Shown in pieces: positions 1 through 64,000 of a DNA stretch of 64,000 nucleotides. A model generated the notes under the pieces. It made no database searches and was not told the DNA's origin. It worked only from the letters and a program-made list of their open reading frames with translations. A program made the position numbers and the translations under genes. This DNA is from Eunapius fragilis. Taxonomy: Eukaryota; Porifera; Demospongiae; Spongillida; Spongillidae. The DNA is taken from assembly GCA_963681505.1 (NCBI GenBank), contig OY811975.1, forward strand, positions 10,304,230 to 10,368,229, given 5' to 3'. How positions within the stretch are numbered: position 1 is the stretch's first letter; each line of letters begins with the position of its first letter.

Positions 1-1282
1 ATGAAGTGCATCGTTGCTATCATACCCAGTTGTTATATAACATCGGCAAGGATTAATGAGAGAGCTCTCACAAATGCAGTATTTTGAAAACGTGGCGCAG
101 GGACGACTAAGGTGCGCGCACACACATGCACGGCATTTAAAAGGTCTGATGCAGTTAAGGTTCTCATGCTTTAATTTGAACCTGATAATGAGCGAGAGTT
201 ATGCTTTTTCAGGTCGTTTAATTCGCACCAAATCTAATACCATTGTTTAATTGTGCCTATCGGCCACATCGTTGGGCCTCATTATACCGAGGGGGAAATA
301 TCTATACAGCTGTACATTTATATCTTAATCTGTTATTGCATTTTTCTATAATGCGGCAAATATTAACCCGGATTATACACCACCATTTTCCATGTTCCTA
401 TACGTCTTCTCTATAAGTTATACCTCCAGCATGCATTCATGTATATTTTGTGGGAAATTGCTTAATATAAACGAAGTAAAAAAATACCTCGCGGTTCCAT
501 ACATATATATTTATGGAATCGAGGCAGCGACAAAGGACCTAGCGCATATTTTTTTCAGATTTCAAATAATTTCATATTCAAAGAGACACCTATGTCCTCT
601 ATACATATTTCTTACGCACTGGAAATTAGTCTGTCCATCATGGAGTTACAGGGTCCTGAATTTTTAATTACGCGTGGACTCTGATGCTCCTTCCTGGAAA
701 TTTTTATAAAATGCGCTAGGTCCCTTTTTGCTGCCTTGCCCCATGTGTATACAATTATATACGTTGTATGCATACATATTTTACCGAGCGTTTTGCCCTC
801 CGCCTGAGATAATGGAGCAGAAGATTTGTCCTGGGTGATAAAGTGAAAGTTACGTCAAATTACATAATTTCCAAAGCGAGCATATGGTTATACAGTATTC
901 AAGTATTAAAACAGTGAAACCAATTCTTATCAGTCGCCTCAGCCTCACCCTCATGATGCAGAATGCCAGGGCAATTTTGGCCAGGTGTGTCTCACCAAAC
1001 ACTTGCTGTGACTATTAGTTATTTATAGTGCTTATGTTTTAAATTCATGTATTCTATACAAGTATATGTTTCTTAAATAATAGAAACTAGAATCAGGTAT
1101 GACCAGTCAACACCATGCAATCAGTAAATGGAGGTTGCATCATTGCATCACGTGAAGCGCGTGGTGTATTGTATTTTTTTTCTTCTATTTGCATAACAGT
1201 GTATAGATATATACATGTAATAAATATGTGCAGCACGTGAGTAGGCCGTCCGCTAAGACGCGCGTAACGTCACATGCAACTC
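1..1282. other. Distal left arm, no gene seen
   Basis: AT-rich sequence matched in inverted orientation at 21159-22227. Short open frames here are not conserved as proteins and look like chance. No RNA gene or element terminus was recognised. Confidence 0.6.
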
Positions 1283-1570
1283 TTCTACTATATATAATTA
1301 CGTACCATTTCAAGGGGGCAAAATAGTATCTGCTAGAAATGGTCATGCTTATTCAAAATTGAGTCTCAAAAAAATAATGTGTTCGGGGCAACGACCATGT
1401 GTATTGAAATTTAGCACGAGAGCCAAAACCAAAGATGATGAATATAACTACAGGTAGGCGCGTGGCTAAATAGATACCTGAATCGGCTAACTTCTCCCCA
1501 GTAATACTTGCATATGCCCGTAGTTTATGTAATTGACCCTCCAGCTCTGATTTGCATTGTGCAACAGCCC

Positions 1571-1990
1571 TTAGATCATAAGGTGACACCAACAGCCCGT
1601 ACAAATTGTATCAGCACTTACTTTAATATTTGTATTCTGTGATAATTTTGCTATTTCACTTTCGAGATTGGCGTATTCTGATTTTATATGTAGCTCGTCT
1701 TTTTCAATCTTATCTTTGGAATTGATGGTCAGTTCGTTCTTCTCCACTTTCACTGAAACTTCCTTTAACTGCTGTTCGGCGGGTTTTGGTGACGGCGCTT
1801 CCTGGTGCACTTCGGCGGGTTTTGGTGACGGCGGCTGTTGCTGCGCTTCGGCAGGTTTTGGTGACGGCGGCTGTTGCTGCGCTTCTAAAGGTTTATTCTC
1901 CTGTCCACCGACATATCCCTCGGGAGCAGCATGGACGCGGCTTGCTATTATTGACACGACAAGCACCGTACCAATCAATGTCTTGTACAT
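1571..1990 (-). CDS. Small secreted proline-rich/coiled-coil protein, left copy A
   Basis: A 139-residue ORF starting at the ATG at 1990. It begins MYKTLIGTVLVVSI, a basic then hydrophobic stretch ending near AHA-A, read as a signal peptide. Next come three units of about 12 residues (36 bp) of the form AQQQPPSPKPAE, then a charged region rich in K and E with heptad-like spacing (about residues 75-125) that may form a coiled coil. A perfect GTAAGT donor follows the NTNIK codons, so the exon may end near 1618 and the last residues of the ORF may be intronic. A coiled-coil-like frame continues at 1353-1604 (KSELEGQLHKLRAY), but I could not join it in phase. It has a paired copy at 19418. The family is not recognised. 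Confidence 0.6.
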   Translation of the reverse strand: MYKTLIGTVLVVSIIASRVHAAPEGYVGGQENKPLEAQQQPPSPKPAEAQQQPPSPKPAEVHQEAPSPKPAEQQLKEVSVKVEKNELTINSKDKIEKDELHIKSEYANLESEIAKLSQNTNIKVSADTICTGCWCHLMI

Positions 1991-2038
1991 TGCCTAAGTT
2001 GTGCCGTTATGGTACTGCTGTATGCGGGGTATGGTCTG

Positions 2039-2046
2039 TTTTTATA
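2039..2046 (-). promoter_or_regulatory. TATA box of secreted-peptide gene A (left)
   Basis: TATAAAAA on the minus strand, about 50 bp upstream of the ATG at 1990. It lies in a block (about 1991-2095) shared by all six family members. The other five have TATATAAA at the same spacing. Confidence 0.6.
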
Positions 2047-2099
2047 GTTGCCGAAATAGTGCTTCATGTGGCTTCCTTGTGCCGTCCAAAGGTCGATGT

Positions 2100-3240
2100 A
2101 TTTATGTGGCTTGGCGGAGAATGCGTTTACCGTGGAATGGTGTGAATCAGAAGAAGATACTTGTGAGCAAAAAAAAAAAAAAAACAGATACCATGTCAAT
2201 CATAAATTCAAATTACACTACACTACAATTACACTACGATATCATCTGATGCATCATGTGACACAATACTCATGTCAAATTCGTTCCATAATCATAACTA
2301 CTTCAGCAAGGAAGGACCTAGTTATATTTTTACTGGACTGTCATAACATGACGGCAATTTTATAGCCCCATGTTCGAGACTAACAAAGGATTTAATACTG
2401 ATGCGTGCAGTGGTTATAGGTAGGGGCGATTAGACTTCTTGCATAGGGGCATTTGACACATTACTATAAGTATTGCCATCATTACAACCTGCACACTGTG
2501 CTTGCAGAGGTCTAGCACAGTGTGTAGGTTAGCAGATGTGGTGTGATTTGGCATTATTGGCCGCCAAAGGTCACAGGAGACCGACCCTGCTACCGCCAAA
2601 AAATGCAATAGTGCATGGCCGCATTGAAACGAATAATGCATGCAATCTTCTCATGGCTCATTCAGAGCCCGAGTGGATAGATGCCTTAATACCCGAACTT
2701 AAACTCCACAGTGCCACCAGTGATCCTGGAGGGTTCCATATACGGTTGGGGAGTCTTTATTTAACGTGTATATGCCTCATGCTGGTTAGCAGATTATTAG
2801 ACGGCGATCGGTAACCACTAAGCAATTTATCAACTTTATGCTGTTAGATAATTGAACTTTGTACAACCTCGCTTGTGAAATCCGTACAACTGGTGGGAGT
2901 ATTCATACTCATATTACGTTCCCAGTCCTTATATGAGTCAGTGCATCAGCCGCGTATTGGCATGCTGTGATCTGTTTACACATTATTGACTCACGCGCGG
3001 AAATAAATGGCATGCAGAAGATATGCCTGCATGTACCTGCCGTACATGGGCCGGGGTGATGGGACAAACAGGCTTTCCGTTAATATTATCATTATATTAC
3101 AAGACATTATTAAGATCATACAACCACCATTAAGTCCTGTGCTTATACATTTACCCTTACAAGAGTTATACTGAGAAATTGCGTTAGAGTTAGGTGATTC
3201 GGAATAAAGACGCAGCTGAGAAGCTAAACGTGATCCAAGT
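2100..3240. other. Left-arm intergenic region
   Basis: Matched at 18400-19310 in the right arm. It includes an A-run at 2169-2184 (a T-run in the partner) and, near 2880-3130, a segment that recurs inverted at 7130-7735. Short ORFs are not persuasive. The point near 3067 corresponds to the empty site of the hAT insertion in the other arm. Confidence 0.5.
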
Positions 3241-3283
3241 CAGTCAGGCAAAAAGAAGCCACATGAAGCACTATTTCGGCAAC

Positions 3284-3291
3284 TATATAAA
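3284..3291 (+). promoter_or_regulatory. TATA box of copy B (left)
   Basis: TATATAAA inside the conserved upstream block of the secreted-peptide family, about 50 bp before the ATG at 3340. Confidence 0.55.
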
Positions 3292-3339
3292 CAGACCATA
3301 CCCCATGGCCACATACAGCAGTACCATAACTGACAGGCA

Positions 3340-3411
3340 ATGTACAAGACATTGATTGGTACGGTGCTTGTCGTGTCCATAATGACAAGCCGCGTCCATG
3401 CTACCGAATAA
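3340..3411 (+). CDS. Signal-peptide mini-ORF, copy B left
   Basis: A 23-codon ORF, MYKTLIGTVLVVSI followed by MTSRVHATE and a stop. It is nearly identical over the signal peptide to gene A, and its TATATAAA lies at 3284-3291. The mature part is almost absent, so this is either a decayed copy or a first exon spliced to something not recognised. The downstream sequence matches copy C (after 6365) rather than gene A. The inverted partner is 15248-15328. Confidence 0.4.
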   Translation: MYKTLIGTVLVVSIMTSRVHATE

Positions 3412-3714
3412 GGATACATTATGGTAGAACATTATGCATGTGAGTTAGGGACCGGAAGCCAATGAGCTAGCACTATGATCACGTTTAGCTCAGTTCTCAG
3501 CTGCATTGTTCCAAATCCCAGGCTATCATCCAACTCATACTCAGCATAACTCTTGTAAGGGCAAATGGTAGATCTCTGCAAGCATAGGACTTAACGGTAT
3601 ACACTGGTTATAAACTAATCAATGTCTTAGGCAATAAGTGATACAACCCTCAGTAGCAACAAGCTGGTGGTAGTGTTCAATGTTATGTTCACTGTTCTGA
3701 TGTGTAGAGCTATT

Positions 3715-3847
<133 letters not shown>

Positions 3848-4035
3848 TAAACTTAGGGTTGGAGTTGTACTAATGATGAATAGGTTAAGTGGTTTGGCCT
3901 GCTTTACGCTGTGTTGGTGCATGTGTCAGTGGGTTAACCTGGTGTGTGCACATGCTGTTATTAAGGATAATATGTGAGAAAAATGTTGCCTTATTTTAAC
4001 GCATTGATAAATACAATTCGAATTCAGACCAATTT

Positions 4036-4960
4036 TTAATGTTTTTGACATGATAATTTAGAATTAAATTTGAAATAAAATGCAAGATGACTGCCGATGT
4101 GTGGGCCATTTCTCCATATGCTGAATATGAAGGCAGGACAGTCCACAGGCAGTAGCTTTGGAAAAGGACTTAAGAATGGCCAAGACATTAAAATCAGGAG
4201 GGAGAGTTGCCCCTGCCAGGGTTGGGCTGGAGGCTGCATTGGAAGAGGTCCCTCAGAATGCTTATCCATCAACAGTTCCAAGTTGTATCATTGTTAGGTA
4301 CAATACCAGAAGATGTTAGAACCTGGCATACCTTTCCAAATTGGCCTTCTCTAGCGAGCGAAACAGCAATATAAACAACCTTTGCATGCTCATTATTCTG
4401 GGGAATAGGCTTGGACAATGCATGGCCAATAGTATGCCACCAAAGTGCTTCAAATATACCCCTGGACCAAAGATCACATAAGTGGTTACATGTTTATGAT
4501 GACGTGCTCTGTGCTTGGATGAAGAAAGAATACACTTGGGAAGCATAAAAACCTTTCTTCCCCCAACTCCTACAGCAGACTTCAGGGAAGATGACAGGAC
4601 AGATGCAAATGCTGGTCTTGCACAAGCTGGTATGTGGTGTAAAGTGCTGCACTGAAGCTTGCAAATCTTCAACACCCAAATGCCATCCAAAACTGCAGCA
4701 GTGTCAACAGGCAGTTCAACTGAATTAAGGCTCAAAGGAATGAGTGTATCCCTTCAGGTGGGCGTTATTGTGTGAGGCTGTTACCAGGGAACAGCAGTAA
4801 AAACAGATGAACAAACCATGTTCTTGAAGCCACGTATCTGGGACCAAACCTGGTAACACACCTTGAGCATGTGTTGTTTCCACATAGTGGGTGCAATGAG
4901 CTTGCACTACGCATTGCCTTCTAGTTGTCAATGGATATGAAGATGAAAATGAAAGCAAGG
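4036..4960 (-). pseudogene. Non-LTR retroelement relic (N-terminal/RT part), left
   Basis: Translated on the minus strand in shifting frames it resembles the N-terminal and early reverse-transcriptase region of a large invertebrate non-LTR family. One block has ARPAFASVLSSSL and KVFMLPKCIL (within 4316-4735). The next has an ILKSFSKATACG-like block (near 4140-4200), which matches the ILKSFP-K-TACGPSG motif before RT domain 1. Frame changes and stops show it is dead. The same relic lies inverted at 13690-14671, so it predates the duplication. Family assignment is from memory of such sequences. Confidence 0.6.
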
Positions 4961-5040
4961 ACGGCAGCTGTAAAGAAGTGGAGGGAAAACGTGAACAGAA
5001 AGCCTGAAGTGTGGTAGAGTAAAGTCCTGAAGAAGTCACT

Positions 5041-6110
5041 CCCAGCATACACAACTATATGACCCCCCCTCCCCCCCCATCACACCAATAGCTCTATACA
5101 TCAGCACACACTAGATATAGAACAGTGAACATAACAGTGAACACTACCACCAGCACCCACAGGGTTTATTTGAGGAAAACCTCAGAGTGGGAATTTAAAA
5201 AAATTGTTGAGGGTTGTATCCTTATTGCCAAGGAGGGGCAACAATATGACATATACTGCTCCCTCCGATATATTTCATCCCTATTAGCAATTAAGGGAAC
5301 AAATGACCAACCCATGCACATAATTGTCTCACTTGGTAAAAATTGCTAAAAATTGCTCCTAAATGTTTCAACTATAGTTTCTTCCAAGCCCCCGCCCCCC
5401 CCCTCCCCTCACAAATTTTTTTGTAGCGATGGGTTGTGTCACTTGTTATCCCTTAATAACAACATATGTACACATCAGGTTACCCCACTGACACACCAGC
5501 ACAGCATATAGCCAGCCAACCACATGCACCTAGCCTATACACATCGTTTGACCATCGGTATCACTACAGATACAAATACAAAAACATGAACGCATCACCA
5601 ATTATACACAGCGAGATGCGGCGCCGACCAAGCTACACGAACATGCCTTTTGAAACAGATAGTCGCATAGAATGGCAGAGATCAAAGGGATATTTCATGG
5701 AGTGCCACAATGATGACGTGCTTCCAATCCAATCCACAACGTGAACCCATGCAAGTATTGATAAAAGTGATGTTGATATGTGCCAGTGATCTTACTTTAT
5801 TATGGTAGTTACAATACTCGTTCTTTATGTCGCCCGATGAGTCATACATGTTTCCGACCCCTAAACATAAAATTTGCTGACGCGGTTGATTGAAGGAGAA
5901 TAAGAATAAAAATGGCGGTGAATAACAGTTGGACCGGGTACGAAACGTGGACACGAGTATTTTCGTTCTCTGAATGCGAGCGCTGTTGTGACACAGAACC
6001 AACGCAAAACTGTTCTTATTTGTGTTATCGTTCGATAGCGACAAAGAGATGATGACGTAGTGTAATATTGGAATTTATAACTGACATGGCTTCTGTATTT
6101 TACTCACAAG
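5041..6110. other. Left-arm region with C-runs and a conserved but doubtful ORF
   Basis: Contains C-rich runs near 5065-5090 and 5390-5405 and a minus-strand open frame 5682-6044 (120 codons), whose partner 11185-11547 stays open in the other arm with few changes. Part of that frame (near 5920-6000) belongs to a dispersed repeat seen again around 57200-57330, which argues against a real protein. Confidence 0.4.
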
Positions 6111-6210
6111 TATCTTCTTTCTGATGCACAACATATCTTGGTAAATTCTCCGCCATACTATTGACCTTTGCACGGCACAGGAAAGCCTCATTAGGCACTA
6201 TTTCGGCAAC

Positions 6211-6218
6211 TATATAAA
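6211..6218 (+). promoter_or_regulatory. TATA box of copy C (left)
   Basis: TATATAAA, 49-56 bp before the ATG at 6267, in the conserved family promoter block. Confidence 0.55.
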
Positions 6219-6266
6219 CAGACCATACCCCCGCATACAGCAGTACCATAACGGCACAACTAAGCA

Positions 6267-6365
6267 ATGTACAAGACATTGATTGGTACGGTGCTTGTCG
6301 TGTCCATAATGGCAAGCCGTGTCCATGCTACCGAGGAGGACAAATTAGGATATTTAATGTGGTAG
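6267..6365 (+). CDS. Signal-peptide mini-ORF, copy C left
   Basis: A 32-residue ORF: signal peptide MYKTLIGTVLVVSI..., a likely cleavage after VHA, then a short acidic tail TEEDKLGYLMW and a stop. The promoter and leader are nearly identical to genes A and B, while the mature part is unrelated to the proline-rich gene A. It could encode a ten-residue secreted peptide or be a truncated relic. A 30-bp minisatellite follows. The partner is 10842-10964. Confidence 0.4.
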   Translation: MYKTLIGTVLVVSIMASRVHATEEDKLGYLMW

Positions 6366-6391
6366 AACACTATGCATGGGAATTAGGGACT

Positions 6392-6508
6392 GGAAGCCAA
6401 TGAGCTAGCAATAAAATCACGTGAAGCCAATGAGCTAGCACTATGATCACGTGAAGCCAATGAGCTAGCACTAAGATCACGTGAAGCCAATGAGCTAGCA
6501 CTATTATC
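6392..6508. repeat. 30-bp minisatellite (left)
   Basis: Four units of about 30 bp containing GAAGCCAATGAGCTAGCA and ending in a TCAC/GTGA motif. The inverted partner is at 10738-10854. Confidence 0.85.
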
Positions 6509-6804
6509 GTTTAGCTCAGTTCTCAGCTGCGTTGTTCCGAATCCCAGGCTATCATCCAACTCACACTCAGCATAACTCTTGTAAGGGCAAATGTTATATC
6601 TCTGCAAGCATAGGACTTAAAGGTGTACACTGGTTATAAACCAATCAATGTCTTTGGCAATAAGTGATACAGCCCTAGAGTTGCCTTAGCAACAACATTT
6701 TGAAGGTTTTCCTCAAAGAAACCCTGTGTGTGGGACTGTCTGCTGGTGGTAGTGTTCACTGTTATGTTCGCTTGTTCTAGTGTGTGCTGAAGTGTAGAGC
6801 TATT

Positions 6805-6806
<2 letters not shown>

Positions 6807-6861
<55 letters not shown>

Positions 6862-6884
6862 GTGTGTGTGCGTGTGTGTGTGTG
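6807..6884. repeat. (GT)n microsatellite
   Basis: Interrupted GT array. The inverted partner (CA)n is at 10346-10440. Confidence 0.9.
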
Positions 6885-6989
6885 TAGTTTTGGAATCTTT
6901 CTTTCTTGGAGGATGTGCAATTTATTTTTGTGATGTGTTGACAGGCTACTTCTAGATCTGCTCACCTAGAGATGCCGGGAAGCCTTGCA

Positions 6990-7110
6990 TACAAGTAATA
7001 AAGACATTCCTCTATGAGAAAGTTGATGGCATATAGAATTGGAAGACAAAAAGGAAGGAAATAAGGGCTAATATAATAAGGGGAAATGTAATACGCACAC
7101 AGTTGTCTTG
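6990..7110. mobile_element. Relic end of the ACAAGTAATAAA fold-back MITE family
   Basis: Carries the terminal motif ACAAGTAATAAAGACATTC, then a stretch like CTATGAGAAAGTTGATGG, matching the ends of the complete copy at 55979-56253. The same relic appears inverted at 10140-10245. Confidence 0.5.
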
Positions 7111-7129
7111 TAAGAGCAAATCTGCAAGC

Positions 7130-7735
7130 CAGGACTTAACAGCATACACTGGTTGTATAATCTTGATAATACCTTGTAATATAATGTGAAATATAATAAC
7201 GGAGAGCCTGTTTGTCCAATTACCCGGCCCATGAACAGCAGGTACATGCAGGCATGCATATATCTTCTGCATAACATTTATTTCCGCGCGTGAGTCAATA
7301 ATGTGCAAAGAGATCACAGCATGCAAATAGACGGCTGACGCACACTCTTATAATTAAGGACTGGGAAGGTAATATGAGTATGAATACTCCCACCAGTTGT
7401 ACAGATTCCGCAAGCGAGGTTGTACAAATTAAGATCAATTATCTAACAGCATAAAGTTCATAAAGTGCTAGGTTATATTTGTGGTGTCTAATAATCTGCT
7501 AGCCAGCATGCAATAGGAGGCATATACACGTTAAATATCCTTCCCAACCGCCGTGTACGGCAGGTACAAACATGCAGGCATATCTTCTGCATACCATTTA
7601 TTTCCGCGCGTGAGTCAATACAATGTGTAAACAGATCACAGCATGCATATAGACGGCTGACGCACTCATGTAAGGACTGGGAACGTAATATGAGTATGAA
7701 TATACTCCCACCAGTTGTACCTGGCACATGGCCAG
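7130..7735. repeat. Duplicated segment inside the left arm
   Basis: Two related stretches (about 7130-7460 and 7490-7735) share the text around the ATTTATTTCCGCGCGTGAGT motif, and both are inverted copies of 2880-3130. The arm is therefore itself a mosaic of smaller direct and inverted duplications. Confidence 0.6.
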
Positions 7736-7960
7736 CTGGCCATGGTGGCTACCTGCACGCTACTAACCTTTGCATGTTGTATGCAGCCCAACTATCAGGG
7801 ATTATTATAACTTGGCTAACTATTTAATTTCGATCCGTAGCTAGCTAGCTAGCTTCGTAGCAAACTGTGACATATATAGAAATGCGCATAACTTATGAGG
7901 TTGCAAAAAGTTCATTTTTCTATGACAGCATATAAAGTTCATGCTTAAACGATCGCGCAT

Positions 7961-8304
7961 ATGGGCGCTTATTGCATGGCATTCTCCTTCCTTCTCCAGC
8001 ACGTACACGCTGCCCAAGGCAAGCAGGCCAGTGAAGCCACAAAGTCTCAAGTCCCTCCAGAGATAGTCACTCCCATATACTCTGTGGGTACGCCATAGCT
8101 AGCTAGCTACGTTATGCTCTCTATCGTGGCCCTATAGATGAGAGAAAGAGGCTGGATGGGTTCCTGCTGTGGTCACTAAGGTGTTTGGTACTCGCAGTGT
8201 CATTGTGAGGGTATTTCCACGTGGTATAGCACTTGGCGACGACACATAGAGCAGCTCTGTCCACGTTACGGGGCTCACGAGGATGCAGACCCTGCATGGA
8301 GGGG
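7961..8304 (+). pseudogene. Ty3/gypsy-like integrase C-terminal relic, left
   Basis: Frames around 8090-8304 read like the end of a gypsy integrase: a CYALYRGP block, then WRRHIEQLCPRYG near 8235-8275, which matches the usual WRRHVDQLRPR motif. Stops and frameshifts are present. It ends at the centre of inverted repeat A; the right-arm copy runs on the minus strand from about 9084. Confidence 0.55.
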
Positions 8305-8739
8305 AGTTTGAGAACTATTATTTTTTAAAAATTTTAAAAAAACACACCAGCGGTGGAAGCACTTTGTTTACGCAGCCGATATTGCATGATACAAAGGAAG
8401 AGATTATTTGTCCTATGTGTGACAGTGTGAGAGTGGGGGGAGGGGTTGTCCGCGGGATTCAGTGGTTCAGGTCGTATTATGTATAATAATAGTTCCAGGT
8501 TTAATGAATAAGGAACCCCCCCAGTTTACAACCAGCCTACGGGCCTGTAAGAGAAAGGGTTCGTTGGTGCGTTGTCTAGTTGACTGTCTTCGACCAGTGA
8601 GAAGGTGAGGATTGCAGTACCTTTGCATGGGTTGAGCAGCTTTATCTGTAGAAATGAGAGGTACTTGGGTGTCATGCATGGAGGTTGCCACCTCTGGTTG
8701 GTGATCCCGAAAGTGGTTCCACAGGGGCAGCTGATACGT
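8305..8739. other. Unique spacer at the centre of inverted repeat A
   Basis: About 435 bp with no inverted partner. Read on the minus strand it continues directly from the gypsy-like integrase relic of the right arm, so the left arm was joined to one point inside that element. It holds an AT-rich stretch near 8320-8340 and no convincing gene. Confidence 0.7.
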
Positions 8740-9084
8740 CCCCTCCATGCAGGGTCTGCATCCTCGTGAGCCCCGTAACGTGGACAGAGCTGCTCTATGT
8801 GTCGTCGCCAAGTGCTATACCACGTGGAAATACCCTCACAATGACACTGCGAGTACCAAACACCTTAGTGACCACAGCAGGAACCCAACTAGCCTCTTTC
8901 TCTCATCTATAGGGCCACGATAGAGAGCATAACATGGCGTGCCCACAGAGTATATGGGAGTGACTATCTCAGGAGGGACTTGAGACTTTGTGGCTTCACT
9001 GGCTTGCTTGCCTTGGGCAGCGTGTACGTGCTGGAGAAGGAAGGAGAATGCCATGCAATAAGCGCCCATATGCGCGATCAGTAA
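8306..9084 (-). pseudogene. Ty3/gypsy-like integrase C-terminal relic, right, running into the spacer
   Basis: Same relic as 7961-8304 in inverted orientation, continuing a further 430 bp through the spacer towards what would be the element's 3' end. Not functional: frames shift and stops occur. Assignment rests on the WRRHIEQL-type motif. Confidence 0.5.
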
Positions 9085-9534
9085 CCAAATTTAAGCATGA
9101 ACTTTATATGCTGTCATAGAAAAATGAACTTTTTGCAACTTCATAAATTATGCGCATTTCTATATATGTCACAGTTTGCTACGAAGCTAGCTAGCTAGCT
9201 ACGGATCGAAATTAAATAGCTAGCCAAGTTATAATAATCCCTGAGAGTTGGGCTGTATACAACATGCAAAGGTTAGTAGCGTGCAGGTAGCCACCATGGC
9301 CAGCTGGCCATGTGCCAGGTACAACTGGTGGGAGTATATTCATACTCATATTACGTTCCCAGTCCTTACATGAGTGCGTCAGCCGTCTATATGCATGCTG
9401 TAATCTGTTTACACATTATATTGACTCACGCGCGGAAATAAATGGTATGCAGAAGATATATGCATGCCTGCATGTACCTGCTGTTCATGGGCCGGGTAAT
9501 TGGACAAACAGGCTCTCCGTTATTATATTTCACA

Positions 9535-10039
9535 CTAGCGTGTCCCCGTGAAAAATCACGGGCTGATTATCCGTCTCGCTGTTATTCGTCTCGCTATTCA
9601 TTTGCCAGATGAACAGTTGGTCTACCTCCTAGCTCCTTTATTTTTACCGGCTGTTTTACCAAATGTTGCATATATAATCTATCACCTGTTCTAATATACG
9701 GTTACTACGAAACCTCTATAACATGCCCGCGCAATTTCCAGATAGTAACTACATGTTCTCGGCCTGTACGATGAGACTTGAGAGTGAACCACAATAGTGT
9801 AGCATTTATTCTTTCAGCATATGTGCAGTTTCGCCCCCTCCCCTTCTTTGAATTCAAGAAATATGATATTAAATGTGAAGTGGAAACCAGCTGTCATTGC
9901 ACCGCCTTTTGTGTGGGAGGTGGTCGTTCCTATTGGTAGCTAGGTACGCGTACATACCTAGCAACCAATAGGCGAGTATATAAATGAGTTACGCGAACGT
10001 ACGTACGTACGTACGTACGATGGAAATTATAGTATTCTA
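9535..10039 (-). mobile_element. Non-autonomous Helitron-like element
   Basis: A 505-bp insertion seen only in the right arm; the empty site is intact in the left arm near 7180. On the minus strand its 3' end is CTAG, preceded about 6 bp upstream by a 7-bp stem hairpin (CCCGTGA, loop TTTT, TCACGGG; plus positions 9545-9562). It sits between an A and a T with no target duplication. These are Helitron hallmarks. The 5' end reads TAGAATACT rather than the usual TC, so the class is probable but not certain. It contains a short ACGT-repeat run near 10000-10020. Confidence 0.6.
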
Positions 10040-10139
10040 TTATATTACAAGGCATTATCAAGATTATACAACCAGTGTATGCTGTTAAGTCCTGGCTTGC
10101 AGATTTGCTCTTACAAGACAACTGTACATGTGTGCGTAT

Positions 10140-10245
10140 TACATTTCCCCTTATTATATTAGCCCTTATTTCCTTCCTTTTTGTCTTCCAATTCTATATG
10201 CCATCAACTTTCTCATAGAGGAATGTCTTTATTACTTGTATGCAA
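10140..10245. mobile_element. Relic end of the fold-back MITE family (right arm)
   Basis: Inverted partner of 6990-7110, with a CATCAACTTTCTCATAGAG motif then TCTTTATTACTTGT. Confidence 0.5.
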
Positions 10246-10342
10246 GGCTTCCCGGCATCTCTAGGTGAGCAGATCTAGAAGTAGCCTGTCAACACATCAC
10301 AAGAATAAATTGCACATCCTCCAAGAAAGAAATATTCCAATA

Positions 10343-10345
<3 letters not shown>

Positions 10346-10383
<38 letters not shown>

Positions 10384-10390
10384 CACACAC

Positions 10391-10440
<50 letters not shown>
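10346..10440. repeat. (CA)n microsatellite
   Basis: Interrupted CA array, inverted partner of 6807-6884. Confidence 0.9.
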
Positions 10441-10441
<1 letters not shown>

Positions 10442-10737
10442 AATAGCTCTACACTTCAGCACACACTAGAACAGCGAACATAACAGTGAACACTACCACC
10501 AGCAGACAGTCCCACACACAGGGTTTCTTTGAGGAAAACCTTCAAAATGTTGTTGCTAAGGCAACTCTAGGGCTGTATCACTTATTGCCAAAGACATTGA
10601 TTGGTTTATAACCAGTGTACACCGTTAAGTCCTATGCTTGCAGAGATATAACATTTGCCCTTACAAGAGTTATGCTGAGTGTGAGTTGGATGATAGCCTG
10701 GGATTCGGAACAACGCAGCTGAGAACGGAGCTAAACG

Positions 10738-10854
10738 ATAATAGTGCTAGCTCATTGGCTTCACGTGATCATAGTGCTAGCTCATTGGCTTCACGTGATC
10801 ATAGTGCTAGCTCATTGGCTTCACGTGATTATATTGCTAGCTCATTGGCTTCCA
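10738..10854. repeat. 30-bp minisatellite (right)
   Basis: Inverted partner of 6392-6508, about four units. Confidence 0.85.
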
Positions 10855-10964
10855 GTCCCTAATTCCCATGCATAGTGTTCTACCACATTAAATATCCTAA
10901 ATCGTCCTCCTCGGCTTGCCATTATGGACACGACAAGCACCGTACCAATCAATGTCTTGTACAT
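10842..10964 (-). CDS. Signal-peptide mini-ORF, copy C right
   Basis: ATG at 10964. The same leader MYKTLIGTVLVVSIMASR, then a deletion of the VHAT codons changes the frame and the ORF runs 40 residues before stopping in the minisatellite. The leader thus loses its cleavage site, which suggests decay. TATA lies at 11013-11020. Partner of 6267-6365. Confidence 0.35.
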   Translation of the reverse strand: MYKTLIGTVLVVSIMASRGGRFRIFNVVEHYAWELGTGSQ

Positions 10965-11012
10965 TGCTTAGTTGTGCCGTTATGGTACTGCTGTATGCGG
11001 AGGTATGGTCTG

Positions 11013-11020
11013 TTTATATA
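11013..11020 (-). promoter_or_regulatory. TATA box of copy C (right)
   Basis: TATATAAA on the minus strand, 49-56 bp before the ATG at 10964. Confidence 0.5.
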
Positions 11021-11184
11021 GTTGCCGAAATAGTGCTTCATGTGGCTTCCCTGTGCCGTGCAAAGATCAATAGTATGGCGGAGAATTTACCAAGGTATGT
11101 TGTGCATCAGAAAGAAGATACTTGTGAGTAAAATACAGAAGCCATGTCAGTTATAAATTCCAATTACACTACGTCATCATCTCT

Positions 11185-11547
11185 TTGTCGCTATCGAACG
11201 ATAACACAAATAAGAACAGTTTTGCGTTGGTTCTGTGTCACAACAGCGCTCGCATTCAGAGAACGAAAATACTCGTGTCCACGTTTCGTACCCGGTCCAA
11301 CTGTTATTCACCGCCATTTTTATTCTTATTCTCCTTCAATCAACCGCGTCAGCATATTTTATGTTTAGGGGTCGGAAACATGTATGACTCATCGGGCGAC
11401 ATAAAGAACGAGTATTGTAACTACCATAAAAAAGTAAGATCACTGGCACATATCAACCTCACTTTTATCAATACTTGCATGGGTTCACGTTGTGGATTGG
11501 ATTGGAAGCACGTCATCATTGTGGCACTCCATGAAATATCCCTTTGA
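11185..11547 (+). other. Open frame conserved between arms, coding status doubtful
   Basis: A 120-codon frame (starts MSLSNDNTNKNS) matching 5682-6044. No domain recognised. Overlap with a dispersed repeat and the lack of codon-level evidence keep this low. Confidence 0.25.
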
Positions 11548-11672
11548 TCTCTGCCATTCTATGCGACTATCTGTTTCAAAAGGCATGTTCGTGTAGCTTG
11601 GTCGGCGCCGCATCTCGCTGTGTATAATTGGTGATGCGTTCATGTTTTTGTATTTGTATCTGTAGTGATACC

Positions 11673-12589
11673 GAGAACTATAAGAAGGGGAAATGTCTAT
11701 ATTTTGCCCATTATGTTTGTGTGCGAATTATAGGACTATTGTACATTTGCATGGGAACCCTAATACTCCATCTTCATATCTGGGGAGGGTCTGCTTCAAC
11801 TTAATATTAGACCCTTGTTTCCGTCCTTTTTACACCAATACTGCCTTATTCCGATCCTGTATGCCACCAACTTTCTCATAGAGAATGTTCTTATTACTTG
11901 TTTCATCTGTTTTTAATGTCTGATAATAACATGCATGGTGTCCATTTGGGCTGAAAGAAAGTATTTAGTTGCAGCAGACCCTCCCCAGATATGAAAATGG
12001 TGTATTAGGGTTCCCAAATGGTGTGCAGTTGTGGAGGTTGATATGGGGGTCGCATATAGTGGTGGAGCAGGAGGGGTATACTGTGTGGAAGGGGGTATCT
12101 ACTGAATGGAATGGTCCTAGAGAGGCAGTGTCTCGATGTGGAAGTGCAGCATCTAAGGAAATGGGGGTACCCTGATGAGGAGGAGCAAGGGGCCTTGACA
12201 CCATGCAAGTTAAATGTGGAGTTACTCCAAAACCCTCCAACCTAAATGACGCCTCACCGTACGTAAAATTTTGTGCTGCATCTGGCCATGCTACTAATTT
12301 ATTAATTTTAAAAGGGAAGTTTAGGGGCGTTGTATCGGTTAGTTGTTAAAATTGTTGTAAGCCCGCCAAATTCTGTATCTCGGGTTTTAAAGGGCCTATA
12401 AACTTGGTGACAAGTGTGCCAGAATGTACGCATTTTGCGCTATCGTTTTCTTCTGTCAGATTTTACTAAGCTCTCAACTTACTTTCTCCTCAAGAGAGGC
12501 GAGGCGTCACTTCGCGGAGTCCGCGCCTTGCATTCTACAGGGCTCAATGGCTCACGTACACCGTTTCCAGTCCCTCTGCTCTAATATCG
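11673..12589. mobile_element. Insertion of about 0.9 kb in right arm only
   Basis: Interrupts the arm between text equivalent to 5565 and 5545 of the left arm. It begins with a relic of the fold-back MITE family (to about 11905). It contains an inverted pair, 11756-11796 against 11969-12011, sharing a CAGACCCTCCCCAGATATGA-type sequence. Flanks end in ACCGA and ATCGA, a possible imperfect target duplication. No gene recognised. Confidence 0.5.
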
Positions 12590-13065
12590 ATGGTCAAACG
12601 ATGTGTATAGGCTAGTTGCATGTGGTTGGCTGGCTATATGTTGTGCTGGTGTGTCAGTGGGGTAACCTGATGTATACATACGTTGTTATTAAGGATAACA
12701 AGTGACACAACCCATCGCTACAAAAAAAATTGTGAGGGGAGGGGGGGGGGGGTGGGGGGGGGGGTTGGAAGAAACTTATGTTGAAACATTTAGGAGCAAT
12801 TTTTACCAAGTGAGACAATAATATGCATGGGTTGGTCATTTGTTCCCTTAATTGCTAAAGAGGGGTGAAATATATTTGAGGGAGCTGTATATGTCATATT
12901 GTTGCCCCTCCTTGGCAATAATGGATACAACCCTCAACAATTTTTTTTAATTCCCACTCTAAGGTTTTCCTCAAATAAACCCTGTGGGTGCTGGTGGTAG
13001 TGTTCACTGTTATGTTCACTGTTCTATATCTAGTGTGTGCTGATGTATACAGCTATTGGTGTGAT

Positions 13066-13083
13066 GGGGGGGGGGGGGGGGGG
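13066..13083. repeat. Poly-G tract
   Basis: G-run of about 18 bases, with another at about 12737-12764. The partner is the C-rich stretch near 5065-5090. Confidence 0.85.
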
Positions 13084-13111
13084 TCATATAGTTGTGTATG
13101 CTGGGAGTGTA

Positions 13112-13663
13112 CACTCATGTTAATAGAATTGTGGGTGTGACTGTGTGTTTTGTGCACTTGAAGTGCAAGCTTGTTAGAATATATACACATGTAAATGTAA
13201 CAGAACCAGAAGATGTGCTAAATAAAGGACTTTAGTCTCCTTTTCTTTTCCCCAAAACCTTGTTACTTTCCTTTTTACACCACCATTGCATCCTCCAATT
13301 CCTATATCCCACCAAGTTTCTCATTAGAGAATTATTATTATCCACATCCTCCACCTCACACCCTCACACCAGGCTTCTTCCTCCACCTCACAGCAGACTT
13401 CTTCCTCCACCTCACACCCTCACACCAGGCTTCTTCCTCCACCTCACACCCTCACACCAGGCTTCTTCCTCCACCTCACACCCTCACACCAGGCTTCTTC
13501 CTCCACCTCACACCCTCACACCAGGCTTCTTCCTCCACCTCACACCCTCACACCAGGCTTCTTCCTCCACCTCACACCCTCACACCAGGCTTCTTCCTCC
13601 ACCTCACAGCAGACTTCTTCTTCCACCTCACAGCAGGCTTCATCCTCCATCTAAAAGCAGACT
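13112..13663. repeat. Right-arm insertion with 31-33-bp minisatellite
   Basis: Absent from the left arm. It begins with a piece of the fold-back MITE family (near 13190-13330), then about nine tandem units of CCTCACACCCTCACACCAGG plus CTTCTTCCTCCA (13350-13640). The long plus-strand open frame here is only the repeat read through. Confidence 0.75.
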
Positions 13664-13689
13664 TCTTCAGGACTTTGCTCTACCACACT

Positions 13690-14671
13690 TCAGGCTTTCT
13701 GTTCACGTTTTCCCTCCACTTCTTTACAGCTGCCGTCCTTGCTTTCATTTGCATCTTCAAATCCATTGACAACTAGAAGGCAATGCGTAGTGCAAGCTCA
13801 TTGCACCCACTATGTGGAAACAACACATGCTCATCCATGCTCAAGGTGTGTTACCAGGTTTGGTCCCAGATACGTGGCTTCAAGAACATGGTTTGTTCAT
13901 CTGTTTTTACTGCTGTTCCCTGGTAACAGCCTCACACAATAACGCCCACCTGAAGGGATACACTCATTCCTTTGAGCCTTAATTCAGTTGAACTGCCTGT
14001 TGACACTGCTGCAGTTTTGGATGGCATTTGGGTGTTGAAGATTTGCAAGCTTCAGTGCAGCACTTTACACCACATACCAGCTTGTGCAAGACCAGCATTT
14101 GCATCTGTCCTGTCATCTTCCCTGAAGTCTGCTGTAGGCGTTGGGGGAAGAAAGGTTTTTATGCTTCCCAAGTGTATTCTTTCTTCATCCAAGCACAGAG
14201 CACGTCATCATAAACATGTAACCACTTATGTGATCTTTGGACCAGGGGTATATTTGAAGCACTTTGGTGGCATACTATTGGCCATGCATTGTCCAAGCCT
14301 ATTCCCCAGAATAATGAGCATGCAAAGGTTGTTTATATTGCTGTTTTGCTCGCTAGAGAAGGCTTGTTTGGAAAGGCATGCCAGGTTCTAACATCTTCTG
14401 GTATTGTACCTAACAATGATACAACTTGGAACTGTTGATGGATAAGCATTCTGAGGGACCTCTTCCAATGCAGCCTCCTGCCCAACCCTGGCAGGGGCTA
14501 CTCTCCCTCCTGATTTTAATGTCTTGGCCATTCTTAAGTCCTTTTCCAAAGCTACTGCCTGTGGACTGTCCTGCCTTCATATTCAGCATATGGAGAAATG
14601 GCCCACACATCGGCAGTCATCTTGCATTGTATTTCAAATTTAATTCTAAATTATCATGTCAAAAACATTAA
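13690..14671 (+). pseudogene. Non-LTR retroelement relic, right
   Basis: Inverted partner of 4036-4960, with the same broken N-terminal/RT segment. Both arms carry the same frame damage, so the element was already dead before the arms formed. Confidence 0.6.
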
Positions 14672-14873
14672 AAATTGGTCTGAATTCGAATTGTATTTTT
14701 CAATGCGTTAAAATTAGGCAACATTTTTCAATAATAGTTTGTGTCACATTTTGTCCTTAATAACAGCATGTACACACACCAGGTTAACCCACTGACGCAC
14801 GCACCAACACAGCGTAAAGCAGGCCAAACCACCTAACCTATTCATCATTAGTACAACTCCAACCCTAAGTTTA

Positions 14874-14875
<2 letters not shown>

Positions 14876-14942
<67 letters not shown>
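14876..14942. repeat. (CA)n microsatellite
   Basis: Partner of the longer (GT)n at 3716-3844. Confidence 0.95.
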
Positions 14943-14944
<2 letters not shown>

Positions 14945-15247
14945 AATAGCTCTACACATCAGAACAGTGAACATAACATTGAACACTACCACCAGCTTGT
15001 TGTTACTGAGGGTTGTATCACTTATTGCCAAAGACATTGATTGGTTTATAACCAGTGTATACCGTTAAGTCCTATGCTTGCAGAGATCTACCATTTGCCC
15101 TTACAAGAGTTATGCTGAGTATGAGTTGGATGATAGCCTGGGATTTGGAACAATGCAGCTGAGAACTGAGCTAAACGTGATCATAGTGCTAGCTCATTGG
15201 CTTCCGGTCCCTAACTCACATGCATAATGTTCTACCATTATATATCC

Positions 15248-15328
15248 TTATTCGTCCTCCTCGGTAGCATGGACGCGGCTTGCCATTATGGACACGACAA
15301 GCACCGTACCAATCAATGTCTTGTACAT
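15248..15328 (-). CDS. Signal-peptide mini-ORF, copy B right
   Basis: ATG at 15328. 26 residues: the MYKTLIGTVLVVSIMASR leader, VHA, then TEEDE and a stop. TATA at 15377-15384 on the minus strand. Partner of 3340-3411, which stops three codons earlier. It may be a relic or a first exon. Confidence 0.4.
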   Translation of the reverse strand: MYKTLIGTVLVVSIMASRVHATEEDE

Positions 15329-15376
15329 TGCCTGTCAGTTATGGTACTGCTGTATGTGGCCATGGGGTATGGTCTG

Positions 15377-15384
15377 TTTATATA
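15377..15384 (-). promoter_or_regulatory. TATA box of copy B (right)
   Basis: TATATAAA on the minus strand, 49-56 bp before the ATG at 15328. Confidence 0.5.
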
Positions 15385-15793
15385 GTTGCCGAAATAGTGC
15401 TTCATGTGGCTTCTTTTTGCCTGACTGACTTGGATCACGTTTAGCTTCTCAGCTGCGTCTTTATTCCGAATCACCTAACTCTAACGCAATTTCTCAGTAT
15501 AACTCTTGTAAGGGTAAATGTATAATGATCTTAATAATGTCTTGTAATATAATGATAGTATTAACGGAAAGCCAGTTTGCACGGGCGCCGGAGCCGGGGG
15601 GGCAGGTCCGGCAATTGCCGGACCAATATTTAAAAAAAATATTATTATTATTAAAATTCAACACAAAGTTAAAGAGGTAATGTTGAATAAAAAACGCAGT
15701 ATACATACATGTGTATGTACGCGCACGCATAACTTATCGCTACGTGTACATCAATGCCGCCAGTTAATTAAATTACTGTAACTAAACACACCA

Positions 15794-18019
15794 ATGGATC
15801 AGCACCTGTCGTCATCGCTACCATCGTCCTCTTCGTCTAAGCCCACTGGCTTATCGATTGCATCGATGCCAGAGAAATTTCACCCCCCGAAGTCTTTACT
15901 TTTACCCAAGCGTGCCTTTGGATCGAAGGGCCAGATGCGCTCGTTTCGAGCCGAATGGTGTGAAAAATACAGCTGGCTCCATTACGATAATTCTACTGAT
16001 GCAGCATACTGCTACATATGTATGAAGGCAGAGCACGGAAATAAGTTTTTGGCAAGTACCAAACGCGACCCAGCTTTCATAAGCAAAGGCTTCAAAAACT
16101 GGAAAGATGCCACCATCGCGTTTAACACACATCTCAGAAGTGACTGCCATAAGGAAGGGTGCGAAATTCTGGAGCTATGCAGTACAACTAGTGATGTTGC
16201 TGAGAATTTGAGCAAAATGTACAAGGAAGAGAATGAGCTAAACAGGATGATGCTCATTAAAATTTTACAGAATGTTCGATTTCTTGCACGTCAGGGTTTG
16301 TCATTAAGGGGACACAAAGACGGTGAAGACAGCAACTTCACACAGCTGTTGCTTTTAAGAAGCATTGGTTGTCCTGAAGTGCTCACTTGGATGAAGAAAA
16401 AAACCAACAAGTATACCTCTGGTGATATTCAGAATGAATTTCTTCAAGTTATGGCCTTGCACATTTTGCGTAACATCTGCTCAGATATCGTCAAGAATGG
16501 TTTCTATACTATCATGGCTGATGAGTGTACTGATGTATCTAATAAAGAGCAGTTTGTGATCTGCATACGCTGGGTTGACAACACCACTTTGATAGATCAT
16601 GAAGACTGTGTTGGTTTGTATGGTGTCGATACAATTGATTCCAATACACTGATGCAGAGCATTGAAGACGTTCTACTGCGCATGGGTTTACTACTGTCAC
16701 AGTGTCGTGGTCAATGCTACGATGGTGCATCCAACATGGCAGGGTGTAAAAATGATGTTGCAACCCAAATACAAGCTAAGGAGAAGAAAGCTATTTTGAC
16801 CCATTGCTATGGGCATGCTCTTAACCTTGCTGTGAGTGATTGCATAAAACAATCAAAACTTTGCCAAGATGCTATGGATTCTGCCTTTGAAATAAGCAAG
16901 TTGATTAGGTATTCACCTAAACGGAATGCTGCCTTTGATCGCATCAGAGTGGAAAATGCCACAGATGATGATAGTGCTGTGCACAGTGTAGGCATTCGAG
17001 CACTGTGCCCTACTAGGTGGACAGTTAGAGGAGATGCTATTGAAAGCATACTTGAACACTACATCACACTAAAGCAGCTATGGGAAGAGTGTCTTGAGAC
17101 AAGGCTTGACCCGGATATCAAAGGCAGAATAATTGGTGTCCAGGCACAGATGGATACTTTCAATCTTTTGTTTGGCCTTCATCTCAGTATGAAGATTCTT
17201 AAAATCACTGATAACTTGAGCCGAACCCTACAAACCAGGTCAATGTCTGCATCTGAAGGGCAATCAGTGGCTGAGTTGTCTGTAAAAACACTTCAGTTAA
17301 TGCGAAATGATGAATCGTTTGATGCATTCTTCAGATTGGTGAACTGCTTCCGTGAGCAAACGGGTACAAGTTCTCCCAAACTACCCCGTAAGAGAAAAGT
17401 TCCTAGTCGCTTTGAAGTTGGAGAGGGAAAAGAATCGTACTATGATAGTAGTATTGAGGATCATTATAGACGACTGTATTTTGAGGTACTGGATTTAGCA
17501 GTTGCAGGGATATCACAGCGGTTCAACCAACCTGGCTACACCATCTATAAGAATCTTGAAAACTTGCTGGTTTATGCAGCCAACCGAAAACCATTTGATG
17601 AACAACTTTGTGCAGTACTTAATCACTACGGTGATGATCTTGCCTCTTGTCAACTCTCTGGCCAGCTACAGATTTTGGGGGCCTATTTTGCAGAGCATTG
17701 TGAGCCAGTGTCTCTGCGTGATTGCATTCAAGCACTACAGAAAATGTCAGCCACACAGAAAGAATTGCTTAGTGAAGTGTGCAAATTGGCGCGACTGATT
17801 CTTGTAATGCCTGCAACGAATGCTTCTAGTGAACGCAGCTTTTCTTCAATGAGACGCTTGAAGACATACTTGCGGAATACTATGTGTCAAAGCAGACTAA
17901 ACCATGTAATGTTGTTAAACATTCATCAGGAGAAGCTAGACGCTTTATCGATGGATGATATTGCCGAGGAATTCATTCAAGGAAATGATCATCGGCTTCG
18001 GATTTTTGGACGCATCTGA
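15794..18019 (+). CDS. hAT transposase with N-terminal TTF/BED-like zinc finger
   Basis: A 741-residue intronless ORF with no stop or frameshift. After a Ser-rich start (residues 4-20) there is a TTF-type finger-like region (about 50-125: WCEKYSWLHY, CYIC, HLRSDCH). The RNase-H-like core follows: first Asp in MADECTDVSNKEQF (near residue 240), second Asp in QCYDGASNMAG (near 308), then CYGHALNL, the C/DxxH motif of hAT. The C-terminal hATC dimerisation region (about 640-725) includes PATNASSERSFSSMRRLK with the third catalytic Glu. The length and all key residues fit an active enzyme. It cuts and re-inserts the element carrying it. The ATG is in CCAATGG context. Confidence 0.92.
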   Translation: MDQHLSSSLPSSSSSKPTGLSIASMPEKFHPPKSLLLPKRAFGSKGQMRSFRAEWCEKYSWLHYDNSTDAAYCYICMKAEHGNKFLASTKRDPAFISKGFKNWKDATIAFNTHLRSDCHKEGCEILELCSTTSDVAENLSKMYKEENELNRMMLIKILQNVRFLARQGLSLRGHKDGEDSNFTQLLLLRSIGCPEVLTWMKKKTNKYTSGDIQNEFLQVMALHILRNICSDIVKNGFYTIMADECTDVSNKEQFVICIRWVDNTTLIDHEDCVGLYGVDTIDSNTLMQSIEDVLLRMGLLLSQCRGQCYDGASNMAGCKNDVATQIQAKEKKAILTHCYGHALNLAVSDCIKQSKLCQDAMDSAFEISKLIRYSPKRNAAFDRIRVENATDDDSAVHSVGIRALCPTRWTVRGDAIESILEHYITLKQLWEECLETRLDPDIKGRIIGVQAQMDTFNLLFGLHLSMKILKITDNLSRTLQTRSMSASEGQSVAELSVKTLQLMRNDESFDAFFRLVNCFREQTGTSSPKLPRKRKVPSRFEVGEGKESYYDSSIEDHYRRLYFEVLDLAVAGISQRFNQPGYTIYKNLENLLVYAANRKPFDEQLCAVLNHYGDDLASCQLSGQLQILGAYFAEHCEPVSLRDCIQALQKMSATQKELLSEVCKLARLILVMPATNASSERSFSSMRRLKTYLRNTMCQSRLNHVMLLNIHQEKLDALSMDDIAEEFIQGNDHRLRIFGRI

Positions 18020-18023
18020 ACTG

Positions 18024-18029
18024 AATAAA
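18024..18029 (+). terminator. Polyadenylation signal of hAT transposase
   Basis: AATAAA five bases after the stop codon and well inside the right terminal repeat. Confidence 0.5.
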
Positions 18030-18399
18030 TGATCGAGTAAAACTGTATTTGGTGCATAAATATAATTGCATGTATCTTAAACGTCTCTCATTTAATAACG
18101 AGCCAAGTATTTTAAATGTGAATCGCAATTTCGAACTCATTGCCGTGATTTTTGGGCGGCGAACCGCGAACTGGTGAAATTCCTTATGGTTTATAGGACA
18201 TTAATAACGCACAACTTGCAAAGCTTCTGGGGCTCCGCCCCAGGCCCCGATGGGGGAGCTTACAGCGCTCCCCCATGCCCCCTGGCTGGGCGGGAGGGGG
18301 TAAAACCCCCTCCCGCACCCACCCCCTTAGTCTCCGCCCACCTAGTTATTTATTCATTTGCCGGACCAATGTTTTATACCTTCCGGCGCCCCTGGTTTG

Positions 18400-19310
18400 T
18401 CCCATCACCCAGGCCCATGTACGGCAGGTACATGCAGGCATATCTTCTGCATGCCATTTATTTCCGCGCGTGAGTCAATAATGTGTAAACAGATCACAGC
18501 ATGCCAATACGCGGCTGATGCACTGACTCATATAAGGACTGGGAACGTAATATGAGTATGAATACTCCCACCAGTTGTACGGATCCCGCAAGCGAGGTTG
18601 TACAAAGTTCAATTATCTAACAGCATAAAGTTGATAAATTACTTAGTGGTTACCGATCGCCGTCTAATAATCTGCTAACCAGCATGAGGCATATACACGT
18701 TAAATAAAGACTTCCCAACCGTATATGGAACCCTCCAGGATTACTGGTGGCACTGTGGAGTTTAAGTTCGGGTATTAAGGCATGCATCTTTCGTTTCAAT
18801 GCGCCATACACTATTGCATTTTTTTGTAGCAGGGTCTGTCTCCTGTGACCTTTGGCAGCCAATAATGCCAAATCACACCACATCTGCTAACCTACACACT
18901 GTGCTAGGCCTCTGCAAGCACAGTGTGCAGGGGTTGTAATGATGGCAATACTTATAGTAATGTGTCAAATGCCCCTATGCAAGAAGTCTAATCGCCCCTA
19001 CCTATAACCACTGCACGCATCAGTATTAAATCCTTTGTTAGTCCCGAACATGGGGGCTATAAAATTGCCGTCATGTTATGACAGTCTAGTAAAAGTATAA
19101 CTAGGTCCTTCCTTGCTGAAGTAGTTATGATTATGGAACGAATTTGACATGAGTATTGTGTCACATGATGCATCAGATGATATCGTAGTGTAATTTGAAT
19201 TTATGATTGACATGATTTCTGTTTTTTTTTTTTTTTTTGCTCACAAGTATCTTCTTCTGATTCACACCATTCCACGGTAAACTACATTCTCCGCCAAGCC
19301 ACATAAATAC
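18400..19310. other. Right-arm intergenic region
   Basis: Partner of about 2100-3065. No gene recognised. Includes the T-run near 19222-19238. Confidence 0.5.
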
Positions 19311-19361
19311 ATCGACCTTTGGACGGCACAAGGAAGCCACATGAAGCACTATTTCGGCAAC

Positions 19362-19369
19362 TATATAAA
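19362..19369 (+). promoter_or_regulatory. TATA box of gene A (right)
   Basis: TATATAAA 49-56 bp before the ATG at 19418, inside the conserved family promoter block. Confidence 0.6.
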
Positions 19370-19417
19370 CAGACCATACCCCGCATACAGCAGTACCATA
19401 ACGGCACAACTTAGGCA

Positions 19418-19837
19418 ATGTACAAGACATTGATTGGTACGGTGCTTGTCGTGTCCATAATAGCAAGCCGCATCCATGCTGCTCCCGAGGGATATGTCGG
19501 TGGACAGGAGAATAAACCTTTAGAAGCGCAGCAACAGCCGCCGTCACCAAAACCCGCCGAAGTGCAGCAGGAAGCGCCGTCACCAAAACCCGCTGAAGCG
19601 CAGCAAAATGCGCCGCTGCCGAAACCCACCGAACAGCAGTTAAAGGAAGTTTCAGTGAAAGTGGAGAAGAACGAACTGGCCATCAATTCCAAAGATAAGA
19701 TTGAAAAAGACGAGCTGCATATGAAATCAGAATACGCTAATCGCGAAAGTGAAATAGCGAAATTCTCACAGAATACAAATATTAAAGTAAGTGCTGATTT
19801 AAATTGTACGGGCTGTTGGTGTCACCATGTGATCTAA
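19418..19837 (+). CDS. Small secreted proline-rich/coiled-coil protein, right copy A
   Basis: 139-residue ORF paired with 1571-1990. Signal peptide MYKTLIGTVLVVSI..., three repeats related to AQQQPPSPKPAE (the third degenerate, NAPLPKPTE), then the K/E-rich helix-like region. Both arms keep the frame open although the repeats differ in content, and most of the rest changes only by single residues. The GTAAGT after NTNIK is kept, so the true exon may end near 19785. What followed in the left arm is gone here: a block is replaced from 19857. This copy may therefore lack its original 3' part. Function unknown. Confidence 0.6.
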   Translation: MYKTLIGTVLVVSIIASRIHAAPEGYVGGQENKPLEAQQQPPSPKPAEVQQEAPSPKPAEAQQNAPLPKPTEQQLKEVSVKVEKNELAINSKDKIEKDELHMKSEYANRESEIAKFSQNTNIKVSADLNCTGCWCHHVI

Positions 19838-19856
19838 GGGCTGTTGCACAATGCAA

Positions 19857-20100
19857 ATTATTGAAGGCAATGGTGGTGTACAAAGGAAGGAAACAAGGAT
19901 CTAATAATAAGGGGAAATAGAATAGTCCTATACAAACAACATACAATATCCTACATATAGAAATGTGCTAAATACAGGACTTTTCCATTTTCCCTTATTT
20001 TAATAGACCCTTGTTTCCTTCCTTTTTACACCACTAATGCATGCCTTCAAATCCTATATGCCACCAACTTAACTTTCTCATAGAGAATGTTTACATTGAT
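19857..20100. mobile_element. Fold-back MITE copy in the right arm
   Basis: Shares the GGTGGTGTA...AAGGAAGG and TTTCCTTCCTTTTTACACCA inner repeats and the CCACCAACTT...TTTCTCATAGAGAATG end with the complete copy at 55979-56253. Marks the left border of a 1.3-kb replaced block. Confidence 0.6.
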
Positions 20101-20156
20101 ACCCGATTATGAGCCGTAGCATGTTAAGTAATCCATCTTGATATGAGAGGGAGGTT

Positions 20157-20500
20157 TTAAACGTACGACATACTTTTGAGTGACCTTAACTCTTTTCGCC
20201 GAGCGAGATGCACGTTCTGGACTATGGCAATATCGCTGTCATTTAGCAGCCCGTTCCTTTTCAGGATCTGCTCGATATCTTGAGGTCCGTTCCTTTTCAG
20301 GATCTGCTCGATATCTTGCGCGTCGAGAGGTCCGTTCCTTTTCAGGCACTGCTCGATAGTTTTCACGTTGAGAGGCCCGTTTCTTTTCAGGCTCTGCTTT
20401 GTAGTTAATTCCGCTCGGGCTGAATCTCATACGTCGTCTCGAGTTTTGAGGTACTTTGCTCGTCGTTTGGCTTTCTTTTTTTCCTGACGTGAAGACATTT
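20157..20500 (-). pseudogene. Relic of a transposon protein N-terminus with PEKERA repeats
   Basis: On the minus strand a start MSSRQEKKKAKRRAKYL (near 20497) is followed, after a frameshift, by at least four units like YRADPEKERTSR. Such basic Asp-Pro-Glu-Lys repeats are common at the start of Helitron-type and related proteins in sponges and cnidarians (recalled, not searched). It is too short and broken to function. Confidence 0.5.
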
Positions 20501-21158
20501 TGAGAGAAACAACTTCACTAAGTTACAAAGAGCGTCAAACCTAAAACGATCGAAACACAAGAATGATTATAGTAAGCACGTGCACGTTATTAAATACATG
20601 TAGTGCAAAAAACATGCCACAGTTAATTACTACTACGCCAGACGTACACAAATGATTCACATCCTAGTCGGGATAGGAACACTTTGAAGAAATGAACCAA
20701 TGGCTTCAGAATTCGTAGGCATTCTCGCTTTAGTGGTCAAAACGTCTCGAGGCACATGACACATCGGTGGTTGTGTTAGTAAATCACTTACATTGTATAG
20801 TTAACTTACTGCACTGACTCGACTCGGATAAGTCATACTTCGCTCTTTATACGAAGTAGTTATGCGTGGTCAAAGACAAGAACAACAAGAAAAGCAAGAA
20901 CAAGAACAACAACAAGAAGAAAAAGAAGAACGAGAAATAAGTGGGACTGGGTACGAGTATGGAAAATCTACAACCACGCGGTTTTTTGACATCAAACAAA
21001 CACGAAACTGCTTTTTGTTGCCTTCTTGTACGACGACGACAACAAGGTAAGCCATCCGCTCGACAGGAGTCATTTTAGAAGCGGGTCGCGTTTTTTATTA
21101 CTTCATAATCGGGGTCAAATCCTTTTATGAGTTACTAACGTAACTCTCGATGTATTAG
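20501..21158. other. Remainder of replaced block in right arm
   Basis: No gene seen. Contains a purine-rich stretch (20870-20935) and a GGGACTGGGTACGAGTATG motif near 20942 that also occurs near 57212 and, more diverged, at 5935. It is likely part of a dispersed repeat. Confidence 0.4.
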
Positions 21159-22227
21159 AGGAGTTGCATGTAACATTACGCGCGTCATAGCGGACGGCCT
21201 CCTCACGTGCTGCACATATTTCGCTACAACGTTATGCAAATAGAAAGAAAAAAAAAACATCACGCGCTCCACGTGATGCATTTACTGCTTGCGACTGGTC
21301 ATAGCTGATATTGTTTCTATAAATAATTAATAAGAATTGGTTTCACTGCGTTAATGTATAACCATATGCTCGCTTTGGAAATTATGTAATTTGACATAAA
21401 CCTTCACTTTACCACCGCAGGACACGTCTTCTGCTCCATTATCTCAGGCGGAGAGCAAAACCCTCGGTAAAATATGTATGCATATAACGTATATAATTAT
21501 ACACATATGGGGTCAAGGCAGCGAAAAGGGACCTAGCGCATATTATACAAATTTCCAGGAAGGAGCACCAGAGTCCACGCGTAATTAAAAATTCAGGACC
21601 CTGTAACTCCATAATGGATAGACTAATTTCCAGTGCGTATAGGTGTCTCTTTGAATATAAAATAATTTGAAAACTTGAAAAAAACATGCGCTAGGTTCCT
21701 TTTGGTTGCCTCGATCCATAAATATATGTATATATATGGAACGAAGTATTTTATTACTTCGTCAATATTGAGCAATTTCCCACAAATATACATAAATGCA
21801 TGCTGGAGGTATAACTTATAGAGAAGACGTATAGGAGCATGGGAAATGGTGTTGTATAATCCCGGGTTTAATTTGTCGCGCTATATAAAAATTTTGGTTC
21901 TTTAAATACAAATTAAGATATACATGTATTGCTTTATATACACTTCCCCCCCTCTGTATAATTAGGCCCAATGGTGTGGCATTAAACGACGCTGTTTGAT
22001 TGGCGCGAATTAAACGACCAGAATAACATAACTCTCGCCCATTCTCAGGTTCAAATTAAAGCATGAGAACCTTAACTGCATCAGACCTGTTAAGGGCCGT
22101 GCATGTGCGCACGCACCTTCGTCGTCCCTGCGTCACGTTTTCAAAATACTGCATTTGTGAGAGCTCTCTCATTAATCCTTGCCGATGTTATATAACACCT
22201 GGGTATGATAGCAATGATGCACTTCAT
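21159..22227. other. Distal right arm, upstream of the SRCR gene
   Basis: Partner of 1-1282. It should hold the 5' end (signal-peptide exon and promoter) of the SRCR gene, but I could not identify either with confidence. Confidence 0.5.
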
Positions 22228-22239
22228 ACCGCCACACAG

Positions 22240-23818
<1,579 letters not shown>

Positions 23819-24700
23819 CCTAATATAAATTTGTGCTTTGCATGCCAACCAGTTACTGCATGCGCAAATAATCCACATGCATAAGATTGCTTGTATTTTT
23901 GTAGTTCTATTTACATTCTCTTCTTTCCCCCATTAAGGTAAAACTGCTACCTTGCCAGAGAGTTTCGTAGTTATTGCAGACTTTTGGTTGTAGATGAACT
24001 ATACACATAGCATTGCTTTCTTTTGACTGCTACAGTAGATGAGCTGATTCTGTGTAGTTATTCAGCTATTGCAAAATTAAATCCAATTAACCAATATGTC
24101 ATCCTAAGGGATTATGTGCAAATACTATTGTGAAAACTATAAACAAAGTGTTGGCATCTCATTGCTGCACAAATCCTTCGTGAATAAAAACCAACATTGT
24201 GAAAACTATAAACGAAGTGATGGCATCTCCATTGCTGCACACACCAGTAAATATAGTCCATCATGAATGTTTAATGTCTTCATTACATAATGTGACCAAT
24301 CAAGGTGGTAATATATGGCTTCATACTACATTGGACACGACTAATATATGAATATTTGGCGTATGGCTTCTGAACAATCCAAATCAAGTTGTCCAGTGGT
24401 GAATAGATCAGAGGTGTAAAATACATTATTGTGACAACAATAATATTTACTTCATGATTTATAAACAACCTTTTTTTTACATCATACGGACCAAGGATGG
24501 GATAAATTAAACATGTAGTGGTGTGAAAGACAATATGGATGATAGATAACATTGTTTCAATATATATTGGTCCAAGCGTGCACATTAGGTGGCGGTAAGT
24601 AACATAACATGATGTGATGTGACAGGCTTCTAATGTCAGGCACTTGTGTTAGGTCATACATAAACATTTATGAGGAAAAATGTGTGCAAATTACAGTTAG
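23819..24700. other. Intergenic, no gene seen
   Basis: Contains a near-tandem duplication around 24125-24235 (ATTGTGAAAACTATAAAC units). Short ORFs are unconvincing. Confidence 0.5.
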
Positions 24701-24708
24701 CTTCACTG

Positions 24709-24870
24709 GATCAAACCAATCAATGGCCCAGTGCAATCCAAGAGGTCAGCTTTTCTGATAGCTGACTTCAACAACACTAGCTATCCTCAAGACACCAATG
24801 ATTGTCCTCCAGGTGTAAGGAGGCGAGCGATCCACAATTTTTCCATAAACCAAACATCTAACTAAGAGAA
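24709..24870 (-). pseudogene. Death-domain exon fragment (third copy)
   Basis: Matches the 3' part of the Death-domain exon at 26467-26777 (text around CTCCAGGTGTAAGGAGG and the final codons) but with stops and indels. It is an extra partial duplicate just outside the left arm of inverted repeat B. Confidence 0.55.
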
Positions 24871-25229
24871 TTTAACCTTGAAGGTATCAGACATTGAAAT
24901 ATTGGCACAAAGCTAGTGCAAGACCACACAATGCACTTTACCTTAGAGTAATGGTGCAGTATGAATTATAGTTAATAGATATAGCAATATTGATAGGTTC
25001 TAAGCCTACACCCCAATGAGCATCAAATGGTTATCAAGTGGTGGCTGGGGTTGGATACCTCATAAGGTTCACCTCCCATGTACGTTGAGTAGTATTTTGT
25101 TTCGTATACAGGACATGGTTTGCGAGCAAGTTTTATTTCTCTGGACACATCTCTAGGAAACATTCATTAATTGTTATCTGTTGGTTATTGAGTGTTTCTA
25201 AATTTTCAAGTAGATATTTTTTAATTATT

Positions 25230-25620
25230 CTTTCATTAGGCATGGGTCTAAGCCTAGACCCCAATGAGCACCAAATGGCCATCAAGTTGTGGCTGGGAAT
25301 AGATACCTCACAAGGCTCACCTCTCTGTGAGTTGTACCCAGAACACCCTTTGGATCCCCTAGGTCACCATGCCTTAACATGTAAGCAAGGTGGTGATGCT
25401 GTATCCAGGCATAACAAGCTCGGGGATGCAGTACTTCAAATCTGCCATCATGCCTGCATCAGCGCCAGGGCAGAAGTTGGCCATTGTCTTGGACGTGAGG
25501 CTCTGCTGATATTCTGGCTTTGAATTGGCTCTGTGGCAAGCCTGCTACCTTTGACCTTACTGTGACTTCTTTGCTTAACCCTGAAAGAATAATAAAAAAT
25601 ATCCATTTGAAATGATTGAC
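25230..25620 (+). pseudogene. Non-LTR retroelement C-terminal fragment, left
   Basis: Frame 25188-25523 carries a cysteine-histidine block (CELYPEHPLDPLGHHALTC) and RHNKLGD, the C..C..H..C-RHD arrangement found just before the restriction-like endonuclease of early-branching non-LTR elements. The sequence shifts frame after 25500 into a GKPATFDLTVTSLLNPE-like stretch. A broken fragment, paired with 49000-49350. Confidence 0.6.
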
Positions 25621-26466
25621 TTACAAACACCTACAGATAACAATTAATGAATGTTTCCTCGAGATGTATCCAGTGAAAAAAGAAACTCGCCCACAAACCA
25701 GGTCCAGTATACAGGATAAAAAGCATGGTTAATAAGGGTTTTTACATTCCTTCCCTTCGTTATAACGGTTAGTTTACTACAGGTACCTTCCACTTTCATC
25801 ATTTGCATCACACCACCATATCAACTGGTTATGAATTAGTTCTCCACGCTATGGTTGTACACTTCCATCTGTATACAGTAAGTCCTCATGATGGCTCAGT
25901 ACACACCACTTCAGCCAGATGACAAAGCTTAGGGATAAGATGGAAATCAAACATGAGACAGAAGAGAGCAAAACTGACCAATATATATCAATCCCTGGAT
26001 AGCTTCTGATGCCTTTCTACTTGTGTACTCACCTTGGTGAGGACAGCCAGGGGTGTCTATGTGTCTAGGTAAGAACCTCTGGGTAATATAAGAAAATGTA
26101 GTGTTGGACAAAATGAAGATAAGTAGTATCTTTGGGTTGCATTTGTGGACGTCTACATAGCCTATCAATTGTCTCAATGTTTTTCTCACATGACCAACAA
26201 GGCGAAACACATGCAACATTTTGGAGGCTTCACCAGTAGTCCTATGAATACATTTAGTATGGACGTGACACCTACAAACCCATTCAAGTCTATACAGCCA
26301 AAAACCGCTGCTCCTCTTGTGTTGTTGTACCCTAGAAAGCCAACACTAGTGCTCCATTTGGAAATTGTGTGGGCAAACAAACATTTATTAGGCAAAGAGT
26401 ACACATAATACAAAATCCATAAAATATAATGCTCAGCCTCACCAAAGCATGACTGGATTAAACCAA

Positions 26467-28433
26467 TCAATGGCCTTGTGCAATCCAAGTGGTCAGCTCT
26501 TCTGATAGCCTGACTTCACCAACACTAGCTGTCCTCAAATCACCAATGATAGTTCTCCAGGTGTAAGGAGGTGACCCACTTCTCTTCCACAAACCAAACA
26601 TTTCAGTAAATGCTCTGTGGTAGTCCACAAAGCTTTGGTGGAGTGGACATATTGTCTGAATCTGAGTTGGTGTGAGGCCAAGTTGAAGTCTTCCTATCTC
26701 ATTCTTGTGAGGGATAACAGCTGCCACTTTGTCCATCAGGTGTCATAATGATGGTTCACTGTCCATGGACAAAGGAACTGTATAGAGATGGAACAGGTGA
26801 TGATGAATTAATCTACAACACACGTTGCCAACCTGATTGACTGGAAGCTTGTTTTATGGCAGTGCTCTCACCCAACCTAATAACATGGTACTGTGGTTGA
26901 CCACTATAGTCAATAAACAGGACCCACTTCACATCAAACTGTTTTTTCATCCATGTTTCTATTAGAAAGAAAGTGAGAATAAAGTAACCTGCATTGCTAG
27001 ATCCCACTATCCTTTACCAGACTGTTGAATCAGCTCATCTGCAGTTCTGCTCTGTTGGATGGTGGTAGCATTGGTGATGTTGACATCAGCAGGTATGAGG
27101 TCAGGGTGACTGTGTGCATTATGTCATCATGGGGAGAGTGCTAATCATACACAAGGGTCCATCATATTTTGCAATCTTAAAATAGCCCAATCTGCCTGAA
27201 AACGACTTTGGCCAGCTAAGTGAGTGCATGTACAAATATACTTATGTACATGCACAGATACTTAACTAATCTATGAACATATTATTAAAATGTGTGTACT
27301 TTTTTGCTTAGAATGTAGCCAGACCTATTACTTTGTAGTGATGCACATTTCAAATCAACATGTCTTATCTTTAACAGTAATCCCCAATACCCTCTGACTG
27401 ACTCCATTAACCAGCAAGAGTTTTTCTACTGACAACTGAAGTGTATCTGCATAGGAGCACTCAAATGGCATGTCTCCAAGCCAATGCCACTTCTGATCAG
27501 TATTTGAAAAGGCATAGATGGCAGAGGTCTTCTTTTCACCAGCTCCTCCTCCCCCTATGGCTAGAAGTACATCATCAACCATGCATATAGATGAGCCAGA
27601 GTATGGAACATCTGGAAGCTTCCTCCAGGCAGAAGGCTGACAGGTGTGTGTTGAAGCTTGCGGAATGGTACATAGTTGTATATATGCGTGTTTGTGTGTG
27701 CAACATATGAGTGTGAGTGTATGCAGACACCTAAGTAGCTGTTTAGGGTGGATTCACTGCAGGTCTATTACAACATGCAGAGTTCAGATCATTTACATTG
27801 CATGCAGCTATACATACACAATGGTCAGACTCACCAGGTCACTGACATTTAAGCACCAAACAGCTGTGCCCATTCCCCATCCTCCCATCACAAAGACCAC
27901 CCCTCCATGGACCACCGCAAACATGGCTCCACATTGCTGAGGAAGTGGTGGCCCAAGTGCCAGGTCTGTGTGTTACTATAAAACACCTGAACATCATTTA
28001 AATGCCTCCCAACATCACACCATCCTCCCGTAACAACCAGACCACCTTCATTGACACTAACTACACAGGAAAACTCACACCCTAGTAGCATCTCAGACAT
28101 GGTGGTCCATTTTCCTTCTTTCCATACCATCACCTTTTTACTACACACGCCATCCTTCAAACCACCTACAGCTAATAAATACATCGCCTTTCTACACACA
28201 CTATCCTTCGAATTGCTTATCGCTACTAAACCCACGCCTAGCCTGGCACCTACATCAACATCGTCAATGCATTTCTTCCAATTATTCATTCTGGTCAACC
28301 TGTAAACAGCCTTACCTCGTCCCCAAACCACTGTACCCTCCTCCCCCACCTCCACCAGACCTCCTCCATATTCGCTTCTATCACCTTGCTCAGGTACTTT
28401 AGAACAGGTTTCAAATTGCAATGTCAAATTCAT
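26467..28433 (-). pseudogene. Broken kelch-Death domain gene (left copy)
   Basis: The exon layout mirrors the intact copy at 45674-48095: 27835-28433, 27369-27636, 26833-26958 and 26467-26777. Exon sizes are 599, 268, 126 and 311 against 603, 268, 126 and 311. Three lesions are visible. One T is missing in exon 1 (CACTTGGG for CACTTTGGG, near 27968), shifting the frame before the last kelch strand. The donor of exon 2 is AT instead of GT (27368). A TGA replaces the codon after SL at the start of the Death-domain exon (near 26745). Any one of these would stop a normal product. AATAAA lies at 26384-26389 (minus strand). Confidence 0.8.
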
Positions 28434-29114
28434 TCAGCTTAAATAGTTGGAGACATATGGTTATCACAGACAATACTTAAGTTTAAGGACAAACTAGATT
28501 GGACACAAAAATGCACAGGACAGACATACAACACACATAGCAAACGTTTAGACAAAAATGAGATAAATTGAACATGTGCAAGAGGAGCTGGATGCATGGA
28601 TATTTAATTACATTATAAAGGTTGCATTAATTTGACTCCTAGTGTGTTGAACATTACCTGTAAACCACTACAGTTACATTTTTATTGTCATGTATATCTG
28701 TTGTGTGTGCGTACATGCACATGTTGTACAGATGGCCAGTAACCCTGCAGAAAATGTTATTGGGTAGTCCAGTTCACTAGCCCACACCAGGTGGGGCTGA
28801 ACAAAATGTAGGCCTTCACAACTGATGAGCCAGTGGATATTGCTGTAATGCAAACCCTGATCCCAACCGTCCACTCTCACAGATGATTAAACTTCATGAC
28901 AGATATCGCACCCACTCATACAATACATGTCATTATATACTATCCTACAAGAGTAATTTTTATTCCATTAATGCACCAGTCACTAGTTATCGATAGTTCT
29001 ACCATCAGGCAGTAGAGTTCCACATGTGTACAGAGGTTGCCATAGTTACATTGCCATTGATGGACCTAGCTGCTATGGGCTAATCGATTTTGTTATAAAT
29101 GGGCCTTTATGAAA
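28434..29114. other. 5' flank of the broken kelch-Death gene
   Basis: Partner of about 44990-45670. No separate gene. The acceptor-like TTTCAG seen before the ATG in the right arm is degraded to an AGCTTAAATAG-type flank here. Confidence 0.4.
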
Positions 29115-29480
29115 TTTTTTTAATTATATAAATAGTTATAATAAGCATCATTATAAGAATAATAATGAAGCGAGTGTGACAAGTGGGTCAACTGCTCAGG
29201 TGGCTGAGAACAGAAAACATGCCAGCAATGACACCAAGTGCTCAGAGCTTGGATGGGTGTGTGTACCTTTGGCAGTTGAGGTATATGGATGTTGGGGTCC
29301 TGAAGCACAGACAAACCTTTCTCGACTTGCAGCGCGCCTGGCAATTAGATTAAATTGTTGCAAGTCCCAGGCCACTTCGGCTCTATATGGCAGGTTAAAC
29401 CTGGTTCTAGTTAGAGCGAATGCCAGAGCTCTGCTGTCCCGTTCAATGGCAACTGGATGTTAGTCTCCTCACCTTCTCCG
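29115..29480 (+). pseudogene. 3' fragment of a non-LTR retroelement
   Basis: The frame 29176-29463 ends with KCSELGWVCVPLAVEVYG and YGRLNLVLVRANARALLSR, the conserved tail of the same family as the fragments at 25230 and 4036. Truncated at both sides. Absent from the right arm. Confidence 0.6.
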
Positions 29481-29674
29481 TTCCAGTGTATTGTTTTTTG
29501 TTTAGTAGCATTGTGTAACTTAAAACTGTAAATGTTGGATATGGAGTATAATAATAATTTATATATAAAAACTTCAAAATGCACAATAAACACGTAACAA
29601 ATGGCATGTACATACATTTAAATGGTCCAATTTGCAAAGATATCAGTGTGTAGATAAACACACAAACACACATT

Positions 29675-29677
<3 letters not shown>

Positions 29678-29715
<38 letters not shown>
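29678..29715. repeat. (CA)n microsatellite
   Basis: Short CA array after the 3' end of the adjoining retroelement. Confidence 0.85.
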
Positions 29716-29719
<4 letters not shown>

Positions 29720-31168
29720 ACATCTCAACATGTACATGTAAGGTCCGGTAGTCCAGCTCCATCATCAAATCCTGTTCCACTTCTCCATTTGGTTCTGGAT
29801 CCTCGAAGACATACATTGGTAGCCCTCAGAATGGCAAAGGACAGCCTGGATCGTATTCATCCTGCAACTTCAGCATAGGTTTTTTCCATTTTTGAGCTAT
29901 TTTGTCAGCAAGGAGTTGTATGAAACATTCTGCTTCTCGGCCTAGAACTCCATCAACGGACACAACTAGTGGTGTAAATGAAGCACGCCATGCTTCTGCT
30001 GCATCATAGTATTTTCTCTTCTTTTCTTCTTCAGCGGACGATAGGATAGAGGCAACATCCCGGTGTAAATACGACGGAGCGTCAGTGTCAATGACACGTA
30101 TATTAAAAAACACAACCGTCTGTGACTGCCATACCCCTCTAATACTAAGATCCACAACCAGAGAAGGTATACCACATGCATCATTGGCTTCTTGAACTAT
30201 TGGTTCACGGATTACGTCTTTGTACTCAAGAGATGCAAGGTCACCTAATGCATCCCCCTTACTTCATTGTGGCGTTGGATCACAAGGCCACCTTTTCTGC
30301 AGTCAGGGCATGTGTCATGTTGAAAACATCACCACAACCATCACATTTTGCTGATGCCTTCAAGAGAGATCTGTGGTAACGCAGTGCCAGGGAATCACGA
30401 AATTCAGTTGCTGAAAGGTCAGGAGAGCAATGGGCAAGACTGTTAACCATGATGAGGACTTACTACCAACTGATCTGGTTATGGCATGTCTTGTGTTTGG
30501 ATCTAATGTAGCTAGGATTGAAGTTAGCTTGTCTTCATCATTATGCTGATAAATCCTGTGCATAGCTGATGCTGCTTCAGACATTTGGATGGAGTGATCC
30601 GATGTAAAAAAAACTGCTTGTAGCCCTTGATAGCATCTACGATGTTTGATGTGCCAGCTCTGGATTTTGCAAAAGTAATTTTTGAAGTTTCAACAGGGTT
30701 GCGGACTCCCATACCCCCCATTCGTGCAGGTAGTGTAAACAGGTGATGCTCTTGATTGGATATGGTGCCTGCTGGCCAGAACATCTGATTCACTGCATCT
30801 TGAATTGGGACATACTCATCATCAAAGTTAGGGAGTATGCGCTGTAAGTATGACCATTCAAACGTAAAGACTTTTCTAAGGCTGAAAAGGCTGCCTGTGG
30901 TTGTGATTCAGCCACTTTGAACAGTTTGACAACACTGTTTGTCAATTCCACAATCTTCTTCTGTATAAAAGCCTTGGTGCTGTCATGGTCTCCAATCAAA
31001 CCACCTAGAAAACGATATCCTTTAACCACTTTGACTCCAAGGTGTTCAAATGCAGACCTGGCTTCTGTTTCATGATTACTATCAACTATGACAATACATT
31101 TGTCAACAACCTCTGGGTAATATCCATATTTTGGTCCATGTTCACATAATTGATCAAACCAGTCACGG
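29720..31168 (-). pseudogene. 5'-truncated endonuclease-type non-LTR retrotransposon, copy 1
   Basis: On the minus strand it starts abruptly just after the position of the YADD active site (EHGPKYGYYPEVV, near 31120). It continues through the thumb (KGYRFLGGLIGDHDS), a LPARMGGMG block, and the C-terminal DLSIRGVWQSQTV and EKKRKY motifs, which look like a PD-(D/E)XK restriction-like nuclease. It ends with ILRATNVCLRGSRTKWRSG. Several frame breaks. It is related to the copy at 57610-60390 and sits in one arm only, inside the 19-bp minisatellite. Confidence 0.7.
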
Positions 31169-31632
31169 ACCTATAGGATAAAGATGGACCTGTAGGATAT
31201 AGATGGACCTGTAGGATATACATGGACCTGTAGGATATAAATGGACCTGTAGGATATAGATGGACCTGTAGGATATAGATGGACCTGTAGGATATAGATG
31301 GACCTGTAGGATATAAATGGACCTGTAGGATATGGATGGACCTGTAGGATATAGATGGACCTGTAGGATATAGATGGACCTGTAGGATATAGATGGACCT
31401 GTAGGATATAGATGGACCTGTATGAAATAGATGGATCTGTAGATATAGATGGACCTGTAGGATATAGATGGACTTGTAGGATATAGATGGACCTGTAGGA
31501 TATAGATGGACCTGTATGAAATAGATGGATCTGTAGATATAGATGGACCTGTAGGATATAGATGGACCTGTAGGATGCAGATGGGCCTGTGGGATGTAGA
31601 TGGACTTGTAGGATATAGACGGACCAGTGTCG
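31165..31632. repeat. 19-bp minisatellite (left)
   Basis: About 24 units of ATAGATGGACCTGTAGGAT with variants. The partner 44815-45000 has about nine units. Confidence 0.9.
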
Positions 31633-31707
31633 GTGTAATCGATCAGCCAGCATGCTTTGAAATAGTAAATAACCTGATAAAGGGATGTTTAATCATACCA
31701 TTACTTA

Positions 31708-32746
31708 GAGCAAAGGAACCTATTAAGGAACAACCAACTTCCATTGACTGATGCAGACAAACTATGCATGCTAGAGAGATAATTTAAACACTGTTGGATA
31801 GAGAATTTAACGGAGATTACAACCATATTAACCATAGCAAATGTTGCATGAATTCTGGTACTGTAAACTCACTTTTCGGAAAACATACCTCAATGTATGG
31901 GAAAGGTACCGAATAAGGAACAACCACATCAAAGGGTTGTTATATAAACACACAGCTGCATGGGGTTTGCCTTGGGGAGGGGGGCGGGTGCTACCTGTTT
32001 AAAAATGAAATCTTCAACTGCATTGTAGTCTAATTATGGCCTATATATAGGTTAGGTTAGACACTGAAACCGAGGGATCTACGTGATTTAGAATCCCCGA
32101 GGGCCCTGAGCTGTAGCGTCCCGAGCGGTAGCGAGGGCACTACTAAGGGCCCGAGGGGATTATAAATCACGTAGATCCCTCGGTTTCAGTGTCTAACCAA
32201 TTTAGACAATAGCAACGCGTACGTAACAACCAACGCGATAACGATAACGGGAGGGATTCTAAGTGCCAGTGGGGGGGATTCTAAGTGCCCGGGGCACTTA
32301 GAATCCCCCCCACTGGCACTTAGAGTCCCTCTCTAGGTTTCTACCGCGTTTATATATTACCTGCATTGACCAATCAGATTGCGCGAATCACTTCCGCTAT
32401 TGTCTAAAAGCATAAAGGCTATTCTCCTGAGGTCGCTATGAAACCATAGTATCCTTGAACTTAAGGGGTGTGGGGGTGACGATTGAAGAGGTGTTCGAAG
32501 ATGCAAAGGCACTAGAGCCTGAGGAGGAAGGCTGTTGGTTTAATTTTATTGTGCTTGACATCAGCGTAGAAAATAGAAACAGTACATCCAGCACTAGTTA
32601 AAACATCTGTAAACTTAGTGGGTTAATCAGATTCATTGATCTGCGCATGAACAGTAAAAACAGTAAACCCATAATGTTGATTAAGATTTTTAATGAGATT
32701 TAGTGTTCCTTAATAGGGGTGCGTTCCACATTCGGTTCCTTTGCTC
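31708..32746. mobile_element. TIR element with TA target duplication
   Basis: A 1039-bp insertion in the left arm only. Ends GAGCAAAGGAACC and GGTTCCTTTGCTC are inverted, followed inside by CTATTAAGGAAC-type repeats. TA flanks both sides (31706-31707, 32747-32748) and the right arm has the empty site. Non-autonomous: no transposase seen. Confidence 0.7.
32055..32200. repeat. Long hairpin nested in the TIR element
   Basis: Arms of about 45 bp (TAGACACTGAAACCGAGGGA and its complement) around a GC-rich loop. A second, tighter hairpin follows at 32250-32335 (ATTCTAAGTGCC...GGCACTTAGAAT). Flanking GACAATAGC/GCTATTGTC copies at 32205 and 32395 suggest a further MITE. Confidence 0.7.
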
Positions 32747-32748
32747 TA

Positions 32749-33500
32749 TCTTGCAACTGATGAACCAGCATTAGGTAAATAGGACCAAATAAGGTCACAG
32801 TGTGTGCATTACAATATAGCTGCCATTACGTGCAGTCATATTAACTTAGTACCAAGTTAGCATTGATATGCTTAAAACTATGCATTCCAGACATTGAGGT
32901 CTCAATTGTGTCCAATGCAAGTGACAACCCAAGGTGTTAGTTCTGGACTTTGCTGTCCTCAGGAGAAACAAATAACATACAGACTGAGCATTATGGAATT
33001 AAAATAACCGATGGTACATCTACAAATTTTGAGTGAGATATTTTTCCTATTTAGCTGGATGAACATTAGTTGTAAGCACTCTGCACCCCACTAATAAGAA
33101 ATAGATGGCTTGAATTACAGTGGAAATCGTGGTACTTGCATGTTCCTAAAATTTTTCTTGATGTGAATTTGGTTCACTTGAATGTTTTTTGATTGATATG
33201 CACAGAAATAAAAATCTGACAACGCACGTTTGTTACATAATTTCTTGCCAATAGGCGTTCATAAATACTATGCATCACGTGACTTTTTGGTTTCACTACG
33301 ACCTTGGATAGTAAACAAATTACCATTTATAGTTTTAGGTCAATTTCTCTATCGTTTGGTCATGAATTTTACGAACCGGGATGCATAGAAAGAGTGGCCG
33401 TTTCCCCATCGTTTGCTCGAGTTGAATTTTTAGTCCGGTAAAAGGAAATGGCTTTTTCTATATACAGACGTCATTTTTTTTTTACTGCTTTGTGTTAGGT
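32749..33500. other. Left-arm sequence, no gene seen
   Basis: Matched in pieces at 44411-44640 and 37240-37480 in the right arm, where the two pieces are separated by the 6.9-kb block. Confidence 0.5.
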
Positions 33501-33510
33501 TAGAAACTTC

Positions 33511-33864
33511 GCTTTGCGCGATTTCTGTGTCCCAGAAATTGACGATATAGTAGTACGACCAGTACTTTATTGTTGGGAGATCTTTCTTGCTGTGCCAATG
33601 CGCAGTCTATCGCTAACAAAATGCCTTCAAAGAAATCTGACTTACAATTTGCAAATGAATGACATTAAAATAGTTACGTTATTGAAGTTATGTTCTAGTT
33701 ATTCGAATATGGCTGAGGGCGTTGACGGTTCTTTTCAGAACCAAATCACTCGTCGCTTGCCGAGTAAGGCTAGTCAAGCAGCAATCTTTGCATGGAAACC
33801 TCTTTGTGCTAAGAAATCCCCAAGAGGAGACCCGCGAGCTGGAGTAGCAAGTTTATGCGAATGA
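33511..33864 (+). other. Open frame next to the centre of inverted repeat B
   Basis: A frame of about 117 codons. A second possible start, MAEGVDGSFQNQITRR, lies near 33709. The inverted copy (34108-34279 and 35104-35340) has lost the frame. No domain recognised; likely transposon-derived. Confidence 0.25.
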
Positions 33865-34096
33865 GCATGACTAAGAGAAGGACTGCAGCTTCTATCGCGG
33901 AAAGTGCCACGAAAGAGAAAGAGAGTTGCAGTCTCTAGCCGAATTTATGCCGATCTTGCTGATACGGATGCAAGAACACTTCCTTGCGGTTGTACTACAT
34001 AGAATTGACGGATGGCGTACCTCCCATTCGTGCTCGGAACAGAGTTAGCCAAATGTTCTTTGGCTAACTTTGTTCCGAGCACGAACTTGCAAACTT
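33859..34096. other. Spacer at the centre of inverted repeat B
   Basis: About 240 bp unpaired with the arms. It contains its own small palindrome near 34025-34085 (arms with GTGCTCGGAACA and TGTTCCGAGCAC). Confidence 0.65.
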
Positions 34097-34279
34097 GCAT
34101 AAACTTGCTAGCCCGCTGTATGGACCGTTTTGCTACTCCAGCTCGCGGGATTTCTTTGCACAAAGAGGTTTCCATGCAGAGATTGCTGCTTGACTAGCCT
34201 TTCTCGGCAAGCGACGAGTGATTTGGTTCTGAAAAGAACTGTTTTCGCTGTCAACAACACCCTCAGCCATATTCGAATA

Positions 34280-35095
34280 CAGTGGCGTAGTGTGGTGGTT
34301 GAGCGCCCGGGGACATGATGCAATAATGGCGCCCCCCTCCCCTCCCCCTACAAATAAAGGGTTGGATCTAGGATTTTGCAGTGAGGGTTGGTAGGCAGCT
34401 GCAAGGGCGGAGAGGGATATGCCGGGTCTCGATCATACCAGCAAGGGGGTATGCAAAGCTCACCCAAAGGGTCTGGGGCGGAGCCCCAGCCGCTTTGCAA
34501 CTTTAGCACTTTTTAAGCCACAAAAAAAACATGATACTTTCGCATACACTGCATTTGCTTCCGCAAGCAACCTATGCCTTCGCACGTACATTCAATTGTT
34601 TACATTAGGAAATTTAGTTTGGGGAAGTATCCGCCCCGGCAAAACTACCCTCGCGCTAGACTGCATGGCGCTATGTGTACCTGTCTGTAGGATAATGGCT
34701 AACCGCTCACGCCATTGTGAGCCTGTGCACAACAGGCTCACAATGGCAGCGAGCGTTTGCGATAACCCTGAAGTTGGAACTGTTTATTCAACAGATTATG
34801 GAGGTGACGATTGGATACCGTATCTTCAATGTCGGTGATTAGAAATAAATTTAAAGGTTTGCGTGCAGATCGAGTAGTCTGGGGACCCCCGACTGACGGC
34901 TGTACATCGGGTCCCCAGACTACAGATCGCGTGCAGATGTTTGTTAACAAGACTCAAAACGTGCCCGCGCCCCGCGGGCCCGTTCGCGTAACGGGATAAT
35001 TATCTGTGCAAATTGTCTATTTTGGCGCCCCATAAACCCCCGGCGCCCGGGGACATATGTCCCCCCCTGCCCCCCCCCCCCTCGCTACGCCACTG
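34280..35095. mobile_element. Non-autonomous hAT-like element with perfect 8-bp target duplication
   Basis: An 816-bp insertion in the right arm of B. Ends CAGTGGCGTAG and CTACGCCACTG. TTCGAATA is duplicated exactly at 34272-34279 and 35096-35103 and is single in the other arm near 33696-33703. It contains hairpins at about 34714-34742 and 34876-34922, and a GGGGCGGAGCCCC motif resembling the GC-rich 3' part of the hAT at 15580. No transposase. Confidence 0.85.
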
Positions 35096-35425
35096 TTCGA
35101 ATAACTAGAATATAACTTCAATAACGTAACTATTTAATGTCATTCATTGCAAATGGCTACGTTCTTAAGCCAGATTTCTTTGAAGGCATTTTGTTAGCGA
35201 TACACTGCGCATTGGCACAGCAAAAAAGATTTCCAACAATAAAGTACTGGTCGTACTACTCTATCGTAAATTTCTGGGACAAGAAATCGCGCAAAGCAAA
35301 GTTTCTAACCTAACACAAAGCAGTATAAAATATGGCGTCTGTATCGAAAACGCCGTTTCCTTTTACCGGACTAAAAATAAAAATCCAACTCGAGCAAACG
35401 ATGGGGAAACGGCCACTCTTTCTAT

Positions 35426-37239
35426 CACTGTGCAAATGATTTGTTATACGATAGTGTATTCTATAGCGTATATTTGAATATACCCCTTAAATATACGCAC
35501 CTGCGTATAGAACCATATACACGGGTGCGTATATTGAAATATAACCGATCACGTGACATTCATGGTCGCTTAGCAAGCCTTTGAATTTACTTTGTGGCTA
35601 TCTTGTCGGTCACCGTATACTAAGCGCTTCATAGTCCGTGTATTTGTCCTACTCCCACCCCTCGTTCCCGATCCAATTTAGAATCCAATTGAAATTTTAA
35701 TAATTTGCACAAGTACAACAGAACAACAACTAACAGTCCGAGGTGGCATTCAGCATAACTTCATTCCAAGTCACCTGTACAGAACAACAACTGTGAATTC
35801 TTATCGTCAAAATTATTTAACTCACCGCATATGTATCCTTGCGAACTGTCGTGTTGGTACAACCATATTATCTCTGGTACAACAGAGACATTGAAATGAA
35901 AACGAAATTGGCAACGCTTACCTTTCTAGTCACGTTTGATCTAGCAAATTGTGAACAGTTGGGAAAGGTAAAAGTTAAAACGCTTACCGGACCTGTCAGC
36001 AACAAATCACGATGAAACTGATAATACCCGACTTTTCAAAGTGTTCGGATTCGTCCAACACGTAGCCAGTTACACGAACAACTTTAGACAAATGGCGAGC
36101 ATAGCAGCACTTCGCAAAACAAGAAATGACATACCTTTTTCTACCGTGCCTCGTCCGTTGTGCCAGTTTCGGTTGCTCAATGGGAACACTTGGGACATGC
36201 CAAACTGGTGCAAATAGTGAGAGGTGATTAGCAAAACTATTTTTCGTTAACTTAGTCTTACCATTCAAACAATACGCTGATCTCAAGAGTCCATTTTCAG
36301 AGTCTTCACATTAAAAACAATCAACACGCGGCAATGAAATAGCCCGCCTAAAATTTACAAGTCACGTGCGGTAAGCAAACCATATTCCCAATTGGAGCAG
36401 CCCTACACCATCGCTCATGTCAGAAGGAAGATAATCACCAACACAATGAATCATAGCATGTCTGTTACCATGCAAGGAAGCGATGGCACCTCGATGAGAT
36501 TACTGGAGAACCCGAAATCATATTTACTAGCCTAAGGATCTGGCATTGTGGAAACTAAATTACTTATAATCCTAAAGTACATTTGTATAAATGCAATTTG
36601 CTGCTGTATAAATAATTTAGTATACAGCTAACATGCGATCATGTACCAGTACAATACATATAAACTCACGCTCGCAAGTGGCTGTGGTAAAATTTTTTAT
36701 AGGGGATAGCTTCGAGTAACCAGTACGTATATATACATGGAGTGCTCCATTCGTCGACCGATAGTGGCTAGAGCTTGACTTTTGTTCGCTAAAAGGATGT
36801 TAAAATGACCATTTCAGCATCTGTAAACAAATATGATCAGAGATAATATTATCTCTGGTATGATCACAGGACATGGTACGGTTTTAATCGCCCCGAGGGG
36901 AAAAAAAAATCAGTTGTGACCCCCTGACGTATGCATTAACCGGCCCTCCCATAACGGCCATAGTTATAACCGGAGCACTTACTATCGTGTGGCTACACTA
37001 GCCTGTAAGATGAGAAGAGCATTTTAGCTGTGGCCAATACATTTGCAAGTGTAATAAGCGCACAACGGGTTATTGCATGGTCATTACATTTTAATGGCTG
37101 CCTATGTCAACTGTGACGCAAGTGCGGTTGTGTATTCGTGAAATATACAACGTCGTATATTTCAAATGTACTGATCGGGCGTATATTTCAAGTATAGTCC
37201 AAAGTATACAGTATCGTATAACAAACTATTTGCACAGTG
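35426..37239. mobile_element. TIR element, 1.8 kb
   Basis: Ends CACTGTGCAAAT and ATTTGCACAGTG, with inverted homology continuing inwards for about 50 bp (TTTGTTATACGATA). TAT flanks both sides and is single in the empty site in the left arm near 33390. Near the left end, sequence such as GCGTATATTTGAATATACC repeats in both orientations. No convincing transposase; a minus-strand frame 35996-36286 has no recognised domain. Confidence 0.65.
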
Positions 37240-37885
37240 TATGCATCCAGATTCGTAACAATTCATGACCAAACGAGAGAGAAATTGATCTAAAACTATA
37301 AATGGTAATTTGTTTACTATCCAATAGCGTAGTGAAACCAAAAAGTCACGTGATGCGTAGTATTTATGAATACGTATTGGCAAGCAATTATATAACAAAC
37401 GTGCGTTGTCAGATTTTTATTTCAGTGCATATTAGTCAATAAACATTCAAGTGAACCAAATTCACATCAAGAAAAATTTAAGCTTTCCACGTAGCGGTGA
37501 TGTAATCCATCCGCAGCTGTTGGGTATTAGGGTCTGGGTACTAGACCACAAAATAGGGCTATGAAATGACAGATTAGCCGAGCTCTCTGACGTTCTCCAC
37601 TTACATGAAAAATAACCTAGGCCCCACCCCACCCCCTTATAGAAACAAAACCCGGCAACAACTAGCCACTCGTACACCTACAGTGTGCAGAAGGAAACAT
37701 TCGTTATGCATCGGTTGCCTCTAGTCCATGCAGAGGACCAAACTAAAGCAGTGGGCAATCAAACAAACAGTTCAAGTCAGTGTGGTCCATACAACGGTGC
37801 GCGATTTTTAAAACGAGAGTGTCATTCAAGTATTACTATTAGTTGGGCTAGCCCAACATGTTCTGATCAGATTGTGTGTGTGTGT

Positions 37886-37912
37886 TGGGGGGGGGGGGGG
37901 GGGGGGGGGGGG
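37886..37912. repeat. Poly-G tract
   Basis: About 27 consecutive G. Similar tracts lie at 40135-40156 (G) and 39648-39680 (C). Confidence 0.9.
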
Positions 37913-38091
37913 TCACCATCTGATCGGAGCTACGACCACCTGTATGCCCAACTACACACTATCATCACTACAGCTTTATACGGGCATGATAACGTTCTAA
38001 CCACTGTCATTACTTTTCTGATACTATGCCATCCATGATTTCATGGCATAAAAATAAGATGTGATTAATAAAAACATATTGAATTAATTAA

Positions 38092-38652
38092 TGATAGATC
38101 GAACAAACGCCTACATGTAGGCGAAAAATGCTGTTTTAGCCTACGTGTAGGCGTTCTATTGCAACGTATGGTCCTCACATTCAATGCCGTATAAAACTTT
38201 GAACTCGAATAAAGTAACACTTAAGCATAGAGCTTCGTTTTTAATTCGCTTTGGAGCTCATTCAACAATCGGCTCTTTAGATACACGATCGAGATGGAGG
38301 AGCGTACAAAAAATGCCTACGATCTTGATGAAAGTGAGCATAAATGTTGGAAATCGTGTGTATTTGGCAAAAAGAGTTAAAACTATATCTACCTATAAAA
38401 CTAAGAATGCTTCTAGTAAGTTTTTTGCAAATCGGAACAACTCCAGCTAAATGAGGGGCGTGCCCCAACAGAGCGTTCGTAGCACTAGCAGCACGCTGGC
38501 GTTGTTTTCTGCCGCCAGCTTGCAAGTACCCCTCTTTATTATATGGGTTCTTATTATTTCAAGCGTTGGCTGTTTTTACATTGTTTGGAATAAAGCGATT
38601 TGCAACGCCTACATGTAGGTTAACGCGCCTACGCGTAGGTGACGATCTATCA
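38092..38652. mobile_element. MITE with TTAA target site
   Basis: Ends TGATAGATCG and CGATCTATCA, flanked by TTAA at 38088-38091 and 38653-38656. Just inside are the palindromic CGCCTACATGTAGGCG and CGCCTACGCGTAGG motifs. TTAA duplication is typical of piggyBac-type elements. No transposase. Confidence 0.7.
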
Positions 38653-39646
38653 TTAAGGCATGAGAATATATTTTTAAAAATTAATAGTGATAAAAAATTC
38701 TCTATACGAGAAAAATGGGATTGACCTTAGCCATTAACAACACGCGACTTCCGCCTCCACTTCTGCCACAACTTTCGCCTCCACTTCGGTCCATACTCGG
38801 CATTGCATAAAATCTCGCCTCGTACCCACCCACTCCCGCGTACGTCACGCTGCGGATGTAATACACATTACCAGTGACGTAAGGGTCTGGGTACGAGAGT
38901 AGTTGCAAGGCGCTATTGTTTTTGATTATGCCCGGACGATTTACACAATAAACGATGACGTGACCATTCTCTATTTATAGCTTGCAATTTTTCACTGCAG
39001 CGTTGAGCAGTCTTCACATCCATAGTACACTAACACGCTCCCAACGGGTTAACCATTATGCAACCATTGAGTTCAGATGACAATAAATGGTGTCCAGGGG
39101 AGTTTTGGATATATCTCCCAAGGAACCTGTCACTGGTGTAACATAAGCCCTATAAGCTTGTCCACGAGAGGGTGTAGCAAATAGAAGATTGTCTCTACTA
39201 CAGCGTATAAGCGTTCCATGCAAACGCTGTATCTTTCCATGCATTCCTCGAGAATTATTCCACAATAAGATACGTTTCGACATGGAAGTAGTGAACCCTC
39301 TCGTACTTTGCTATCGGTCTGTACCAGGCACTTTCTATGGTTAATTTACATAATGGCGAGCATAAAAATTTGCGTGCGTACAGACAATTAAATTACTTGA
39401 TCACACGTGACCTTTTTTTGACTGTTTCTGACCAGCTCTGCCTTTTCGGCTAAGCTACATCGTTTGCAACTACTGCGCTGAAGTGACCCGCAAAAAGAAA
39501 TAGGTGAGCAGTCCCAAAGTGTCCACGCACGTGTCAGCATTGCGTCTTGCCTTATACAGTAAAATGTTTTAGCCAGCTAGTGCAGAGCAGAATATACGGA
39601 CTCAAAATACCATACATGGTCAAGTGAATACAATCTCAACCGTTCC

Positions 39647-39647
<1 letters not shown>

Positions 39648-39680
<33 letters not shown>
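39648..39680. repeat. Poly-C tract
   Basis: About 33 consecutive C. Confidence 0.9.
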
Positions 39681-40134
39681 TTCCCAACCCTTTTCTTTCT
39701 GATCCGCCCCTGTCGTGCTAGCCGAGCAAGTGTATCGTGGCAACACATCTGGTGTGAATGTGTTTATGCATGTTATTGCATATGTAAAGCTACTTGCTTA
39801 GAAGTAATATGCTCCGTAAAATACCACTTAAGTCTCTTGTCGCAAAATAGGCTTCAAAACTAGCTTTCAACTTACATGTACTCAAATTTCAACAAATAAA
39901 AGTGGTACTCCTATTGATTTTGAAATTTTTAAAAAGGTACACTCGAAAACGTTCATTCACGACAGTAATGCGCTTGCTATGTAATGTGCAACTGAGCCAC
40001 TTTTTCGATGGGGGCGAAAGGAGTGAGAGAGGAAAGGCTTATACTTCTAGTTGCTCAAACTTAGATGAACGTCACCTTCCGTTCAAATGAAAGCCGCATT
40101 GCGTTATTTCGTGCACGTGGTATGTCCGGGGGAT

Positions 40135-40156
40135 GGGGGGGGGGGGGGGGGGGGGG
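40135..40156. repeat. Poly-G tract
   Basis: About 22 consecutive G. Confidence 0.9.
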
Positions 40157-42059
40157 AGTTAAAACAAATGCGCGGGAGAACAGAATCTGCCTCATAGCTG
40201 CATGCACATCCCTCCTTCCGCCAACATGCAGATACAATAATGATCAAAGGTATCGTCTGTGACAACACCGATCCACAGATTATCTAATGTGCCATAATAG
40301 AAATGTATGGAGTCTGATCCTTATCACCAATATTCAGGAAGAGCCCTTGTTGAGGTCTCCATGTAGCAATGCCATGGTGAATATCTATGACTGCGGCGGG
40401 CTAATGTATTTTAAAGACCCTACCACAAGGGTTCTAGATTCATGCATGCATGTAACAATCCTGCTCCGTACATGTATATGGAGATTTAAAACTGATTTTA
40501 ACACAATATATAACGTGCCTTCATCTGTGTAAAAGGAATGTTTGATGTTTGGAGTTTGAAAGACTCTTCAAGACGACATGATTATAGTGTACTTCCCACA
40601 GCTGAACATGCCCCAAAATATATACAGCGCACATGACAATAATGGCGTTCGATGACCAGCCATCCACTTTGTACGTAGCGAACTATGCAATCTTGCATTT
40701 ACTGGTACGTTCGTTTAAATATCCTGCAGAAGTATTTGGGTTGGAAGTGAACCCATGTCGTGCATGGATCTTTGCGTACCGTTTTGTAGCTTTCAGTACG
40801 TACGTGGGTTTTATAAGTAGTTGCCTATAGTATAGTCAACCGATAGAGTGCATGTGTAAAACGTGGACGAGTTTACCTTAGTATTATTCATCTGAATGCG
40901 GTTCTACCAAGCCATTATCCTGGCACAATTATATCCTTTCACGCGTAAGATTTCAATGCGATATCGATAGAAGTTAAAACTCATATTTAGATGCTATCAG
41001 GTTACTCATCACTTTGATGGTGGCCTCCAGATGTGCAATAGAATTCCTTATCCCTATATGCGTCAATTCCATTGTTATAGCGCAAACACCAGTAGCGCGA
41101 ATATTGAACGTTTGCGCAATGCCAATAATAATTGGCCGCATGCACTAACTTACCCAGTGTGCCACTTATGGTACTATGTTTTGCCGTAGTCTCGCTATCG
41201 AATTTCAACTGGGCTGGGAACTAGGAGTACGTTTGGAAGTACTACTCCCTTGTTCCCAGTATACATTTATACTCTAAACTATGTGATGCATGTATCTGTT
41301 CACATAAACTCACAATAACAATTACAAAGTATATCTTATGGGCTCGGTGCCATATTCATATCTGGGGCGGGGCGAGGTCTAAAGCACCACTGATCCCTGT
41401 TGAGATGCAAAATTTGCATAAGTTCCTTCTCACATGGTTCCATGTTAAACGTTACTGCAGGAAGAGGATTCTGGAGACCCCATCGCTTTGATATGCATAT
41501 TACGTGAAAATGATGTAATCATACAACCATTCTCATTTCAATAGCTTTCTTATGATCCTTGTAAGGGCTACACCAAGCAACTCTGCCAGCTAGTGGGGTA
41601 CCAACCTTTAAGTTGCAGATGTCAGACACATCACTGATTAATATTGTATTTTGGATCTTAGTAGCTTATTTGCAATTTATACATGAGTGCATGGGGTGAC
41701 AAGAAACTGAGCATTTAGTTCCACTTTTCTTGCACTTATATGATTTAGCATTGTAATATTATTGTGGTTAATGCAGTGAACATGTGAAAATCCCAATTCC
41801 ATAAAAGATTTCACTTATTATGCTACTCAGTTATGCGTCAAAAGCAATTTTGCTAAGGTTTAATAGCGAATCAATTGGTGTGGCAGAGTCCACATGTATA
41901 GATGATGTAATTTCATGTTCCATAGAAATCAGAGCCAAGTCTTCATGCCTTTCTCCATGGCTGCTGACATAGCGCACTGGCAGTATTAATATTGTGACAT
42001 GTTGAGAACATTTCTTTCAAATCTTTGTCTATACACATACAGACTGCAGATTTGCAGTT

Positions 42060-43330
42060 TTTGAGGTCTTGTCAGCAGCTTTTGAGATGGCTCCTTACTG
42101 AGGCTTTTAAGTTCTGGTCAGACATACGCCAAAAACCAGTACTGAAGAGACCATCTTAGAGCTAGCTACACACATATGCCAGCAGCGGTTGACTTAGTCT
42201 CATGCTCAAGCCCAGATTTCCAACTATTACCACATCACTGTTGAGGATCTGCGTTTGTAATCTTGCCGTGATCAAGGACCCTCAACATGAGGCACTTCAT
42301 ATGTTCAGTCAAGTCAAAAGAGGCTTGTCCATTGGATGTGGTATCATCCTGATGGCATTAACTTTTGGTCCGTTGAGGTCACTGGATTAGCTGGTCCATA
42401 TTTGAATTAATGCCAAATGATTGCACAAGCTGCATTGCAATATACATGTAGGAGACTGAGAATCCTTTATAATCCCTAGTGGATAGAGTCGGAGTTTAGG
42501 ACTCTTTGCATCTTCCCAGAACTGGCTTTTGGGGGCCAACCTTCCCTTGTACGATGTATTATGCCTGCAGTTATAGGGTGCCTAATGGACGTCTTTAACA
42601 ACAGCCCTCAGACTGTCGGGTTCTGTTGAAAAGTGATAGACTTTATGGTGAAAATTGGTATTGGGTCCAGCAGGCAAAACTGTTGAGCACATTTCCATTA
42701 ACACATTTGGATGTCTATGCTGTAGTAGAATGACTAAGCATAAGTGCCCATCACATCAGTTCGGTTGTGGCTAAAGCTGGACTGACCTAACTGGGTCTAA
42801 ACAATGCTAACATTGGTTTATAATATGAACTTTCATCCATACATAAATTGGTGCAACTTGTTCAGTGTGAAAATAATGGCACATGTTTTCTGTTGGACTC
42901 ATAGGCCAACTTCAGAGGCATCACATCGAATTCCAGGAATAGTGTGTCTGTGCTGAGTAATTCCTTCAGCTTTTGAAACGCAATCTGCTCCTCAGAACCC
43001 CACTAACACTGAACATTCTTCCTAGTAAGGTTGTGCAATAACTCTCTGACTATGGCCATATAAGGTAGAAAATTGCAACACAAACCAACACTCTCAGCTC
43101 ACATAGAAAAGACTGCTACTATTCAGGTTACCATAGCCTAGGGTGGAGTATATATTGATTAACAACTTGTTTCCTCCCAGACAAACCCGTAATACTAACT
43201 TGCTACAATGTCCATGCAGATTTCCCAAATAAGTCTAGCTGCACAACAAGGAACATTCTTTTCCTGCAGTTGAACCCTCCCACCCATCTTGATAAATGTG
43301 TAGACATCATGCTGGGTCTCCAGACATGCC
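42060..43330 (-). pseudogene. Ty3/gypsy-like pol relic
   Basis: On the minus strand near 42940-43015 there is WGSEEQIAFQKLKELL followed by a FLEFDV stretch, matching the W-x-x-E-x-x-x-AF-x-x-LK segment at the junction of reverse transcriptase and RNase H in Ty3/gypsy elements. Stops are frequent and no LTRs were found. Confidence 0.5.
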
Positions 43331-43407
43331 TTCTCCATGGGTCCAGGGTTTATACTGAACAGCACTATTCAGCACTTGAGCGATAAATGTTAGCTACAAA
43401 TCCTTCA

Positions 43408-43410
<3 letters not shown>

Positions 43411-43455
<45 letters not shown>
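43411..43455. repeat. (GT)n microsatellite
   Basis: About 22 GT units. Confidence 0.9.
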
Positions 43456-43456
<1 letters not shown>

Positions 43457-44814
43457 ATGTGAAAACACTCGTGTGAATTGTCCTTAAAGATTAAGTACTA
43501 GTTGGTATGTTGATGTAGGATCCCAAATGTATATATCATATGTGGTGGGATGTGGAGTAGTACTAAATTAGTTATCTCTGGATAAAAGAATGTTAATTGC
43601 AATGTCTGATAATAACTGATTCACCCTTCCCCACTGGCTGTGGATATAATGTTTGGCTTTTACATGCAATAATAGTGACCAAATGTACCTAATAGTATTT
43701 GCCGGTCATACTAACCTAAATGTTGAGTTCCTCCTACAGTGAAATTTAATTAATTGCAACATGTATATTTAACAGACTCAACTAAGCCTACATGTCATAT
43801 ATAGACGTTACAAATATATAACAGTAACTATGGTGCTTGTTGTTTTATAATACCAACCTGCTTTGTGCTGGTTCGCTTTGTGCTGGTTCACATTATTTTG
43901 ACCCCGTAATTGTCAAGGACATTTGGAAGGCATTACTTTTAATTTCATATAATTTATATCGCTCAAACAATGCTGTTGATAGTGAATTTGAATTAACTGA
44001 CTTGTTAAATGTGCGGGTAGGGGGTCCAAGATGGATATTTTACTGACATCAGCAATGAACTCCTTTCAGATATGCCACTTGTCTACATAGCTGTGAGTTA
44101 GTAATCATTGATGAATAATCTTTGATGAACACTTCGGATATCGGGTCCTGCACAACTACTCGAGGTCTTGTTTAACTATTTGCAGCAGGCTATTATCTGG
44201 GTGCTAATGGATTATTGGTTGTCCTCCCCTACGACTAGTTAAATGAACTAACCTGTTGCACATTGCTAATGCTTGGACTTTTGACATGGTAATTCGTATT
44301 GTATGTGTTAAATGTATTCTGCATGCATTGCTGCATGTTAGGTTGATGGGAACCTCATTGCCGTGTATAGTTAATCCATGCAAGCTATGCATGAGTTAAT
44401 TCACTCCTATTAGTGGGGTGCAGAGTGCTTACAACTAACGTTCATCCAGCTAAATAGGAAAAATATCTCACTCAAAATTTGTAGATGTATCATCGGTTAT
44501 TTTAATTCCATAATGCTCAGTCTGTATGTTATTTGTTTCTCCTGAGGACAGCAAAGTCCAGAACTAACACCTTGGGTTGTCACTTGCATTGGACACAACT
44601 GAGATCTCAATGTCTGGAGTAAGCATATTAATACTCACTTGGTACCAAGTAATGGCACCTATATTGAACTACACACTGCAACCTTAATTGATCCTATTTC
44701 AAAGACCTGTGGAGGTTATCTAATCAGTTGCAATATAAGTAAAGGTATCATTAAACATCCCTTTATCAAGTTATTTACAATTTCAAAACATGCTGGCTGA
44801 TCGATTACACCGAC

Positions 44815-45000
44815 ACAGGTCCGTTTATATCCTACAGGTCCATCTACATCCTACAGGTCCATCTATTTCATACAGGTCCATCTATATCCTACAGGTCCAT
44901 TTCTACAGGTCCATCTATATCCTGCAGGTCCATCTATATCCTACAGGTCCATTCCTACAGGTCCATCTATAGCCTACAGGTCCATCTATTTCATACACCA
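44815..45000. repeat. 19-bp minisatellite (right)
   Basis: Inverted, shorter partner of 31165-31632. Here no retroelement interrupts it. Confidence 0.85.
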
Positions 45001-45673
45001 TATATAACAACATCAATTAGCCCATAGCAGCTACGTCCATCTATGGCAATATAACGATGGCAACCTCTGTACGCATGCGGAACTCTACTATGACAGACTG
45101 ATGGCAGAACTATTGAGAACTAGTGACTGGTGCATTAATGCATAAAAGTTGCCTGTAATTTCCCTTGTAGGACAGTATGTAATGACATGTATTGGGTGGG
45201 TGCCATATCTGTCATCAAGATTTATCATCTGCGAGAGTGGATGGTTGGGATCGAGGTTGCAATACCCACTGGCTCATAAGTTGTGAAGGCCTACATTATG
45301 CATTTTGTTCAGCACCGTCTGGCGTGGGCTAGTTAACTGACTACCCAATAACGTTTTGTGGAGGGATACTGGCCATCTGTACAACATGTGCATGCACACA
45401 CACAACACATATACATGACAATAAAAATGTAACTGTAGTGGTTTACAGGTAATGGTAAACACACCAGGAGTAAAAAATTAATACAACCTTTATAATGTAA
45501 TTTAATATCCATGCACCCAGCTCCTCTTGAACATGTAGATTTCAATTCATCACATTTTAAAAGTTTGCTATGTTTGTGTGTGCATGGGCCTGTGCATTTT
45601 GTGTCCAATCTAGTTTGTCCTTAAACTTAAGTATTGTCTGTAATAACCAATTGTCTCTATTTATTTCAGCTGA

Positions 45674-48095
<2,422 letters not shown>

Positions 48096-48174
48096 TTGGT
48101 TTCATCCAGTCATGCTTTGGTGAAGCTGAACATTATACCGCTTATGGATTTTGTATTATGCGTACACTTTGCCT

Positions 48175-48180
48175 AATAAA
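48175..48180 (+). terminator. Polyadenylation signal of the kelch-Death gene
   Basis: AATAAA 80 bp after the stop codon, conserved in the broken copy. Confidence 0.6.
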
Positions 48181-48990
48181 TGTTTGTTTGCCCACACAAT
48201 TTCCAAATGGAGCACAAGTGTTGGCTTTCTAGGGTACAACAACACAAGAGGTGCAGCGGTCATTGCTTAGTATAGACTTGAAAGGGTTTGTAGGCGTCAT
48301 GTCCATACTAAATGTATTCATAGGACTACTGGTGAAGCCTTTTAAAAACAAAGTTGCATGTTTTCGCCCTGTTGGTCATGTGAGAAAAACATTGAGACAA
48401 TTGATAGGGCTATGTAGACATCCACAAATGCAACCCAAAGATACTACTTATCTTCATTTAGTCCAACACAACATTATCTTATATTACCCAGAGGTTCTTA
48501 CCTAGACACCTAGACACCCCCGGCCGTCCTCACCAAGGTGAGTACACTAGTAGAAAGGCATCATAGGCTATCCAGGGATTGATATATATTGGTCTGTTTT
48601 ACTCTCTTCTGTCTCATCTTCAATTTCCAATTATCCCTAAGCTTTGTCATCTGGCTGAAGTGGTGTGTACTGAGCCATCATGAGGACATACTGTATACAG
48701 ATGGAAGTGTACAACCATAGCGTGGAGAACTAAGTCATAACCAGTTGATATGGTGGTGTGATGCAAATGATGAAAGTGGAAGGTACCTGTAGTAAACTAA
48801 CCGCTATAACGAAGGGAAGGAATGTAAAAATTCCTTAATAACCACACTTTTTATTCTGTATACTGGACATGGTTTTCGGGCAAGTTTTTGTTCACTGGAT
48901 AGATCTCTAGGAAACTTTCATTAAATGTTATTTGTTGGTTATTGAGTGTTTCTAAGGCAATTATTTCAAGTGGATATTTTTTATTATTCT
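48181..48990. other. Right-arm intergenic, no gene seen
   Basis: Partner of about 25640-26380. Nothing recognised. Confidence 0.5.
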
Positions 48991-48999
48991 TTCAGGGTT

Positions 49000-49350
49000 A
49001 AGCAGAGAAGTCACAATATAGTCAAAGGCAGCAGGCTTGCCACAGAGCCAATTCAAACCCAGAATATCAGCAGGGCCTCACGTCCAAGTCCACTGCCAGC
49101 TTCTGCCCTGGCGCTGATGCAATCATGATGGCAGATTTGAAGCACTGCATCCCCGAGCTTGTTATGCCTGGATACAGCATCACCACCTTGCTTACATGTT
49201 AAAGCATGGTGATCTAGTGGATCCAAAGGGTGTTCTGGGTACAACTCACAGAGAGGTGAGGCTTGTGAGGTATCTATTCCCAGCCACAACTTGATGGCCA
49301 TTTGGTGCTCATTGGGGTCTAGGCTAAGACCCATGCCTAATGAAAGAATA
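49000..49350 (-). pseudogene. Non-LTR retroelement C-terminal fragment, right
   Basis: Inverted partner of 25230-25620 with the same Cys/His and RHNKLGD block. Confidence 0.6.
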
Positions 49351-49598
49351 ATTAAAAAATATCTACTTGAAACCTTAGAAACACTCAATAACGAACAGAT
49401 AAAAATTAATTAATGTTTCCTAGAGATGTGTCCAGAGAATTAAAACTTGCCCGCAAACCATGTCCTGTATACAGGACAAAATACTACACAACATGCATGG
49501 GAGGTGAACCTTGTGAGGTATCCTGCCCCAGCCACCACTTGATAACCATTTGATGCTTATTGGGGTCTAGGCTTAGAACCGAGCCTAACTCATCCTTC

Positions 49599-52500
49599 CT
49601 ACGATTGTGTACACAAGTTTGGTCGATTTAGTGTAACATCAAGTCCGCCCTTTTCAAAATTATTAGCACGCTTAAACTGAAGACCCAGCAGTGCACATTT
49701 CTTACGTTGCCAGGATACATCAGTTTGGTCATATCTAAGATATGGCCATGAAGTTTCTATCTCAGCACGCGACACCTGTACGTTATCCACACAGATATCT
49801 ATTGTATCACTATGGGTAAGAGGTAAACTCTCTGGCTGAGGTATGCTGTCAATTATGGCGCAGTAAGCTTATGCTTGCCTTTCCCAGCTCAGTAACCTCA
49901 GACAGGTTAATACTTGGAATGTCACTTCTAAACAGTTTTCTTAATCTGTTTACTTCTTCAAAACATTTCCTACTAACTTTGATTGACTTGGGATCATATG
50001 CTAGTAAGTGTAGGCCATGCAGCTAGTGTTCTTACTCGTGATAAAGCAACGTAGGTCATACCCGCTCATTGCAAATACGTTACTTGATAGGTCTACTATG
50101 GCACAGTCTAGTGATAAGCCTTGACATTTATTTATGGTTACAGCAAATGCCAGTATCACTGGGAATTGTTTTCTGTACACATAGAAACGATGTAGTATTT
50201 GAAACTTACCATGTACCCTTTCAATTTTAAAATGTGTATCAGTGCTGTGGTCAAATGTGACATGGATGCAATCCTTTCCAATTGATTTTATAGTACCAAG
50301 TGCACCATTAACCAGCCCTTTACTAGATTGTGTCTTAACATGACCCTGATACCCACAGCCAGTTTTAACTTGGCCTCTAAACCAGCAGTCATGTTGCAAT
50401 CTTTGTTTAGTCTATCCAATTCACCTGATGCTCTTTTGGTCCACTTGACAGTTCCACTAGAGGTCTCTTCATTCTCATCTATGCAACGCATGACAACTAC
50501 CTCCGAACCGACCCTGGACAGCATGTCTCCATTGAATTGGTCACACAACTTTCGTGTTGCAGACACACGGGGGCTAGACCACGGCCCATAAGTTCACTAA
50601 ATTTTTCAATGGCTGTGCATTTAATGACAGAATTTTGAAAAAGAGCTATACTTTTGTCAGTAATACGATCTACCCTGACCTCATTTAACAATTGGCCATA
50701 TCCTGGGTCACGCTTCTGTCGCTCATTGATGGTTAATTCGTCATAAACTACGGTTTCCCTCCAAATGTTTGCTGAAGTCCTGCAGCTCAGCCTAGCAGCA
50801 ATTACTTTGTTGTGTATATTCTGGAAAACCATCGAACCATTAACTGGTGGGAGTTGTAGCATATCTCCTAAAAATAGAACATTCATTGACCCAAACCATT
50901 GGTCACCCCCAAACAATTAAGCAAGTGTGAGGCTTGATAGCATGCTAACCTCATCGATAACAATCAGTTGAACATGTCTGAAATCATTTCGCATTATTTT
51001 TAGAGACCTATTAGGAAGGGGCCAATAGGTTGACATTTTAGAATCATGTTCTATTGGCAACTGGAATAGCCTATGAACGGTTACACCATTTATGTTACAT
51101 GCAGCCAAACCTGTGGGTGCAGCTAGTGCACACCTAATGGAATCTTTGTTATCCTTCCATAGTTCATAAATTACCATGGCACGAATGGTATGAATTAGAA
51201 AGGACTTTCCTGTACCACCTACACCACTAACAAACATGTGAAGAGGGCTATGTTTAGTACACAAGAACACTCCCCGTCTTCATGACGTTTTTGGTGTGAA
51301 AGATGGTCAATAACATTCTTGAAGATTCGCAATTGATCTGAATTTAGCATTGAAATACAATCATCAATAGTGTCAGTTCCTGACTTGCACTCATTGAGGT
51401 GAAACACATCTTCGAAAGTAGACGTGGCTTCACCTTAGAAAAATGCATCTTCCTCTGCAGATGGTCGTACAGGGGGTTCTTGTTCCTGCCTGGCTTCGTT
51501 AATTTTTTTCACTGCAGTTTGTGCTTTCAGTAATGTCTGCAGCTTGCCATGGTGCTCTGACAGATTGTAATTAGCCCTAATGAGGCAGTTAAATGCACCC
51601 TCAGCTGTCTCCCCCTCTGCTACTATTTAAAATCACTCTCATTTAGAAATGGAATGAATAAAAGCATCAGAGAATAGTAATAGTCCTCTCTCTGGTTTTC
51701 ATTGGAAGGATCAAACAGTTTATGGTTTGGTAAATGCAGTTTATTAAACCTTTTATATAGTCTAGAGCCATTGGCACTGGTTCCACTATACTCATACCAC
51801 TGTACAAAGTCATACAAGCATATGTCTTCTAACTCGTTTGGCCTGCTAGGGTAAAATACATCGACCATACTACTCTCTAAATTATCTGTGGAACCAGGGT
51901 TGCTCTTTTCAATGTCTACAAGCTTTGCATGACTTTTTATCCTACATTTACGCTTATGGGGCATGGCCACATCAACCCATTTCACTGTTGCTGACTTTTC
52001 AGTCAGGTGGTCACCAAGCAATAGATCACTGGCTTCATCAAGTCCACACTCCCTGGAATGCAAGGACCTGACACCAAATGACCATAGCTTGCTATATATG
52101 GAACTATTAGAATTAACCTCTTTCCATACCTCCTGCATACAGCTCTTTTCTGCCTTGGTCACGTAACCTGTTACATAATGAGTGAGAGTCAATGAAGATT
52201 CAGCCATCCATATTGGCTTTCCACAGCAGAAGCAATAATGGATTGTAGTCATTGACTCAACACTCTAATGTGGAATGAGGAAGCTGACAGATTTTCTTCC
52301 TTGACTTAAGACAATCCTCTACAGGGTTTAGGATGGCACATTCAGTACTCTCGCGGGGAAAGCCAAATCTACACTTCGTAATGTATGCACTTTTAAGCCT
52401 TTGCCTGCGTTTACAGTAGTTAGTACAATTGTGCATTTGGTATTTAGTAACCAATGCATGGAGTTCAGGATTGAGACCTGCATCAGGGATCCTGCAGGTC

Positions 52501-53589
52501 ACACGTTCTTGAACCCATGCAAGAACCTGTTTAGGATCACTGATACCAATCACAGGTGCTCCTTCAATCCATAGAAGGACATGATAATGTGGAGCCCCCC
52601 ACATTTGGTACTCTTTCTTCCACAAGAAGTGCTCGACCACCCCAAGCACAGATCCTTTTAATATGGCTGTGTTGAACAGGTCATGAAAATTTGACGAAAA
52701 CTTTCTTGACACTAAAATAGGATCTTCAGTGCAGAGCCTTGATATTGGATAGCTATCGGAATGGTCGTTATTAACCTTCTTAAGATATCTAGCGATGTGC
52801 ACGTTATCATACTCTGCGCAGCTGAAAGTCAAAAATAGTGTCTTGTACAGGTGATGTGTGCTGATCCAATGAACGTATTGTGTACGATTGGAAAGCAGCT
52901 AAGTCAACATCAGAGGCCTTTTCTAACATTGTGCTGGAAGGTTTCTCAACAACCTCTACTACTTTTTTTGATACATCGTCCAGTGATGCATCATCTACAT
53001 TTTTGTACAACCAATTTATTTCTATGAGTTATCGTATGGCTTCCTTTATTGCATTTACATCAACTAACGTTTGCCACACAATTTTGTTTTTAGTCGGAAC
53101 CCCATTCACAATAATAAACAATTGTGGGTCAGGCAATGCAACAACTCCATCAGGTTGAACCTCGGACAGGGTATCAAGTGTGTGATTAAGCGGCAGTGGA
53201 AGAAAAAACATGCAGCCCTTGCAAGCCTGTAGAGCATTAAATGCTGGCACTTTACTAGAATATGTATCCAACCGCACAATAGTCTGAAATGCTTTTGCTG
53301 TCTGAATTAATTTGCTGTTTGCTGAGAACATCGAGTGACTTGAGCTCAACTGGGACTGATAAACACACGTGAAGGATAGCATTTTTATTATTAAGAAATG
53401 GCCTGCAATGCTGACAAATATACAGTAGAATTGTTTTCCACTATGTGAGTTGAGTCTAACCCACGCATCAGTGTTGTATTTGTCAAGACTAAAGTTAACT
53501 AGGGACACTTGCTTGCGTTGGCAGAGGCGTTCACAGCTACAACAAGCAAACTCAGCATCATCAGTGAATTTTTTTTTGCAACTCTGCAA
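49599..53589 (-). pseudogene. Helitron Rep-helicase gene, broken
   Basis: Read downward from 53589 the pieces follow the order of a Helitron protein. First is a Cys-rich start (CCSCERLCQRKQV) with a LPDPQLFIIVNG block. Next comes the Rep domain with the HUH motif in GAPHYHVLLWIE (near 52590), followed by Cys/His residues. The PIF1-type helicase has Walker A GVGGTGKS (near 51210) and Walker B LIVIDEVSML (near 50950), then FLGDMLQLPPV, and a late helicase motif (VTINKCQGLSLD, near 50130). At least one in-frame stop (near 53025) and several frameshifts (near 52810, 52255 and 51420) disrupt it, so it cannot make a full protein. It abuts the end of inverted repeat B. Confidence 0.8.
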
Positions 53590-53689
53590 TGATATCAGCG
53601 TGTGTAATTAACAGGTGCCTTTCAATTGTATTTAGTCTGCGCAGATTGCACGACAGAAATCAAAAGAGAAGAAAAATTGTTTCCACGAA

Positions 53690-54420
53690 AAGACGATGGA
53701 TACTAAGACAATGGCACGTGACGAAGACATGTGGAAGTTTGGCGGCCCGGGGGACGCCGGGATACACGACGGCGGGTGCTCCCTGCAGTTCCCCATCTGC
53801 TTCCCCGCCGCTGCGTTTGCTCCGCAGCTTGTCGCCGCACGCACCCCAGCCCTACCCCTCCTCGCCGATGGAGCCCCCCCACCCATCGTGCAGTGCCGCG
53901 CTACCCTGTGCACGCAGGTGCAGTTTTTGCGCAGGCGTTCCACTACCCGCCGACACCCCCCACCGACAGCGCCAGCTGCGGCAAGATGCAGCCTCCTGGG
54001 GAATCTATCACCATCCACACCGCGGGCATGGGCTCTGATCAGATGGACAAATCGGGCCACCACTTCCCCTCCCTCCCGACCCCTTCGGACGTCTGCAACT
54101 CTTCAGAAAGCAGCAACGGCATGTCTCCCTCCAACGGTCCCAGCGCCTGTAGCACTCCCTTGGACGGCCACAAGGATGGCTACTCGACACACTGGCAGCA
54201 GAGCTCGGGGCAATATGCCACCAACACGTACAGCATTGTGTGGCTCATGATCAGAAGCTAGCACACACAGTGACATATACAACCCGCTCCACGTGACACC
54301 ACGCGATCGACCTCGCCGCCCCGCTATTCCTGCACTACTCAGAGAAGTGCTCGAACATATGCGCCATGAGTGGCAGCAACAAAGACTGCGATCAACAGGG
54401 ATTAGGTATGTGTGTTATGT
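53690..54420 (+). other. GC-rich coding-like block of unknown identity
   Basis: Much richer in G+C than its surroundings, with three overlapping plus-strand frames (53589-54038, 53696-54250, 53731-54261). The last has a Ser/Pro-rich composition and AFHYPPTPPTDS near 53935-53970. PPTPPxD/E occurs in the N-terminal part of GATA-type transcription factors, but no zinc finger is visible, so this is only a hint. A GT donor-like site follows at 54408. It could be exons of a host gene, a decayed copy, or a fragment captured by the adjacent Helitron. Confidence 0.35.
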
Positions 54421-54734
54421 GTGTGTGAAGTGTGTGTATGTGTGGGTGGCAGCAACAACGACTGCGTGTACTCAGATATCCCAATGGAGTAGAACCTGTA
54501 AGCTGAACCAATTGTGGGAACATTAATTAATAATTAAAGTTTTGTATATAGGTTCATGTTCAAGAAATTTGTACAACCTTCAAAATAGTTTCACACTTTA
54601 CATCATCCTCACAACTGGCACTACAACATTTAAAAATCTAAAGTTAGTAAAATAGACAATAAAACTAGAACCAATTAGGTTCAAAACACAACATGTCCCT
54701 AAATTAAAGCTATTACATCTCTAAACAGACACAT

Positions 54735-57700
54735 TTATATCTTTGTGAGGAAGTCTACTTTCAAATTTGGAGGCAGGTTGATCTCCTGAAAATTAACATT
54801 CACTGAGGTGATGGGAAGGGTGACAGGGTACATGTGGAGAAGGTTAACCATCAGCCTGATGTAACCACTATGTCTGCCAACCATCAACGCTACATCATTC
54901 AATACAGTGTCTGGCACAGAAGCTCCAAGGTCATTGACATACTGGGTTAGAATTTTATGGATCTACAGTAAAGGAAAGAGGGAGGGAGAGGGAGGAAGAG
55001 GGAGGGGTGTGAGAGGGAGAGAGGGAGGAGTGAGAGGGAGGGAGGGAAGGAGAGGGAGTGAGAGGACAGGAGGGAGTGAGGGGAGGGAGAGGGAGGGAGA
55101 GAGATGATCATTTAATAGACCACTTCAATACTAGTACAGTCTTTATACCTATGACTCAAATAATTCATCCACACTTCTGGCCTTTTATCTCCCATCTTCC
55201 CCTCATCACCCCTCCACCCATGTCATTCTCGTCCCCAATCCATACCTGTTTTGGGTTAAGTGAGGGGCAGATGCGCATAACCGCCTTGGCATCAGTCTTG
55301 TTCATCTGAAGTAGCTTACATGTCTGATACACAGGACTGATCTCAGCTAACACACCACTCTCTGCCAGTCCTCGTATCCTACACCATTCCTCCAACTGGC
55401 TGAGGTTAATGCTGATATAAGGAACATATCAACCACTGGTGCTGGAGACGTGTTAAACATGTGACAGACCTGATCTGACGGCCATATTTCCAATGACACA
55501 TCTCCCTCCTCAGCATAATGGTGTTGAGCATGTGCCCATTGATGTAGTAAAAGAGCTGGGGAGGAGGGAATATGTAAGACTGGGGAGGAGGGAATATGTA
55601 AGACTGGGGAGGAGGGAATATGTAAGACTGGGGAGGAGGAATATGTAAGACTGGGGAGGAGCGTATATCAACATGAACATATACAGACATTACGTTAACA
55701 CACGCACACACACATACACACATACATACATACACACAAGGATACCTGTTTTAACACCTGCACTACAAGGCTGTGGTCTACATGTGCATGTTCCAATGTG
55801 CCAACAATCTCCTCCAGTGTGTTCACCAAATCCATGACAGTCATCTTGGGGACATTGGTCTTCCCCTTGGTGTTCCCCATCATGCTGCCAACAGTACCCA
55901 TCTGAAGGCCTTCATACTCCAGCATACAGGGAACTGTATTGGGGAGCCAGACCATGTCCATGATCACATGTATTAACTACAAGTAATAAAAACATTCTCT
56001 ATACGAGAAGGTTGGTGGTATATAGGAATCAAAGGTGATGGTGGTGTAATAAGCAAGGGAACAAGGTTTCTGAATTGAAAAGGAAGAATGAAATAGACCT
56101 ATACTAGCAACATGTTGTCATATTTAAATGTGCGTGCTAATATAGGTCTATTTCATTTTTCCTTTTCAATCAGAAACCTTGTTCCCTTGCTTTTTACACC
56201 ACCATCCTATATACCACCAACCTTCTCGTATAGAGAATGTTTTTATTACTTGTTTCCTAAATTTGGTATTATATTTAGTTCTTGATACATATAGACCCAG
56301 GTAGCAAAAACGTCAACTTGTGTGATCATGACAGATTCTGCAATTTTGATGAGGTGTACCATTATACTAGTCCCCAGCCTACCTCCATTGAGGACCAAAG
56401 GGTGATAAAGGTTAGCAAAAGCGAAGCCATATAATACATAGGATTAATGCACCGTAAGTAAACTGATCTCACGCTATTATCAGATAAACCATGCACCGCA
56501 ATACATTACCAAATTGACGTAAGCAACTTTGGCAGTGCATACTATACTATAAAGCGGAGAGAGACGCAGTATCTACCGCTGTAACTACAGAAACTATTCC
56601 TTCCATTTTAGCAATATACCATGCATGCTCATCATTTATGGATCCAACATTTATTGATGCTGTAACGTACCTTTAGGTTGGTCCTTTCGGTACGCGCTTG
56701 ACATGCACACGTTTGGCAGATCTGGCAGCATCTGCATGGATCTTTCCACATTTAGATGCTCAAATTGTCCTTGAGATTGCATGGTAAAATTAAAACCATC
56801 GAATTTGATAACGCTGGTTAATTTATACCGGTGCGTCATGACCATTGTGATAGCTGATGTAATGTGCTATTTGTAGATCAACACCAAATAAGGAACTACA
56901 CAACCAAAAATTTAAACATTGTTACAGGATGTAAGCACCGATCGAACGGTATTGGCACGGTCCCGAAAACAGGACCGTCCCAATACCGTTCGGTGCTTAC
57001 ATCCTGTAACAATGTTTAAATTTTTGGTTGTGTACTCGCTTTATTTAATTGCCCGATCGGTTAGGCGTCTAACAGACACCCGAAGATAACCTGCGGACGC
57101 GTCCTGAAGCGATTGGTACACTTGGCGTGCTTTACAAACGTTCCTGTCGTGAGTTATACTATCCCGAAGGAAGAATAAGAATAAGAAGAAGCCGACGGAG
57201 GAGAAATTTTAGGTGGGACTGGGTACGGACGATGGGACGAGTATTTTTGTTCTCTGTAAGTAAACCGTCTTATGACACAGATACAGCGCAGAGATGTTCT
57301 CCTTTTTGATATCGCTCGATTGCCACATTGCCACTAAGAGCGAAGTGACCCGATTCTTAAATGTCCCGCTAGACGTGAGTGGCGTTTTTATAATGACATT
57401 CATGTACTGCAGGATTCCTATATGGAACCTACTCGCGTAGGTTCCGATGTCCATGATCCCATTATTAACCATGTCCATGATCACATGTATTAACATGTTT
57501 GTGATCACATGTATTAATCATGTCCATGATCACATGTATTAACCATGTCCATGATCACATGTATTAACCAGTATAGATACTAAAAAATAATACAATACAC
57601 AACATACACTTAGACTAAATATATATATATAGTTGCATTGAAATGAACACTTTTGGAAAATAATAAAACCACATCGGTGAGGAAAATGAGGAGGCCAGCT

Positions 57701-60700
57701 CCTTCATCCATGCCATGTCCACTTCTCCATTTTACCCTGGATCCACACAAGCAAAGGTTTGTTGCACGTAAAATGGCAAAAGCCATTCTGGCACGAACCC
57801 ATCCCATTACTTCAGAATTTGACTTCTCCCACTTCACTGATCGTAATTTGGTCACACAGGCACTTCATCAGGTGTTGTGCATCATGACCCAAGACCTCCA
57901 TCTACAGAGACTACAAAAGGTGTAAATGAAGCACGTCTTTCTTCAACAGCTGCTGAGTACTTTCTTTTCTTTTCCTGTTCTGCTGAACATAGCACAGCAT
58001 CAACAGTGTGATTAGCATAAGACTGGGCGTCAGTGTCTACGACATGAACATCTAACAATGCCGCAGTTTGTGGCTGCCACACTCCTCGTATGCTGAGGTC
58101 AGCAATTAAAGCTGGTCTACCATTGGAATCATCTGCTTCCTGTACAATGGGTTCTCTTACAACATCTTTGTACACAATGGCTGCCAAATCACCTAGAGCA
58201 TCTCGCACGTCATTATGGCGCCAGGTAACAAGGCCACCTTTATTACAATCAAGAGCATGTTGGAAGCTGAATTCTTCTCCACATCCATCACAATGCATTG
58301 GCGTTTTAAGAAGAGGCCAATGGTAACGTAGTGAACGTGCATCTCTAAACTCAACAGGAGAGAGGTCAAAATGGTGGCAAGCAATCGGCATAACAGTAAG
58401 CCATGCAGATGTTTTTCCATCAATTGAACGCTGGACTGCACGTCTCGTATCATTACCCAAAGAAACCGGCACTGACTCACACTCCATTGTTTGCACCATA
58501 GCAAGTTCCTTGTGTTTCTCGGTTTTGACCGATCTGATGTGTGCATTGTAACTACTTACCTCAAAATCAGCATTGTTTTTAATGGCATCCACAACCATGT
58601 GTGTACATGCCGTTGATGTAATGTATGCTACGTTTGCTAATTCCACCGGGTCAACAATGCCCATACCTCCCAAACAAGTGGGTAGAGATAACAGATGCTG
58701 CTCAGAATTAGAAATTTGTCCACCACAAACTGAAGGCCAGAATTTCTTGTTTATGACATCACGTAAGGGAGCAAATGAGGTGCCAAAGTTCGGTAGTACT
58801 CTTTGCAAATAGGACCACTCAAATTGCAAAGATTATAAGAGAGCAGCATAAGCAGCTTGTGGTTGTGATTATGCAGCAGTGGATAGTTTTTCCACAGAAG
58901 TCACCCATGTCTGTACATAATGCTTTGTCCCCTCTGGATCCCCAATGAAGCCACCCAGGTACCGCTGACCTCTGACAACCTTCACTCCTATGTCACCAAA
59001 ACAAGCATTGGCCACTGCTTCATCAAGTTCATCAACTACCACCACAGTTTTCTGTGGTTCTGGATAGTACCCATAGGCTGGACCAAGTTCGCAAAGATTT
59101 TCAAACCACTCATGCAGCTTTGGAAGTTTTGCAGCACAATCTGAGTCATCTGCATACCAACATTGAGACCAGTTGGTCAGATCTGCTAGTGAAGCAATGA
59201 GTGATGTCAGTGCTGCTGCATACATCAGCATGGATAGAGGGTCGCCTTGGCTAACCCCTTCCTTGCTCAAGATGGACTCAGAACTTCCCTGTGTAGACAA
59301 GGGAGGCATAGCCAAGGTAAGTGTTGAATAGGAATCTGGAGCACCGTGGCCATTGAACTCTCACATTCCATAAAGCCGCTGCTCTATTCAAGGAATTGAA
59401 GGCATTTTGGCATCTACACACAAGTAAGATACCCCAACAGCTACCCCGATTGTCTTCAAAAAGCTCTCTGATGTCATGAACAGCCCCTTAATACCTGCTT
59501 CTAGCCCAGAACAAAGCTGACTAACTCCACATAATTCTGCCACATCACTGCCTGTTGCAAAGGCAAGAGCTTTGCAAACAATTCGTCGCAGTTCTTCGCC
59601 AATAGCAATTGGTCGTACCCCAGGACATTTATCAAGGGTTATGAGTCGGCTTGATATCAATGCCCTAATATGGGACCACTCTACGATGTTGGTTGCAAGG
59701 TGTCTAGCAAGAGCAGCAACTTCACCGCGCAATTGTGCACTGTGTGATCCATACCTCAAAAGATAGTCCTGCCACTGCACTGGAACCTCCAGGACCAGCA
59801 CCACCTTGGATACACCTTGCCACATGCTCTATATGTGAACCAGTCACATCAACGTCAGTAAATGGAGGAAGGTGATGGCATGGCAGAAAAGCTTGCGTAC
59901 CAGAATTTGCAGGGTCAGGGTATTTTTCACGAAGCACATCAAGGACACGTTTGGAGCCATCATTGACTAACTGAGAGGGATCCAGTACTCCACCATCATT
60001 CATCCTTTCTGTCAACCAGCTCACAGCTGATCTAACCTGTCCTCTAAGCATCAAATGAGAAAAGACTTGAACTATATGATTGGGGCAGGGTTGTTTAATT
60101 CTAAATCTAGCCCATTTCTTGGCACATCTTTCAAATTCAAACAGAAGTGCATCATAAAGCTCAAGCCTCCACATTTCTATGCGTCGTTTCAGTAGTCTAC
60201 GTATATCAGTTCCTTTGACGACCATCGTGTCCCGTTGTAGAATGACCCCAAGTAAGACAATCAACCTCTCTGATATGAAGGAACCATCGCTTAATAATGC
60301 AACCTCATCGGATAGCAGAGTTACAAATTCGCGCCTTACAGACCCACATGGCAAATTGTAATGCCCGCTTCTGACAGCAACAATTCGCGGATCACATGTA
60401 TTAATCATGTCCATGATCACATGTATTAACATGTTCGTGATCACATGTATTAACCCATGTCCATGATCACATGTATTAACCATGTCCATGATCACATGTA
60501 TTAATCATGTCCATGATCACATGTATTAATCATGTCCATGATCACATGTATTAACCATGTCCATGATCACATGTATTAACCATGTCCATGATCACATGTA
60601 TTAACCATGTCCATGATCACATGTATTAACCATGTCCATGATCACATGTATTAACCATGTCCATGATCACATGTATTAGCCATGTCCATAATCTCATGTA

Positions 60701-63700
60701 TTAACCATGTCCATGATCACATGTATTCACACCCACTCACCAATCAATGGCTTGATCCATTTCTGGGACAGCCTTATAATCAGGTTGTAGATATCAATAG
60801 CCAGGTCATTAAGTTGATGGTGGTATTGTGTTAGGTTAAAGTCTTTCAAATGCTTCATGACGATTTTTAGCTGGAGGTGGAGTGAATAGTTTAGCATGGT
60901 AGGTCATTATATGAAGTGATTAAAAGGCATGGTGATTTTGAGTGCTGATGTTACGAATATTGATTACAAGTAGTGATCAAACCCCTCACCTGGTTGTCCC
61001 CTGTGCGCTGCCTAAGATGGAGGGATAGAGCTGTTGTGTTGGCCAACCAGAAGGCCAACATCTGTGGGTTCTTCTGATGTAGCTGGGAACAGAACATGGA
61101 CCACTGCCATATAAAGAACCTTAGACACACCCCACCATCACACTCCGCCATCCTCACACTCCCAATCTCCACATACCTCACACTACACATATCTCCTCAT
61201 ATAAACCACATCATTCACACTCACTTGGGAGACTTGCTTAATTCCCTTGATTACTTCCTGGATGAACCCAGTGGTCATTTCCTTCTTATGGCAGTGATCT
61301 GGATAACGCAGGCACATGAAGATCATGTGAGCCACTATGCAGGGGGTGTAGCCTTCAACCTGATCTGGCTTCATGTCCATCACCAGAGTGTTGAGCAGAA
61401 GTTGGAGATCTTTGTCCAGCCATGAGAGGATACCTAGGTAGGGGGACTTGGTGGTTGAGGATAACTAGGTTGAGAGACTTGGTGGTTAACTATGAGTGCC
61501 TGGGGAAGTCTATTACCATGGTAACACCGCTATATATTTATGAACAAAAAAAACTACTCTTTCTAGCTATGGAAATGTGAGTACCATGGGAGGCATGTGG
61601 TGGGAGATCAGGTTTGAACTCTAATGTCAAAGTGGCTTAACTCTGCAGGTAGCCTTCAGATACAAGCAATCAGTACAAGCTACCAGATAGAACATAGTTA
61701 CACAGAACAAATACATATGAACAATAAACCCTTTACATTAAACATTAACATACACACACACGCACACACACATGCACGCACACACATGCACCCATGCACA
61801 CACAAAAACACACACACTCACAGACACATATGCACACACACAAGTACTCACACACACACATATGCACACACATACTCACACACACATACACACACATGCA
61901 CACACAAGCACACACATACATTGTACGAAATTACGAACTGACTATCGCAAAGGAACTCAATCGAACACATTCTTTTCAATCACGTGATTACATTACATAA
62001 TCATTTATAACAGTTTCAACACGCATACATAGGCGTAGGAACAGCCTTAATAGGGGGGAGGGGGGGGGGCCAAGTCATATTATTCATTGAATTTCACCTT
62101 ACATGGTATCACCTATCACCATGTACGGTGAAAATCGATGAATAATATGACAGTTGGCTCACTATTAAGGCTGTTTCTACACCTATGAGTCATACGCACA
62201 CACACTCACACACACTCACACACACTCACATACACACACACTCACACACATGCACATACACACATGCACACACACACACACATACACACACACACTCACA
62301 ACACACACATGCACACACACACACTCACACACACATACCAGACCCTGAATATACATCACTAACCACGCGGTTATCTTACCATTGATAGGAGATGTACTTT
62401 GTGTTACTTGGTTACTGGTGATGTCATCTAAGCTGAACCCTGTTGGTGTGATCACAAGTGCACTAATTAGAGATGTTACATTAAAAAAATGGCTTACATA
62501 TCAGGAATTTAGCTGGCATTTGCAGCACTCACCTTTCTTGTCTGCTAACTGCTGGGCACAGCGATTTTCACCCACAGCTACAAGAGCTCTGGCTAGTTTC
62601 CCGTATGTAGCATCAATGTCTTGAGCCAGCCATGTGGATAACATTTCAATCCTTGCACCATTCAGATCTCGAGGATGGTTGTGTACAATAGTGCACAATG
62701 TTGAGTCTTCAAGGTCCAACTCCAAGCCAACGCCACGCCAATTGGAAAATTGCAGTAAATGGATATCCGTCAGTTTTGGTATACCATTCTCCACATCTGG
62801 TCTGCCATTCTCCACCACTGGTCTACCATTCTCCACCTCTGGTCTACCATTCTCCACCTCTGGTCTATAATTCTCCACCTCTGGTCTACCATTCTCTACC
62901 TCCAGGATAATGCCAGGGGTGCCTATGGGGTCAAATTTAATTTATTAACATGCATAGCATTTTCAAAGATGTGAAGGCAGTCCTATAAAAGCCACATCTA
63001 TATTTTCTGTCCTATGTATCTGTTGTTATTATTATTTTCATCAGATAATGCACAGCAGTGAGCTCTGATACCTTCAGTGACTTGGTGAGACAAGGCTATC
63101 TCTTCAGCAACAGAGTCACTGTTCCCTCCAGCAGGATGGGCAATGGCCTTCACCAGTGTGTGCCACCTTGGCTCCATGAAGTAGTCAAACTTGTCAGTGT
63201 CTTCACCAATCCACCACCTCATGATTTTGCTCATCTGACCTGAAGGCACACCCTTCAGGTCCTCCAGGTGTGAAACCTTCACACCAATGAAGGTTCCAAA
63301 GTCATACCATGTCTGCCCCATGGAGCTAGTGACCCTGTCCACACCTTCAAGGTCATCTGGCCCTGAGGGAGAGGGAAGGATGGTGTTGAACAAATGGCCC
63401 AGTTGTGGTAAAAAACCTCACAAGAACATGTTTAGTGGGCAGTATGAGCTCATTCATGGACACATGTGATGGCTACACTTAGAGATGGTACTTACCAATT
63501 GTTGTTATGGCGATGGACTCAAAGTTCCTCACTGTAAAAACGTAGGGTGTGATGGAATAAATGGTACCACCTCCTCCCCAGACCCAGACCTACCATTCCA
63601 ACTTTTCTTCATGTCACTGATCACATTCAGGCTATCCTTTGAAGCCACACATTTACGTCCTTCACATACTGTGAGGTCATATCCATATTTGGCAACAAAT

Positions 63701-64000
63701 AATTTTAATAGATTAATGTGTCCATAAAAGTATGCATGATGCAAAATGGTCTGACCATTGTAGTCCTTTGTGTTGATGTCACAGTGAAACTCATTGATCA
63801 ATACCTCCACACACTCCACACTACCACCTAGACCAGCACATGTGAAGGGTGTGTCACCATCTGAATCACGAGCATTGAGGTCACAGCTGTACTTGGTGAC
63901 CAGCAGTCTCACCAGGGAGGTGCGGCCATTGTAACAAGCATGATGCAGTATAGTTCTACCATAGGCGCCTTTTGTGTTGATGTCACAGTGAAACTCATTG
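54735..64000 (-). CDS. Ankyrin-Death-Death-DIL protein (myosin-V-type cargo-binding tail), 5' end outside window
   Basis: Eleven visible exons on the minus strand: >63594, 63072-63362, 62533-62922, 62380-62439, 61225-61433, 60990-61082, 60741-60870, 55746-55933, 55470-55555, 55246-55411 and 54735-54962. All borders are GT/AG and every phase matches (1,1,1,1,0,0,1,0,2,0), for about 748 residues plus TAA. Exon 1 encodes ankyrin repeats (GRTILHHACYNG, DGDTPFTCAGLGG). Exon 2 is a Death-like domain (TWYDFGTFIGVKVSHLEDL). Exon 3 has RPEVENG repeats and a second Death domain (LHLLQF..W, RGVGLELDLED). The remaining exons give a full DIL/globular tail: IVAHMIFMCLRYPDH, FWLANTT, VPCMLEYEG, MLRREMCHWKYG, LSQLEEWCRIRGL, PVTLPITSV. 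No motor or IQ region is seen. Its cargo or partner is unknown. Confidence 0.78.
54966..55105. repeat. Purine-rich (GGGAGA)n tract in the last intron
   Basis: GA-rich imperfect repeat on the plus strand, which is a pyrimidine tract in the transcript, starting a few bases upstream of the last exon's acceptor. Confidence 0.85.
55556..55665 (-). repeat. 24-bp repeat made of tandem 3' splice sites
   Basis: Four to five units of AGTCTTACATATTCCCTCCTCCCC on the minus strand directly before the exon 55470-55555. Each unit ends in a pyrimidine run plus CAG, so it is a complete acceptor. The 24-bp period keeps the frame: use of an upstream unit would add SYIFPPPQ per unit with no stop. Confidence 0.75.
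55979..56253. mobile_element. Complete fold-back MITE
   Basis: A 275-bp near-perfect palindrome with ends ACAAGTAATAAAAACATTC on both sides. It lies in the large intron, next to one unit of the 25-bp minisatellite. Partial relatives occur at 6990, 10140, 11690, 13190 and 19857. Confidence 0.85.
56254..57440. other. Intronic region with repeats, no gene seen
   Basis: Part of the 4.8-kb intron. Contains the hairpin element at 56897-57034 and, near 57200-57330, a dispersed repeat also seen at 5920-6050, 11185-11310 and (in part) 20942. Confidence 0.5.
56899..57032. mobile_element. Hairpin MITE with TA ends
   Basis: Two arms of about 65 bp, CACAACCAAAAATTTAAACA and its complement, close around a tiny loop. 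TA flanks each side, as for Tc1/mariner-type MITEs. Confidence 0.7.
57443..57572. repeat. 25-bp minisatellite, lower part
   Basis: About five units of CATGTCCATGATCACATGTATTAAC with variants. It lies below the retrotransposon, and the main part lies above it at 60389-60730. Confidence 0.85.
57610..60390 (-). pseudogene. Endonuclease-type non-LTR retrotransposon, copy 2
   Basis: Read downward it has an N-terminal segment (59722-60390), RT blocks (PGVRPIAIGEELRR, near 59600; GVSQGDP and the active-site WYADDSD near 59150-59250), a thumb (GQRYLGGFIGDPEG), a Cys/His-RHN block (CDGCGEEFSFQHALDCNKGG), a restriction-like nuclease (ADLSIRGVWQ, EKKRKY) and a conserved tail (VMGWVRARMAFAILRATN). Frameshifts near 59770 and 59350 and two in-frame TAA codons near 58830-58870, where copy 1 has Glu, make it inactive. 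It lies within a minisatellite in the DIL intron, same strand as the gene. Confidence 0.75.
60389..60730. repeat. 25-bp minisatellite, upper part
   Basis: About 13 units of CATGTCCATGATCACATGTATTAAC, ending ten bases before the donor of exon 60741-60870. Confidence 0.9.
61752..61920. repeat. (CA)n-rich tract
   Basis: Imperfect CACACA/CATGCA array in the intron 61434-62379. Confidence 0.9.
62027..62190. mobile_element. Fold-back MITE in intron 61434-62379
   Basis: Ends ATAGGCGTAGGAACAGCC and (reverse complement) ATAGGTGTAGAAACAGCC, with arms meeting near 62105. The left arm has a G-run at 62056-62069. Confidence 0.65.
62192..62335. repeat. (CA)n-rich tract
   Basis: CA/CT dinucleotide array just downstream of the small exon 62380-62439. 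Confidence 0.9.
62782..62905 (-). repeat. Coding 21-bp minisatellite in the Death-domain exon
   Basis: Six units of GGTAGACCAGAGGTGGAGAA (plus one base) encode RPEVENG heptads (variants RPEVENY, RPVVENG, RPDVENG) ahead of the second Death domain. It keeps the frame. Confidence 0.85.

Follow-up and report, generated by a model that had tools for sequence, protein, structure and literature searches.

A predicted sponge gene family joining ankyrin repeats and Death-like domains to a motorless myosin V tail

We analyzed a stretch of 64,000 nucleotides from the sponge Eunapius fragilis (hereafter the window; contig OY811975.1, positions 10,304,230 to 10,368,229) that carries on its minus strand a predicted gene for a protein without a motor, in which ankyrin repeats are followed by a Death-like domain (Death 1), a Death domain (Death 2), a 20-residue linker and a complete myosin V globular tail. 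Very probably, the gene has this architecture and its tail derives, through a single capture of genomic DNA, from the myosin V gene of the same lineage. The original prediction had proposed such a motorless gene. The gene that we predict has further copies in the genome, and its Death 2 and tail are under constraint. No description of a motorless myosin V tail joined to recognition and Death-signalling domains, types known from immunity and cell death, was found in the literature searched, nor is a link of Death-domain signalling to myosin V transport described there.

Gene model and domain order

The gene model has 12 minus-strand exons and codes for a predicted protein of about 1007 residues. 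All eleven exons of the original prediction were kept and, as it had claimed, they join in phase with AG/GT borders in the window sequence, giving 748 open codons and a stop codon at 54735. Missing from it was a microexon of 36 bases (63496..63531, VRNFESIAITTI, phase 1-1, AG/GT borders). The part of exon 1 that lies in the window (63594..64000) is an open frame of ankyrin repeats with the donor GTAGGT. An upstream start codon, which the prediction had left to be looked for beyond 64000, is present, as exon 1 runs 740 bases past the window edge to an ATG (window coordinate 64740), with an in-frame stop just upstream (locus L009). The whole exon matches Ank_2 at 2.9e-74.

Downstream of the microexon, the Death 1 exon (63072..63362) is entered and left in phase 1 and is followed by an exon (62533..62922) that codes for a 7-residue repeat of the EVENGRP type and then for Death 2. 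In translation, six EVENGRP-type units stand head-to-tail at 62777..62902, and spacer matches in other copies show that the number of units differs among paralogs. Small extra introns placed by the aligner in the ankyrin and spacer parts track repeat-number differences and are not claimed. The 60-base linker exon (62380..62439, phase 1-1) and the first tail exon (61225..61433, with 18 genome matches) both follow phase 1, again as predicted. Further tail exons of the model lie at 60990..61082, 60741..60870, 55746..55933, 55470..55555, 55246..55411 and 54735..54962, of which the fifth and sixth tail exons (55470..55555 and 55246..55411) fall inside the Pfam DIL match and the seventh and last carries the stop codon. 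The 4.8-kb intron between tail exons 3 and 4 (55934..60740) contains a degenerate reverse-transcriptase element flanked on both sides by minisatellite; its RVT_1 match at 58869-59360 has an E of 0.0019, which is below the cut-off for that profile.

Counterparts of the microexon with AG/GT borders were found in 9/9 other copies, with 0-6 mismatches in eight and 14 in the C19 copy, and a paralog with a kinase tail has one with AG/GT borders and 0 mismatches. At the C8 locus the best match had 14 mismatches and lacked the AG.

A Pfam scan of the model identified DIL (5e-30), Ank_2 (2.4e-29) and, at Death 2, Death (2.3e-8; 34.5 bits vs a cut-off of 22.6). Two Death-like domains had been predicted; the second is upheld by this match, whereas the first has no match to Pfam and is Death-like only by profile comparison. 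Specifically, the Death 1 profile matched Death-like domains in hhalign at 89% (E 2.1e-6), and under our own settings this comparison scored 34, with none of 100 column shuffles exceeding 17. Death 1 did not match Death 2 (hhalign 0.7%), and searches of PDB with the Death 1 and Death-like-set profiles returned chance-level matches only (hemoglobins, best 0.051; alpha-actinin 0.94). Its single-sequence structure model was poor (pLDDT 42.8) and was not taken on to a fold search. Judged from its sequence, Death 1 is only Death-like. Two comparisons of Death 2 were not used, one with the Death-like set that reached 69% in the tool but lay within the shuffles under our settings, the other of Death 2 alone with PDB, where the RIPK1 and FADD Death domains were among weak matches (best 0.058) that ranked below unrelated chains.

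When the model and exon 1 were scanned with Pfam, no IQ motif, no FHA, RA or PDZ domain and no ZU5, kinase or Rel domain was found, nor was the NACHT or NB-ARC nucleotide-binding domain of a NOD-like receptor. Ankyrins, DAPK and NF-kappaB p100/p105 are ankyrin-Death proteins and are like the window gene in having ankyrin repeats and a Death domain, but the window gene has a myosin tail and no ZU5, kinase or Rel domain was found in it. Afadin/Canoe, RADIL and Rasip are like it in carrying a DIL-type domain in a non-motor protein, whereas no FHA, RA or PDZ was found in the window gene, which has a myosin-V-type tail. The complete globular tail is shared with class V myosins (Va, Vb, Vc), of which the genome's own myosin V is closest and has introns in common, but in the window gene ankyrin and Death domains take the place of a motor and IQ motif, neither of which was found.

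It is very improbable that two adjacent genes, or an assembly or splicing artefact, have been read here as one. A 0.95-kb intron rich in simple repeats does lie between linker and tail, and the gene model is predicted from genome sequence alone, both of which would suit such a misreading. Against this, the joined model has no in-frame stop between the gene parts, and the order of the parts is seen again, linker and linker phases included, at loci that have diverged and lie on three contigs.

Origin of the tail from myosin V

The claim of a complete DIL/globular tail is borne out by the Pfam DIL match and by a search of PDB, where the tail matched the myosin Vb tail over residues 15-385 of 386 (E 9.7e-62). 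An afadin-type DIL identity was rejected, since what matched in PDB were myosin tails and the tail is joined to the genome's own myosin V in the tree; a HOOK_N match of the tail below the cut-off (0.014) was disregarded. The tails of the family are 56-71% identical to that of the genome's own myosin V. Among the matches listed, only one tail adjoins a motor, that of the genome's true myosin V, which lies on another contig. The myosin-head search, in which 65 of 96 candidates were scored, listed no head near the gene, the nearest on the window's contig (C5) being at 6.21 Mb vs 10.36 Mb for the gene (a distance of about 4 Mb). A motor spliced on from elsewhere, the case that the original prediction had set against its motorless gene, is thus not supported by the listed matches.

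The introns and the tail tree both bear on where the tail came from. Five of the six tail introns have the same position and phase as in the motor-bearing myosin V in 10/10 copies; the sixth has them in 8/10 and in the other two is aligned one residue off, in another phase. In the tree, a 97/94 branch sets the 10 copies apart, with the genome's own myosin V adjoining them and vertebrate Va, Vb and Vc beyond a 100/100 branch. This grouping of the ten tails beside myosin V, together with the common introns, indicates a single capture of the tail, as genomic DNA, in this lineage. The captured tail was very probably spliced through phase-1 introns onto an ankyrin-Death module that is also found with other tails. 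We suggest that the splice acceptor of the window tail may have arisen from former myosin V coding sequence. Specifically, the putative new acceptor matches that sequence at 17/24 bases in the window, which is equalled by a fraction of 0.003 of C-rich AG-ending controls; among eight other copies the match is 9/24 in the deepest-branching one and 8 to 16 in the remaining seven.

Fungal Ank-DIL proteins also have ankyrin repeats with DIL and no motor, and they are not known to contain Death domains. The window tail differs in clustering with the myosin V of its own genome, which makes an independent join likely. The family shows plainly how a signalling gene can take up the cargo domain of a motor and multiply afterwards, and since the donor gene is still present the steps of the capture can be ordered and tested.

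Family members, exchangeable tails and selection

Death 1, Death 2 and the tail occur in that order at 13 of the 26 Death-1 loci examined, the window locus included, and the linker exon is kept with both flanking phase-1 introns, in the same places and phases, in 9/9 other copies read in detail. This indicates that the Ank-Death-tail genes are a gene family and not a chance join. Many of the copies sit on one contig. A DIL match at C11:4171353 was left out of the locus classes.

The same front end is also found with other outputs. In the kinase paralog it is followed by Pkinase (1.5e-19) with phase-1 borders available, and it also occurs with an unclassified P-loop module that looks Roc-like by motif, an identity for which neither Pfam nor PDB gave support. 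Our best reading, in which function is inferred, is that these proteins serve recognition and have had their outputs shuffled, the output here being directed to the myosin V cargo machinery. It is possible, though less likely than not, that they form a combinatorial repertoire in which a variable ankyrin array and Death domain front would be combined through phase-1 exons with exchangeable outputs (kinase, P-loop, own myosin V tail), the tail serving as invader bait or as a vesicle address for Death signalling. Exon-shuffled ROCO genes of brown algae are candidate immune receptors (PMC11378527); the likeness lies in candidate immune receptors made by exon shuffling, and the difference in domains and lineage.

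A stop or frameshift is present in 4/10 copies in our gene models, which means that part of the family is either decaying or wrongly modelled, and on C5 three tail places lack an upstream Death 1 match. These observations, and the paralog with a kinase instead of a tail, would fit a tail that is a passenger, merely adding stability to an active ankyrin-Death protein or being lost. We consider this improbable in view of the pN/pS of the tail, which is 0.47, 0.49 and 0.52 in comparisons of the window copy with three paralogs (p 0.0027, 3.7e-5 and 7.9e-6; the first is the nearest paralog), with the close pair C5:235k/C5:301k giving 0.65 (p 0.24). Versus the nearest paralog, Death 2 of the window gene has a pN/pS of 0.32 (p 0.0019), and both Death 1 (0.55, p 0.38) and the ankyrin part (1.00, p 0.49) are indistinguishable from neutral. 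These ratios indicate purifying selection on Death 2 and the tail of the window gene. Within the ankyrin repeats, pN/pS is 1.00 at five surface positions vs 0.32 elsewhere in those repeats; we do not claim positive selection, as this pattern fits diversification or mere loss of constraint.

The variable ankyrin surface also bears on whether the tail, in an enlarged recognition family, is an integrated decoy, which would mimic the myosin V cargo tail, catch an invader's protein that targets myosin V transport and signal via the Death domains. This is unlikely. Many copies on one contig, one front end with exchangeable tails, and the closeness of the tail to the genome's own myosin V speak for it along with that surface, but the tail is constrained, where a decoy is expected to diversify, and no invader protein is implicated.

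Proposed function and cargo-binding residues

Overall, the best explanation is a captured-tail ankyrin-Death protein acting on myosin V vesicles, to which we give an even chance. The domains point, with confidence somewhat short of even, to a mechanism of ligand recognition, Death-Death recruitment and docking on myosin V partners. Specifically, the ankyrin array would recognize a ligand, the Death domains would recruit signalling partners through Death-Death contact, and the tail would dock on a myosin V tail partner, a Rab11-type GTPase, and on a SPIRE/melanophilin-type peptide in copies that retain that pocket. A Death signalling platform would in this way be placed on myosin V vesicles, or report on them. 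The adaptor role between Death-domain signalling and cargo or vesicle transport that the original prediction proposed is likewise deduced from the domains. Were the tail to act as it does in myosin V, vesicles could become an address for Death-domain signalling with no motor involved. The family also offers an entry to the ligands recognized by expanded ankyrin-Death families.

Tail-only myosin V constructs serve as laboratory inhibitors, and the family would be their natural form if the tail works as in myosin V. As a natural trans-inhibitor, the free tail would bind the motor head, or compete for cargo, when the ankyrin-Death part is engaged. According to PMC4454200, an isolated myosin-5a tail inhibits a motor fragment, an effect that depends on K1706 and K1779. 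In 7/10 copies the K1706 equivalent is basic and the K1779 equivalent is K; the pair is R and K in the window copy, as it is in the genome's own myosin V. Nevertheless we rate this role as having a low probability, since folding or recent descent may be all that preserves these residues, and the window copy has Gly at the E1791 position.

Docking of the tail on myosin V partners can be compared with the residues at two sites. The Gln equivalent to myosin Va Q1753, which together with the Tyr equivalent to Vb Y1714 we take to be Rab11-site residues, is present in 10/10 copies; the Tyr is present in 6/10, the window copy having Ile and the genome's own myosin V having Phe. A Q1753R mutant is named in PMC5021521. 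At the SPIRE/melanophilin pocket (N1590, D1592, E1595, Y1596), a partner of this type is doubtful for the window copy because three of its four residues differ from myosin V and only the Y is kept, and all four residues are present in 5/10 copies.

Gene model and domains of the motorless tail gene

The original prediction proposed an eleven-exon fusion of ankyrin (Ank) repeats, two Death-like domains (Death 1 and Death 2) and a myosin-V-type globular tail, and its minus-strand exons do have AG/GT borders and, spliced in phase, give 748 codons plus a stop at 54735. The start codon sought beyond 64000 is also present, as exon 1 begins at an ATG (window coordinate 64740) that is directly preceded by an in-frame stop. 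A purpose-written protein-to-genome aligner recovered ten introns identical to those of the model, although this agreement is a consistency check and no independent proof since the 995-residue protein it was given came from the model itself. All of the named exons hold, but the count of eleven overlooked a 36-base microexon at 63531-63496 on the minus strand that has phase 1 at either end. All nine other aligned copies of this gene, and also a kinase-tailed paralog, have a counterpart bordered by AG and GT, with 0-6 mismatched bases in eight of the nine, 14 in the copy on contig C19 and 0 in the paralog. Thus, the window gene has 12 exons and codes for about 1007 residues. At a related locus on contig C8 the best microexon match has 14 mismatches and no preceding AG.

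Pfam analysis of the window model revealed ankyrin repeats, one Death domain, which is the second one (2.3e-8), and DIL (5e-30); the further matches of exon 1 above the cut-off are ankyrin-type only. From the linker exon (62439-62380, 60 bases) onward, the protein resembles solved myosin V tails across almost its full length in a PDB search, the best being Vb at 9.7e-62. Death 1 has no Pfam match, only chance-level matches to the PDB, and no match between its profile and that of Death 2. A profile compiled from six Death-like domains at three further loci does yield a match to Death 1 (hhalign 89%, E 2.1e-6), with a score under our own settings of 34 where 100 column shuffles reach at most 17. 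Two of these six domains match Pfam Death, the best at 6e-6, and a single-sequence structure model of Death 1 gives six helices at very low confidence. Judged by these profile matches, Death 1 is a putative Death-like domain.

We found no description of an Ank, Death and DIL architecture in open-licence full text as judged by title and start of abstract, with unpublished or database-only examples being possible, and passages of a myosin survey that includes sponges (PMC3942036) make no mention of such a gene. The parts of the fusion are known, and their combination is a new variant.

Copies in the genome and the origin of the tail

A search of the genome with Death 1 gave 70 matches at E <= 0.01. 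From these we examined as loci all but one of the 27 rows at >=61% identity (26 loci), the omitted row being a fragment of a copy split in two, and set aside from the locus count 43 rows at <=36% identity. The latter (24-36% identity) include many clustered on C2:15.4-17.1 Mb and others on C6, C20 and further contigs, and would represent a larger repertoire of such domains. The order of parts was assessed from the Death 2 rows (19 of 35), all 18 first-tail-exon rows and one row per DIL place (19 places, 36 rows), allowing distances of up to 8, 22 and 25 kb on one strand with no second Death 1 in between. Death 1, Death 2, the tail start and DIL follow in order at 13 of the 26 loci, and one further locus is complete except for a Death 2 match. 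Two of the 13, C5:551k and C5:681k, both on the window gene's own contig, score identically in every part and could have arisen by duplication of one another.

Full or partial alignments were made for ten copies, the window's among them; C5:471k, C5:584k, C5:681k and C19:1.229M, where the order is complete or nearly so, lie outside this detailed alignment. In every aligned copy the linker exon is flanked by phase-1 introns and Ank repeats lie upstream of Death 1. Six of the ten are free of stops and frameshifts, three of these being read without their 5' end, and the lesions in the remainder consist of one frameshift each in C5:5.11M and C5:358k, one stop in C5:235k and two stops in C5:9.55M. 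The damaged C5:9.55M copy also has five linker-exon matches (genome stretches L017 6527-9172 and L018 880-939) that are apparently tandem duplicates.

Among the myosin-head matches listed, the only heads with such a tail downstream lie at C4:850-856 kb, where the tail occupies 860-865 kb, and this gene is the true myosin V. None of the listed heads is close to the window gene, with ~4 Mb to the nearest one on C5, which speaks against a motor being spliced on from elsewhere. The tail introns of the C4 myosin V fall at model residues 699, 730, 773, 836, 864 and 920. Five of these recur at the same place and phase in all ten Ank-Death-Death-tail copies, and the first tail intron matches that of myosin V in eight copies and is aligned one residue off, in a different phase, in two. 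In a tail tree of 14 rows, just three of them from other animals, a 97/94 branch sets the ten copies apart, the genome's own myosin V sits beside them, and a 100/100 branch divides all of these from vertebrate Va, Vb and Vc. Synonymous divergence of the copies from this myosin V ranges from 0.7 to 1.0. From the shared introns and phases, the tree and the synonymous divergence we conclude that the tail was captured once within this lineage, as genomic (non-retroposed) DNA, with duplication afterwards. A recurrent fusion of local origin in this lineage is well supported. The end of the myosin V tail occurs once more, as a partial inverted copy, at C4:906.9-907.9 kb (stretch L024), ~42 kb away from the true gene and with no Death 1 match nearby.

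Constraint and predicted binding surfaces

Comparing the window gene with its nearest paralog, C5:10.614M, gives a pN/pS of 0.47 for the tail (p 0.0027), 0.32 for Death 2 (p 0.0019), 0.55 for Death 1 (p 0.38; too short to tell) and 1.00 for the Ank part (p 0.49). The window tail has a pN/pS of 0.49 (p 3.7e-5) and 0.52 (p 7.9e-6) against two more distant copies, and in the close pair C5:235k and C5:301k every part misses p 0.05. Across all copies including damaged ones, with ratios taken where dS > 0, median dN/dS is 0.51 for the tail (55 pairs, myosin V included), 0.34 for Death 2, 0.62 for Death 1 and 0.42 for Ank (45 pairs each). The predicted genes are constrained but fast.

Ank variability was analyzed in one of two alternating repeat types, using 42 repeats of which 36 are distinct. 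Five positions that we equate with the ligand-facing positions of ankyrin repeats, as known from designed ankyrin proteins, have a mean entropy of 2.19 bits, and the remaining 30 have 0.63; a permutation test gives p 9e-5, which is flattering because the five positions were picked with the entropy table already seen. Their pN/pS is 1.00, relative to 0.32 in the rest of the same repeats; the second repeat type has 0.52 and is nearly invariant (26 repeats of the commonest length). This pattern fits a putative diversified recognition surface. Surface positions are the least constrained in any ankyrin repeat, which could also account for it.

Site residues described in PMC4454200, PMC3858360, PMC6328864 and PMC5021521 were mapped onto the tail alignment. 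The Gln equivalent to Q1753 is present in all ten copies and the Tyr equivalent to Vb Y1714 in six, with Ile in the window copy and Phe in the genome's own myosin V. We take both to be Rab11-site residues. Five of ten copies retain the full SPIRE/melanophilin pocket (N, D, E, Y), which reads D, N, Q, Y in the window copy. At the mouse myosin-5a motor-contact positions K1706 and K1779, the window copy and the genome's own myosin V both have R and K; the first position is basic in nine of ten copies, the second is K in eight, and both hold in seven. The E1789/E1791 positions are D/G in the window copy. Given the site residues retained, the tail could meet vesicle partners, the motor, or both. 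Among candidate functions we rank a vesicle address first, followed at roughly the same level by three others: a decoy, trans-inhibition of myosin V, or a passenger tail.

Alternative partners of the front end, and surrounding elements

The front end of Ank repeats and Death domains also occurs with other partners. At C5:386-391 kb, an Ank exon, the microexon, Death 1 and an exon of the EVENGRP repeat type precede exons for a protein kinase (Pkinase 1.5e-19 in Pfam, exons joined by eye). Phase-1 splice sites are available flanking the Death 1 and EVENGRP exons and ahead of the first kinase exon, and so a single Ank-Death-kinase gene is possible. Along the DNA at C8:3.96 Mb there is an Ank exon, Death 1, two further Death-like candidate exons and a P-loop module without a hit in Pfam at 0.01 or in the PDB at 0.1; the same exon kinds follow Death 1 at C22:1.84 and 3.34 Mb. 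C5:434k and C5:518k have Death 1 without a tail match.

Within the window gene, the minus-strand tail intron 55934-60740 contains a degenerate reverse-transcriptase element between two stretches of one 'gtgatcatggacatgg' minisatellite, and the intron at the same place in the nearest paralog is likewise long (3.9 kb). At window 61434-61530 and the equivalent place elsewhere in the family, the intron before tail exon 1 ends, in several copies, in tandem copies of its own acceptor and first exon bases. Directly downstream of the gene is a minus-strand Helitron-type frame (52257-52898; Helitron_like_N 4.2e-12), and upstream on the same strand, outside the window at coordinates ~70700-78440 (stretches L009/L010), are long open frames that by motif presumably encode reverse transcriptase. 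Elsewhere in the window there is an open plus-strand hAT-type transposase frame of 745 aa at 15782-18019 (DUF4371 1e-21, hAT dimerisation 7e-10). Two similar kelch-type open frames lie ~17 kb apart in opposite orientation at 27888-28433 (minus) and 45674-46330 (plus), with their first 110 residues agreeing at 95 positions in an ungapped comparison and Kelch_1 matching the second at 7.1e-11.
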